A DNA stretch of 64,000 nucleotides from Beroe forskalii. Its lineage: Eukaryota; Ctenophora; Nuda; Beroida; Beroidae. A model generated the notes under the pieces. The model was not told the origin of the DNA. It worked only from the letters and a program-made list of their open reading frames with translations, and did not search any database. This document shows positions 1 to 64,000 of the stretch, piece after piece. A program made the position numbers and the translations under genes. Location: assembly GCA_011033025.1 (NCBI GenBank), contig WFMF01000075.1, positions 310,001 to 374,000 of the forward strand, in the 5' to 3' direction. The stretch's first letter is position 1. Each line of letters opens with the position of its first letter.

Positions 1-1143
1 AACGTTGCGCCGCGCGCGAGGGTAGGGTAACATCCTACGAACCAATAACGCTCTTATTTTCCAACACGCAACAACTCTTAACCAATAGCAGTTCATTCAT
101 GTGCCCACATGGTACTGTCCTGTGATTGTACGTAATAATTTCGTGACCTTTTCGCGGCACATCTATTGGTGGTAGGCTAGATCACGTGATACGCATCATC
201 ATCGCACGTGACACAGTGTAATAGATACGGTGAGATACCCTGAGATATCTAACGGCTTAAGGAGCAGCTGCAATACGCAACAGACATGCCTCACAGATCT
301 ATATCGAAGGAAGTAGAATCATCTTTAATTTGAACTTTGTTGTAGTGCTGTTGTCTATTGTCTATAACAGGTTACCTCAGTACTTATAACTTATCAATGA
401 GATTTTGGAAATGCGTTTTTGGAATTTCTGTTCATTAAAACTCCTGCTAATTAGTTATTAGTGCACAGGTCGCACGAATTAAGTGACGCACTTATTTACA
501 TAGTTGTTACACAGTACTATACGCACGTAACGAATTTTTAAACGGTGACGAATGTACGAATTTTTTTCAAAGCGCAGGGATAATTATAATTTTTCGTGAG
601 ATTATGTCTCAAAAGTCAAAATCAGGAAAAATTTTCGAAAGCGTAATTTTTGTTGTGATTTCATAAAACATTTCGATTTTCCTTAATTTGAAATATGAAA
701 TAAAATTTCGGCTAAATTTTGACAAATGTAACAACTACCTATGCCTATTTAACCAAGCAAGGTAACTGACTACTTGGGTTATCTCTCGCATAAATTCAGC
801 TTAGAAAGTAAAAATTACCTCAGATTTCTTGTTTCGAATAGCGAGTTGATCACGTTAAATCACCTATTTTCCGTGCAAGACCTACATAGTTGCATACCGC
901 ACGCTTCTCCTTCGGACTGCTGCACCTCTTTGGCATTGTTCCAGCCGTGAGCAGTGAGATATCGATTCACCGAAAAGTTATTTAACGGCTTGCTATCCGA
1001 TACAAGTTCTGGTGCTTGCTTCACAAGCACAGTGCTCAGCAGGATATCCTGTGACTGGATGAGAGAGCATCACGTGCGCTAGTCACGTGGTTATTCGGCT
1101 CGGGCACGCTCAAGCCACGAGTGCAGGGCCAGGGGTAGTTGGA
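1..1143 (+). repeat. 1.1-kb interspersed repeat, copy 1 (cut by window start)
   Basis: Near-identical to 1269-2354 and 20385-21481. It ends ...AGGGGTAGTTGGAAAATAA, the complement of the TTATTTTCCAAC near the start, so the unit has short terminal inverted repeats. ORFs in it are short and not conserved between copies; non-autonomous. Confidence 0.9.
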
Positions 1144-1222
1144 AAATAAGAGTAGTTATTGGTCGGCTGATATCATCGAGTGGCGAAGCCACGAGATGAT
1201 ATCAGCCGACCAATAACTCGAC
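1144..1222. repeat. hairpin tip of the 1.1-kb repeat at the copy 1 / copy 2 junction
   Basis: Inverted repeat GTTATTGGTCGGCTGATATC...GATATCAGCCGACCAATAAC with loop GAGTGGCGAAGCCACGAG, itself a small hairpin. The same structure opens copy 3 at 20312-20385. Confidence 0.85.
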
Positions 1223-2354
1223 GGACGTTGCCCCGTCTATTTCTTCTGACTGGACGTCCAAATGTGGAACGTTGCGCCGCGCGCGAGGGTAGGGTAACAT
1301 CCTACGAACCAATAACGCTCTTATTTTCCAACACGCAACAACTCTTAACCAATAGCAGTTCATTCATGTGCCCACATGGTACTGTCCTGTGATTGTACGT
1401 AATAATTTCGTGACCTTTTCGCGGCACATCTATTGGTGGTAGGCTAGATCACGTGATACGCATCATCATCGCACGTGACACAGTGTAAGGTGGTTTCATC
1501 GTTGCGCGTCGATCGAATGGATTGATCAAATGAAAAACGCGCACAATACACTTTTATGATGACGTCCGCGCAAAATAGCAATTCTGTGCGTTTTTCATTT
1601 GATCAATTCATTTGATCGACGCGGAACGATGCAGGTGCCTAATAGATACGGTGAGATACCCTGAGATATCTTACGGCTGAAGGAGCAGCTGCAATACGCA
1701 ACAGACATGCCTCACAGATCTATATCGAAGGAAGTAGAATCATCTTTAATTTGAACTTTGTTGTAGTGCTGTTGTCTATTGTCTATAACAGGTTACCTCA
1801 GTACTTATAACTTATCAATGAGATTTTGGAAATTCGTTTTTGGAATTTCTGTTCATTAAAAACTCCTGCTAATTTCGATTTTCCTTAATTTGAAATATGA
1901 AATAAGAATTTCGGCTAAATTTTTGACAAATGTAACAACTACCTATGCCTATTTAACCAAGCAAGGTAACTGACTACTTGGGTTATCTCTCGCATAAATT
2001 CAGCTTAGAAAGTAAAAATTACCTCAGATTTCTTGTTTCGAATAGCGAGTTGATCACGTTAAATCACCTATTTTCCGTGCAAGACCTACATAGTTGCATA
2101 CCGCACGCTTCTCCCTTCGGACTGCTGCACCTCTTTGGCATTGTTCCAGCCGTGAGCAGTGAGATATCGATTCACCGAAAAGTTATTTAACGGCTTGCTA
2201 TCCGATACAAGTTCTGGTGCTTGCTTCACAAGCACGGTGCTCAGCAGGATATCCTGTGACTGGATGAGAGAGCATCACGTGCGCTAGTCACGTGGTTATT
2301 CGGCTCGGGCACGCTCAAGCCACGAGTGCAGGGCCAGGGGTAGTTGGAAAATAA
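1223..2354 (+). repeat. 1.1-kb interspersed repeat, copy 2
   Basis: Tandem with copy 1. It differs by a 151-bp MITE at 1489-1639, a loss of about 220 bp relative to copy 1 (copy 1 bases near 450-668, at around 1873 here), and about 100 bp after the hairpin (1217-1315) flanked by CCAATAAC on both sides that copy 3 lacks. Confidence 0.88.
1489..1639. mobile_element. 151-bp PIF/Harbinger-like MITE
   Basis: Inserted in copy 2 of the 1.1-kb repeat. Flanked by TAA on both sides (1486-1488, 1640-1642), whereas copies 1 and 3 have a single TAA. Imperfect terminal inverted repeats start GGTGGTTTCATCGTT and GGCACCTGCATCGTT and extend about 50 bp. A TWA target duplication with GG termini is typical of PIF/Harbinger. 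Confidence 0.8.
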
Positions 2355-3060
2355 ACGTATTTTAAACATTTATTTGACGTTTCCATCAAACGTTTACGTA
2401 ATTCTAATCCGGAAATTGGTATTCATTAAAATTTAAAAAAAACAAGAATGAACGTTTTTCAAACGCTTATTCTTGGTTTCATATAAACGTTTTTCTCGAA
2501 CCAAAAATAAACCTTTTGAAAACGAAGTTTAACTTAATTAGGTTTCATGGAATCACGAAGAAACATTTCATTCTTAATCTTATCAATCCCTTGTCCTGGA
2601 GTCTCGACCATATTTGCCTTGCAAATGCAAGGCGAGCACAGTGGATAACATCCCTGTTGTATGTTTTTTTATTATAACCATGTGTATACTGTATACACAT
2701 GGTCGACGGAGGACTCGCAGAGTCTGAACTCTGAGTCGAGAATTAAAAAACAATTATATGATTGAATTATTAATTAGTTGGTTTATTTGTCGTTTCGGGG
2801 AAACCAATCAGAAACGTTTTTGTGAAAACGTTTTATAAACCAAAAGTAAACCAATTCCAAACCACAAGACCTAATTTTCTGTTTAATTACCGTTTCTGTA
2901 TGACGTTCAAGAAACGTTTCTCGAGAAACGTTCATTAAACGTTAACTTCAAACCAGATTTATCATTTTTATATCCGTTACGCAAAAGCACGTTTAATAAA
3001 CGTTTATTAATCGTTATTTGCACACTGACACATTAAAATGAATCGGATGTAAGCATAAAT
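2355..3060. repeat. region dense in AAACGTTT-type motifs with a central palindrome
   Basis: Many AAACGTTT/AAACGTTC words in both orientations (2380-2520 and 2810-3010), separated by a near-perfect inverted repeat at about 2677-2703 (CCATGTGTATACTGTATACA core). Probably a non-coding element with subterminal repeats; ends not defined. Confidence 0.5.
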
Positions 3061-4480
3061 GGGTTCAACATATAATTATAAGCCACAACTTTTAAATGAC
3101 AAAATATGATTAAAATATTCAACTTGGTACAAAAGTTTAATTTTCACCAACTTAATTCAAGATTTAAAGCAGTCCATTTGTATTTAAAATTAAATGGGTT
3201 CATCTAACCAGATGCTTATCATTATGAGAGCTTCAACGAACGGGCAATGACATTGAATTTGACAACGCAAAAATTGGGCGCTGGTCAGGGCAACACAAAT
3301 TAAAAGGGTACAGCAGTCTGCAGAATATTGAAATTGATAACTCAGAAATACTCGCAAAAGCAGGTATTATACTTTAACTTATAGCAGGCCAAACGAAGTC
3401 ATGGTACTTATTAAAAATAAATTAAATTAAAATAGTCATTTATTTCAATTTAACAATTAATTGCGTTCGGTTAATCGATTCTATGTTTATGATGAAATTC
3501 ATTATCGAAAATAATTTACTTTATTAAGCATAACTCTTGTGTGTAAGCATATTCAAGTGTCAAACCCCCCTGAAACCCCTATCGATTGCATTGGGAATCA
3601 GAATTTTGGACGGTCTCTGTTGGAAGTGCAACGATGGGTAGCGAAAATTTATATTTGAATGAGGTTTAAAGTTACAATTTGAAATAATGGGTCTGGCGAC
3701 GTCAGACAAGAATGAGGAACGTGTGTTTTTTTTCTTTTTTAAATATGATCCTCCCACTAGCAACAGTGTGCAATTTCGAGAGGAAGTCTATCGGGTAGTT
3801 TTTAAATTGCAATCTTGATCGATCCCTAAAGGCCGATGCAATCGATAGGTGTGCACATCATCATGCATATGTGCAATCAATAGTCTTTAAACCAGGAACA
3901 TCCAGTGGTAGCATCTAATCCTATTTGTAAATAAATATCATAAATAGTCTCAATTCACGGTTACTTCATGCGCAATGACAAATGGAATAATTATACTTTC
4001 TGCCATCCAGAAATACGAATTTAAAAACAAATCATTAAACAGTCAAAAATTAAAAAGTCCGATGCGGACGCTAAGTTTTTCACTGTCATAGAAACGTCCA
4101 CAATAATTGCTATTGAGAACAGGGAACATCGGTTCGATCTCATCAAGACATGAGATTTTGAGAAAGAAGATAAAGAGAGAGGGTCAAATCATAACAGCTT
4201 TCACTGCTATGGATGCTCATGAGTCGAAAGCTATGATCCTCCTGGTATCCGGGCCTTGGGACCACATCTAGCTCATTTTACTGACATTTTTACTACCTTT
4301 TCGAAGAGTTGCTTTTGACTGATGAGCACGCAAAAAGCAAACGCCAAACGTGTGACACAAATCATAGCATTAGCAGTAGCACGAAGAGTTGATCGGATTT
4401 CGGAAGTTTACATGACAGTGAAAAACTTGTATACCGTATCAGAACATGCCGTTCTAATTTCACCAAAACATAGTCACCCA
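3061..4480. other. AT-rich sequence, nothing recognised
   Basis: Short ORFs on both strands lack domains and codon bias. No RNA gene or repeat was recognised. Confidence 0.4.
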
Positions 4481-4692
4481 GGTGTCTCGACCTTTGGAGG
4501 TGCGGCGTATCACTATTGCGCAGCGCTTGGGTACTTTTTGCGGCGCGTTATAGCGCGCAATGTACTTTCTATGCAAAACATTTGCATAGGAAAGCAAATT
4601 TGCACGCTACCACGTGCTACTAGTGCTCAAAAGTACTCAACTTCAAGCGCGGCGTAATACGCCGCGCCGCAAAATTCAAAGGTCGAGACACA
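4481..4692. mobile_element. foldback MITE of about 210 bp
   Basis: Ends GGTGTCTCGACCTTTG and CAAAGGTCGAGACAC are inverted repeats. Inside lie the inverted segments GCGGCGTA / TACGCCGC and an AAACATTTGCATAGG / CTATGCAAAACATT palindrome. The ORF spanning it is not conserved coding sequence. Confidence 0.65.
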
Positions 4693-5535
4693 CGGTCATA
4701 ACATAAAGCTAACACTCAGCGTGCCGTATTGCTAAATACGCTCTATTGATCCGTTGCAGGTCAAAAAACTGCTTAAATGTAATTACCAAGTCTCGTGTAA
4801 TTTTAAAAGATAATAAAATAATCAGGGTCTCTTCACACTTCTCATTAGCAATTTCCATACATCGCACTTCGGATGAATCCTTAAATCATTAAGTTGTTTT
4901 GGTCAGAAAAACATGAGCGGGCACACTTTTGAATCTAAATAGTATGTCGCAATAGTTCGGTCTTATCTGTACGGAACCCCTCAGTTTCAAATCCTTGTTT
5001 AACATGCCGTACAGCAAGGATATACAGCAAGGCCAAAAGTAGGGAAAATCTTAACGGAAATTTAAATGGGCAAGAGATTACATGATCCGAATTCACTTGG
5101 GGTGATAGTAGGTATTTTGAAGCACCTTTATCTACTCAAATAATTACGAAAATGGTGAAGGTCCCAATAAGATAGATATACTCTATACGGATACCAATAT
5201 AAGATTAAATATAGGATTAAATATAGGATTAAATTTAATTTGAAATATAAAGTTTCTTTCCGTCATTAAACAGTAAGGTAAATTTACATTACCTGGGAAC
5301 AAAATTGTCTTAAAAATGAGGGTACTATGCCCACTATGGCAGTATGGCATCAGAACTTGGCATCAGGCCTTGTCTGTTCGTCATTTCTAATCAAATTCTC
5401 CAGTTAACACTCACAAACTTAAAATCGGGCGTATCAGCAGAAGATATATTCACAGCTTAGTCTCCATTAAGCAATCATCTTGTCACACGTCCTGTTCTCG
5501 AGTCAGTCACTCGCCCTGGAATAGTTGGAATCCCC
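4693..5535. other. downstream flank / 3' UTR side of the LGR gene
   Basis: AT-rich, no ORF of note. Bases 4975-5020 resemble 12560-12610 (words CCTTGTTTAACATGCC and CAGCAA), a small dispersed repeat. The LGR 3' UTR should occupy the right part. Confidence 0.4.
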
Positions 5536-6024
5536 TCAAGACGTGTCGGCCTCCTCCACCGAGGCGATGTTGAACCTGAGGAGGGATACCATCTGCTTCT
5601 GGCAGCTGGCATCCGAGGAGTAGCCGGAGCTGGTAGTGCTATCCTGGGAGGGTTTCCTCAGCTCGCTCACTATCTCCGTCTTCCTGACGATATCCATGCC
5701 ACTCTTCCTACGACTAGCCAGGTAGTACGCCTCCTGACACAACCCCACCCGACTCAGAACGTACAGCACGTCCTTCTTAAACCCGCCCCGGGACAGGCTG
5801 TACAGGAAGGGGTTAGCACAGGCGTTCAGGGGCAGGAAGAATACCACCAGGATCTTAGCGTTGGAGGTGGTGATGAGGGGGTGCCCGTACGCTGCACTCA
5901 CCCCGCACACCACGATGGGCAGCCAACACAGCACGTCAGTCAGGATTATCAGCGAAATGCGCAGGGTTTCCCGGAAATCTGCGTTATCTAGCGGCTTCTG
6001 GAGGTGTCGGACGTTGCAGAATAT
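5536..6024 (-). CDS. LGR last exon: TM6, TM7, cytoplasmic tail
   Basis: Acceptor ttctatttccag precedes an exon opening IFCNVRHLQKPL (end of TM5/ICL3) in phase 0. TM6 contains LIILTDVLCWLPI and TM7 contains LVVFFLPLNACANPFLYSL, followed by helix 8 and a Cys-containing segment (RVGLCQEAYY) placed like that of FSHR. The tail is Ser/Thr-rich (SQDSTTSSGYSSDAS), a plausible phosphorylation and arrestin region. A TGA ends 162 codons. A possible ATTAAA polyadenylation signal on the minus strand lies near 5234-5239; this is weak. Confidence 0.95.
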   Translation of the reverse strand: MFCNVRHLQKPLDNADFRETLRISLIILTDVLCWLPIVVCGVSAAYGHPLITTSNAKILVVFFLPLNACANPFLYSLSRGGFKKDVLYVLSRVGLCQEAYYLASRRKSGMDIVRKTEIVSELRKPSQDSTTSSGYSSDASCQKQMVSLLRFNIASVEEADTS

Positions 6025-9000
6025 CTGGAAATAGAAATGGGGGATTAATGGGACAGTCACCTAGACGGCTAGATTATTGGAGATATATAAATCAAGTAGC
6101 GCAATACTCGACTTCTTGGGTACACTATAATTATTACTGTAGTACAAGGGACACTTCGAGTTTAGTAAATACAAGAAAGTTTCTGTCACTGGTATGCTAT
6201 GTGCTGATTTAAGGCACGGACAGAAATACAGCAAAAAATTGACGATTCTCGTATTATTACAAAAATGTGGTTAACATTAAACCACGCCATATGTCCAAAT
6301 ATGACAAAAATGATAAATATTTGCCAATTCGAGAAACTTAACATTGAACTGGTCAATTGACAAAAGGTCAAAGAAATCGCGTGTCTAGTCCATATGAACA
6401 ACTTATAAGTGATGAAAGAGCGGTGACTTAGCGTAGCGAATAGAATGCCCGGAGAATGTCACTTCTAAGTTTCAAATGGTTATGTTTTAAGCAACAATTC
6501 ACTGACCACCAATTGATTACGATTTACGCTTTATCCAAAAAATGCGATTTTGAAGGGATAGATGTAAGTACTGTCAAACCAAAGCAACCAAATGCTCTAT
6601 CTATATAAGGAGCTTGAAGGTTGACTCAAAATTCAATTTTCCAAGCCATGAGATGATAGTCCGACAGAGTTCCATTTCATCAAACGAAGCTCTTTGAAAT
6701 ATGGTCCTGCCTGGGCCTCCGATTTCCCTGATTTTTGCTGGTGCATCAGGACTGTCAAGGAGAACCATTATACTTTGTAGAGTATTACCCATTACAGCTC
6801 AAGTGGCACTTTATCATTCAGAATATTAGGGCACGTTGGAAATATGTAATGGGAGTTACGTTTTAGTGGTGATAATATTGTCCACCGTGTTCATCACATG
6901 GATAATTAGCGTGCCACACTTAACAAGGATCAAATAGTCGACATGTTAACACTGCCCGAGGAAAGCAGGAAATGTTCCGAAGGAAAGACCAAAGTCTCCC
7001 AGACTCGCTGATAAGAAGAGCTATCTAACTACAGTTTCAGTGCATGGTACAGCTACCAGGGCCGTATGTTGCTATTTATATACCTACAGCAGTAATCAGA
7101 GTAATACATGGAGAGACCACAATTATCATAACTACCATAGGGCGTGAATTACAGAACTGACGGGGCCAAAGGAAATTAACATGTCGTGAGCTTAGAAGTG
7201 TGTGGCGCATGTAGATAAGTGAAGTCTGTGTAGATAAGTGAAGTCTACGTAGATAAGTGAAGTGTACGTGTGTAGAATATACTTACAGTCAGATAGGAGA
7301 AGATGATGATCATCACAGCCAATGTGTTCACTACAAGGAGGAACATTATCAGCCCCATGTCCTGTGTCGTCGTGTTCTGAAACACAAGGATTTAGTTTTA
7401 ATGCGGTCAAAAGACCAACAGTTCATGACTATAAATTAAATTTGAGAAATTATTATCAATATTTCACTTAAGAATATTTCTTAGAAGTTTTATAGAGAGT
7501 CATTTATCGGGAAAGTTGAGACCAAAGCCATTCCCATTTCTCAGTATTAAAGGACTTATCCTACCTATCCCATCTTAACACACACGTACTTGGAAGGGCA
7601 GACAGATAGCCACGAGACTGTAGTCAGAGTAGCCTAACATGGGCATAGCAGCAGCAGTCACTGACACCAACCAACCAATCACCTGAGGAAGGAGGAGGGG
7701 TAAGAGAAACTGTCGTAAGCGCATTATTATAACAGCGCATTATTAATAACAGCCCGAGATTAGGGAAAGTTAAAATACTACTGGGCTGTAGTTTCTAAAC
7801 ATAGATTACAGCGTTGCAGCGGGCATCTGCAATAATCAGCAGTCTACTTAGTATAGAAGTTCAATCTATGTTAATAAGGTTGTTTTCCAAATTTGCAATT
7901 AACATTCACAAAACTGTTTAACTTTAGACTGATTTCTATCCATCGCAGACTTATTTCCAAGGATTTCTTTTCGGTTTTGGAACAATTTCCCACTGTATGT
8001 CTGCATTGGCAATATGCCAGGAGAAAACATAAATGTGCATCCGGGAAAGAAAAGGGCAGGGTAGACATTGGGTGTGAGAAAGCTGGCAGAGAGTCAACAG
8101 TTCATAGGTCCTTCATGTGGACTGTGAACAGTAGATCACACATATTGCAGCTTAGAGTCTATAGTCAGTCCATCTATTATCCAAGACTAAGGTCTAAGAC
8201 AGCATTGATGTAGAGCGTACTATTATCATATTATAATATATAATATCAGGGCTGGAGAACCTTTAGTATCAGAGCTGGAAAACCTTTAGTATCAGAGCTG
8301 GAAAACCTTTAGTATCAGAACTGGAAAACCTTTAGTAACAGAGCTGGAGAACCTTTAGTATCAGGGCTGACCAACCTTTAGTATCAGAGCTGGAGAAACT
8401 TTAGTATCAGAGCTGGAGAACCTTAAGTATCAAAGGTGGAGAACCTTTAGTATCAGAGCTGGAAAACCTTTAGTATCAGGGCTGGAGAACCTTTAGTATC
8501 ATAGCTGGAGAATCTTTATATTTACTGCTAGCATTTTTCTTTCTTTTAACTTTTTTAGGAAGACAGAAAGTTTTACAATTAAGAATAAATGTTTTCTATT
8601 ATAATGGTGATGAAAGAGCAGCATTTATTACTTTAGTAAGAAGAAATATATTGCCAAAGAGAGGCCCGAGTATGGCATTAGTGGACAGATAATATAAATT
8701 TGATGTGAGCAATTATCTAGGGGTAGTACATTTTACTTGGCAGGAATTCTCTTGGCACATATGTTAACATTTTAACATGTTATATGCATGCAAAAACCAC
8801 TGTTCTTGTTAAATACTTAAATATCAAAGTCAGGCAGAGTAAAACGGAGCGCGGAATCTTGCCTCCAGTCCCAACACCATAGCAAGTGTTGACTGACAAA
8901 TTTGTTTGCTACAAAGAAACCACTCTAATAACAGTGTGGATGGAGTTTGTAGCATTACGACAACACTAGAGGATGTTAAAACCCATCCTCTGTCTTTCTG

Positions 9001-12000
9001 AAGATGGTAGATATATCCATCATCACCACTCACTCTCTACCTCTCTCTCTCAAATGTTAAACCCTCGCTGATGTTTGTGTGACTCAATGAGTGTAGGTGT
9101 TCCTTTATCAACGAGCCCTACAATAATAATAATAGCAGTACTCTCTACAACACTGTGACAGCTACAGACATGATTCTTCTCTCTGTGTCATAGACAGCTC
9201 CTTCCGTCAATCTCTCTTTCTTTGTGACGATAACTGGGAGAAGAGAGAGAGACAAACCCAGATAACAATGGAAGAATGGAGTTCAACTTCCCTGTGCCCT
9301 GCTGACGTACATCCTACAAACGATTTATCATATTATAGATTCTTGATATATAGGTCATGTTTTGTACTGCTTCGTGACAGTCATGACAGAGTGCATAGCA
9401 TCCCCTAATTCTCTGATTGCAGGATGTCGCGATTGTAATGCAACTGTTCCATTTCAATAGCTGCATTCTGGGGCGTACGACTTTTAACCCCTTACGACAC
9501 TATATCTCTCTGTCCGAACTCCGAAACCTTGAACCAAACGCAAACCTGAACCATACCCAAACCTTTCTGTCGAAGTGAAATTAATAGATAGTGTCGTGAG
9601 GTAATTTCTTGAGAGGTGAAACGTCCATTTCCCACATTGCACTTAAGCAACTAGGTATTCTCGGGATTAAAGTTAAAGGATTCCCAGTATTGGAAGAACT
9701 TTAAATTGATGGTGACGAATGTGTTTAAATTATTCTTTCCTGTATGTGGTGGTCTTTTATTCAAATCGCACTACTGTGTCTGGGCTGGATGGTTCCAGCC
9801 TAAAGGTCCGATCTACGATCTCCTGACAATAATCCCGCCAACAGTTACTTTTAGCTTACCCTTATTCCAATCCTCGGGGTGGAGAGTCGTATATGCCTTT
9901 ATTTTGAGGGGTGTTTTGTACGGGGGAAATTTTGTCCGTTCACTATCAGAGACCAGACATTCTCCAATGCTTCTATGTAATGGGATTTAACTGCATTCAG
10001 AGCTTCTACCAGACTTAAGTGAGAACTCACTATTGCAGTCTGGGTCCGCTGGATGATTTCATGCAGAACTAATATCGAATGAATGAGACTAAGAGATTGC
10101 AGGAATCGTTTAAGTTTATCTAAAACTCAAATAGAGGCATTTAAGATAGAGGATGGTGTTTTTAAGGCGTGATTCAAGAGGATGATCGATTAATTTAAAA
10201 GTTAGTGAATGGATAGTGGGTTTTGTGATATCCACATTGTAGGTTCCTAGAAATATCTTATTCCAGCTAAGGTTAATGTATCATGCACCAGCCGATAGAA
10301 AACAGATAATTTAAGTCTTTACGACGAATTTTTCTTATCGATATAACATTTTAATTTTTAACGCTATTTCCATTTTTCATTTTTTTAAATATCAACCGGT
10401 AAATTGAGCGATCCGTCTAGGTCAGTATCACGCCAGTATCGCGTGGCAACTTGGTACTCTGCCGACGGAGGGTCACGGACCCTTCACGGACCCTTGATGG
10501 TTCCTTGGCTGAGGCCTGCAACGGCTTGAAACAACATAATGACCGGTTCAGTGAAGTAGTTAAAGACCCCCTAAGTCCAAATCCGACGAGACCTATTTTT
10601 GTTAGGTGGTGCATCATGGCGCAATTCCGCCATTTTGGCGCCATGGCGCCCAAAATACTAACTTTTGATAGGAAGGTCGTAGAGACTCCACTTTTAGCTT
10701 AAAAGAACCGCAATGGCCATGTTTATATACGACTTGTTAATAAACATATGCCCTAAAATGCTCACAAACCAAGTTATGGGCCAAAACTGTTTTGAGGCTA
10801 TGCGCGAGCTAAAATTTGGCGATTTTTCATAACTTCATGCGCCAGAAACGTCGTAGAGACTTCGTTCATAGCTCAAAAGAATTGCAATGGTCATGTTTAT
10901 ATACGACTTGTCAATAAACATAATATGCTCTAAACCCTTTACTTTTTGAGTTATGAAGCAAAAGCCGTTTTTGGGGGATGCGCAAGGACAAAATGTCATA
11001 TATAATGGTCCAAGCACACCAACCAATTCAATTCTGATGTTCGGTTTATACATGTCTCGTCATTAATGGGTTCAAATGGGAAAAACTGGGAACTAGAGTG
11101 AGAAGATGATTTCCCCCAAACCGGGATGTAAGTTTTTTTTTGGCATCTCGACGTGGCATAAAAGCATAAATTGGTCCAGAATTGGTTGAAATCTTGAAAA
11201 GTTGTAAAATTGCTGATTCCCTGCCATTTTGGTCGATGTTGGTGGTTTACTGCACTCCAGTCCATGAAATTCATGTTATAATCTAATTTCGACCAATAAA
11301 TAGGTAATAAGAAGAACATGAGAATTGGTCTGATCGAAAAATATCAATGTATTCCCATATTGAGAACAAAAAACCACAAAAATTTAAACACATCATACTA
11401 TATCTCGTCGAAATTGATCCACTTCAAACTATATCTCAGCTTAGGAAAGTGCTACTGAATTGGTATATCAGATCACACCTGTCATCAGAACACACCAGTG
11501 ATCCTCTACAGTTGTGCAGACCTGCATCCCCGACACCAGTCCCCGAGAAAGTCATTTATCAGCTGTTAAACCAGGTATCCCTGACATTACTATGCCAGAC
11601 TTGGCATACTTCTATACTTGACAATCTATACTTGACTGGCCACATCAGTTAATCAGTAAGTGAAGCCTGAAATCCTCGATACCAGAGAGTCAGACCTGGT
11701 ATCCCTGACACCAGTACTTCAGTACCTCAGCGGTCAGACCAGTTATCCCTGAGACCAGTCTTTCAGTTTCAGACCATGTATCTATATTCTATATCCCTGA
11801 TAGCAGTTCATAAGAACAAGTATCCTGGAAAGTTCATAGTTCATACACTTAGTAAGACCTGATATCGCAGACAGCAGTTTTTCTAGGAAGCCAATACTTG
11901 CTATGCAGTTGAAGCTTTGGGGCGTCGGCAGTCTGACAGAGATGTGTGGTCCAGATCTGGCTCTCTACCCTCATCTCTGGATATACAGTATACACGGCAG

Positions 12001-15000
12001 TCGAGTAGCTCTGCCAATTCATGAGAGCACGACTTTCGGCCTAGCGTACACTGTACAGGGCCTCTATCCTTTGCATGACTGCCACCTGGCATGGTCGATA
12101 AAAGCAACTTCCACTCATAAATCACCCCAATCAACTCACAACACACCCCTCTCAACTCATAACCCACCCCAATCAACTCATAACATACCCCTCTCAACTC
12201 ATAACCCACCCCAATCAACTCATAACATACCCCTCTCAACTCATAACCCACCGAAATCAACTCATAACATACCCCTATCAACTCATAACATACCCCTCTC
12301 AACTCACAACATACCCCTCTCAACTCATAACATACCCCTATCAACTCATAACATACCCCTCTCAACTCATAACATACCCCTCTCAACTCATAACCCACCG
12401 AAATCAACTCATAACTCACCCCTTTCCACACAATATAACCCACCCTTATCAACTCATAACCCACCTCTCTGCACTCATTTCTCACCCCAATCAATCTGGG
12501 GTTCTGTTGAGAAACACACTTTTGTATATACCAACATTTGACACAATAGCTGTTTGGACTGAACGGAACCTCTTAGCTTCAGTTCCTTGTTTAACATGCC
12601 ATTCAGCAACTCATAACACACCCCTTTTCACTCTTAACACACCCCTCTCCACTCATAACTCACCCCGATCAACTCATAACCCACCCAATCAACTCATATT
12701 CCACCCAATCAACTCATACCCCACCCCAATCAACTAATCAACTTATAACCCACCCCAATCAACTCATAACCCACCCCAATCCACTTATAACCAACCCCAA
12801 TCAACACATATGCAATATGCATAACACACCCAAATCAACACATAACCCTCCCCAATCAACTCATAACACACCCCTCTCAACTCATAGCTCACCCAAATCA
12901 ACTGATAACCCACCCCTTTCCACTCATAACCCACCCGAGTCAACTGATAACCCACCCCAATCCCCTCATAACCCACCCCAATCAACTCATAAGCCACCCC
13001 TTTCCACTCATAACCCTCCCCAATCAACTCATAACACACCCCTTTCAACTCATAACCCACCCGAATCAACTCATAACCCACCCCTTTCCACTCATAACCC
13101 ACCCCAATCAACCCATAACCCGCCCCTCTCCACTCATAACCTGCCCCTCTCCATTCATAACCCACCCCTCTTCACTCGTAACACACACCTTTCCACTCAT
13201 AACCCACCCTCTCCACTTATAACCCACACCTGAACAACCCTCCCGTACTTCCAGAGAAACCCCTTGGCTGCCAGAGAACCCCCCTGGCTCTTCAAGTAAC
13301 CTTTTCCCTAACTTTTCGAGCATTTCCCTTGATTTTTAAGCAATATCACAACTTTTGGACCTTTTCCCAATGTTAAGGGAATCCCTCATTTCGGCATACG
13401 GCTCACTGATCGCTTTTATCGACCATGCCAGGTGGCAGTCATGCAAAGGATAGAGGCCCTGTACAGTGTACGCTAGGCCGAAAGTCGTGCTCTCATGAAT
13501 TGGCAGAGCTACTCGACTGCCGTGTATATCCAGAGATGAGGGTAGAGAGCAAGATCTGGACCACACATCTCTTTCAGACTGCGGATGCCCCAAATCTTCA
13601 ACTGCATAGCAAGTATTGGCTTCCTAGAAAAAAACTACTGTCTGCAATATCACTTCTTACTAAGGGTATGAACTTTCCAGGATACCTGTTCTTATGAACT
13701 GCTATCAGGGATATAGAATATAGATAAATGGTCTGAAACTGAAAGACTGGTCTCAGGGATAACTGGTCTGACCGCTGAGGTACTGAAGTACTGGTGTCAG
13801 GGATACCAGGTCTGACTCTCTGGTATCGAGGATTTCAGGCTTCACTTACTGATGAACTGATGTGGCCAGTCAAGTATAGATTGTCAAGTATTATAGAAGT
13901 ATGCCAAGTCTGGCATAGTAATGTCAGGGATACCTGGTTTAACAGCTGATAAATGACTTTCTCGGGGACTGGTGTCGGGGATGCAGGTCTGCACAACTGT
14001 AGAGGATCACAGGTGTGATCTTGTTACAGGTGTGATCTGATATACCCATTCAGTAGCACTTTCCTGAGCCGAGATATAGTTTGAAGTGGATCAATTTCGG
14101 CGAGATATAGTATGATGTGTTTAAATTTTTGTGGTTTTTTGTTCTCAATATGGGAATCTCTTATATAATTTCGCAACCTCTGTTTTTCTGTTTGTCGTAA
14201 CGGCGGAAACATCTTCGGAACGCGCGCGCATTACGATTTGTGCGGGTAACCATGGTGACACGTGCACGGAGAATTGCGCGCGCGCTCATTTCTGTTAATG
14301 GTGTTTTGATTACGTTGCTTCGTAACTTTTGAACGGATCGGAGTTTTTTGATGCGGTAAAAAGCATTCAGCTGATCTGAAATTTGTGAACGAGGTACTGC
14401 GTAGCAGTGCCGAGTGAGCTGTGTATTAGCAGGCCCAACGGGCCTGCTAGTCTTACTTATAAAGTCGCAGATTGTGTATGTTTTTTGTACATCACGCCCC
14501 ATGGCAACGCGCGCGCAATGGGGGAAATGCACGTGCAGATTAATTGCGCGCGCGTTCATTTCTGTTTAATGTTGTTTTGAATACGTTGCTTCATAACTTT
14601 TGGTATGATTGGAATTTTTTGATGCGGTAAAAAGTATTTAGTTGATTTGAATTGTGGGGTTTGAAATTTGCGAACGAGGTGCTGCGTAGCAGCGCCGAGT
14701 GAGCTATGTATTTGCAGGCCCAACGGGCCTGCTAGTCTTACTTATAATTTCGCATTTCGTGTTTTTTCTCCGTACGTCACGCCCCATGGCAACGCGCGCG
14801 CAATGGGAAAAATGCACGTGCAAATTTATTGCGCGCGCGTTCATTTCGGTTTAATGCTGTTTTGATTTCGAAGCTTCATAACTTTTGATGTGATCGGAAT
14901 TTTTTGATGCGGTAAAAAGTATTTAGTTGATTTTAAATTTGCGAACGAGGTGCTGCGTAGCAGCGCCGAGTGAGCTGTGTATTTGCAGGCCCAACGGGCC

Positions 15001-18000
15001 TGCTAGTCTTACTTATAATTTCGCGCTTTCTGTATGTTTTCTGTACGTCACGCCCCATGGCAACGCGCACGCAATTGAGGAAATTGCACGTGCAGATTAA
15101 CTGCGCGCGCGTTCATTTCTGTTAGATGCTGTTTTGATTTCGGAGCTTCATAACTTTTGATGTGGTTGGAATTTTTTTATGCGGTAAAAAGTATTTGAAA
15201 TTTGCGAACGAGGTGCTGCGTAGCAGCGCCGAGTGAGCTGTGTATTTGCAGGCCCAACGGGCCTGCTAGTCTTACTTATAATTTCGCATTTCGTGTATGT
15301 TTTCTGTACGTCACGCCCCATGGCAACGCTCGCACAATGGGGGAAATGCACGTGCAGATTAACTGCGCGCGCGTTTAAAACTGTTTAATGCTGTTTTGAT
15401 TTCGGAGCTTCATAACTTTTGATGTGGTTGGAATTTTTTGATGCGGTAAAAAGTATTTAGTTGATTTGAAATTTGCGAACGAGGTGCTGCGTAGCAGCGC
15501 CGAGTGAGCAGTGTATTTGCAGGCCCAACGGGCCTGCTACTAATATAGATTTTACTGACCGCTATCAAAGTGACAAACGTAACTTCAAATAAATTGTCGT
15601 CTTTGCAGTTCTAATAATACCTTCAGTGAAACGCTAAAAATCTTCCGTACGTAAAGAAGCAGGTATCTTTGAACAAAAGTCTCAATTTAAATTCAATCAT
15701 GATTACAGTTGGAGAGCGTTGTGGCAAAGGCGGGTAATACAAAGAAGAAGGAAAAGGATATGATGTCTCATTGTGTATCCAACCCAATCAAAAAAGGATA
15801 CTGTAGTATTTGCTGCATATTATGCATAGCATAGTATGCGTTTTTATCAAAGAATGCGTAGCGTAATACCGTCAAAAATCGCACGTTCGTGTCGGATAGG
15901 TCCATTATTCGAAACTACAAGCTTACAAGCTCCAGTGAGCTTTTTTTAATTGTCCCACGAGCAATTCTTGGTTTTCTCCGTGATGTTTCGTTACTTTGCA
16001 TGGTCATGCACGATGCTTTTAGTCAATATTTTAGTTGTGCCACTAGATGCCGATGAAGAACAAGGTACAGCTGGGCCAGCTTCTACTAGGTTTGGAACGA
16101 CTGACTTTTTCACTTATGAAAATTTGGATGATGACGATTTAGAGATCAAACCAATTATTGGGACTGAAAAGACGGAACCCGTGTCAGGGAAGCACTCGAC
16201 AGATATCTTCTACCAAGGCAATTGTATTGACACGTCAGGCTCCTACGTACCTGTGACAGAACCAACATGCTTATTCGGAGTGCAGAACATGGCGGAGTGC
16301 TGGAAATATTGCCAACTGTCGGAGGGTTGCAGCATCTTCGTCTTCCAATTCATGAATTTCACTTGTGCTCTCCACCACAGTCCTTTAATTATAGAACCAA
16401 AGACATCATCCCAGATTTCTGGTCTGAATCAAGCAACCGGATATATGGATTGCTTGACATGTATGGAAACGATAAGTGATGTTTTGGCAACGCAAATCTT
16501 CAAAATTAGACGAGATAGAAAGTGTCTATCTAAAACTACCAAAGGAGCCGTAAACGCACAAAACATCACCGTGGGCTACAAATTGAAGTCACTTCCCTGT
16601 TCCAAAGCCGATCTCTGGAATGTCACTCTTTTCGACAATGCCACAAAGCATTCCGGAGGAAGAGATCAAGTAGTAGTTAGGATTTCCCTCCACGACAATC
16701 CACAATGGAGCATGGAGCACGGTATTTATAATACCTCTAACGAGCTTTCCGTGCAAGTGGCTTATTTGTCAAAGACAAAGAATGTGCCCGGTCAGAGAAT
16801 AGTAATGTCTAGAGATAATATGTCTGATCGCTGCACGTATTCACTGATAACTGAAGGCCCTCCAGTTCTCCTCCTTTTCACGTCCTTGCAAGAGCTGCCA
16901 TTTGACGATCTTGGTAAAAGCACATGGGGATTGAACTTCCATAAACCTGTCTCAGTACGGAAGTGTTTGCTCAAAGACCTCTCAGTGCAGAACGGCGAGA
17001 TAGTTAATGAGGGAAATGCCCCCTTCTTCGTGGAGGGGAGCATAGTGACCATCCTCTGTTATCCCGGCTTCCGGGTCCAGGGAAGCAACTCCTCTACCCG
17101 CCAACTGGTGACATGTGACGAGAGTGTCAATCCGAAGAGTTGTCTCAAGGATAAGTCTTTTCCTGATGTCTCAATTTACCTGGGTGTGATCGGTGTGCTG
17201 GCAGTGGCTCTCATGATCTGCTGTTACAACCTACCGTGGTCGTCTCTGTGTCGGAAAAGACAGCAAGTGAAGCCTCAAGTTGAAGCGCAAAGTGAAGAGC
17301 AAAGTGAAGCGCAAAGTGAAGTGCAAAGTGAAGCACCAATTGAAGCGCAAATTGAAGCACCAATTGAAGCGTGCAATTGAGGCGCCAATTGAAGCTCAAC
17401 AGATTTAAAAGTAAAAAGAAGCTCGTTATGGGCGACGAGGATGAATGACTCGTGTGTTTTACTCCATAATGGCTGATATGGTAAAGTCACACGTGAATAA
17501 TGTTTGTATGTGCCGCCGTACACAATTAAAAATTGAGCTTGCCAAGAACTTATCAAGAGAAACGAATGCAAAAGGGAGAAATGAGGCGCCGTTGCTATGG
17601 AAACTAATTTTTGCACGTACAGATTATAATCAGTTCTATGCGAGTGCTTTCTATTACGATTCTTCTGTTAAAAATGCTGTGCTGTAAATTTTGAAAATTT
17701 GACGTTTTCTTTTCTTCAAATTCAAATTTCAAGATGGAGAATGGACCTAATATAACTTGAATAACGGAGGATATTTTAGATGGATTGTTTTCTGTGGCAG
17801 AGTTTGGCAGATAATCAAAGCTGAGTCGGTGATAACAATAGTAACTTTAGTTTCGAAATTAGCCGTTTCGTTTAGTTTACAAAAGTGTACAATTCAATCG
17901 AGTCAAATATAGGTGTTAGCAGATTACGAAGACAGTTCCTGGCCTGGATTAATGTAAACAAAACAAAATGGTCCAATGTCAATATCAGTATGAGAATTAA

Positions 18001-21000
18001 CATACACTTCTTGCAATCAAAACGGAACTCTTGAACAAAACTCACATGGTTTAGCATAACTAACACTAACCGACGTCCTTCGATCTATTTTCCACTCTGC
18101 TCCTTCATAAAATTGAATAATGATTTAATAGATTTCGTTACGAATAACTTTTGATCTACTTGGGATTTTTGATGCGGTAAGAAGGTAAGAAGTATCCAAT
18201 CAATTTGAATGGTAGTTTTTAAAATTTGCGAACGAGGTGCTGCGTAACTATGTGACCTGTGTATATGCAGGCCCAACGGGCCAGCTAGTCTTACTTATAA
18301 TTTCGTAAAAGCACGTGAATAATGTATGTCTGTGCCGCCGTACACAATTAAATTTGAGCTTGCCAATAAAATATCAAGAGGAACGTAGGCTAAACCGGGC
18401 TAAGTCGCGCCATTGCTATGGATACAGGTATTCTGCACGTGCAGATTATAATTAGTTCTATGCGAATGCTTTCTGATACGTTGTTGACTGCTACGTTGTA
18501 GCGTTTTAAAGAACGACGAGTATACTGTTTTTCATTTGAAATTCAAGATCTGAAGATAGAAAACGGGTATGGCTGGCATCGTGGAGGCTATTTCCGATAA
18601 GATCTCTTCATAAATCTGTGGCAGACGTCGATCGATTTAAATCAATGCTGAGTAGTTGATATTTTTAACGGAAAAATTTAGAGCAATTTAAGATTGACCA
18701 AATCCAATTGACCAAAAGCAAAATCAAATTGGATCGAAAATTTGGCATAGCACATTGCGAATTTGGAAGACTGCTCTTGACGTGAATCAATGCTTAATTC
18801 AACGTTCAGTATGAGTGCGAAACTTGATTCTAATTTTCAGATGTAACTTCAACATATAAGCACAAATTATAATAATCAAAACTTGCCCGGTCCAACATAA
18901 CTAAAAGTAACCAACGAATTATTGTTAATTAAGCTCCTTCATAAACTTTTTGTGAGCTTATTATTTGGTTCTGTATTATCCAGCAGGCCCAACGGGCCTT
19001 TCTAGTACATTGATAATTTTCGATCAGACCAATTCTCATGTTCTTCTTATTACCTATTTTGTTGGTCGAAATTAGATTATAGCATGAATTTCATGGACTG
19101 GAGTGCAGTAAACCACCAACATCGACCAAAATGGCAGGGAATCAGCAATTTTACAACTTTTCAAGATTTCAACCAATTCTGGACAAATTTATGCTTTTAT
19201 GCCACGTCGAGATGCCAAAAACAACTTACATCCCGGTTTGGGGGAAATCATCTTCTCACTCTAGTTCCCAGTTTTTCCCATTTGAACCCATGAATGACGA
19301 GACATGTATAAACTGAACATAAGAATTGAATTGGTTGGTGTGCTTGGACCATTATATATGACATTTTGTCCTTGCGCATCCCCCAAAAACGGCTTTTGCT
19401 TCATAACTCGAAAAGTAAAGGGTTTAGAGCATATGTTTATTGACAAGTCGTATATAAACATGACCATTGCGATTCTTTTGAGCTATGAACGAAGTCTCTA
19501 CGACGTTTCTGGGTCAAGTTATGAAAAATCGCCAAATTTTAGCTTGCGCATAGCCTCAAAACAGTTTTTGGCCCATAACTTGGTTTGTGAGCATTTTAGG
19601 GCATATGTTTATTAACAAGTCGTATATAAACATGGCCATTGCAGTTCTTTTAAGCTAAAAGTGGAGTCTCTACGACCTTCCTATCAAAAGTTAGTAGTTT
19701 GGGCGCCATGGCGCCAAAATGGCGCAATTGCGCTATGATGCACCACCTAACAAAAATAGGTCTCGTCGGATTTGGACTTAGGGGGTCTTAAACTACCTCA
19801 CTGAACCGGTCATTATGTTGTTTCAAGCCGTTGCAGGCCTCAGACCTTAACTGACTAGACTATTTGACGGACCCTTCACAGTTCCTTGACGGACCTTCGC
19901 GCCAATATCTGGCCTACCTCACGGCAGTAAAGCGCCAGTAGCACGCTAGTAGCTCGCCACTCGCCAGTTGAAACTGACTCAAAGCCAGGACACCAGTATC
20001 AGATCATATACTGGCGTGTTACTGGCGTCCTGGCTAGTGTTAGTTTCGACTGGAGGGATACTGGCATGATACTGGCGTGCTACTGTCGTGACACAGACGT
20101 GGTACTGGCGTGCTACTGGCACGATAACAGCGTGAGGTAGGCCTGATACTGGCGCGATAACAGCGTGATGCTGGCCTAGACGGATCGCTTAATTTACCCA
20201 TCCCCCGACAACACATTTCTTGCCATATACAGGATGAGGTGGTTGACTTGTATTAAAATCATTGAACATATGCATATGAACTACTTGAGCTATTACTCAA
20301 ATACCCCGACAAGAGTAGTTATTGGTCGGCTGATATCATCGAGTGGCGAAGCCACGAGATGATATCAGCCGACCAATAACGCTCTTATTTTCCAACACGC
20401 AACAACTCTTAACCAATAGCAGTTCATTCATGTGCCCACATGGTACTGTCCTGTGATTGTACGTAATAATTTCGTGACCTTTTCGCGGCACATCTATTGG
20501 TGGTAGGCTAGATCACGTGATACGCATCATCATCGCACGTGACACAGTGTAATAGATACGGTGAGATACCCTGAGATATCTAACGGCTTAAGGAGCAGCT
20601 GCAATACGCAACAGACATGCCTCACAGATCTATATCGAAGGAAGTAGAATCATCTTTAATTTGAACTTTGTTGTAGTGCTGTTGTCTATTGTCTATAACA
20701 GGTTACCTCAGTACTTATAACTTATCAATGAGATTTTGGAAATGCGTTTTTTGGAATTTCTGTTCATTAAAAACTCCTGCTAATTAGTTATTAGTGCACA
20801 GGTCGCACGAATTAAGTGACGCACTTATTTACATAGTTGTTACACAGTACTATACGCACGTAACGAATTTTTAAACGGTGACGAATGTACGAATTTTTCA
20901 AAGCGCAGGGATAATTATAATTTTTCGTGAGATTATGTCTCAAAAGTCAAAATCAGGAAAAATTTTCGAAAGCGTGAATTTTGTTGTGATTTCATAAAAC

Positions 21001-24000
21001 ATTTCGATTTTCCTTAATTTGAAATATGAAATAAGAATTTCGGCTAAATTTTTGACAAATGTAACAACTACCTATGCCTATTTAACCAAGCAAGGTAACT
21101 GACTACTTGGGTTATCTCTCGCATAAATTCAGCTTAGAAAGTAAAATTACCTCAGATTTCTTGTTTCGAATAGCGAGTTGATCACGTTAAATCACCTATT
21201 TTCCGTGCAAGACCTACATAGTTGCATACCGCACGCTTCTCCTTCGGACTGCTGCACCTCTTTGGCATTGTTCCAGCCGTGAGCAGTGAGATATCGATTC
21301 ACCGAAAAGTTATTTAACGGCTTGCTATCCGATACAAGTTCTGGTGCTTGCTTCACAAGCACAGTGCTCAGCAGGATATCCTGTGACTGGATGAGAGAGC
21401 ATCACGTGCGCTAGTCACGTGGTTATTCGGCTCGGGCACGCTCAAGCCACGAGTGCAGGGCCAGGGGTAGTTGGAAAATAACAAACCTTATAAACACCTT
21501 TAAAAGGTCGTCATGTGTCATGAATAAACGTGGATGGTGCACAACTCCTGCTACAATACCAACAACTCAAAATGGGATTATTTTCAATGAGCATGAACAT
21601 AATGTTGGTTTGCACCGCTTGAATACCTTCTCTTGTACCATCTTCACTGAAACCGTTCGACAGTTGGTCTAAACCCCGCGTACAAGAAATAGGCGGGTAG
21701 GATGACGTCATTATCATAGCTCAATGAAGTGAGTTAATGACGTTGAACCGCGGCCTAGTACCCCGCGATACATTGAACATTTTCCGTTCATCTGGGGATC
21801 TATCCTGTTGCTTGACCAACCGTCTGATGGTGTTGGTGGTGATAGAATAGATAAATGCAGTTTCAAGCAACAACCTCAGTCCTACGCTGACGCAGATCAA
21901 ATCCAATCAATTCGTCCTTACGCAGTTCAAACCCGGGTAACTGGTCCGTATTTTACGGGATCTAATTTCGTGGACAGAAGCGGAATTCGAACTTGTTTCA
22001 ATCTAATTAAGTCGAAAGATGCGCAGAATTGTGTTCTCGGGAATCGCAAGAAAATCGTGATTTTTGCGGTTTTACTGCACCGTGTAGATTTTCAGCGTTT
22101 TTAAAAGACCTGAATCTTTAATTCAGCAAATTCCATCGATTCCTGAGAGAATTTCTAGATCCGATGCACTATTTTAATCTGCAATTCGGTGATGGTGTCT
22201 CGTCTGACGCTTGTGTGAATTACTCCTGACGTTCGCTCACACTATTATAGCATTATCCCGCATAACACTTTTAGTCTGGCCAGCGTACTTAAGCTTAACC
22301 CAGTAATTTCGATTTATCTTTCATGCTCTAAGCGGTATTTTAGTTCTTCCACTTCCATTGATCTCTATGTCCAATTGTCCAATCCCCATTTCTCTCTAAA
22401 CTGTGATCCTCAGAATTTCCGGAGTTCCGGGTGGCCCAGCCTTGCAGTTGTAAGCTGTGAGGGTTACGATGGGTCGAAACCTCTCCGTTCTCTCTCGTCA
22501 CCTGCTGATGGAAAACCTCATCGCAGTTGACAAGGGGGGACCTTTTATCTGCAAGCTTGCAAGGTAACCGCTGATGATTCACAGTTTAGTCGCTTCCCTC
22601 TCCACTGTGATCTTTGAATTATAAAATCGATATTCAGCGTTTGTTTTATGTTTGTCTATATAACTTATTGGCCCTTATTTAACCGGCCCTTAAGGACAAA
22701 AACAACTTTGAAATATTTGTCCAAAGGGCCGGTTAAAAAATGGCCGTTTAAAGTGGGGCCGATTAAATCAAAGGCCAGTTAATTAAGTGCAGATGAAACT
22801 TTTATTACTTGGCTTATGTACTGTTAAATTCTTTTGACCGTTATAATAGAACACAGATAATGACCTAAATCATGATATTTGACCAGGATATGGGTTTTTG
22901 ATGCAATTTACGTAGTATAAGTTCGTCATCCTGGCTATTTTTGAGCAAAAATTTATTGGTTTGGCAACCGCATGAAAATTTTTTGTCCAAGGGGCCGGTT
23001 AAAATGGTTCGAAAATGGTTCGATTTTTGTCCATAGGGTCGGTTTAAAAAGGTCGGTTAAAAAAGTGGTGTGCCTGTTCTTGAGAAACACTTGCAACTCA
23101 CCATGACTGAAGTGATGTGTCGGTTCTTGAGATGCTTGTAGGGGTTAGAGTAGTGGATGATGATGATCATCCGTTCCACACTGATCACAGTCAGGGTAAA
23201 CATGGACAGCTCGCTGCTGAATGTCACCAAGAATCCGGCAATCTGAGGGGAAATGGCACGGAGTTAATAAGAAAGATTTATTTAGAGTTAGACTTAGAAA
23301 TGCTCAGGGTAAAAAATAATTACTTATAAGGGCGAGAAGAATGTTAGTGTGACGTAGAAAAGCTTAATAAGGTCAGAATGAAATTACTTAGAGTAGTCCG
23401 AGATAGAAATAATCAAGTATAGAATAAATCAGATTCTTAGGACTAAACAATTAGAGTTAGGAATCTAGCACTTCAGCGAGTTAGAACAGAGGCAGACTTA
23501 ATGATAATATGAAACTTAGATCTACGTAATCTTCAGTTAGAGCGATTTTCATGAGGCCGAGATATTATGTATGATAGCAGGAATATTATGTTCAATTTGC
23601 TGTTAAAGTGATAAATATCCGAGAAAAATAGAGATGTCAGCACCTCTAAAAATACCGCGCAAAACAACCTCTCCTTTTGGCGATTTGCCCTTCCTAACAC
23701 CTTTCAACAGCAGTAAAACAAAGAGCTAATCTGACAGGTTAGAAGGAAGCGGTAGACACTGAGGAGCCCAGCTAGGTATCCACAGGCACAGACAGACGAG
23801 AACAGGGTGAACACAAACATATGAACATAACCTGAACACCCAGAAATAACCCCTTAATTATCATATGAACATAACCTGGAAACCCAGAAATAACCCCTTA
23901 TAATTCTCATAATATGAGTAGTATTTATAGCTTCTAATTGATGATTACCTTGCAGCCGGGTCCGTTCTGCCAGGACATGGCGTAGTCCTCGTAGTAACCG

Positions 24001-27000
24001 TAGGTCCTGGCGTCCACCACTGCCAGCATCATCAGGTAGACCCCCGTGAGGAGGTCGGAGAACGAGAGGTTCAGGATGAGGAACCGTGTAGGGGTGAACC
24101 TGGGGGTAGGGGGGTAAGTAGGGGGTAAGTTGGGGGTTAACCTGGGGAGTAAGGGGTAAGTTGGGAGTGGACCTGGGGGGTAGGGGGTAAGTTGGGGGCG
24201 AACCTGGGGGAGGGGGTAAGTTGGGGGTTAACCTGGGGAGTAAGGGGTAAGTTGGGAGTGAACCTGAGGAGTAGGGGGTAAGTTGGGAGTTAACCTGGGG
24301 GAGGGGGTAAGTTGGGGGTTAACCTGGGGGAGGGGGTAAGTTGGGAGTGGACCTGGCTCTGGAGGTAGGGGGTAATTTGAAGGTGAACGGGGGGGGGGGG
24401 TTGGTAATTTGGGAGGGCAGATCAGTGGGCTTTACTAAAGAGAAGATGTTCTCTTTTAGTTTCATTGCTGGATTGTTGTATGGCGAAATTTTGTAATTTC
24501 ATTCAAATGAGGTGGATCCTCATGTCACATGTGGTAGTTGCAACTCATTGAATGAATTAAAATGAACTTAAATTAATGGAATCGTGAATCAATTTCACGT
24601 GTCAACAGACATGGAAATTGTAACATTGCAACCGCAGACGCCAAAAGGGTGCTTGCTAATTCTGCAAGCCAAGTTTATGATTATGTGGTGCCGTGCTTGA
24701 GATGTTCAGAAGTTCAGAGTTCAGACTGTAGGTTAGTAAGAGAATCGTGTGTGTGATGGATTCATGTCGTTCCAGGAGCTACGTGAACAGTAAGCAATAC
24801 TGCTTACTAAGCATGTCACATATAATATTCACTATTCAGCTATGAAAACAAACGGAACAAAGAATTGACAGAAGTTTGAAATGTAAAGAGCTATTAAAAT
24901 ATGATCTTAGAACTTTCACCTTGATGCAGTCAAACTATCTAGGTCTTTGATCAATATCAATCAATATCTTGAACTATTAAACGTTATAGAAAAAACTCAC
25001 TTCTTGGTTGAGACGAGAGTAACAAAGAAGAGGGAGAGGTTTCCAATAACAGCGAGACTGCAGACCGTCCAGACACCGATGCGGAGCACCCAGTTACCGA
25101 TGAGGTCCTCGCACGGGTTGAACTCGTCCGGTTCAGGGGTACAGTGTAGCTGAGAGGAGATAATGTCGAGATTTCTAGATGAGTATATCATGACAAAATA
25201 GTAAAAGCAAACAAATTTGGCTCATTCCAGAGCCTTTTCATAAGAAGACTGTCAAGGAACAAACAAGAGCTGAAAATGATTTACATCTCAATAACTTCAG
25301 TAAAATGTTCACCTCGTCAGGTACCGGCACGAGTGTCATTATGGTGGCGTTATCCCCGTTAATAGGTTCCAGCTCCTGGAAGTTGATCAGTTCAATAGAC
25401 CCACTGAACAACGCCTCGGAAGTAGATCCCCAGGAGGCGGTGATGAAAGGCACGGTCTCAGACACGTGATCAGCAGCAGCTGCCCGGTCCTGCCGACCAT
25501 GCCGTAGAGCTGTGGTGGTAGCGTAGAGGATGGAGGTGGTCGTCATGGTGGAGTGGGTGCTGGAGCTGAAAGGCAGGGTGGAAGGGTGTGTGGTGTCCCG
25601 GGCAACATCGTCAGGCCAAAACTTCCTAGTTACAGGTTCAGCGGTGATGAAGGAGGGAGTCGCGGCTTCGCTCTCTCCTTCTTAGGGAAAGGGGAGGGCG
25701 TTAGTTGGACCATGATTCTAGTAGGGCTAATCGTACCTAAATCCTTAATCCAAGAAGTTCGACTTGCCCTTTTTGAGAATTTTATAGGGTTAACTAAACA
25801 AGCTACTGCTTGCCCCTGTAACAACTCACACATTTCATACATATCAAGACTGGGTAGTATAAAGTTTGGTAACATATTGTCAAAATAACGGAGTCAAACC
25901 CTGTAACATGTGCTGAGATATTCAAGTTTGAAAAAAGCATTCAATGTTACAGGTGCACGAGTTACAGGTTCGATTTCAGCAGCCCATATCTCTTTTCCTG
26001 AGGTCGTTAGGATTATGCAACTTTTTTTAGACTGGGTAGTATAGGAATTATCTTTTAAAAGCTGATTTGTGATACATGTGGCAAATTATTATCACTCTGT
26101 TACAGGTGGATTAAAAGGCCATGTTGAAAATCAGATGCTAAAAATATGATATTTTGCCGCACCCAACATATAACTAATTGAGCTAGAAGGTTGAAATTTG
26201 CCAAATTGTTGATTTTTGTTACGTTTGAAGTGTCAATTCGAAAACTTTGTTCCTAACACCACTGTTACAGGTGCAGAAACCTTTCAAAAATGCCAATTAT
26301 TTCAATCCTTAATATTGGCTAGTAAGCTTGTAAATTGCCCAGTGTCATCCATTTATAGCAGATTTCAACCAAAAACATGTAATTGCATGAAAAACCGACT
26401 GTTGCAGGTTAATAACCTTGTTACAGGTGTTGAGGCTTCTTCATAGTTCCTCTTAGAATGCCTTTATTTCTGCCCCTGTAACAAATGTGAACAAAGCCAA
26501 AATTATCACACACTGTGCAGAAGGCTTTGTCTAATTGTCTTAAGCAATATTTTCGATTATAAACTTCGTTACAGGTGTAAATCATTTGTTTAAAGTTCGT
26601 GCAAATAATCCATTTAAGATTTTGCTTTCTTAATTGGAAATTGGCAATCAAGGGGTCAATTATAACAAAACTATCATGCAATTCACATGCCTATTATGTC
26701 GTTCTGATGTTACAGATGGTTAATGAATCCAAAAACCGTGTTACAGGTGCCAAAAACATCGCTAATATGAGGAATTTGGGTGTCACCTGTAACACTGTTC
26801 AAATATCTAAGAGCTAACTAGGCTGATTGAGTCATTATCTATCTAGGTCAATTTAACCACAATTTTAGCCACCCCTAACCTCTGTTACAGGTGCAAATGG
26901 CAAAGTTTCCATCGCAGGTGACGTTGATGATTTTTTATTACAAATACTAGGGTGTTCTATTCTTCCCATGACCTTGAGTAATATGTTTGTTAGGTCAGTA

Positions 27001-30000
27001 GAACACCTGTAACATGGGGTTTCAACAATATACAGCATGATTAACACGATATCTAATGATAAGGATGGGTTTTTAATTATAAAAACATAGATATGTAGAA
27101 ACAATGTCTTAACATCACTGGTCAAAATGAATGTCTAATGATTTTTTGCCAAATTTCGCACCTGTAACAAGGTTTTTTACTCAGAATGTTTTTTTGCAAT
27201 AATGAGTTGTCAAAACTAAGTTAATTATCAGCTTTTGACATTGTTTCAGCCACTTTAAAGAGGTGTTTTACTTACTCTAAATATGTTAAAGAAATTTCAC
27301 ACAGCACCTGTAACAGGGGTTGGGAATGGTTCTTGATACTGTTACTCACTTCATAGCTGTACAGAGTGCACATCTACCAAGTGGTTTCATCAAAATAACC
27401 TGTCAAGCTATCTTAAATGGTAGGGGAATTTAAGGGGGTTATCAGGCACCTGTAACAAGGGTTTTGGGCATCGCCTTTTACTTTAAGTAACAAATACTAT
27501 ATGGGCAAATCCACGAAAACGAGGAAAAATTTTGAAATTTGAAATCATCAGTCCAGCAAAAAGTTTTGACTTCAAATGAAAGCTAAGACTTTCCTCTAAA
27601 TGATGCAAAAACCGCATCAAAAATATTGAAAGACCTCGACGATTTGCGCGATTGAGTAAGGGCTACTTTTGGACAATGTTCAGCCCTCAATTAATGGCAT
27701 TTTTGAATTATCATAAAGAATGCTTATATTTGTAATCAAGGGAATAATTTTTGCTTAATAGTGGACTTTTGATCTAGTTTGATTCATATTTTAATATGAA
27801 AACTCGCTTTCTCTAACTATTTTGAAGTGACGTTAAAACTCTTTGGGGACAATTGATGTGTGCGTTACGTAACAAAATGATGCAAAAAGTTTTGTAAAAG
27901 CCTTAATTCATTTCCATTTATGCCGAAAACTCATTTTCAGCTGTTTTGGATACTTTTGGTCGTCATGGCACATGTGTGAAAGCTTAGACTGATCAAATTT
28001 AGACAATATGGCCTTGTGCGTTACGTAACGTTACGTAATGCACAAAACTTTTTCCAATTAATTTTCAATGAAAGAAACTGCAAGAAATAACCATTTCTAA
28101 TCAGAAAATTCTGTAATAACTTACAGATAAGGAATGTAAAGTAAATTTGAACTTAGAAAAGAATTACAAAGAAAAAGTTAGTATTTAGTCATTCAATCCC
28201 ACATACATTAGAAAATCAAAGCATAAATCGATAAATTTTCTTTTTCTAGAACCTAAATGCTATCAAAAATGTATTCAGGGGTATAAGATATCAATGCCCT
28301 TGAGGAATTGTGCTTTAATGGCCTCAAAAAGTGATTTTCTCAAAAATTTGCCACTTTGTGACACATGAAAAAACATCTTTTTCTACTAGCAAACTCGAAA
28401 ATCGTTGAATTTGGCCCTCTCACGATAGGAATCGGCCGTTATTCATCTTGGAAAGTTGCTGGGTGATACCAAGAGTTATCTTAACCCTGTCAGAAATGAA
28501 ATATTCTAAGTATGACAGTAAAATCATAGAAAATTGATCCATTTTTTTGCTACACTTTTGATGGCCTAATATGGGACTGAAATTGATAGAACCACCAGGA
28601 TTTTTTTAGATTGAGGACCTTGATTGCTCCTGCATCTAATTGAGGTCTTACTATGTCAATAGAACAGTATAAAATAGGTCTATTCACAGTGAGGAAAATT
28701 TGTGCATTACGTAACAGGCAATTTGTGCATTACGTAACAAATTATGTGAGCCTGGTAAAAAGAAAATGGAGTGCATCAACCAATAAAAGCATTGTTAAAC
28801 TTAAAGTTTATATATTCTTCTATCATTAGAAACTAGTGTGAACTCCCCATTCGCTCACATGGAACTGACTTTTTGTGATCAAATTCTGTCAATTGATTTT
28901 ATTAGATCCAGTCCTGTGCGTTACGTAACATTTTTTGATGGCTTGTGTAAAATTTTCTTTGCAACCAATTCTCATTCAAAACATCAAATAGGCTCAACGA
29001 ATGTTTGAAGTTTGTCTCTAAAGCAAGGAATAGTGCTGTGATGACTTCAATTTGGCTGCCTTGACCTTTGAATCCTCAAAATCGAGTAAAAGTGTGCGTT
29101 ACGTAACGTGGATTTGGACATATATATTAATGCACTATCTGGAGTGAGCTGTTCCACCTGTAACAGAGGGTTTCATATCACCACACTGACCATAGACCAT
29201 CCATCAAGTAATAAACTACATATTGGTTTAATTCCGTATGTTTCAGTACACTAGTGACCCTGTAACATTGAATTTATAGTGATATGGTGTGAAAAAACAG
29301 GACTCATTTGCAGAGATAGGGGCAAGTCGAACTTCTCTTTGACCATCAGGCAAGAAGGTATTATGCTCCAGATATTAAACACGCTTGATGCATCGCTTAG
29401 ATTCTTAGAATTTATTGCAGGAGGAAAATCCGAGAACGTGCTGCAAGAGTATAAGCTCATGCGTAGATTGCAACATAATAACTTATCTTCAAAACTACAA
29501 GAATCCTCAGAATGGGCTAACTAAGATGAGCTCGAGTCAAGTAACAAGTTATATCGTGACCAATATCAAGATCGCCATTAAACGTTCTAAGTTTTAGAGT
29601 TAACTGGTAAAAAGAAATGGTTGTAGAACACGAACCATCCAAATAGAGAGTCTCGACAGCTGAGAGGCCCACGTGAGATAGCTCCTCCAGGTCGTTATAC
29701 GCCAGGTCTAAGTACTTCAACACTCCGTCTAACCCTGTCAGTGTCTCGTTTGAGATGGTGGCGATCTTGTTGTTTGCCAGTTTGAGGGTAGCCACGAGCG
29801 TCTTGTCGAGGAAGTGCTCCGGTAGGTCCCGGATGTTGTTGCTGCTCAGGTCGAGGAAGGTGAGACGGGAGTTGGTGTTCAGGTGTATCCCGTGGAGAGA
29901 GGGCAGCTTGTTGCCTTTGAGTTGGAGCCGGTCCAACATGGGCAAGGCCTCCATCACGCCCTCCTCAATGCTCTCTATCTTGTTATAGCTCACGTCACTG

Positions 30001-33000
30001 GAAATGGGTGATCAATTAGTGTATTTGAAAAGCACTAATTTTCAGCAGTTTCGCAACAAAAAATTGTCCAAAATGCGCGTCGTTGCTAGCAGTTGCGGTA
30101 GTAATGCATTAGGATCGCGGCAGAAGTACTATCGCGGCAAGAGCAAGGAAAAGAGCAAGAAATAAATGCGGTGCAGGATATATTAGGTAAATTTCACGAG
30201 AGAGTGGCTAATACTCACAGGTCTCGTATGTTAGTGTTGGGGGAGAAGTGAGCAGAGTTGAGTTGGTATATCTGGTTATCAGATAAGTAGAGCAGGAGAA
30301 GGGATGCTGGGAAGAGAGGGATCTCCTTCAACTTGTTGCTTGATAAGTCCCTGAAATGAAACCGTTATACGAGGGTCTGATTAGTGTAATAATACGGTGA
30401 GTAATAATGTCGAGCCCCGAAGGAGCGAGCCATTATTTCGAACCGAACATGTCCAAAGAAGATTTGTTACGAAAACCACTCGAGTTTTTAGCAGTTTTGC
30501 AAGAAAACTTAACCAAATATATACGTACTCGTTAGCTGTTGCAGTATTACTTAGGTAATATTGATTTCATGGGAAATGGGAATCAACCTTTCATTGCATT
30601 GGTAAAATCGCAGCTCTGGCATAGAATTCTATTTTCTTAGAATTTCCCATCCTTCATTTTGCGTCAAATCTCCCACGAATTCACTAGTCATACCATTGAT
30701 GTTGAAGCCACATATGAACCCTCGTAGAAATGAGAATAAAACACTATAATATGAGAACTTGTCATTTAACTTTGAAATGACCCTGTGCGATTCCCGCTGA
30801 ATATATAACTCGCACACATAAAACAGACAGTGGGAACTCTTTATTTCAGGGTACTTGAGTGTTGGTTAAGCTCGAATAGTCCACGGGGGGAAAGACCGAC
30901 AAGTGCGGTAGTTTTAACTCGATTATACTTTATGGATTTCACACGTTTTTAACACTACTCTGCTCGAAAAGCTGCTGACTTGTCAAAAAGACCGAACAAC
31001 GGTCGGGAATCTTTCGAATGTTTAGGGTGGCCGAGTGGTGACGATTTGCCATGCTGTGGGTAACAATAATCAGTACGCACAGCGAAGCCATTGCGGAGCG
31101 GTTAGGTAGACGTTGAGGCAGCCTTTGTGAGACTGTGGGAAGCCTGACAGAAACACTGCAGAGTGCTGCCAGCTATCCTCATGGCATACCTATTGTTCCC
31201 TCATGATGCAGTGGCTATAGTATGTTCGTTAACCATGGAGTACATGGGCGGAAAATATGTCTTTCTGTACCAATAGCTGTCTTAATGAGTCCTTACATCA
31301 CTTAACTAGCTGTACAGTATTGTCTGTAGAGATGACAACAGATGCTGCAACAGATTCAGATGATGGGACTCTTACCTCTCGTGGGTACATGAGGGTAGGT
31401 ACGTGACTGTTCAATCTCTAATTGATTGAGGAGATACCATGAAACCATTGAAAAATGCTTAATATATAATCCTGATACTTGGAACTCAGAAGCCTTTATG
31501 ACTTCATGGCTGCAGCGAGTGATTATTGATTAATTGCGAGAGATACTCGGTATCAGGTACTTGGGTACACTGTACAGCAACAGAGCTATGTTATTCTCGA
31601 GAGCAACTGTTTTCGTAACTTAGTAACTTGTCATGTCGACGTTTGATAGGAATGTGATGTACGGGCATGAACCTCGCATCATGACTAGAAGGGTCGTCAC
31701 ATTATTGACGATCTCCTGGAGATACTGTAATATACCCCAGAAAGTGGTGATTATACTCACAGTTCGTAGAGAGACTCCATGGCTCGGAGGGAGGGTGGGA
31801 AGTGTTCTATCCGGTTGTGAGTCAGGTACAGGGTCTGCAGGTGAGTCAGCTCAGACAGGCTGGTGCCGGGGATGTCCGTTAACAGGTTGTGACTCATGTC
31901 CCTAGGGAAGAGAGGAGTGAGAGGTTGGGAGGAGTGGGTTTAAGAGTGAAGAGAATTTGGAGGGTACCTATAGAAGGAGATTTGCGTTGGACTGATAACA
32001 ATTCATATTCCCAAAAGTTTGAGTATCTGAGGTAGCACCGTAACCGGTCAGATGTATCACTGACACCAGTCAGACGCATCACTGACACCAGTCAGACGTA
32101 TCACTGACACCAGTCAGCCGTATCACTGACATCAGTTAGACATATCACTGACACCAGTCAGACGCATCACTGACACCAGTCAGACGCATCACTGACACCA
32201 GTCAGCCATACCACTGACACCAGTTGGACATAACACTGGCACCAGTCAGGCGTATCACTGACACAAGTCAGACGCATCACTGACACCAGTCAGACGTATC
32301 ACTGACACCAGTCAGACGCATCACTGACACCAGTCAGACGCATCACTGACACCAGTCAGACGTATCTCTGACACCAGTCAGACGTATCACTGACACCAGT
32401 CAGACGCATCACTGACACCAGTCAGACGTATCACTGACACCAGTCAGACGCATCACTGACACCAGTCAGACGTATCTCTGACACCAGTCAGACGTATCTC
32501 TGACACCAGTCAGACGTATCTCTGACACCAGTCAGACGTATCTCTGACACCAGTCAGATGTATCACTGACACCAGTCAGACGCATCACTGACACCAGTCA
32601 GACGTATCTCTGACACCAGTCAGACGTATCTCTGACACCAGTCAGACGTATCACTGACACCAGTCAGACGTATCACTGACACCAGTCAGCCGTATCACTG
32701 ACACCAGTTAGACGTATCACTGCCACCAGTCAGGCCGATCACTGACACCAGTTAGGCGTACCACTGACACCAGTCAGCCGTATCACTGACACCAGTTAGA
32801 CGCATCACTGACACCAGTCAGCCATACCACTGACACCAGTTAGACGTATCACTGGCACCAGTCAGGCGTATCACTGACACCAGTCAGACGCATCACTGGC
32901 ACCAGTCAGACGTATCACTGACACCAGTTAGACGTATCACTGACACCAGTTAGACTTATCAATGACACCAGTCAGGCGTATCACTGACACCAGTCAGGTG

Positions 33001-36000
33001 TATCAGTGTATCAATGACACCAGTCAGGCCTATCACTGACACCAGTCAGACGTGTCACTGACACCAGTCAGACGTATCACTGACACCAGTCAGCCGTATC
33101 ACTGACATCAGTTAGACATATCACTGGCACCAGTCAGCCATACCACTGAAACCAGTTAGACGTATCACTGACACCAGTTAGACGTATCACTGACACCAGT
33201 CAGGCGTATCACTGACACCAGTCAGGCGTATCACTGCCACCAGTCAGGCCGATCACTGACACCAGTTAGGCGTATCACTGACATCAGACAGACGTATCAC
33301 TGACACCAGTTAGACGTATCACTGAAACCAGTTAGACGTATCACTGACACCAGTCAGGCGTATCACGGACACCAGTCAGGCGTATCACTGACACCAGTCA
33401 GGCCAGGTAGCGCAGTGGTTAGGGCGTCGTACTTTCAATCGCGAGGTTGGTGGTTCGATTCCCGGCCTTGCCTACCGTGCTAAGGGTGAGAACTCTCACC
33501 TAAGCAGCCACACGGTTCACTCAGCCGAGCGTACAGGAAACTGTGCGGGAGGGTTAAACGAGGAGCTGCCCATGGCAGCGAAGTCTCGGGCGAAGAAAGT
33601 ATGGATTACATTTCCTTAACCGTCACTGGCCTGTTTACTTGAATCCTTCGATTCCTGTCATTGGCTGTTACAGCTGTTGGAATAGAAGTAAAACCTTCGA
33701 AATAAAAAAAAGTATCACTGACACAAGTTAGGCGTATCACTGACATCAGTCAGACGTATCACTGACACCAGTCAGACGTATCACTGACACCAGTCAGACG
33801 TATCACTGACACCAGTCAGACGTATCTCTGACACCAGTCAGACGTAACACTGACACCAGTTAGACGTATCACGGACACCAGTTAGACGTGTCACTGACAC
33901 CTGTCAGATGTATCACTGACACCAGTTAGACGTGTCACTGGCACCAGTCAGCCATACCACTGAAACCAGTTAGACGTATCAATGACACCAGTTAGACGTA
34001 TCACTGACACCAGTCAGGCGTATCACTGACACCAGTCAGGCGTATCACTGCCACCAGTCAGGCCGATCACTGACACCAGTCAGCCATACAACTAACACTA
34101 GTCATCCATACCACTGACACTAGTTAGACGTATCACTGACACCAGTCAGCCATACTAATGACACCAGTTGGCCATAACACTGACACCAGGCAGACGTATT
34201 TGTCATTCAGAGTCATTGAGAGCATTGATGAAAGTCAGCCATACCATTGACACTATATTCTGGCATACAAATACAGTCTAACATGGAACTGGCGATGTAG
34301 CTTGTACACCTGACTAGTTACAATCAAATGTATTAAAACAGGGAACAGGGCCTATAGAGACCTATCATTAAACGGGATTGTAAAGTGGAAAGTACTTACA
34401 ATTTCACCAGGTTCTTGAGAGTGGAGAAGCAGTCCGCTGGAAGGGAAATCAGCTCGTTTCTTGACAGGAGTCTGGGAAAGAGGCCGTGAATCCAATACTC
34501 AAATTCAGAAATACCTTTGAATTTATGACGATTGAATTCCATTCCTAAAGGCTAAAATTAACAGAGGATATGATCACAGCTTTTTATAAAAAGTACTTAC
34601 AAGGAGTATATATGGGGAAAAGGCAAAAAGTCTTCTTTTCGTAGGAATTCGATTTTGTTCTGGGTGAGCACTCTGAAATATAATATTTTTCATTTAAAAA
34701 ATAATGTTCATTCCCTTTACTTCTACGTTGGTAGTAATTATGATTTCATTGATTGCACAAATTTAAATTCCCCAAAATTATCTTTTTCATGGTTAGCAAC
34801 TCAGACGAGAAGATAGTGTATCGGAAAATCGTTAATAACATCCGTGATTTGAGCAACCGATTCTATTAAAAGCACAATAATATCATATCTTCCCATGACA
34901 TACTACTTACCGGAGAATTCTCACAGTCTTTAAACTGCAATTTTAAGGATAGATTCTAGGAAAGGCGCACGTTATTACACCTTTGCGATGAAATCCGCAA
35001 AGGAAGTGAGTTTATAGCATGTTTGTTTTGATTTTATTTCTTACCTTATACCTATTACGTTTTTAATTATTTAGGAAGTTGCACAGAAATAGTTCATATT
35101 TATGTTCGATCTGCATCTAAGTTTTATTTATGTAATCTTTAAGCAAGTTTTACTGGAATGATTTTACATAAATACATATTAATTGATCTTGCATATTTAC
35201 GTTGTATATGAATGCACGATGCATATGAATGCACATATAATGGTTCATATTATGTTGCCCTTTCCTAACCCTGAGATATGGACTGGTCGGACTACAGCAC
35301 TTCTGTACTGTAGTTCATAGATTAAAATATTATGGTGGGACCAAAATTGTTTGGGTTTTCGTGGCGCATATGCAAATAAATGCGATTAAAAGTAATGATC
35401 TTTGAATCGTAACGCTGGATTGGCAGTGAAATGTTTCCGCAAAGAATATTTTGATGAATAACAAATATACAAAAACATGAACGCATCATGTATTTTGTCC
35501 ACTGATTTTTGCCAGCGCTTCGATTTAAGTCCCTATTCTGAGAATAATTTAAGTTTATAGCATGATAATTTTGTTTCTTATTCCTTGCCTAATAAAAATC
35601 ATCATATTAATAATAGTTCATATTTATCCTGGATATGCGTCCAAATTCTAAAAGTCTTGAGTATGTGTTTGAGAATAAGCGTGGAGGAAATATCAGACAG
35701 TTTAATATCGTTTAGTTATCCTTGAAGCCTGCATAATGCATATCTATCAATTAAGATAATAGAATAAACTGCCACATGTTAATAATTAACATGTTAGTAT
35801 AGTTAAAACTGACTATTTGGCTCGCAGCACCTTTTCTCAGAATTTGTATGAGTTTGCCATGTGAACCTGATTTCTCAAACAGAATTTAGATCGACCCTCA
35901 GTGAGCAGTCAGAAGTTAGATTAAAATGTTCTCCCAAAACTACGAGCACACTCTGGATTATTCAGCCATCTCACAGCCTCACTCCCACCACCTTCAAACC

Positions 36001-39000
36001 ATCATAAAGTTGGTTATTGAATTCATATCTTGATGGTTAGAAAGCTTAGCTGTTCGCACTGCTAACTACTTCCTAATAAATGAATAAGGAGGAACTTTAC
36101 TTACAGAATCTTGATAGCAGTCGTCGGGTGGGTTGATGGGATGACAGGGAAGGATTTTATCTTGTTGTACGCCAGGGTACTGAAACATTTCCAAATATCT
36201 TTCAAATTCGTTAGACTTAATTGACTCTGAACCAGTGGTAAAGAAGTAGTAAAATATCAAATTATTTCGATGTACATGACGTAATAATAATCTTGATACT
36301 ACTTAAAGACTAACCAATTCTCCAGTTTCTCGTATTTCAGAACCTCGTCGAAGCGTTCCAGCTTGTTCTTTTCTATCGATCTAGGGATGATGCATACTTA
36401 TAAGAAGAAAATACCCGCAGTTTTGTAGATTTATAGAAAACACTCTGACGTTTTCATTGATGTTTGCAATTTATAGACACTTGCCTGATCGGGGCCATAT
36501 TGGTTAAATCCTTCGGGTTGCACCCTCAGGAAGTATCCCAAAATTGACCCGAAATGCATAAGGCATGTGTCTACTAAGTGTAAGTAGGTTATACTTTTAT
36601 ACTGTTAAAGTACAAGGCCCTGTATACCAACGGCCCGACCCAGGTAGTTATAACGTAAGCCCAGCCTGTTACTTGATCCGTCGATTATTTCTAAGTTTTC
36701 TATTTTCAGACGAATCATACTTTTACCGAACACAGACATTTGATTCATGGATTATATTACTGGATCTAGTAGCCCGATAACCTAAGATGGAGTCATAGAT
36801 ATGATTGTTCGATTGCTTATTATTGTGGTAAATAAAGGCTGCAGACTATAAAATAATAAATAAAGTAATAAATAAAATAATAAATAAAATAATAAATAAA
36901 ATAATAAATAAAATAATAAATAAAATAATAAATAAAATAATAAACAAAAAATAAATAAATAAAAAAATAAATAAAAAAATAAAATAAAAAATAAAATAAA
37001 AATAAAATAATAAATAAAATAATAAATAAAATAATAAATAAAATAATAAATAAAATAAAATAAAATAATAAATAAAATAATAAATAAAATAATAAATAAA
37101 ATAATAAATAAAATAATAAATAAAATAATAAATAAAATAATAAATAAAATAATAAATAAAATAATAAATAAAATAATAAATAAAATAATAAATAAAATAA
37201 TAAATAAAATAATAAATAAAATAATAAATAAAAAATAAATAAATAAAAATAATAAATAAAAAATAATAAATAAAATAATAAATAAAATAATAAATAAAAT
37301 AATAAATAAAATAATAAATAAAATAATAAATAAAATAATAAATAAAATAATAAATAAAATAATAAATAAAATAATAAATAAAATAATAAATAAAATAATA
37401 AATAAAATAATAAATAAAATAATAAATAAAATAATAAATAAAATAATAAATAAAATAATAAATAAAATAATAAATAAAATAATAAATAAAATAATAAATA
37501 AAATAATAAATAAAAATAATAAATAAAATAATAAATAAAATAATAAATAAAATAATAAATAAAATAATAAATAAAATAATAAATAAAATAATAAATAAAA
37601 TAATAAATAAAATAATAAATAAAATAATAAATAAAATAATAAATAAAATAATAAATAAAATAATAAATAAAATAATAAATAAAATAATAAATAAAATAAT
37701 AAATAAAATAATAAATAAAATAATAAATAAAAATAATAAATAAAATAATAAATAAAATAATAAATAAAATAATAAATAAAATAATAAATAAAAAATAATC
37801 AAATAAAATAATAAATAAAATAATAAATAAAATAATAAATAAAATAATAAATAAAATAATAAATAAAAATAATAAATAAAATAATAAATAAAATAATAAA
37901 TATAAAATAATAAATAAAATAATAAATAAAATAATAAATAAAATAATAAATAAAATAATAAATAAAATAATAAATAAAATAATAAATAAAATAATAAATA
38001 AAATAATAAATAAAATAATAAATAAAATAATAAATAAAATAATAAATAAAATAATAAATAAAATAATAAATAAAATAATAAATCTCGGGAGTTTTGATTG
38101 CCATTAGCACTACCTGTATGATTTTATCTCAGACATTAGAACCTTACTATCTCACAAATTGTAAGCCTGTAAGATTCTAATGCTATACGGTCAAATCATA
38201 TTATGAATATAATATGAATATTGAATAGTTGATAGTAAGTCTGGAGAGCCATGCGAATACGTTGACACCAACAGCTCCAAAGATCCGTATTGACGTCTGA
38301 TTTACGTTGACAATAGATGATATTATGTACGAGGCGATAATAACCTCCAACATTTTCATCAAAATCTCATTCACGTTCGACCCATGAGTATTGAAGCAAC
38401 ATGCTCAAAGCATAGCAATATCATGGCTCATGAGTGATTGTGCAGTGCCTGTTGTTCTACGTTCGTATCCTACTTTGGTATGGCCATTGTGACATAGCTT
38501 TGTAACAGACCTCTTTACCTTAAATTCAGTTTGAAGAGTGAAAACTGTCTCACAGGGTTTATTAATTAGCAATCAGCACTAATAAATTTGGTTGTAGCTT
38601 ATTTTCAATGCAGGTCAACTATGATATACTATGCTCTCTCAGGATTTGCTTATTGTACACACGCAGATCAATCACATGTACACAAACATGAATCAGTATC
38701 AGAAACAGGCCAGGGATCTCACTTCACTCACGAAAAGGTAAACATCATTAACACTCATTTATCTTGGGGGCTAGTATTTCCAGATTAGGCACGCCTGGTA
38801 ACTCAGTGATGGTGCAACTAGCTACAAGAACACTTATCAGTGTATTATTTTAACTTTCATTATATTTATATCAGAATTATTAAGGAACATCCCAGCTGTT
38901 GCACAAAGTTTCCATTAATTAACTAACTAGGCTCCCAGACATGACTTAATTTCTCAATCAAAATCACATACTAGAGTACAAGCATTTTGATTGCACTCAA

Positions 39001-42000
39001 AATTCAACCGATTCGCACTTCAAGCAGAATTTTGAAGTTTTAACAGCAAAATTTAGATTGAGTAACGCGTGTCCTGCATGAATACCGTGAACGCGTGTCT
39101 AGTAACGCGTGACAAATAACGCGTGACAAGTAACACGTGACTAGTAACACGTGACTAGTAACACGTGTCTAGTAACACGTGTCTAGTAACGCGTGTCTAG
39201 TAACACGTGACTAGTAACGCGTGCCTAGTAACGCGTGTCTAGTAACGCGTGATCTGTAACACGTGTCTAGTAACACGTGACTAGTAACGCGTGCCTAGTA
39301 ACGCGTGTCTAGTAACGCGTGTCTAGTAACGCGTGATCTGTAACACGTGACTAATAACACGTGACTAGTAACACGTGCCTAGTAACGCGTGCCTAGTAAC
39401 GCGTGTCTAGTAACACGTGACTAATAACACTACTACTCACACGGTGAGTAGGGAGGAGGTGAGACGGGTGAGGAGGGGGAACTCAGTGAGCTTATTCCCT
39501 CCCAGAGAAAGATGAGATATCCCATCGGAGAGCGCGTCCGACTCAACCGTCTCCAGGGTGTTATACGTCATCGTCCTGATGTGGAAATGAGCGTTACGTC
39601 ATATAAGTAATCTGTAATAGGTAATTCAACTCTCTTGCGACCCTACACTTGGATCGAAACGAAGGAAGTTCGAATCCTCCAAATTCCTATTTATCATGAA
39701 GGTTTGAGGATGGTCTACACTTGGACCATCACACGTTATCTGATCGAAACGAAGGAAGTTCGAATCCTCCAAATTCCTATATATCATGAAGGTTTGAGGA
39801 TGGTCTACATTAGTACTCACAGTACTCTGAGTGCAGGAAGGTTTCCGAGGTCCCCATCCCTCAAGGTGGTTATTTTGTTGTAGTCTAGATACCTGCAAGA
39901 TAGGAAGGATATTTAGCTAGAATACCAGATAGACCGTTGATAGACAAGATATAATATATGCGACATATTTCACTGAAATATTCCAATTTAATTCCGCACT
40001 GAAATATTATTTTAGTGCGGGATTTAATTGGGATTTTCTGTTACAGCTGAGATTTGACAACCCGCGCATTGGATTTAACATTCTAATAACGTCTGTTCTG
40101 GATGCTAATTCTCGAATTCTCGAATATTTTGAATATTCACATTTCGTTCTTCCGTATTTAGAATGTACACGGTTTCAGCTTTTTAGACATTTTACTAAAC
40201 TCTACAGGCCCCCAAACAGTGTTACGACTTGCGACTTAACGTTAATAACGTTAGGGAAAATTTTTTCCTACCAGACAAGAGATTCCCATTTAAGAGGAAT
40301 TTTATGAAAGGGTTTTGTCAAATGATAGCACTTACTGGCGACAGTTTGAGAGCTGAGCAAATTTCGAATAATTCAAGTAGGTTACACTTTGCATGTCTTT
40401 GTATTGTTTTTTGTATAGCAATTATATCTCCTGTCGATGACAAAAATTAAATAATCATAGGTTTATCAACCTATAATGATTATTTGGCAGCAAGGTCTGA
40501 AGGTCATGAATCTATACTAAAAATACCTGTATCACCCCTTGATCAGCTAAATATAGACATTGCTGATCATATTGTAGCACTTCTGTGCTGGGGTATGCAG
40601 ATATAAAAAATAAAGGCTTTGATGATTTGATAAGGTCGATTCGACAATCGTCTTTGCTCTTAAGTCGCAGAAGGGATCAAAAATAACTCCAACGATATGT
40701 TCGAGGGTGGTAGAATTTAATTAGACTTTGATAGACCCGCACCAAACTCATTATCGGTTAGATCTATTGCAATTAGTGTGTGATTTTCTGTACTTACTCT
40801 CATTGGTGCTTTAACTCAGCGTAAGATATCAGGTACCTTATAAGGTGAGACGGTGCAGTGGAGGAGCCTTCAATAATTCGACCGATAGATAATAACCTTT
40901 TTGACAATTCATCAGAACGAGCATTTATGTATCATTTACAATTCACAACTTTTCTATAAATAACAGATAACGCCGCATTTCCAATGAACATTTAAGTCTA
41001 CCTCCCTTCCTTGAGCTGTAACTTACAGAGCAGCTAGGCTGGGGTTGATGAAGGCGTTGATATCGGTTATTTCGTTGTGTGACATGTCGAGCACCACCGC
41101 GTTAGTGCTCTCCATGGTCGGCACTTGGCGGATCTGGTTGTTCCGGAGGTTGACGATGCTGACTGCCGGGAACATGGTGAAGAAGTCGGCTGATATCTCC
41201 TCTATCTGACACTCGTTTAGCGTTCTGAGGGAGGAGGAGAGGGGTTAGCTGTTAGAATCTCAGAGCAGATAGAGAGAATAATACCATGAGGAGAGGTGTT
41301 AGACTCTCAGAGTTGATAGAGAGAATAATACCATGAGGAGAGGTGTTAGACTGTTAGAGTTGATAGAGAGAATAATACCATGAGGAGAGGTGTTAGACTC
41401 TCAGAGCAGATAGGGAGAATAATACCATGAGGAGAGGTGTTAGAATCTCAGAGCAGATATAGGGAGAATAATACCATGACTTAGAGCGGAGAGTTGGTGA
41501 CCTTGAACTGTTCATTGTACACTTGTAAATGCGTCATGGAGGACTTTTAAAAGTAGGACAATAAATCAATGCTGTCGGACGTTAAGTGGTATTCGTGTTC
41601 CACGTTTTTCCATGCGTCTGTGATTAAGAGTTTCAGCTCAAGTCAGGAAACCGTGACAGGGCACTCGGTATTGAGTATCGGCGGCATATTATTAGCTGAC
41701 AGTCCGTTTGACATTGACCAATCAGTGTGCAAGTTGACCGTAAACTCATAATGCAGACGATTACGGGTAAGCTATTTTTTATCATACGAAGCTGATTAAT
41801 GAAACTGCAGCACAATCGTGATCCTAACACGTTATAGAACCCTCTGACGTTTTCATGCGGGTCTATAATATATAGACACTTGCCTGATCGGGTCCATATT
41901 GGTTTAGACCTCGCCCTACGGGCTCGGGCCAAAACCGGATACATCCCTCGGGCTTACGCCCTCGGGCAGTATCCCAAAATGGACCCGATAGGCGCGTGTC

Positions 42001-44352
42001 TATGTATTTTATAGATTCGTCCGGGTTATTGCGTGAGGATTTAGCCAGCGGGAGGGGATAAAAAGTAGAGCGATAGACACGCTGGCATAATCCCTCTATC
42101 AAATACATTCACTGTCTCTATCACATAGTTTCAATGTATTGTACTCCTTTCAAATAACACGCACTATTACTCGCAACATGTATACCATATGTTTCGTTCC
42201 CGCGAGGATCTCTCTAAACATGTAATTACCGTCCCACGTGACTCGCAAACGTGCCACTGTTACTGTACCAAATCGAGGTCACGTGTTGCGCGCGCGCACG
42301 TGCCACTGGTTTCGGAGCAATATCCTTCAGCAAACGGTTTCTCATTCTCTCATACACAGTTTTTGCACTTAATTTCTGTTTCGTTTCGCCGTTCTGGCCC
42401 TGCTTTACTTGTTAACACGGCGAGAAGAGGTCAATTTACCTCTTTTGCATGCTCCTGCAGATTATCATAATGCCCTAATATTCGTCGATATTGTGTTTGT
42501 TGTTTTGATTCTTTGATTGATATTGTTTTTGTTGTTGCATTTGTTATCGTACAATAGTCCTCTTTGAAACATACTCCTGTTTAATTCATAGACTTATTTC
42601 TGTTCAAGAACCATCCTTCTCCTTCCATCCTCAAGTCAATTCTGCAAAGTTTCAAATCAACCAATCAAAGCACTGAATCTCTTGAAAAGCTGAAATGCTT
42701 GTTCTGCCAATTGTGTTACCAGTTATTTCCATTAGTTGTGTTTTTAGACTCTCATGCAATAACCCGGACTCATCTATAATACATAGACACGGTGCTATCA
42801 GAGTCTATTTAGTGTAACCCCTCGACTTCGTCTCGGGATTACACAAAGAATGAAAACTCGTGCGCTGCGCGCACTCGTATCATTCTATCAGATAGAACCC
42901 GCTACGCGGGTTCTATCTGAAATAGATCCCTTCGCGCACCGTGTCTATGTATTTTATATATACGTGACAAATTAGCGAAATACTTTGAATAGTTGAAAAT
43001 CTCAATGCTTCCTGTCGACCAAAGATATGGTATTTAGTTCTGCTAAAATATCAAGTTCAAAACGATCATTTAACCATTTAACTTCTGTTCCCCCGTGATC
43101 AATTTGTATCCTCCAATCAAATCTTTGTCTAGATTAATAAACATTAATGAAAACATGGCCATGATAAAATATCTTTGCATAGCTCGATGAAATTTTTTTG
43201 CATGTGCCATACATCCTCGATCTTTGCGTAGATGTCTTAACAGATTCCGAAACAAAGGTTAGATTCTGTGTTCGGGCTTTACCTCTGATGAAATCAAAAT
43301 TTTACTATGTTTTTAAATATTCGCTATCAGGGGCCAGCATCGGATACAGTCCAGTGGACTGTACCCGATGCTGGCCCCTGTCAGTCCACAAAGGCCACTT
43401 GCTCAGTGAATTGATAACTCAGGAAATTCAATCTCGAATAAATCAAAGTTACGGAGCATTATTCCCTATTCAGTTTCAACAAATCGTAGTAACTAGGAAG
43501 GCTACTATGTATTTAACGCAGTCCGAACGAACGTTGAGAAATACATAGAGACTTAGGTCTGCATAGCAACATAGTCATGCAGTATGCACGTACTGTAGTT
43601 TGAAGTGTACAATGTACTGCCCTCCACTCGGCAGCGTGTTCAAAATCATTCGTCTGTGATACACTACCTTATCGGACATAATTATCACGGACCTAAAATT
43701 TCACGGACATTAATATTCACGCTCGATCCTGCCACTTCAAATTTCAAGAAAATCTCGAAATTTTTGGTTCGTTTTTTTCCATTTTTCCACGATTTGAATA
43801 CTTGATTTCAAGATTTTTCAATATATTTCGTTAATTAATATTATAAATTTCCATATTGCAGGTTCTAAGCATAAAAAAGAAGTATAATTTCCTTAAAAAT
43901 TTTATTATTGCGTTTAAAGAGATAAAGTCAGAAATTTTACGTCTCTACCCTAGAAATTTTAAGAGGAAATACCGGACTTAACTTTCACGGACCTGAAAAT
44001 CACGGACATTAGTATCACGGACAAAATTTTCACGGAAATTAATATTCACACTGATGTGCTCAGCGTGAATTTAATGTCCGTGATAATAATGTCCGATAAG
44101 GTATCTACTAAAACTGCTAGCAAGGCCGCACATATTTGGATGACTTTTGTTGCGAAACTGTTGAGTTGCTAATAACGAGTGATTTTCGAAACAAATCTTA
44201 CTAAATTAATACGGTTCGTAATAATGGCTCCCCCCTTCGGGGCTCGACATTGTTACTCACCGTATCACAACACTTACAATGCTATGAGATCAGGGTAGAC
44301 TGTAGCTTTTCCATCTTTTTCCAGGCGTGTTATCGAACAGCCCGTCAAATCC
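5536..44352 (-). CDS. LGR gene (glycoprotein-hormone-receptor-like LRR GPCR), 19 exons visible, 5' end missing
   Basis: Plasma-membrane receptor: an extracellular LRR array should bind ligand and a class A 7TM domain should signal through G proteins. I joined 19 exons across GT-AG introns. They total 2944 nt, stay in one frame to the TGA at 5536-5538, and give about 980 residues: at least 20 LRRs, a hinge ending PEPDEFNPCED, seven TM helices and a tail of about 90 residues. The hinge end, ECL2 (ICLPF), TM3 (SELSMFTLTVISVER) and TM7 (NACANPFLYSL) closely match the FSHR/TSHR/LHCGR (type A) family. Vertebrate type A receptors have fewer LRRs, so the long array is odd. All LRR-exon junctions are phase 2; most 7TM junctions are phase 0. 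Signal peptide, LRR N-cap and first exon were not found above 44352. The hinge joint between 25565 and 29267 is the weakest part. Confidence 0.92.
6025..7286 (-). other. LGR intron between TM5 and TM6 exons
   Basis: Bounded by gtaagt and ttctatttccag on the minus strand. A 63-codon minus ORF at 6601-6792 has no recognisable family. Three copies of GTAGATAAGTGAAGT lie at 7210-7262. Confidence 0.7.
7287..7376 (-). CDS. LGR exon: TM5
   Basis: 90 nt, 30 codons, phase 0 at both ends. Acceptor ccttgtgtttcag, donor gtaagt. It encodes NTTTQDMGLIMFLL then VVNTLAVMIIIFSYLT, the TM5 helix, and joins IFCNVRH of the next exon as in glycoprotein hormone receptors. Confidence 0.93.
7590..7682 (-). CDS. LGR exon: TM4 and ECL2
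   Basis: 93 nt, 31 codons, phase 0 at both ends; acceptor cttcctcag, donor gtacgt. It encodes VIGWLVSVTAAAMPMLGYSD then YSLVAICLPFQ. The ICLP motif of extracellular loop 2, whose Cys pairs with the Cys at the top of TM3, is a hallmark of the glycoprotein hormone receptor group. Confidence 0.93.
7683..10397 (-). other. left part of the 15.4-kb LGR intron
   Basis: Apart from the 23-bp minisatellite at 8246-8520 I see only AT-rich single-copy-looking sequence with short, unsupported ORFs. Confidence 0.6.
8246..8520. repeat. minisatellite, 23-bp unit, about 12 copies
   Basis: Tandem AGTATCAGAGCTGGAAAACC + TTT with scattered substitutions. Confidence 0.9.
10398..12107. repeat. left arm of the giant foldback (1.7 kb)
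   Basis: Its reverse complement is found in two blocks: 10398-11350 matches 19006-20198, and 11350-12107 matches 13410-14156. It retains the uninterrupted sequence at the Helitron target (near 11350). Confidence 0.9.
12108..13409. repeat. loop minisatellite, unit about 21-22 bp, period variable
   Basis: Tandem AACTCATAACCCACCCCAAT + C and variants (CCCCTCTC, CCCTTTCC). A non-repeat island at 12496-12606 carries a relic of the small repeat also seen at 4975-5020. Long ORFs on both strands are by-products of the repeat. Confidence 0.9.
14157..14450 (+). repeat. Helitron unit 1
   Basis: 294 bp from TCTCTTATATAATTTCGC to a terminal hairpin GCAGGCCCAACGGGCCTGC followed by CTAG. A second hairpin-like motif, GCTGCGTAGCAG, lies about 50 bp before the end. 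Confidence 0.85.
14451..14735 (+). repeat. Helitron unit 2
   Basis: 285 bp, TCTTACTTATAAAGTCGC to CTAG, directly abutting unit 1. Confidence 0.85.
14736..15006 (+). repeat. Helitron unit 3
   Basis: 271 bp, TCTTACTTATAATTTCGC to CTAG, directly abutting unit 2. Confidence 0.85.
15007..15269 (+). repeat. Helitron unit 4
   Basis: 263 bp, TCTTACTTATAATTTCGC to CTAG, directly abutting unit 3. Confidence 0.85.
15270..18288 (+). mobile_element. Helitron unit 5, extended, with captured gene
   Basis: Begins as a normal unit and has the usual hairpin at about 15520-15538, but this is followed by CTAC rather than CTAG. The sequence then runs 1.94 kb through the PAN/sushi gene. From about 17480 it becomes homologous to unit 6 (words GTGAATAATG and TGTGCCGCCGTACACAATTA) and ends with GCAGGCCCAACGGGCCAG and CTAG at 18285-18288. 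Confidence 0.75.
15983..17380 (+). CDS. PAN/apple- and sushi-domain type I membrane protein, intronless, inside a Helitron
   Basis: 465 residues from the first sensible ATG; the frame is open a little further upstream without an ATG. Residues 1-23 look like a signal peptide (WSCTMLLVNILVVPL core). An acidic linker follows (DDDDLE at about 49-54). Cysteines 81, 96, 106, 110, 116, 128 and 157 form an apple/PAN-like module; residues 170-320 are a divergent, N-glycosylatable region (NIT, NVT, NAT, NTS, NMS); cysteines 328, 359, 378 and 387 fit one sushi/CCP domain; 397-414 is a TM helix; the short tail carries repeats of the type EAQSE. It is probably a cell-surface adhesion or recognition protein; the ligand is unknown. 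Proteins of this kind are usually multi-exon, so an intact single exon between Helitron ends, antisense inside an LGR intron, suggests capture or retroposition. No AATAAA was seen close downstream. Confidence 0.82.
   Translation: MFRYFAWSCTMLLVNILVVPLDADEEQGTAGPASTRFGTTDFFTYENLDDDDLEIKPIIGTEKTEPVSGKHSTDIFYQGNCIDTSGSYVPVTEPTCLFGVQNMAECWKYCQLSEGCSIFVFQFMNFTCALHHSPLIIEPKTSSQISGLNQATGYMDCLTCMETISDVLATQIFKIRRDRKCLSKTTKGAVNAQNITVGYKLKSLPCSKADLWNVTLFDNATKHSGGRDQVVVRISLHDNPQWSMEHGIYNTSNELSVQVAYLSKTKNVPGQRIVMSRDNMSDRCTYSLITEGPPVLLLFTSLQELPFDDLGKSTWGLNFHKPVSVRKCLLKDLSVQNGEIVNEGNAPFFVEGSIVTILCYPGFRVQGSNSSTRQLVTCDESVNPKSCLKDKSFPDVSIYLGVIGVLAVALMICCYNLPWSSLCRKRQQVKPQVEAQSEEQSEAQSEVQSEAPIEAQIEAPIEACN
18289..19005 (+). 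repeat. Helitron unit 6
   Basis: 717 bp from TCTTACTTATAATTTCG to CTAG at 19002-19005. Longer than units 1-4 but with the same start and terminal hairpin. Its body matches 17480-18288 of unit 5. Confidence 0.8.
20312..21481 (+). repeat. 1.1-kb interspersed repeat, copy 3 (complete)
   Basis: Starts with the tip hairpin (20312-20385), then TTATTTTCCAAC, and ends GTTGGAAAATAA, giving short inverted termini. It lacks the MITE and the CCAATAAC-flanked segment of copy 2. Confidence 0.9.
21482..22664 (-). other. LGR intron sequence, nothing recognised
   Basis: Part of the 15.4-kb intron. Several short ORFs on both strands show no domain or coding bias. Confidence 0.5.
22665..23060. repeat. foldback repeat with GGCCGGTTAA words
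   Basis: Left part carries CCCTTATTTAACCGGCCCTT and GTCCAAAGGGCCGGTTAAAA; right part carries GTCCAAGGGGCCGGTTAAAA and GGTCGGTTTAAAAAGGTCGG. A MITE-like element about 40 bp downstream of the TM3 exon donor; ends approximate. Confidence 0.55.
23102..23242 (-). CDS. LGR exon: TM3 and ICL2
   Basis: 141 nt, 47 codons, phase 0 at both ends; acceptor atttcccctcag, donor gtgagt. It encodes IAGFLVTFSSELSMFTLTVI followed by SVERM, the position of the family's ERW (E/DRY equivalent), with Met instead of Trp. A 15.4-kb intron separates it from the TM4 exon at 7682. Confidence 0.94.
23949..24099 (-). CDS. LGR exon: TM2 and ECL1
   Basis: 151 nt. Acceptor cccccag; the first G completes AAG (Lys) with the preceding exon; donor gtaatc, phase 0. 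It encodes FTPTRFLILNLSFSDLLTGV (TM2 with its conserved Asp) and ends SWQNGPGC, matching the WQTGAGC of vertebrate glycoprotein hormone receptors; that Cys pairs with ECL2. The acceptor itself has been amplified into a minisatellite immediately upstream in the intron. Confidence 0.94.
24100..24370. repeat. splice-acceptor-derived minisatellite, unit about 34 bp, about 8 copies
   Basis: Plus-strand units read GAACCTGGGGG...GGGGTAAGTTGGGG. On the minus strand each contains a C-rich tract, CCAG and GTT, copying the acceptor and first exon bases of the TM2 exon at 24099. Confidence 0.88.
24371..25000 (-). other. LGR intron between TM1 and TM2 exons, rest
   Basis: AT-rich, no repeat or gene recognised apart from the poly-G run at 24390-24400. 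Confidence 0.5.
25001..25149 (-). CDS. LGR exon: end of hinge and TM1
   Basis: 149 nt; acceptor tatctcctctcag, donor gtgagt; starts in phase 0 and ends in phase 2. It encodes LHCTPEPDEFNPCED, nearly identical to the conserved hinge C-terminus of FSHR/TSHR, then TM1 WVLRIGVWTVCSLAVIGN with the TM1 GN motif. Confidence 0.95.
25313..25565 (-). CDS. LGR exon: Ser/Thr-rich hinge region
   Basis: About 253 nt (84 codons) on the minus strand. Donor gtgaac follows VPVPDE and joins LHCTPEPDEF in phase 0. Acceptor is tttcag (exon to 25565) or ctccag (to 25559); both keep the frame. The segment is rich in Ser/Thr and acidic residues (GSIELINFQELEPINGDNAT), as expected for the variable hinge. Boundaries are less certain than for the 7TM exons. 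Confidence 0.7.
25566..29260. repeat. LGR intron with dispersed CACCTGTAACA and TGCGTTACGTAAC words
   Basis: Between about 25950 and 27460 some 15 copies of TTACAGGTG or its complement occur roughly every 50-150 bp, mostly as TTACAGGTG to the left and CACCTGTAAC to the right of about 26800. From 27860 to 29110 at least six copies of GCGTTACGTAAC or close variants occur. CACCTGTAACA returns at 29154. No protein gene was recognised. Confidence 0.7.
29267..29440 (-). CDS. LGR exon: post-LRR cap / hinge start (3' end uncertain)
   Basis: Acceptor ttatactcttgcag at 29441-29442. Joining the previous exon through TC|C gives LYLDGSTFSDFPPAINSKNL and then WSIIPSC, which follows the order of FSHR (ARSTYNLKKLP...YPSHCC) but keeps only one of its paired cysteines. 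The donor is unresolved; gttaca at 29261-29266 is the only one I see in the right phase, and it is weak. The 29267 end is therefore provisional. Confidence 0.5.
29632..29997 (-). CDS. LGR exon: LRRs 16-20
   Basis: 366 nt, phase 2 at both ends; acceptor acccatttccag. It encodes four to five LRRs (DVSYNKIESIEEG, LQLKGNKL, LDLSSNNIRDLPEHF, LKLANNKIATIS, LDLAYNDLEELS). The 3' end uses a weak donor, gtgttc, chosen because it keeps frame and homology with the exon at 29440. It is the longest LRR exon and has probably lost internal introns relative to its neighbours. Confidence 0.85.
30219..30350 (-). CDS. LGR exon: LRRs 14-15
   Basis: 132 nt, phase 2 at both ends; acceptor gtttcatttcag, donor gtgagt. 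It encodes DLSSNKLKEIPLFPASLLLL and YLSDNQIYQLNSAHF, and ends IRDL, whose Leu codon is split across the junction with the exon at 29997. Confidence 0.93.
30388..30445. repeat. short repeat shared with 44206-44266
   Basis: TACGGTGAGTAATAATGTCG, AGCCCCGAAGG and GAGCCATTATTTCGAACCG match the complement of 44206-44266. Both copies sit within about 45 bp of an LRR exon. Confidence 0.7.
30446..31760 (-). other. LGR intron, nothing else recognised
   Basis: Short ORFs only; no repeat array or RNA gene seen. Confidence 0.5.
31761..31901 (-). CDS. LGR exon: LRRs 12-13
   Basis: 141 nt, phase 2 at both ends; acceptor ctcttccctag, donor gtgagt. It encodes DMSHNLLTDIPGTSLSELTH and YLTHNRIEHFPPSLRAMESL, both matching LxLxxNxI. 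Confidence 0.93.
32038..34200. repeat. minisatellite, 22-bp unit, about 80-85 copies in 2.2 kb
   Basis: Tandem GTATCACTGACACCAGTCAG + AC with variants (GCATC, GTATCTC, TTAGAC). Interrupted once, by a SINE at 33402-33711. Lies in the LGR intron between the exons at 31901 and 34400. Confidence 0.95.
33402..33711 (+). mobile_element. tRNA-derived SINE, about 310 bp
   Basis: Head GTAGCGCAGTGGTTAGGG (A box) and GGTTCGATTCCCGGCC (B box) at normal tRNA spacing, then a tRNA-unrelated body, ending in an A-rich tail AATAAAAAAAA. Inserted in the middle of the 22-bp minisatellite, so the target duplication is hidden by the repeat. Confidence 0.88.
34400..34471 (-). CDS. LGR exon: LRR 11
   Basis: 72 nt, exactly one 24-residue LRR, phase 2-2; acceptor ctttcccag, donor gtaagt. 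It encodes LLSRNELISLPADCFSTLKN then LVKL. Confidence 0.92.
34601..34672 (-). CDS. LGR exon: LRR 10
   Basis: 72 nt, one LRR, phase 2-2; acceptor tatatttcag, donor gtaagt. It encodes VLTQNKIEFLRKEDFLPFPH then IYSL. Confidence 0.92.
34911..34934 (-). CDS. possible 24-nt cassette microexon of the LGR gene
   Basis: A 24-nt stretch flanked by acceptor aaaattgcag and a strong donor gtaagt. It is phase 2-2 and open, so it could be included without shifting frame, adding LKTVRILR between LRR 9 and LRR 10. Skipping it gives the better LRR consensus (IKILVLTQNKI), so it is either an optional exon or a chance pair of sites. Confidence 0.3.
34935..36104 (-). other. LGR intron, AT-rich
   Basis: No ORF, array or RNA gene recognised. 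Confidence 0.5.
36105..36179 (-). CDS. LGR exon: LRR 9
   Basis: 75 nt, phase 2-2; acceptor ggaaatgtttcag, donor gtaagt. It encodes TLAYNKIKSFPVIPSTHPTT then AIKIL. The Pro/Thr-rich insert makes this LRR slightly longer than standard. Confidence 0.9.
36315..36380 (-). CDS. LGR exon: LRR 8
   Basis: 66 nt, phase 2-2; acceptor catccctag, donor gttagt (weaker). It encodes SIEKNKLERFDEVLKYEKLE then N, and joins as LENCTLAYNKI, keeping LRR spacing. Confidence 0.88.
36420..36575. repeat. degenerate copy of the TAGACAC foldback element
   Basis: Shares CTGACGTTTTCAT, TATAGACACTTGCCTGATCG, CATATTGGTT, AGTATCCCAAAAT and GACCCGA with the better copies at 41832-42014 and 57088-57264. Confidence 0.7.
36846..38083. 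repeat. 12-bp satellite TAATAAATAAAA, about 100 copies
   Basis: Almost pure period-12 array of 1.24 kb with a few irregular units. The long minus-strand ORFs here exist only because the period is a multiple of three and the unit lacks stops. Confidence 0.97.
38084..39060 (-). other. LGR intron; second copy present after the gap
   Basis: No gene recognised. From about 38170 the sequence recurs, with many errors, from 60380. Confidence 0.6.
39060..39430. repeat. 14-bp tandem array alternating CACGTG and ACGCGT
   Basis: About 25 units of CTAGTAACGCGTGT or CTAGTAACACGTGA. It ends a few bases from the donor of the LGR exon at 39441. A damaged copy lies at about 61170-61440. Confidence 0.92.
39441..39575 (-). 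CDS. LGR exon: LRRs 6-7
   Basis: 135 nt, phase 2-2; acceptor catttccacatcag, donor gtgagt. It encodes TMTYNTLETVESDALSDGIS and LSLGGNKLTEFPLLTRLTSS. The donor lies about 5-10 bp from a 14-bp tandem array in the intron. Confidence 0.92.
39648..39812. repeat. tandem duplication, about 90-bp unit, two copies
   Basis: GATCGAAACGAAGGAAGTTC ... GGTTTGAGGATGGTCTACA occurs twice in a row between the LGR exons at 39575 and 39821. Confidence 0.9.
39821..39892 (-). CDS. LGR exon: LRR 5
   Basis: 72 nt, phase 2-2; acceptor tcttgcag, donor gtgagt. It encodes YLDYNKITTLRDGDLGNLPA then LRVL. A noisy second copy lies near 61790-61862. Confidence 0.92.
40455..40690 (+). pseudogene. possible coding relic, unidentified
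   Basis: One frame reads NDYLAARSEGHESILK, then LDQLNIDIADHIVALLCWG, followed by frame breaks; the copy at 62360-62560 reads similarly for 69 codons. The composition looks protein-like, but I recognise no family. Could be a transposon ORF fragment or chance. Confidence 0.25.
41027..41224 (-). CDS. LGR exon: LRRs 2-4
   Basis: 198 nt, phase 2-2; acceptor ctcctccctcag, donor gtaagt. It encodes TLNECQIEEISADFF, NLRNNQIRQVPTMES and LDMSHNEITDINAFI, three LRRs. A frameshifted second copy is present at about 62927-63125. Confidence 0.93.
41225..41485. repeat. tandem repeat, unit about 60 bp, about 4-5 copies
   Basis: Unit GAGAATAATACCATGAGGAG + AGGTGTTAGACTCTCAGAG..., immediately upstream of the LRR 2-4 exon. 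The copy at 63140-63400 has a similar array. Confidence 0.88.
41832..42014. mobile_element. TAGACAC foldback element, copy A
   Basis: About 180 bp, inverted relative to 57088-57264. Contains GGGTCCATATTGG...CCAAAATGGACCC inverted ends and internal hairpins CGCCCTACGGGC and GGGCTTACGCCC. The matching position near 63740 lacks it. Confidence 0.75.
42015..43329. other. upstream LGR intron with a second foldback at 42769-42965
   Basis: ACATAGACACGGTGC and GCACCGTGTCTATGTA bound an inner region with hairpins GTGCGCTGCGCGCAC and AACCCGCTACGCGGGTT. GTCCGGGTTATTGCGTGAG at 42018 recurs inverted at 42751, so a larger foldback may exist. No gene seen. Confidence 0.55.
43330..43380. repeat. 51-bp palindrome
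   Basis: Arms CAGGGGCCAGCATCGG and CCGATGCTGGCCCCTG with matching inner ACAGTCCA / TGGACTGT. Nearly perfect. Confidence 0.9.
43667..44101. mobile_element. 435-bp MITE with TA target duplication
   Basis: Terminal inverted repeats CCTTATCGGACAT...ATGTCCGATAAGG, flanked by TA on both sides. Subterminal TCACGGAC words recur inside. TA duplication fits a Tc1/mariner-like mover. Confidence 0.8.
44206..44266. repeat. short repeat, partner of 30388-30445
   Basis: Contains CCCCCTTCGGGG hairpin and GTTACTCACCGTAT; about 10 bp from the LRR 1 exon donor. Confidence 0.65.
44278..44352 (-). CDS. LGR exon: LRR 1 (most 5' exon found)
   Basis: 75 nt, phase 2-2; acceptor ccaaacttttcag, donor gtaagt. It encodes DLTGCSITRLEKDGKATVYP then DLIAL, and joins as ALTLNECQIEEI to the next exon, a correct LRR step. 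The Cys in both of these first LRRs suggests closeness to the N-terminal cap. No preceding exon in the required phase was recognised. Confidence 0.82.
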
Positions 44353-46737
44353 CTGAAAAGTTTGGTATGAAAATATCAAAATATGAAACTCTAGATCATA
44401 AGTGTGTTTTAGAGCTATATTCAAATCGGATAATAATTTTCACAAATAACGAATTCATCGAAGGGAGGAAGGGGTTTCAACTGATTAGGGTACATGTCCT
44501 TATATCAAATGTAACTTCAAAACGTAGGGGGAAGGGTTTACTGTCCACCAAAGTCCAAAAATTAATAACAGTGAGAAGTCCTGATATATGCTACAAGAAA
44601 TTACAGAAATTCTAGGAGATGACATAATGCTATTTATATCACGTTATTATTCAGACCATCATGAAGTTTGATCAAGACTCCTTATCATCCAAATGAGCAA
44701 ACTGCATGGAGCCAAGTAACTTACTGCTCTCACAGTATTAAAATGTAATAATAATTTAAATTGACGCAGTACCAACAGACGCCCCCTGAAAGATAAACAA
44801 TCATCACCTATTCGTGAGCTGGGACATTTTAAAATGGATTCTACAATTTCAATGCATGATATACCACTGCAGTTGTCATCGTCAGGGCTATGTTTATAAT
44901 TCTGTGAGTATTGTATCTCTGTCTTCGGGAGACCACATCATCACCTCAACCGTTACCGGGTCCCATTCGGGGCACGCGGCACCCAGATAACATTGTTACC
45001 AAGTCGTACACGAGCCCTGGGATGTCACGTGACACGGTCACCTGGTCACCTGACCCTGTCACGTGATCCAGTGATGAGATCACGTGACAGAACGCTGGCT
45101 CAGTAGCCGGGGTAATAAGGGTGCCTTCGAGCAGAGCTGAACAGCCATGAGAGGAGGAATTTAAAGATGAAGTATGAATTTGCATGGAAGCTGGCTTTTG
45201 GCTTCAAGCTTCCTACTTCTAGACTTCACAAAATATCCAAGATATTGATTGACTGCAACAGCGAGGACTCCATTCAATCCAAATTTGTCGTTTTCCATTC
45301 CTGCGACTAATGGCTAGAGATTCCCAGCAGCTTTGACCATTTAACTTGCCGAGCACAGCATCTGGTTATACAGTTGTGCCAAGATCCGACAACATGAACT
45401 TGGAAACCCGATTTTAGGAATTACCGGAGGAAATCCCACAATCTGTGCGGCCTGAAAGTATGGCTTTAGTCAGAATGCACACATTGCATCGTGCAGGATC
45501 AGCCATCCTGTGAGAAAGCGCCGCTCTTAGGTGGGAGTGGAAGGGGAGGGGTAGTTAGCTGGTCTTGTGCATTTTACGGGGCCTCATACTGTTCAGGCAC
45601 TTAAATTACTTTATAATACCGCCTCACTTAGAGTTAGAGAGAGTATTACTATTATACGTGCTTATACGCCATAGAATGTGCCACGTTTCAAACCGTTATT
45701 CCGGGAGAGGATTTGTAGTTTGTCGTACGGCGTTGCTCAGTAGATCGTTCGAAAACTGAATCCTCTAGTGCTTATAATAGCGGTTGAGTGCTTAGCGGTT
45801 TGCCGGTTAATACACATAATAAGTGGGTTCTCTGTACTAGCAGCATTTCAGCTTCAATAAAGCCTGGCTAAGGGCTTTCAGAGGATTTTATTTTCGATTA
45901 CTACTACTATTTTAATTGCTATTATTATCATTATGTTATTAGTTAATCAAGTTATAAAGTTATACTATTACTTCAATGGGTTACGCTCGTTGCCTCTAGC
46001 AGCACATCCCAGAACTAACGCACAGTTTCATGCGATTAAAACATTTAGTATTTTAGCTTTTTAGTTGTGTTCCTGTCGCAGGAATAATTTAGTTTCGTTA
46101 AAATTTATAGAAAAATTAATGCAGATTGGTTCTCAGTAAATTAAAACGGAGCAATTTGACCATGTAGAGTGAACAATGAACATATATTGTGCCTCTAGGA
46201 ATCGAAGCTGAGGGGCTCCGTACAGGACAATGCTATTGCGACGTATGTGATTATACAGAAAAGATTTAGATTGCACACTTCCCACCACCACAACTGACAA
46301 TCTGTAACCACTGCTTATTCAAAAAACATGTTTCACCATTTCCTATTGAACCTCTAATTTGAGGACCGAACTTTTAATTCGCAACATTTAATAATTTGAG
46401 AGAGTGACCCAGCTGCATACTCATTTTAATGCACATATTCATCTGATTTTTTGAGCTGTGTCTAGAACGCACACCATTTTTAATTTTGCATAAAATAGTG
46501 TGACTATAATTTGAATTTTGCTAAGACCTTTAAATCCAATATTAATTTCGCTGGGCTGCTCATTATTTTTCATGCTGAGTGAGGGAACTTCAACTTTTGA
46601 GGCAATTGGAATTTTTTGTTTTCGTTTTTCTGAGGGAATAAAGAATTAACTTGGTTGTTTTGAGAAATTTGATATCCGTCATTCCATCTATTTATGATTG
46701 CAGATCTTAATCAAACTCATTATCTTAAACAGGGCCC
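44353..46737. other. interval between LGR exon 1 found here and the orphan GPCR
   Basis: The missing LGR 5' exons could lie here, but no minus-strand exon in the right phase with LRR-cap cysteines was recognised. 45020-45090 is rich in CACGTGA words. The GPCR promoter and 5' UTR should lie in the right part. Confidence 0.4.
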
Positions 46738-48255
46738 ATGTCAAACCTCACAAAGTTCTTCCCCCTTGAGAGCACCGACAAAGTAGTCGCAGCTTTCCTC
46801 ACCTCAACCGGTCTCTTCGGAGTTCCCGCCAACATTCTCTCCTGCTACTGCTTCTGGAGAACCCAGGTCCCCTGGCGGACCAACACCATCTACTTCAAGA
46901 CCGTCTACATGACCATAACAGTGGTGGACACCTTCATCTGCTTGTTCCAGCTGCCAGTCATCGAGAGCTTGCTGAACGGTCGACGGGGCAAGTTCTTCGG
47001 GGACACCTTCAACTGCAAGAGCTGGGTGGTCCTGTGGCGGTCCCTGATCATGACCTCGGTCTTCCTGGTGGCTCAACTGAGTGTTTCCCGCCTGGCGGTC
47101 CTCGCTAATCCCAGACTCCGGATCTCCTTCAGGTTCGTGTTCCTGCCTCCTATTGTCTTTGTGCTGGTGATGGTGGCAGTCTGCGTGACGCTCCTCCAGA
47201 ACTTCATTCAGATCGAGTACTTTCCCACCATCACTGCGTCGTGTATCTTTGTAGGCGGTGCAGGAGGGTTCAACTACACCCAAGCCTTCATGCTGCCCCT
47301 ACCCTTCCCTCAACCAGTTCTCCGAGCAGATATTATCAGCAATATCGTAGCATCTTGCTCACTCGGCTTGCCTTTCATACCCATAGCTATATCATTCGTT
47401 GCTTCAATAGTGTACCTGAACAGAGCTAAGAACTCCATCGTTCGAGCAGGCAAGAACTCGAATATCCACAGGTACGCAACTAACACCATCATATTCGTGA
47501 CCCTGATGTACCTGGTTTGTAACATTCCCACCGTGATATTCCTTGTGATCCGGGTCTACCGAACGGTCAGACTGATGGGGCAGTCGAGCATGACCCTCCA
47601 CGAGATCCACAGGGCGATAAACCCTACCTCTATCGACAAGTTCTACTTCAGGATGCTGGTGGAGGTGGGCAGTGTTGCCGTGAACAGCTCCCTTAACCCC
47701 GTCATATACCTCTGGAGAATAAGGTCCTTCAGAGAGGTTATTTTCGGGAAGGATAGGTCACTCGATGATAAGACTTTGCCCGATATTTCTCTTAGTCCTG
47801 CGGGGATGACAGCCATAAACCCCTCCACACTCAGCTCCAATTATGTGTCCCTTACACAAGTCCTTTCCAGGGAAGCTCAATTAATTAATGGAGAAGGACT
47901 TACGATCAGAAACATTAACACCTGTGATAAGGGGATTGATTGTGAAGACTCGATGGAGGAAGTATCAGCAGAGTGTCTTGATAAGACAGACCTTGAGAAG
48001 GAGGAGGAGATATTCAGTCCTCCGACCGAGTGGAGAGACAGTACGGACTCCCAACTCATGACCTTCAGACCACCAGTGGGGTGGAATGACGGGAACTGCA
48101 GTATGGACACGGCTGAAGTGGAGGCTGGGCAAGCCAAAATATGGGACACATTCGTGGCGTGCGTTGCCATGACGGACCAGCCAGATCGCCGACCTGTCTA
48201 CTTCAGGACTCGCAAGATCAGCAATCTGCGGTCAATAAGGTCCAATTCTGTATAA
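46738..48255 (+). CDS. orphan class A (rhodopsin-like) GPCR, intronless coding region
   Basis: 505 residues from ATG to TAA. TM1 about 16-40 (ANILS), TM2 about 54-78 with Asp64, TM3 about 97-121, TM4 about 133-155, TM5 about 196-226, TM6 about 247-272 (CNIP), TM7 about 303-326 with NPVIY at 320-324. Cys93 and Cys169 can form the TM3-ECL2 disulfide. NLT at 3-5 is a glycosylation site. The E/DRY position reads SRL (117-119). The last 175 residues form a long acidic tail. The overall pattern resembles the invertebrate peptide- or orphan-receptor radiation; I cannot assign a ligand. Codon use is GC-rich like the LGR exons, so it is a resident gene. Possible 5' UTR acceptors lie at 46697-46704 and near 46733. 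Confidence 0.93.
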   Translation: MSNLTKFFPLESTDKVVAAFLTSTGLFGVPANILSCYCFWRTQVPWRTNTIYFKTVYMTITVVDTFICLFQLPVIESLLNGRRGKFFGDTFNCKSWVVLWRSLIMTSVFLVAQLSVSRLAVLANPRLRISFRFVFLPPIVFVLVMVAVCVTLLQNFIQIEYFPTITASCIFVGGAGGFNYTQAFMLPLPFPQPVLRADIISNIVASCSLGLPFIPIAISFVASIVYLNRAKNSIVRAGKNSNIHRYATNTIIFVTLMYLVCNIPTVIFLVIRVYRTVRLMGQSSMTLHEIHRAINPTSIDKFYFRMLVEVGSVAVNSSLNPVIYLWRIRSFREVIFGKDRSLDDKTLPDISLSPAGMTAINPSTLSSNYVSLTQVLSREAQLINGEGLTIRNINTCDKGIDCEDSMEEVSAECLDKTDLEKEEEIFSPPTEWRDSTDSQLMTFRPPVGWNDGNCSMDTAEVEAGQAKIWDTFVACVAMTDQPDRRPVYFRTRKISNLRSIRSNSV

Positions 48256-48458
48256 GGAAGTGATGGAGAGGGTCAGTGTGTACTTGAAAAGGATTTTTTA
48301 CTCTTCTCATCCTTATCACATTTTCTTCTTGATTATTCAAGAGAAAAGGAGAAAATTTGATTTTTTATAAGTTGTTGTTTAAATTTTATGTGATGGAATT
48401 ATGTCCGCTGAGCTGCGATAAACAAACCGTGTGCACTTATTTTATATCCACTATTGAA

Positions 48459-48464
48459 AATAAA
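48459..48464 (+). terminator. AATAAA polyadenylation signal of the orphan GPCR
   Basis: AATAAA about 200 bp after the stop codon, in an AT-rich 3' region. It is the first canonical signal downstream on this strand. Confidence 0.6.
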
Positions 48465-49140
48465 GGGTTTATCGTCCGGAGTGTATGCATCAATCATTAC
48501 AATTGATACTGGGGCGGAAATTCGGCCGCGGAATGCCGAATTCTTAATTGAAACGATTGTTAATTGACACGGTCAATATACACTATTTAACCATGATAAA
48601 ATGGACCAAAACCACAAGATTTTGTCGGTGTGTTCTTCAGGAGCATAATTGAATTTGTCTTTGTTTATAATCATTATTTTCTGCTATCTAACACATTTCA
48701 AGTTGACAGAATAACTGGTTACATATTCTTGAGAATATTTTATTTCTTTCGCAGCTGCTCAACTGAGAATATTATGCGTGATTTTAAGCTGGTCTCTTCG
48801 AGCACAAGCTGTGCACATCATTTAAAATTTAATTGATTTCTAAAACTAGATTTCTACGTTTTATTATCATTGAACACATTATCAGAGAAAAAACTGCCTT
48901 TCAATTTTCATAAGTTTCGCTAGAAAAGTTTTCACAATTTCAACCTTACCGATTAATTGGTAATTCGACTAGCAAACCTACCAATAATCTGAATATCATC
49001 AGCTGGTGCAGATTATCATAAGCTGTTGGAAATATCAAAGACTATACCTAATTTGAACATTAAACTCAAACTTCGATGATGTAACCCTATCGTCATTCAC
49101 TAAAAGAGTTTAAGTAAAACTAGTTAACTACACCAAAGGA
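48465..49140. other. AT-rich spacer
   Basis: No gene, array or RNA gene recognised. Confidence 0.5.
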
Positions 49141-49169
49141 TGAATATAAAAAAAAAATATGTTATTGGC

Positions 49170-49420
49170 TATTCCCGCCCTGGCCAGGGCGGTAACCCCC
49201 CGCGGTAATAAAAAAGACTGGCCAGGGGTATAAGTTAGAGATTTGAGTGTCACAGGGTGATAGTAGTATAATAAGATTAATAAGATTAATAATTCCCGCC
49301 CTGGCCAGGGCGGTAACCCCCCGCGGTAAAAAGAAAACTGGCCAGGGGTATAAGTTAGAGATTTGAGTGTCACATGGTGATATAATTCCCGCCCTGGCCA
49401 GGGCGGTAACCCCCTGCATA
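49170..49420. repeat. left-end tandem repeat with CTGGCCAG palindromes
   Basis: Units of about 120, 75 and a partial copy, each with GCCCTGGCCAGGGC and CCCCGCGG. The minus-strand ORFs across it are repeat artefacts. Confidence 0.85.
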
Positions 49421-51374
49421 TCAGAAAAATAAAAGAAATAGAGAGTCGGGACCTATCTAGAACGATTCGCCGTAAAATTTTAGGTCTAGAACAACCGTTC
49501 TTATAGATACGCGTATACTTAAATCGCACGCTACAGTAACGTAACTGGCCAGGGCTATATATGAGAGAATTCGGTGTCACAGGAGTTTAATAATAATAAT
49601 AATAATAAGATAATTTGGGACCCAATTTAAATCGATGAGATCTCAAGTTCTACAAATGGTAGAGACATGATCGAGGTCACGTTTTGTAGATATAAGATGG
49701 GAAAATGCATTAGGCTATAAAAGAAGTTCTGGTGACGTCATTATGACGTCATTATGACGTCATCAACTTAGCGAAATTTTACTGCTTTTTAGCGAAAATA
49801 GGTCGTTTTCGAGCGCATTTTTCACCAAGAAGGAAAGGAGATAGCTTCTTGATTTTTCCAAATAGGAGTTAGCAAATTTAAAGAGCTTTCAGAAAATCAT
49901 ATGGACTATTGGTCTATCTCGATTTTTCATCGAGATCTACGCGATTTTCTAAGGTGCGGTAAACAATCGATGTCGAAAATTTAGGACAAAAGTTAAATGA
50001 GTGCAATGTCAAGAACTGCGACTTATCTTGAAATGAGACCGGTCAAAATATGTTGTACTAAGGCAGAATTTACTTATAGGCTATATTGGAAGTTGCTTTG
50101 AGCCTATTTGGGTGCTGTGATGACGTCATCAAAATCGCGTAAAACCACTAAAATAGCATATTTTGTGATAAAACGCTATTTTGCGCTACTTTGAACATCT
50201 CTAACTCAGAGAGTTTTCATCGGAATATGTTTTACCTCGATATTTTGCTTTCAGACCTCGAGATTTAGCTATAAAACGAGTTTCAAGGTGATCGGTCGAA
50301 ATATGTCGTCATGCGAAGCCTCTAAAAAATTGAGCCGCAAAATGGTTGAAATTACGTTAATGATGAAAATTGTACTTTAGCCTTATTCTGTGATACGATG
50401 ACGAACTAATGATGGTTTCCTCATGTCTTCAGTGACTAAATGTGGGAAATATACGATGAAATAGTGAATTGCTAATAAGGCGTACCGCAAATCGTTTGGA
50501 TTAAGTTACTGATGCCGTTGGAATTAAGTCGCTATCATACTTACATTTTGAGTTATAGGCGATAATCACTTTAATTGGCCAATTAACTAATTAAGCGGTT
50601 GGCAACCGGTACTTAAATTAAACAAATTAATCGTAGTTTCGACGTAAGTTAATGTCTTACCGTTGGAATTAAGACGTTATCATTTTTACTTTTGAGATAC
50701 GATAATTACTTTATTATTGAATTTACCAATTAAGGAATTGTCATTTTAAAATTTCATATAGCCTATTTTTATTCTGGTTTCATATGCCGTTGAGATTATA
50801 CTTGTATCTTTTATAGTTCTTGAGAACACTCAAACACAATTTTTATCATCGAGTCGGGTCGTAGTCCATCTTCTAATTTTTGATAAAATAGCGTTTTTTG
50901 ATAATTTATTGTGAGAAAACGACGCGGTCGATTTTCATGAAATTTTCAGGTTTGTTATTCGTGTGGACAACTATGTCTGTTGCAACGACAAACGGATCAA
51001 ATTAACAGGTTGAAAACGCGACTCGAAAATCGCGATTTTGCGCAATTCGTATTTTTATATAATAGGCGCTGGCAAACGTATTTTCAATACTTGAAAACGG
51101 TTCCGCTACCTTTAGCACTTCATGCTGGTACTACTGGCTTGTTAGGAGTGTCTGCCAGCCTCGGCCCTGGGCCGGGACTGCTGGCCTGTTGCCGCCTCGG
51201 CCCAGGACCGAGGCATTGCCCACTTCGGGCATTAACAGGCATCTGGCCCTTCCGGGCCGGGGATGCTGACTCGAGCTGCTCTCTGGCCCTTCGGGCCGAG
51301 GGCATCTGCCCTTCGGGCAGATGCCCTCGGGTTTTTTTTCCGTGGCTGCGGGCGCTTGCCAGCGCCCTGATTAT

Positions 51375-51633
51375 ATATTTTTCCAAAAACCAAAAAGGAT
51401 TTGGTTGTTCTGGGCGCGGCGTTTTTCTGAAAAACCAATGATATAATAAAAACGCGACGGTTTAAACGGCTGCACCGTCACTTCAAGTGCTCAGCTTTGT
51501 TTTAAAGCAACAAAAAGCACTTCGAAGTGACGTTGCGGCCGTTTAAACCGTCGCGTTTTTATTATATCATTGGTTTTTCAGAAAAACGCCGCGCCCAGAA
51601 CAACCAAATCCTTTTTGGTTTTTGGAAAAAATA
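51375..51633. repeat. palindrome 1 (259 bp)
   Basis: Arms start TTCCAAAAACCAAAAAGGAT and are nearly perfect to the centre (CACTTCAAGTGCTC...GCACTTCGAAGTG). Confidence 0.9.
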
Positions 51634-52502
51634 TCACCTTTTTCAGTGCTAATTTGAAGCACTCAAACTCCAATGAATGCTAAATATAGGTTTGCAAATT
51701 CGAAGAAAGCAACTGTTGTAACGTATGTGAATTATTGATTACTGCATACCACTGATGACGTCATTGATACGTCATAATATCGTAGCAACCACATGAGACC
51801 AATTTTACAGCACACTTGGGACTATGACCGACAACATAACTAAAGATGAAGTCCAGGGAAGGCCCCGTTCTTTTTCCACCAGCTTCAGCGTTTTTGTGAC
51901 GTCAAATCACTTGTACAAAATTCGCGTTACCTAGCATTACTGATGACGTCATAATTACGTCATAAAATTAGATAAGCTATCTGAGACCCATTCAATAACA
52001 CAATTGGGACTATTACCGACAACATATCCAAAGATGAAGTTCTTGGGTGATCCCGTTTTCTCTCCACTGGCACTAGCTGCACCGTTTTTGCCATTTTTTG
52101 GAATTTTTTCGTGTCAAAGTGCTTCGAACAATCGCAAATATCTCAATGATGCCGTAGAGTCCGGAACTTTTGACCACATCTTTGAAAGTACATCAAATTT
52201 CCTTTCTGCGCTAACAGGAGCATTTTTTCTATCTCGAAAGCTTCAAACCGAAAAATTGCGTTGAAAAACGCCTATTTTGGGAAAATCGACATTTGAAATT
52301 CTTGGTTTTGTGACGTCATTATGACGTCATTATGGTGACGTAAAATAGTTTTCAAGGTCAGTATTAGCAAGTTCTATCTTCCTTCTTTTCAACGCTGGGT
52401 CGATGAGCTCTGTATCTTGCATGGTTCTCGAGATATCGCCGTTTAAAGAGGGTATACTTTTCGCCTAAAAATGTTCTCTATTTGTATGTAGGTACCTATA
52501 TA

Positions 52503-52793
52503 TATATTTTTTCCCAAAACCAAAAAGGATTTGGTTGTGATGGTCCGCGGCGGTTTTAAGGCGTTCTTTACTGTAAAACCCATGATATGAGAAAGAACGC
52601 GACGGTTAAAACTGCTGCAACGTCACTTATAAAACATACAGCATTCACGTAACTTTAATGCATCAAAAAAGTGCCGTTGCGGCAGTTTTAACCGTCGCGT
52701 TCTTTCTCATATCATGGGTTTTACAGTAAAGAACGCCTTAAAACCGCCGCGGACCATCACAACCAAATCCTTTTTGGTTTTGGGAAAAAATAT
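52503..52793. repeat. palindrome 2 (291 bp)
   Basis: Arms start TTCCCAAAACCAAAAAGGAT; includes GGTCCGCGGCGGTTTTAAGG and its complement. The loop contains ACATACAGCATTCACGTAAC. Confidence 0.92.
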
Positions 52794-53697
52794 CACCCTT
52801 TTTCTGTGCCGTGATATTGAAATTTGGCGTCAAATCACGCGTAAAAATTCGCGTTACCTAGCATTACTGATGACGTCACAATTACGTCATAAAACTAGAT
52901 GAGCTATCTGAGACCCATTCATTTACACAGTTGGGACTATGACCGACAACATATCCAAAGATGAAGTTCTGGGGTGGTCCTGTTCTCTCCACAAGCTTCA
53001 CAAGTTTTGCCAGTTTTTGGAATTTTTTCGTGTCAATGTGCTTCGAACAATTGCAAATATCTCAATGATGCCGTAGAGCCCGGAACTTTTTGACCACATC
53101 TTTGGAAAGTACATTAAATTTCCTTTCTGCGCTAACAGGAGCATTTTTTTCTATCTCGAAAGCTTCATACCGAAAATTGCGTTGAAAACGCCTATTTTTG
53201 GGAAAATTGACATTTGAAATTCTTAGTTTTGTGACGTCATTATGACGTCATTATCATGACGTAAAATAGTTTTAAGGTCACTAACTGCAAGTTCTATCTT
53301 TCTACTTTACAACGCTGGGTCGATGAGCTCTGTATCTTTTATGGTTCCCGAGATATCGCCGTTTAAATAGGGTATACTTCTCGCACTGAAGCGTCATCTC
53401 TCGTATATGTATATACCTCTATATGTATATATATATGTATGTATATATATGGTCGTAACCCAATTTAACAAGAACACCCTCGATTTTGGCAATATTCAAG
53501 TTGTAATAACTCGGTCATTTTTCATCCGATTGACCTGAAATTTTGACAGTTGCACCTTTTGACCTCTAAACATGTGATGTTCAAATTTAAGTGCGATTTC
53601 GGCAACGGAACTTGCTCAAATTTCAACGTGAAATATGGTGAATCCATGAAAACATATAGTTGGGGCTGGCAAGCAAAGTTAAGAAAACTCACTCCCG

Positions 53698-53883
53698 ATG
53701 CTCGGAGGCTCGTGTACTGTTAGAATAGCCGTCCAATGCTCGCCCTCGGACCCTTCGGGTCCTCGGGCTCGCGGCTCGGGCCTTCGGCCCTCGCACTGTT
53801 TGGACCGCCGTTCAATGCTCGCCCTCGGGCCCTTCGGGCCCTCGGGCTCGCAAACCGCCGCGGGGGGCTTGCCAGCCCCCTGA
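53698..53883. repeat. UUCG-loop hairpin array 1
   Basis: Serial hairpins GGACCCTTCGGGTCC, GGGCCTTCGGCCC and GGGCCCTTCGGGCCC, each closing on C(TTCG)G. Confidence 0.85.
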
Positions 53884-53893
53884 TATACCTATG

Positions 53894-54177
53894 TATTTTC
53901 CCAAAACCAAAAAGGATTTGGTTGTGATGGTCCGCGGCGGTTTTAAGGCGTTCTTTGCTGTAAAACCCATGATATGAGAAAGAACGCGACGGTTAAAACT
54001 GCTGCAACGTCACTTATAAAACATACAGCATTCACGTAACTTTGATGCATCAAAAAGTGCCGTTGCGGCAGTTTTAACCGTCGCGTTCTTTCTCATATCA
54101 TGGGTTTTACAGCAAAGAACGCCTTAAAACCGCCGCGGACCATCACAACCAAATCCTTTTTGGTTTTGGGAAAAATA
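53894..54177. repeat. palindrome 3 (284 bp)
   Basis: Same family as palindrome 2. It differs at an A/T pair changed to G/C in both arms (TTTGCTG / CAGCAAA versus TTTACTG / CAGTAAA). Confidence 0.92.
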
Positions 54178-55079
54178 TCACCCTTTTCTGTGCCGTGATA
54201 TTGAAATTTGGCGTCAAATCACGCGTAAAAATTCGTGTTACCTAGCATTACTGATGACGTCACAATTACGTCATAAAATTAGATGAGCTATCTGAGACCC
54301 ATTCATTTACACAGTTGGGACTATGACCGACAACATATCCAAAGATGAAGTTCTGGGGTGGTCCCGTTCTCTCTCCACTAGCTTCACAAGATTTGCCAAT
54401 TTTTGGAATTTTTTTCGTGTCAAAGTGCTTCGAACAATCGCAAATATCTCAATGATGCCGTAGAGCCCGGAACTTTTTGACCACATCTTTGGAAAGTACA
54501 TTAAATTTCCTTTCTGCGCTAACAGGAGCATTTTTTTATATCTCGAAAGCTTCATACCGAAAAATTGCGTTGAAAAACGCCTATTTTTGGGAAAATTGAC
54601 ATTTGAAATTCTTCGTTTTGTGACGTCATTATGACGTCATTATCATGACGTAAAATAGTTTTTAAGGTCACTAACTGCAAGTTCTATCTTTCTACTTTAC
54701 AACGCTGGGTCGATGAGCTCTGTGTATCTTTTATGGTTCCCGAGATATCGCCGTTTAAATAGGGTATACTTCTCGCACTAAAGCGTCATCTCTCGTATAT
54801 GTATATACCTCTATATGTATGTATGTATATATATGGTCGTAACCCAATTTAACAAGAACACCCTCGATTTTGGCAATATTCAAGTTGTAATAACTCGGTC
54901 ATTTTTCATCCGATTGACCTGAAATTTTGACAGTTGCACCTTTGACCCCTAAACATGTGATGTTCAAATTTTAGTGCGATTTCGGCAACGGGAACTTGCT
55001 CAAATTTCAACGTGAAATATGGTGAATCCATGAAAACATATAGTTGGGGGCTGGCAAGCAAAGTTAAGAAAACTCACTC

Positions 55080-55340
55080 CCGATGCTCGGAGGCTCGTGT
55101 ACTGTTAGAATAGCCGTCCAATGCTCGCCCTCGGACCCTTCGGGTCCTCGGGCTCGCGCTCGGGCCTTCGGCCCTCGCACTGTTAGGTCCGCCGTCCAAT
55201 GCTCGCCCTCGGACCCTTCGGGTCCTCCAGGCTCGCAGCTCAGGCCTTCGGCCCGCACTGTTTGGACTGCCGTTCAATGCTCGCCCTCGGGCCCTTCGGG
55301 CCCTCGGGCTCGCAAACCGCCGCGGGGGGCTTGCCAGCCC
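55080..55340. repeat. UUCG-loop hairpin array 2
   Basis: Expanded relative of array 1, at the same place in the next 1.4-kb unit, with two more hairpins. Confidence 0.85.
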
Positions 55341-55599
55341 CCTGATATATATATGGTCGTAACCCATTTTAACAAGAACACCCTCGATTTTGGCAATATT
55401 CAAGTTGTAATAACTCGGCCATTTTTAATTCAATCGATCTGAAATTTTGACAGTTGCACCTTTGACCTCTAAACATGCGATATTCAAATTTTGGTGCGAT
55501 TTCGGCAACGGGAACTTACTCAAATTTTTACGTGAAATATGGCCAATCCATGAAAACATATAGTTGGGGGCTGGCAAGCAAAGTTGCGAAAACTTGTCC

Positions 55600-55945
55600 T
55601 CATGCCCTTCGGACACTCAGCTGCAACGGACTCGCCTCCGAGGGCCCTTCGGGCCCTCGGAGGCTCGCTTAACTTTTGGACTGCCGTATTACGAGCTCGC
55701 CCTCGGACCCTTCGGGTCCTCGGGCTCGCGCTCGGGCCTTCGGCCCGAGCAAAGGTGGGCGCCGTAACGACTCACCCTCGGCCTTCAAGGGCCTCGGTGT
55801 ACACTCAGGCCTTCGGCCCGAGCAAAGTTGTGACGCCGTAACGAGCTCACCCTCGGCCCCTTCGGGGCCTCGGGTGAGCGCTCGGGCCTTCGGCCCGAGC
55901 AAGGTTGGTTCTCCGAAAAAACGCCGCGGGGGCTTGCCAGCCCCC
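55600..55945. repeat. UUCG-loop hairpin array 3
   Basis: Hairpins GAGGGCCCTTCGGGCCCTC, GGACCCTTCGGGTCC, CTCGGGCCTTCGGCCCGAG (three times) and GGCCCCTTCGGGGCC, followed by the right-end inverted repeat. Confidence 0.85.
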
Positions 55946-56094
55946 TGATTATATCACCCTGTGACACTCAAATCTCTAACTTATACCCCTGGCCAGTTTT
56001 TTTTTATTCCGCGGGGGGTTACCTCCCTGGCCAGGGAGGGATGTAGCCCTGCCAAAACTACATAAATGAGCACCTCCTATCAGGAAAGGTGCCA

Positions 56095-56240
56095 TTAATC
56101 TGGTTAACTGTCGATGGACAGTTACCGGTCACTGAATGGTCAGTTACCGCTAACGGACAGTTACTGGTCGGTTGACGGATAGTTACCGCCCACGGACAGT
56201 TACCGGTCGTTTGACCGTCGTTTACTGGTCACTGAACGGT
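56095..56240. repeat. degenerate short tandem repeat, GGACAGTTACCGGTC
   Basis: About eight diverged units of 17-20 bp (GACAGTTACC, GGTCACTGAA). Confidence 0.7.
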
Positions 56241-57087
56241 CGGTTATCATCCTGGTCGCTATTAAAAGCCGCTGCAAATGTTTCTCTGGGCCCACTCTTT
56301 AGTCAGCATTTGCAAACCCTTTCTACATTCCGATGCTAACGTGGGGGTGATTCCGGTGCTAATTTCGAGGGTCCCAAAGATATAATAGCAAATTACCTTA
56401 TTGTAACAAATTTAGTAAGCAACTAATTAATCGTCAGGAAAATAAGAAAGCATCAAATTAAGAAACTTTTTAAAGGTCGAACATTAATTAAGAAGCTTTT
56501 AAGAAATTAAGATGCAGTTTATTAAGAAACTTTTTTGCCCGGTTTCTTAATTAACTGCTTTCTTAATTTCATGTAATAAGGTACACGTACCAAAATAGTG
56601 ATTACACCAATCATTAATGATTAAAATTACACTCATTCAATAATTGAATTTTCATAATCCTCTCTTTCATTCTGTCCTTGTACCGGAAACATTGTGCGAC
56701 TCCGTTAATTTGTTTGGATAACTACGTTAATTAGTTTGGATATTCCATCTACATAGTTATGTATACCTACGCATTTTTTGTACAAAGCAAAACATTCCAT
56801 CTACATTGGGTAACATGCACTAATTAGGTTAACAAGAAAATGAATCTGCGTAGTGTGTTGCTTTGTACATCGTGTATACTTATAATGACTCTCAGTCTCT
56901 CTGATTGATGCTTTGATGATTCAGTACCAGTGGTAGAAATTGTGTTCTTATTTTGACGGATGAAAATTATGATCAAACAATTTCAGCAATCTTGAAATAT
57001 ACAATTCTTGCTTCTGATATTAGGGCTTTCATCAAAAAAAGTCGAATAAAATTGAACAGCTCACGATAAGCTCTATAAAATTCATGT
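56241..57087. other. AT-rich spacer
   Basis: Only AAGAAACTTTT/TTAATTAAG words at 56440-56580 stand out. No gene seen. Confidence 0.5.
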
Positions 57088-57264
57088 ACATAGACACGCG
57101 CCTATCGGGTCCATTTTGGGATACTGCCCGAGGGCGTAAGCCCGAGGGATGTATCCGGTTTTGGCCCGAGCCCGTAGGGCGAGGGTCTAAACCAATATGG
57201 ACCCGATCAGGCAAGTGTCTATATATTATAGACCCGCATGAAAACGTCAGAGGGTTCTATAATG
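57088..57264. mobile_element. TAGACAC foldback element, copy B
   Basis: Near-identical inverted copy of 41832-42014. GGGTCCATTTTGG...CCAATATGGACCC arms; internal GGGCGTAAGCCC hairpin with a GTAA loop. Confidence 0.85.
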
Positions 57265-58446
57265 AAAGACAAATGTACTCAGCAATAATTCTACCGATAG
57301 AAACGTGTTGACCAGCATTCTTCTGTCATTTATTAATTTTTCCCGAAATATTTTTGAGAATGTATAAATTATGATGAGTAGAATTTATAATGCCTACAAG
57401 TACAAATTATGATCATTTTGAAAATGATGATAACTAGTATGTATGTATGTATGACGTATGTATGTAAAGTGCACTCCTGTTGCCAGGGTGCTAGTGCCAT
57501 GCGACAAGACCCCTCAGGAAGCGACTGAGGGGGAAGGGTCGTCGGTCACGAATCGGCAATATGTTTGCATAATCAAAACTCCAAGTATTAGAGGACAGCT
57601 AACGGGTGATGACTAAATGGATTTCAATGTGCTCGAGATCTTGTTAAAGCTCAAAGGGGGGGGTCAACCTAATTTTTTTTGGAAAACACGTTTCTGAGAT
57701 AATGGTTGACCCAAAAGGTACACACTACACCCCGTGGGCCAACTTTTTGGCCGGGTTTGTTTGGTACCCCAGAGTCCAGACCACACTGGCGCATTTTTTC
57801 AAAAGCTTCTTGGACGAGATCTGGGGTGTGCAATCGATAACGGTCCCCTGAGATAATTTGAAGTCGATATCTCAAAATATGGCCGAAAAACTTATGCCCG
57901 TATATGGGCAATGGGCATACGCACGTCGTGCAAGCCTATTTCGGCCCATCACTTGGCCAAATATCAATATTTTTGAATGAAAGCAACTCAATTCGATATA
58001 TAGCGTTGAGTTACGCATTCCCTGCAAGTATGGGGTTGAATGCTGCTTGAATGGCGATTTGAGGTTGAAAAACATGCTTTTGAATGATGAGCACACAAAG
58101 GCGTTAGGTTACCAAGGTCAGAAGGTCACTCTACTACCCGTGTAATTGGCAGCCCCCCCCGCCCTGTTCACATGAAATATTGAAACCCTGCCCCAGTAGG
58201 CCTTCCTCGACCCCCTCCCCTGCTCTAAGGCACGACAGCTACCCTTAAACTACATTCTTCATAGTCCCATACTGCAATTATTAGACTTCACATTTTAAGA
58301 TGTCTTGTAGTTGTAGACTTTGAGATGTAGACTTTAAGATGTGTACTTTAAGATGTAGACTTTGAGATGTAGACTACCTTCATCATGAGCTACTTACATT
58401 GCAGTACACAAGTAGCACAATATAACAATTAATCCTACTATTTCAG
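57265..58446. other. spacer before the coiled-coil exons
   Basis: TATG tract at 57436-57472; tandem GATGTAGACTTTGA words at 58300-58375. Earlier exons of the coiled-coil gene may lie here but were not recognised. Confidence 0.45.
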
Positions 58447-58543
58447 TCAAAGTGGAGTTGGCTTCTGCTAATCGCAAATGGGCTGATGAGGAGACAAAAT
58501 ACAAAGACTCTCTTGCTGCTAAAGATATCGAGCTGAAGAACTG
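58447..58543 (+). CDS. coiled-coil protein, internal exon
   Basis: Acceptor actatttcag and donor gtagga bound 97 nt that read KVELASANRKWADEETKYKD then SLAAKDIELKN, a charged heptad-like helix. The last two bases (TG) complete Trp with the first base of the next exon at 59006. Neither a start exon nor a family could be recognised. Confidence 0.6.
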
Positions 58544-59005
58544 GTAGGATATTTTGAAAAATAGACACAGCCATAACTTATAATGGTGGCGTGTTTTGGA
58601 CGCACAATGAAACAGCATAGATTATAGGTAGTACTTTCGTTATTACATCGTTAGCCCATAATTGGAGGGAATAAATTAGTATCAATATAATAGCAATCAA
58701 CAATAAATTGTCAACATACTACTAACTTATTGTTACTGAGAGAATAAATTACAAAAAATCTAACAATTCAACAAGACCAATGGAGAACACTAAAATTATC
58801 TTACAACTACAATCCTATTTAAACCCCAAATTCTAGTCCTAAATTTCTGAATGCATTTATTCTCTTCGCGATCTAATTCTTATAATGGTGGCGTGTCGAA
58901 CTCCTACGTGCGCCAGTTTTGCATGAGCAGTGTAATCGTGCGCGGCTCACTGTCTGTTATGCTCCTCTACCAGGTATACGTTAAATTCAACACATTATGC
59001 TCCAG

Positions 59006-59144
59006 GTATGCAGAGAAGGAGAAAGCAGTTAATCTCATCTCTACTAAGAAGGAAAAAGAGATAGCCGATCTGGAGGAGATGATAAGGCTGAATAAGGAGA
59101 AAATTCAGAGTCTGGAACAAAATAATACCGTCACACCGATCCTG
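59006..59144 (+). CDS. coiled-coil protein, second exon
   Basis: Acceptor attatgctccag, donor gtaaat; 139 nt reading YAEKEKAVNLISTKKEKEIA, DLEEMIRLNKEKIQSLEQNN and TVTPIL. This continues the same coiled coil in frame and ends in phase 0. The gene presumably continues past the 59955 gap. Function unknown. Confidence 0.62.
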
Positions 59145-59399
59145 GTAAATCCGAAATCGATCGGGAACTATGTTTTTTTGTCTTTCTCATTTTTTGTTTT
59201 AAATTCAAATTTGCATCCACACCGGATCATGGAGATACAATAAACTTATTTGAGGAAAAAACATAGTAAGGGCTATACCAAACATGGGTGTGAAATAAAT
59301 CTTAATCTAGGTTTGAGGATTGAATCCGATAGCATATAGGTCAAGTATATACCCAAAAAAAACTTTCAAAAATTTTCGATGCGGAAACCCATTTTTTGG

Positions 59400-59954
59400 C
59401 CACGCCCATTTTGGGCAGTGGCCAAAAAATGAATCAACGATATCTCAGCTTCTGTTTATGGAAAAGTTATGAATGACCACTCTAACCGACGTAGAATTGT
59501 CGGTTTTGGTAGGATAGAACATGGTTTCAAAGTTCTATCTCAACCCATTCCCGAGATAATCCCAAATTTGGCCATTTTGGCTGTCCGTCAGGCCCAATTT
59601 GGGCATATGGGCAGCTCATGAGATGGAGAACATCATAACCATGTAACTCGACTGGAAATGATCGGTTTAGGAGGGTAGAGCATGGTTTCAAGGCTCTATC
59701 TCAACTCGCTCCCGAGATAATCCCCAATTTGGCCATTTTGGCTGTCCATGAAGCCCAATTTGGGCGTTTGGACAGCTAATGATATGGAGACCGTCAGAAC
59801 CATGGAACTCGACTGGAAATGGTCGGTTTATGAGGGTAGAGCATGTTTTTAAGGCTCTATCTCAACCCGTTTTCGAGATAATCCCCAATATGGCCGTTTT
59901 GGCTGTCCATGAGGCTCAGTTTGGGCATTTGGACAGTTAATGAGATGGAGAACA
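59400..59954. repeat. tandem repeat, unit about 161 bp, about 3 copies
   Basis: Unit CCCGAGATAATCCCCAATTT, GGCCATTTTGGCTGTCCATG, GACTGGAAATGGTCGG, GTAGAGCATGGTTTCAAGG. Runs into the N gap. Confidence 0.88.
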
Positions 59955-60054
59955 NNNNNNNNNNNNNNNNNNNNNNNNNNNNNNNNNNNNNNNNNNNNNN
60001 NNNNNNNNNNNNNNNNNNNNNNNNNNNNNNNNNNNNNNNNNNNNNNNNNNNNNN
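59955..60054. other. assembly gap, exactly 100 N
   Basis: A fixed-size run of N, the usual placeholder for a gap of unknown length. Confidence 0.99.
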
Positions 60055-60380
60055 AAATTTTTAAAATTTTCCTTTTCCCCCTAGTTGTTTTTATATGAAT
60101 AAAAAAGGGAGGAATTTTGTAAAATTTTTCCCTGGGGGGGAAACCCCCTTTTTCCAAAAATAAAATTTTTTTTTCAAAATTCCCTTTCCCCTTTTAGTTC
60201 CCCAGATATAAATTTTTGAAAATTTTTGGCAAATTTTTGGGGGGGGGAAGCCCCGCAAAAAATTTAAAGTTTCAATTTCCCAAACTCGCGGGTCAAATCA
60301 CGTAAAAGGGACAGGGGCCCGTTGCTCATGGGCCCATCATTCGCCGTCCAGGACGGGAACCGACTATGAATATAATAGGA
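60055..60380. other. low-quality sequence next to the gap
   Basis: Dominated by homopolymer runs (TTTTCCCC, GGGGGGGG, AAAATTTTT), unlike anything else here except similar runs in the following 3 kb; looks like poor base calling. Confidence 0.7.
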
Positions 60381-61449
60381 AAAAAGATTCTAATGCTATC
60401 GGTAAAAATCATATTATGAATTAATATGAATATTGAATAGTTGATATGTCGGGAAAAAGCAGGCGTTGACCCCCAAAGCTCCAAAGATCCGAAGGTCGAT
60501 TTACAAACAATAGATGATATTATTTAGAAGATAATAACCTCAACATTTTCATCAAAATTTCTTCACCGCCCATGGTATTGAAAAACATGCTAAAAGCAAC
60601 AAATCGACTCATGGTGATTTCAGTCCCTGTTTTCTACGTTCGTACCCCACTTTGGTATCAGGCTTGCTTTGTAACAGACCTCTTTTTAAACAGTTTGAAG
60701 AGTGAAAACTGTCTAAAGGGTTTTTTAAATTTTTAAAATCAGCACTAAAAATTTGGTTGTACTTATTTTAAATGGGTCAACTATGTTTACTACTCTTCAG
60801 GATTTGCTTATTGTACCCCCCAGATCAATCACATGTACACAAACTGAATCAGTATTGAAACGGGGGATTCACCACTCAGAAAAGGAAAACATCATTAACA
60901 CTTATTTATCTTGGGCTGATTTCCAGATTGGGCCCGCCTGGAAACTCAGTAATTGGTGAAACTAGCTACAAAAACTTATCAGTGTTTCATTATATTTATA
61001 TCAGTTATTAAGGAACACCCCACTGTTCCAAAATTTTCCCATTAATTAACTAACTAGGCCCCCCAGACATGATTTAAACTCAATAAAAATCCATACTAGA
61101 AACATTTTATTACTCAAAATTCAACCGTTTCCCACTTCAAGCAAAATTTATTTTTTCCAAAATTTAGATTGAGTAACGCTGCCTCATAAACCGTGGAACG
61201 CTTTAGTAAGGGTGACAATCACTGCCCGCCCGTGATAGGCACGTGTTAGTAACGTGCCCAAGTACAAAACGGACAAAATAACGCGTGCTATAAGGGTGTC
61301 TAGTAACGCGTGATCTGTAACACTGACTATAACGCGTGACTGAACCGTGAAAATAACACGTGTTTAGTAACGCGTTTCAAAAGCGAAACGCGCGTGCAAA
61401 GCGTGACTATCCGTGCCTGTAACCGTTCTGAACTGTCTGCCGGACTTAA

Positions 61450-61575
61450 CATACTACCACACTAAAATACGGGGGGGGGAAACTCAGTGAGTTATTCCTC
61501 CCAAAAAGTGAGATTCCCATCGGAGGCGCGCCCACTCCCCCGTCTCCGGGGTGTTATACGTTCGCCCTGAGGGGA
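61450..61575 (-). pseudogene. damaged copy of LGR exon LRRs 6-7
   Basis: Corresponds to 39441-39575 with several deletions (CTCACTTTTTGGGAGG side), so it is out of frame. Probably sequencing or assembly error. Confidence 0.6.
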
Positions 61576-61789
61576 AATGAGGTTACTTAAAAGTAATCTT
61601 AATGGGTAATTCAACTCTCTTGGGGCCCCCTACACTTGGATCAAAACAAGGAAGTTCAACCCCTCCAAATTCTTTTTATCAGAAGGGGTTTGGGGGATGG
61701 TCCCCTTAATCCCCTTATCTGATAAAACGAAGGAATTCAATCCTCAAATTTCCCTATATTCATGAAGGTTTTAGGATGGTCTCATTTTG

Positions 61790-61862
61790 GTACTCTGGTG
61801 GGAAGGTTTCCGGAGGTCCCCATCCAAAAATGGTTTTTTGTTTAGTCTGGGTACCAAAAGGA
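61790..61862 (-). pseudogene. damaged copy of LGR exon LRR 5
   Basis: Corresponds to 39821-39892 with internal deletions and a lost acceptor context. Confidence 0.55.
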
Positions 61863-62926
61863 AGGATATTTAGCAAAAACCAGATGACCGTTGATAGACA
61901 GATATAATATATCGACTTTTTACTGAAAATTTAATTTAATTACTAAAATATTTTTTTTGGGGGGTTTTAAAAAAAACCCCGGGTTTGAAAACCCCGTGCG
62001 TTGGATTTAACATTTTTAAAAACGTCTTTCGGGATCAACTCTTTGAAAATTTTTTGAATATTCACATTTCGTTCTTTCGTATTTAGAATGTACGGTTTCA
62101 GCTTTTTTAAGATTTTTACTAAACTCTACAGGCCCCAAACAGTGTTGCGACTTTTAACGTTAATAACGTTGGGGAAAATTTTTTCCTACCCCACCTACCA
62201 GACAAGAGATTCTGACTAAGAGGAATTTTATGAAAGGGTTTTTGATAAATAAATGCCTGGCGACAGTTGAGAGCTGAGCAAATTTCCGGAAAATTCAAGT
62301 AGGTTGCATGTAATTATATCTCCTGTCATTGACAAAAATTAAATAATCATAGCGGTTTTGGCATCGGCACCTATAATGATTATTTGGCAGCTTAGATACG
62401 AAGGTCATGAATCTATACTAAAATACCTATGTATCACCCTTGATCAGCTAAATATGAACATTGCTGATCATATTGTAGCACTTCTGTGCTGGGAGGCATG
62501 GGATATAAAAAAAAATAAAGGCTTTGATGATTTGATAAGGTCGGTTCGACAATCGTCTTGCTCTTAAGTCGCAGAAGGGATCAAATAATCCTCCAACGAT
62601 ATGTTGAGGGTGGTAGAATTTAAATTAGACTTTAGACCACCAAACTCATTATCGGTTAGATCTATTGCAATTAGTGTGTGATTTTCTGCCTTACTCTCAT
62701 TGGTGCTTTTGCTCAGCGTAAGATATCAGGTACCTTATAAGGTGAGACGGTGCAGTGGAGGAGCCTTCAATAATTCGACCGGATAGATAATAACCTTTTT
62801 GACAATTCATCAGAACGAGCATTTATGTATCATTTACAATTCACAACTTTTTCTATAAATAACAGAGATAACGCCGCATTTCCAATGAACATTTAAGTCT
62901 ACCTCCCTTCCTTTGAGCTGCAGCTT

Positions 62927-63125
62927 ACAGAGCAGCTAGGCTGGGGTTGATGAAGGCGTTGATGGCGGTTGACTTCCTGCCAGACATGTCGAGCACCACC
63001 GCGTTGGTGCTCTCCATGGTCGGGCACTTGGCGGATCTGGTTGTTCCGGAGGTTGACGTGCTGACTGCCGGGAACATGGTGAAGAAGTCGGCTGATATCT
63101 CCTCTATCTGACACTCGTTTAGCGT
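62927..63125 (-). pseudogene. damaged copy of LGR exon LRRs 2-4
   Basis: About 90 percent alike to 41027-41224, but with a G insertion near 63025 and an A deletion near 63056 that shift frame and largely compensate, plus a substituted block at 62964-62985. Flanking splice sites remain. Errors rather than natural decay are likely. Confidence 0.7.
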
Positions 63126-63849
63126 TCTGAGGGAGGAGGAGAGGGGTTAGATTGTTAGAGGAGAGGTGTTAGCTGTTAGAATCTCAGAGCAGATAGAGAG
63201 AATAATACCTTGAGGAGAGGTGTTAGACTGTTAGAGTTGATAGAGAGAATAATACCATGAGGACCCGGTGTTGGGGACTGTTATCAGCAGATAGAGAGAA
63301 TAATACCATGAGGAGGGTGTTAGACTGTTAAAGTTAAGATAGAGAGAATAATCTCCATGAGGACAGGTGTTATTCTCAGAGCAGATAGAGAGAATAATAA
63401 CCATGACTTAGAGTGGAGATTGGTATCTTGGAACGTGATCCATTCTATCTTTGTAAATGCGTCATGGAGGACTTTTAAATTAGGACAATAAATCAATGCT
63501 GTCCGGTTTTAATTTATTAATCTGATCCACGTTTTCCATTAAAGTTTCAGCTTAAGTCAGGAAAACCGTGACAGGGCATGGTTTGAGTATCGGCGGCATA
63601 TTATTAGCTGACAGTCCGTTTGACATTGACCAATCAGTGTGCAAGTTGACCGTAAACTCATAATGCAGACGACATTGGTGCTATTTTTATCATACCAGCT
63701 GATTAATGAAAAGCAGCACAATCGTGATCCTAACACGTTATTCAATTCGTGCCGGGTTATTGCGTGATTGATATTGTTTTTGTTGTTGCATTTGTTATCG
63801 TACAATAGTCCTCGGCAATGTTGTACCACAGGAACATGATGAAAATTAG

Positions 63850-64000
63850 TATCCATTAGTTACCATTAGTATCCGTGGATACTAAATTAGTATCCATTAG
63901 TTACCATTAGTTACCATCAGTTACCATCCAGTATCCACCCAGTTACCACGGATACTAAAAATTGCCGTTAGTTACCATTTAGTATCCATTAGTATCCACG
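63850..64000. repeat. short tandem repeat AGTATCCATTAGTTACCATT
   Basis: 10-bp words TAGTATCCAT and TAGTTACCAT alternate to the window end, with two GTGGATACTAA inversions. Confidence 0.85.

Follow-up and report, generated by a model that had tools for sequence, protein, structure and literature searches.

A concatemer of non-autonomous Helitrons in Beroe forskalii very probably copied a complete, intronless gene for a PAN/sushi-like transmembrane receptor from a gene lineage present on C246, and then spread with it. One copy of the gene-bearing unit lies in the window, the 64,000-nucleotide stretch of DNA analysed here. Helitron gene capture is already known, and this case is unusually clean and well documented.

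The composite insertion and its empty site

The insertion is composed of seven head-to-tail non-autonomous Helitron units and 1,943 bp of host DNA located at one monomer junction (Table 1). It begins with TC at 14157, ends with CTAG at 19002-19005, and is bordered by CAATATGGGAA on the left and TACATTG on the right. Like canonical Helitron1 non-autonomous elements (5' TC; 3' CTAG, within the CTRR consensus; GC-rich 3' hairpin), it is inserted between A and T without target-site duplication, and not between T and T as expected for Helentron or Helitron2. The sequence-only reading had described a Helitron starting with TC, ending in a hairpin and CTAG and sitting between A and T, with its empty site in cis near 11350. 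The first description holds to the base, and the empty site was found at 11351/11352. When the two flanks (200 bp each) were joined and compared with the opposite foldback arm, 385 of 398 aligned bases were identical and the join mapped to the A and T at this position. A single internal gap of 1 bp lies ~50 bp from the join, and there is none at the join itself. Foldback arm pieces I1-I7, I9, I11 and I12 are in register and 92–100% complementary, and the outermost piece, I13, is 87% complementary. Among the offsets tried, the best candidate for a target duplication at the foldback ends was a 3-bp match.

Table 1. Features of the insertion and its target in the window
Feature	Position	Strand	Basis or remark
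Host foldback element, insertion target of the Helitron	10509..19843	.	Arms present in many further genomic copies, frequently as opposed pairs
Empty target (between A and T), opposite foldback arm	11351..11352	.	Arm complementarity and joined-flank alignment
Complete Helitron composite of 4,849 bp (TC...CTAG) at an A-T step	14157..19005	+	Ends, flanks, empty-site alignment
Short non-autonomous Helitron monomer 1, TCTCTTATATAATTTCGC type	14157..14450	+	Sequence comparison
Short monomers 2-5 (14451-14735, 14736-15006, 15007-15269, 15270-15540)	14451..15540	+	Head to tail, CTAG joined to TC
Putatively captured host DNA, 1,943 bp, extent common with C246 parent genes	15541..17483	+	Genome matches, junction comparison
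Open 465-codon gene, intronless, with hydrophobic N-terminus, PAN-like and sushi-like regions, TM stretch and a short tail of repeats	15983..17380	+	
Longer "mid" type Helitron monomer	17484..18288	+	5' end without its first ~13-19 bases
Final Helitron monomer, source of the outer 3' end (hairpin, CTAG)	18289..19005	+	Sequence comparison, fold

The genome has 160 exact matches to the 18-mer at the 5' start (0 for the reversed-pattern control) and 1,135 to the 3' end GGCCCAACGGGCCTGCTAGT (control, 0). At least 425 of these 1,135 3' ends run directly into the 5' end of another monomer, and at 113 places in the genome a 3' end is joined straight to a mid-type 5' end. Among 12 scanned 5' ends that are free, that is, not joined to CTAG, 11 are preceded by A, one of them (L004:1501) immediately after a degraded 3' end; the exception, L004:2505, is preceded by T. 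The fifth short monomer (w5, 15270-15540) terminates in CTAC instead of CTAG. The monomer-end hairpin folds at -10.1 kcal/mol (z -4.55 against shuffles), with a stem that includes the C of CTAG. The outer-end hairpin is weaker (-5.8 kcal/mol, z -2.87, with an equally good fold in 2 of 200 shuffles), and its stem stops 2 bases before CTAG. The folded hairpins lie 3 or 6 bases from the 3' end, compared with a 16-20 nt palindrome ~11 bp from the end in canonical Helitron1, a distance also given in the available text of PMC4067079.

None of the 20 matches to the Rep domain (PF14214) of the Rep/helicase transposase lies on C858, indicating that the window element is non-autonomous. The presence of the family 3' end beside Rep was examined for one of the 20 matches, that on C256, on its 3' side. 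On C256, the Rep match and a helicase-like frame share one register, and AGGCCCGACGGGCCTTCTAG followed by T lies ~0.86 kb downstream of the frame. Judged from this 3' side, mobilisation may depend on a RepHel like that on C256, with the family hairpin and CTAG before T downstream.

The block could in principle be single-copy host DNA lying between two unrelated solo Helitron insertions. No support for this arrangement was found, and it is extremely improbable. The empty site in cis is contiguous host DNA without any part of 14157-19005. The block, whose single-copy state had been set beforehand as the deciding sign, is multi-copy, and identical gene-Helitron junctions recur at two further loci, C624 and (right side) C858:241 kb, so that the left junction is common to two loci and the right junction to three. 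It is also very unlikely that the junctions are assembly artefacts, although a foldback with tandem repeats is difficult to assemble and the C624 copy carries many small length differences (48 gap runs over 3,668 aligned bases, versus 20 in the window row). The outer junctions coincide exactly with the Helitron ends and the A-T target, and the inner junctions recur on independent contigs.

Origin of the carried gene

In the genome the parent lineage has five gene copies on C246, and C772 carries a distant paralogue. Similarity between the Helitron copies and these parents ends at 15541 and 17483, and the parents match each other beyond, with DNA common to the C246 and C772 genes continuing past both edges. 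As in a gene capture, the parent is therefore kept elsewhere and its homology extends past the captured block, which includes 442 bp ahead of the ATG and 103 bp past the stop codon. The sequence-only reading had suggested searching for a parent gene with introns; the parents were found, but as full-length open matches without introns. A full-length unspliced ORF in the Helitron consequently needs no special explanation.

Phylogenetic analysis placed the three Helitron copies (window, C624 and C858b) apart from the five C246 copies on a branch with values of 100/99, and among these three the window copy sits almost at the root. The suggested search for other copies carrying the ORF was borne out by C624 and C858b, both of which are broken by stops. 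A one-base length change near the C-terminus, a frameshift relative to the parents, is common to all three. Part of the damage in C624 and C858b may come from assembly error. At C624, a repeat-filled stretch, itself after another CTAG, directly precedes the candidate boundary between A and T at 886, and a clean outer boundary is demonstrated only for the window copy of the gene-bearing unit. No present-day C246 gene is the direct donor: when 19 fixed differences were polarised, 13 proved to be derived in the C246 lineage.

Route of capture

A non-autonomous Helitron concatemer would have acquired the whole receptor gene and its upstream region by copying from the C246 lineage. Rolling-circle transposition would then have carried copies of the gene-bearing unit to further loci, including the site between A and T within the window foldback. 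For the capture itself, we favour filler-DNA repair or a template switch at a monomer junction (CTAG joined to TC) as the probable route. A C246-type gene would have served as template for the 1,943 bp filling a break or switch at this junction, and the final G and 13-16 bp of the following monomer would have been lost.

A gene-free array on C110 has the same type of junction as the window, with a short monomer ending in GGGCCTGCTAG joined to TCTTATATATAAAGTAAAGTCACACGTG. Its second unit shares 91% identity over 792 bp with the window mid unit and includes GTAAAGTCACACGTG exactly where the gene joins in the window. Judged by this relative, the mid unit has lost 13-16 bases at its 5' end. GTA is present in both donor and acceptor at the right junction, and the left junction shows no microhomology and leaves one base (C) unaccounted for. 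The C110 array terminates at CTAG 1058638-1058641 with a reduced hairpin. A family gene near this array was considered as a second cargo and rejected, its frame (1059391-1060299) lying outside the array.

The main alternative, bypass of the 3' end (read-through), is possible but clearly less probable. A short-monomer array would have inserted between A and T 442 bp upstream of a C246-type ATG and lost its terminal G (giving CTAC), and in a later transposition copying would have continued across the gene, as far as the 3' end of a Helitron lying downstream. The left junction, in which GGCCTGCTAC is joined to TAATATAG, is consistent with this, being a Helitron 3' end except for its last base, located at a parental A-T (TAATAA followed by TAATATAG in the parent) and identical in the window and C624. 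Experiments with Helraiser have also shown bypass, which with an intact element accounted for ~11.7% of events according to the available text of PMC4778049. However, the left-junction hairpin still folds, and the absence of the first ~13-16 bases from the downstream unit would require an additional deletion. The gene-free array on C110, with the same subtype junction, and the 113 junctions of a 3' end with a mid-type unit also argue against it, and among nine long block copies no C246-type gene has such a flanking array. The filler route or template switch is thus preferred.

The carried gene and its significance

By hydropathy, the N-terminus encoded by the carried gene is hydrophobic and residues 396-414 form a TM-like stretch. 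The PAN_1 (PF00024) match scores 18.3 bits, under the cut-off of 21.4, and is termed PAN-like; the Sushi match scores 14.4 bits, under the cut-off of 20.7. Among nine other family members scanned, PAN_1 is above the cut-off in four (L049, 24.8; L051, 31.0; L050, 31.6; and L056, 29.8 bits) and Sushi is at the cut-off (20.7 bits) in one. The proposed membrane-protein ORF stands, with its open frame and TM-like stretch; in this copy the PAN and sushi domains fall below threshold, and the N-terminus, read as a signal peptide from the letters alone, is hydrophobic. None of the 3,900 candidates from a protein database search with the ORF reached E ≤ 0.001, and a PDB sequence search gave two matches (E 0.57 and 0.64) that are not meaningful. 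Single-sequence structure prediction had a mean pLDDT of 32, too low for use. The window also holds LRR ORFs and a GPCR-like ORF scoring 28.3 bits (cut-off 30.5), features that suggest an animal genome.

On sequence evidence, the carried copy appears young rather than demonstrably functional, and its youth would suffice to explain the open ORF without selection. The dN/dS values between the window copy and three open parents are 0.84, 1.28 and 1.28, giving no sign of purifying selection, and the fixed differences comprise 6 synonymous and 22 non-synonymous changes. The chance of zero stops is 0.49 after 15 random substitutions and 0.83 after 4, so that an open ORF is unsurprising. It is unlikely that the gene is functional and kept by selection as a new receptor paralogue dispersed by the Helitron. 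Its ORF is complete and accompanied by 442 bp of parental upstream DNA, and a C425 pair of the wider family has a dN/dS of 0.14, reflecting purifying selection and indicating that some family members, at least, are working genes. The dN/dS values of the window copy, the openness expected by chance, the stops in C624 and C858b and the C-terminal length change in all three copies nevertheless argue against it. The intact receptor ORF, regarded as unusual by the sequence-only reading, is indeed open and full-length, but its intactness reflects recency and not demonstrated function.

Tandem Helitron arrays in bat (Myotis) and silkworm are attributed to bypassed termination in the available part of PMC4067079; the window array is tandem like these, but mixes monomer types and carries a whole gene at a monomer junction. 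As described in part of PMC4778049, 3' transduction by Helraiser/Helibat and capture by HelibatN3 copied host DNA, including a promoter, to new loci, as here. The HelibatN3 cargo, however, comprises a promoter, six codons and a splice donor, compared with an entire coding sequence in the window. HELPO1 Helitrons of Pleurotus ostreatus, with cap genes, also contain full-length genes. By the portion of PMC4289320 available, the origin of those genes is unknown and expression of some is high, whereas for the window gene the parent lineage is identified. For Sfru_Hel1A of Spodoptera frugiperda, filler-DNA repair was inferred from junctions with source loci (PMC6544945, available part); the window capture differs in that the gene is complete and lies where two tandem monomers meet.

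One assembly keeps nearly all the pieces of a capture, namely the parent lineage, both junctions, a gene-free array, two descendants and the empty site in cis, and the window junctions inform the choice between filler-DNA repair and 3'-end read-through. A broader and unlikely proposal is that Helitron arrays in this genome disperse a large intronless receptor family, a process that would be seen in action in the window copy. As such genes need no splicing, a promoter and a working gene could be copied together in one filler-DNA event. The C246 lineage, in which dN/dS between copies is around or above 1, would thereby reach new loci and provide raw material from which receptors could diversify. 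If the window gene is expressed, a Helitron would have delivered a whole receptor gene.

Composite insertion and its host repeat

The insertion lies on contig C858 of the 216-Mb Beroe forskalii assembly and consists of seven head-to-tail Helitron units, with the gene sitting between the fifth and the sixth. When the flanks were joined without the insertion and aligned to the opposite arm of the surrounding foldback, 385 of 398 bases were identical. In that arm the join corresponds to the A|T of 11351/11352, the empty target site, and this bears out the proposal of the sequence-only reading that this site is preserved in cis; its account of the insertion and the carried gene was likewise real and correctly read. 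The foldback arm has at least 47 matches in the genome (40 of 1,729 candidates scored), many of them oppositely oriented pairs, some 3–5 kb apart. The arm is thus itself repetitive, and the Helitron is nested within an older repeat. This multi-copy foldback is large, with long inverted arms and a core of 21-bp tandem repeats; no obvious target duplication was found at its ends.

Features of the composite insertion and the encoded protein
Feature	Position	Description
Foldback element	about 10509–19843	hosts the Helitron in one arm
Composite Helitron insertion	14157–19005	form A|TC...CTAG|T, boundaries precise
Five short Helitron units		294, 285, 271, 263 and 271 bp
Sixth unit	17484–18288	longer, 5'-truncated
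Seventh (last) unit	18289–19005	
Encoded protein	15983–17380	465 codons; N to C: hydrophobic N-terminus, PAN-like, conserved cysteine-containing middle, sushi-like, TM-like, repetitive acidic tail
TM-like stretch	residues 396–414	

Helitron arrays are normal in this genome, where at least 425 of 1,135 exact 3' ends lead directly to another 5' end. Tandem arrays have been described from bat and silkworm (PMC4067079); for tandem insertions the published hosts include bat, Drosophila, rice and maize (PMC5148889). At the eight loci from the 5'-end search together with the window, contig C624 and C858:236–246 kb, A precedes 11 of the 12 5' ends unattached to CTAG. The exception, with T before it, is L004:2505; among the 11, L004:1501 stands directly after a degraded 3' end. 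Folding of the 3' hairpin gave z scores of -4.55 for the monomer and -2.87 for the outer end. The hairpin lies nearer the element end than the distance of about 11 bp described for canonical Helitrons (PMC4067079).

Captured gene and donor lineage

The DNA at 15541–17483 is not Helitron. A genome search with this block retrieved nine long copies, located in the window, on C246 (five), C624, C858:241 kb (C858b) and C772 (72%), contradicting the alternative, raised in the sequence-only reading, that the 15541–17480 block is single-copy. The C246 and C772 copies have common DNA past both block edges (about 267 bp each side for C246a and C772). The window and C624 diverge from the C246 sequence at identical bases on the left and right, and C858b, whose 5' end is cut off, leaves it at the same base on the right. 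Because homology continues past both edges in C246 and C772 and the Helitron copies stop there, we infer that C246 represents the donor lineage and that the block is the captured piece. A parent lineage was thus found, but not the introns expected of it: the PAN/sushi family looks intronless, since its better matches are mostly single unbroken frames of about 400–550 codons.

A genome search for the family, in which 91 of 163 candidates were scored, gave at least 97 matches. Among nine other members scanned, PAN_1 exceeded the Pfam cut-off in four and Sushi reached it exactly in one. No relative was found when the protein collection was searched with the ORF, and a literature search for an intronless PAN/sushi family found no paper. 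Elsewhere in the window, an open frame of 505 codons (46738–48255) has, by eye, the look of a seven-helix receptor; its Pfam scan gave no significant match.

Compared with the three open C246 copies, the ORF shows 19 polarised fixed differences, 13 derived on the C246 side and six on the Helitron side (nine further ones were unpolarisable, and gapped codons were omitted). Because most are derived on the C246 side, the direct donor was an ancestor or lost sister of the present C246 genes. In the tree, a 100/99 branch parts the five C246 copies from the three Helitron copies and the window's terminal branch is only 0.0014; the remaining inner branches are weakly supported (one of six starred). 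The parent cluster (C246:16494–34285 and 126671–128555) holds three open and two broken copies in both orientations; downstream there are tandem repeats with a unit of about 175 bp.

Junctions and route of capture

At the left junction, GGCCTGCTAC|TAATATAG, a Helitron 3' end whose final G has become C stands against the parental TAATAA|TAATATAG. At the right junction, parental GATATGGTA is joined to a Helitron without its first bases. A gene-free array on contig C110 contains the junction GGGCCTGCTAG|TCTTATATATAAAGTAAAGTCACACGTG, whose second unit shares 91% identity with its counterpart in the window across 792 bp, and this may be what the acceptor looked like. Relative to it, the gene would substitute for the last G and 13–16 bases of the next monomer, and donor and acceptor both have GTA there. 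A 3' end is joined directly to a 5' end of the longer, mid type at 113 genome sites, counting any upstream monomer type.

Two capture models have been published, end bypass and filler DNA (PMC6544945, PMC4778049). The left junction coincides with both an A|T step and a Helitron end, as entry by end bypass would have it. Filler DNA or template switching is favoured by the gene-free monomer junction, which appears to have pre-existed, and by the small loss; we rank bypass lower, as rather unlikely, and consider entry by filler DNA the somewhat more probable route.

The C110 array (C110:1056500–1060300) comprises at least five Helitron units, including the gene-free short|mid junction of the window's subtype. 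It terminates in a reduced hairpin, GCAGGCCCGCTAG, and a PAN/sushi family frame lies some 750 bp beyond. On contig C226, a 3' end of this Helitron family (251772–251793, +) stands about 130 bp from a PAN/sushi gene (251925–252944, -), the kind of neighbourhood where bypass capture could start.

Mobility and coding state

All three Helitron copies (window, C624, C858b) have the right junction in common, and the window and C624 have the left one in common too. The outer monomers of the window and C624 differ. Shared inner junctions with differing outer monomers indicate that the gene-bearing unit was copied more than once. The fifth short monomer of the window is 94.9% identical to its C624 counterpart, and monomers 2–4 are 74.5–80.8% identical to theirs. 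At C624:1–9500, the gene copy and monomers bear many clustered small indels, reflecting decay or assembly error.

The genome contains 20 Rep-domain matches, and a Rep-bearing element is a possible source of the transposase. At the one locus whose downstream DNA was examined, on contig C256, a frame in register with a Rep match ends in a tail judged helicase-like by eye, and AGGCCCGACGGGCCTTCTAG|T stands about 0.86 kb beyond this frame. Rep-domain frames of 2,871 and 2,814 codons (C1099:13833 and C432:166483) are possibly Helentron-type, a guess from their length.

Both the C624 and C858b gene copies are broken. An open frame of 506 codons is present in C772, although its matched stretch was scored with two stops. 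Relative to the parents, the window, C624 and C858b all have a single additional base close to the end of the tail, and the last residues are thereby replaced. The dN/dS of the window gene against the three open parents is 0.84, 1.28 and 1.28. Values of 1.41–2.09 between the open C246 parents (few changes) suggest relaxed or diversifying evolution; a C425 pair in the wider family gave 0.14. Fixed differences between window and parents comprise six synonymous and 22 non-synonymous changes, of which one and three, respectively, are absent from C624/C858b, partly owing to gaps there. Random substitutions create a stop in 4.6% of cases, and the frame stays open after 15 of them about half the time, in a model of substitutions alone. 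The carried gene is intact, and these comparisons give no sign that the host makes use of it.

Helitrons containing full-length genes, some highly expressed, have been described in Pleurotus (PMC4289320). In the open-licence literature consulted, we found no animal Helitron described as carrying a complete receptor gene whose parent is known. The present case is ordinary in kind and exceptional in completeness.
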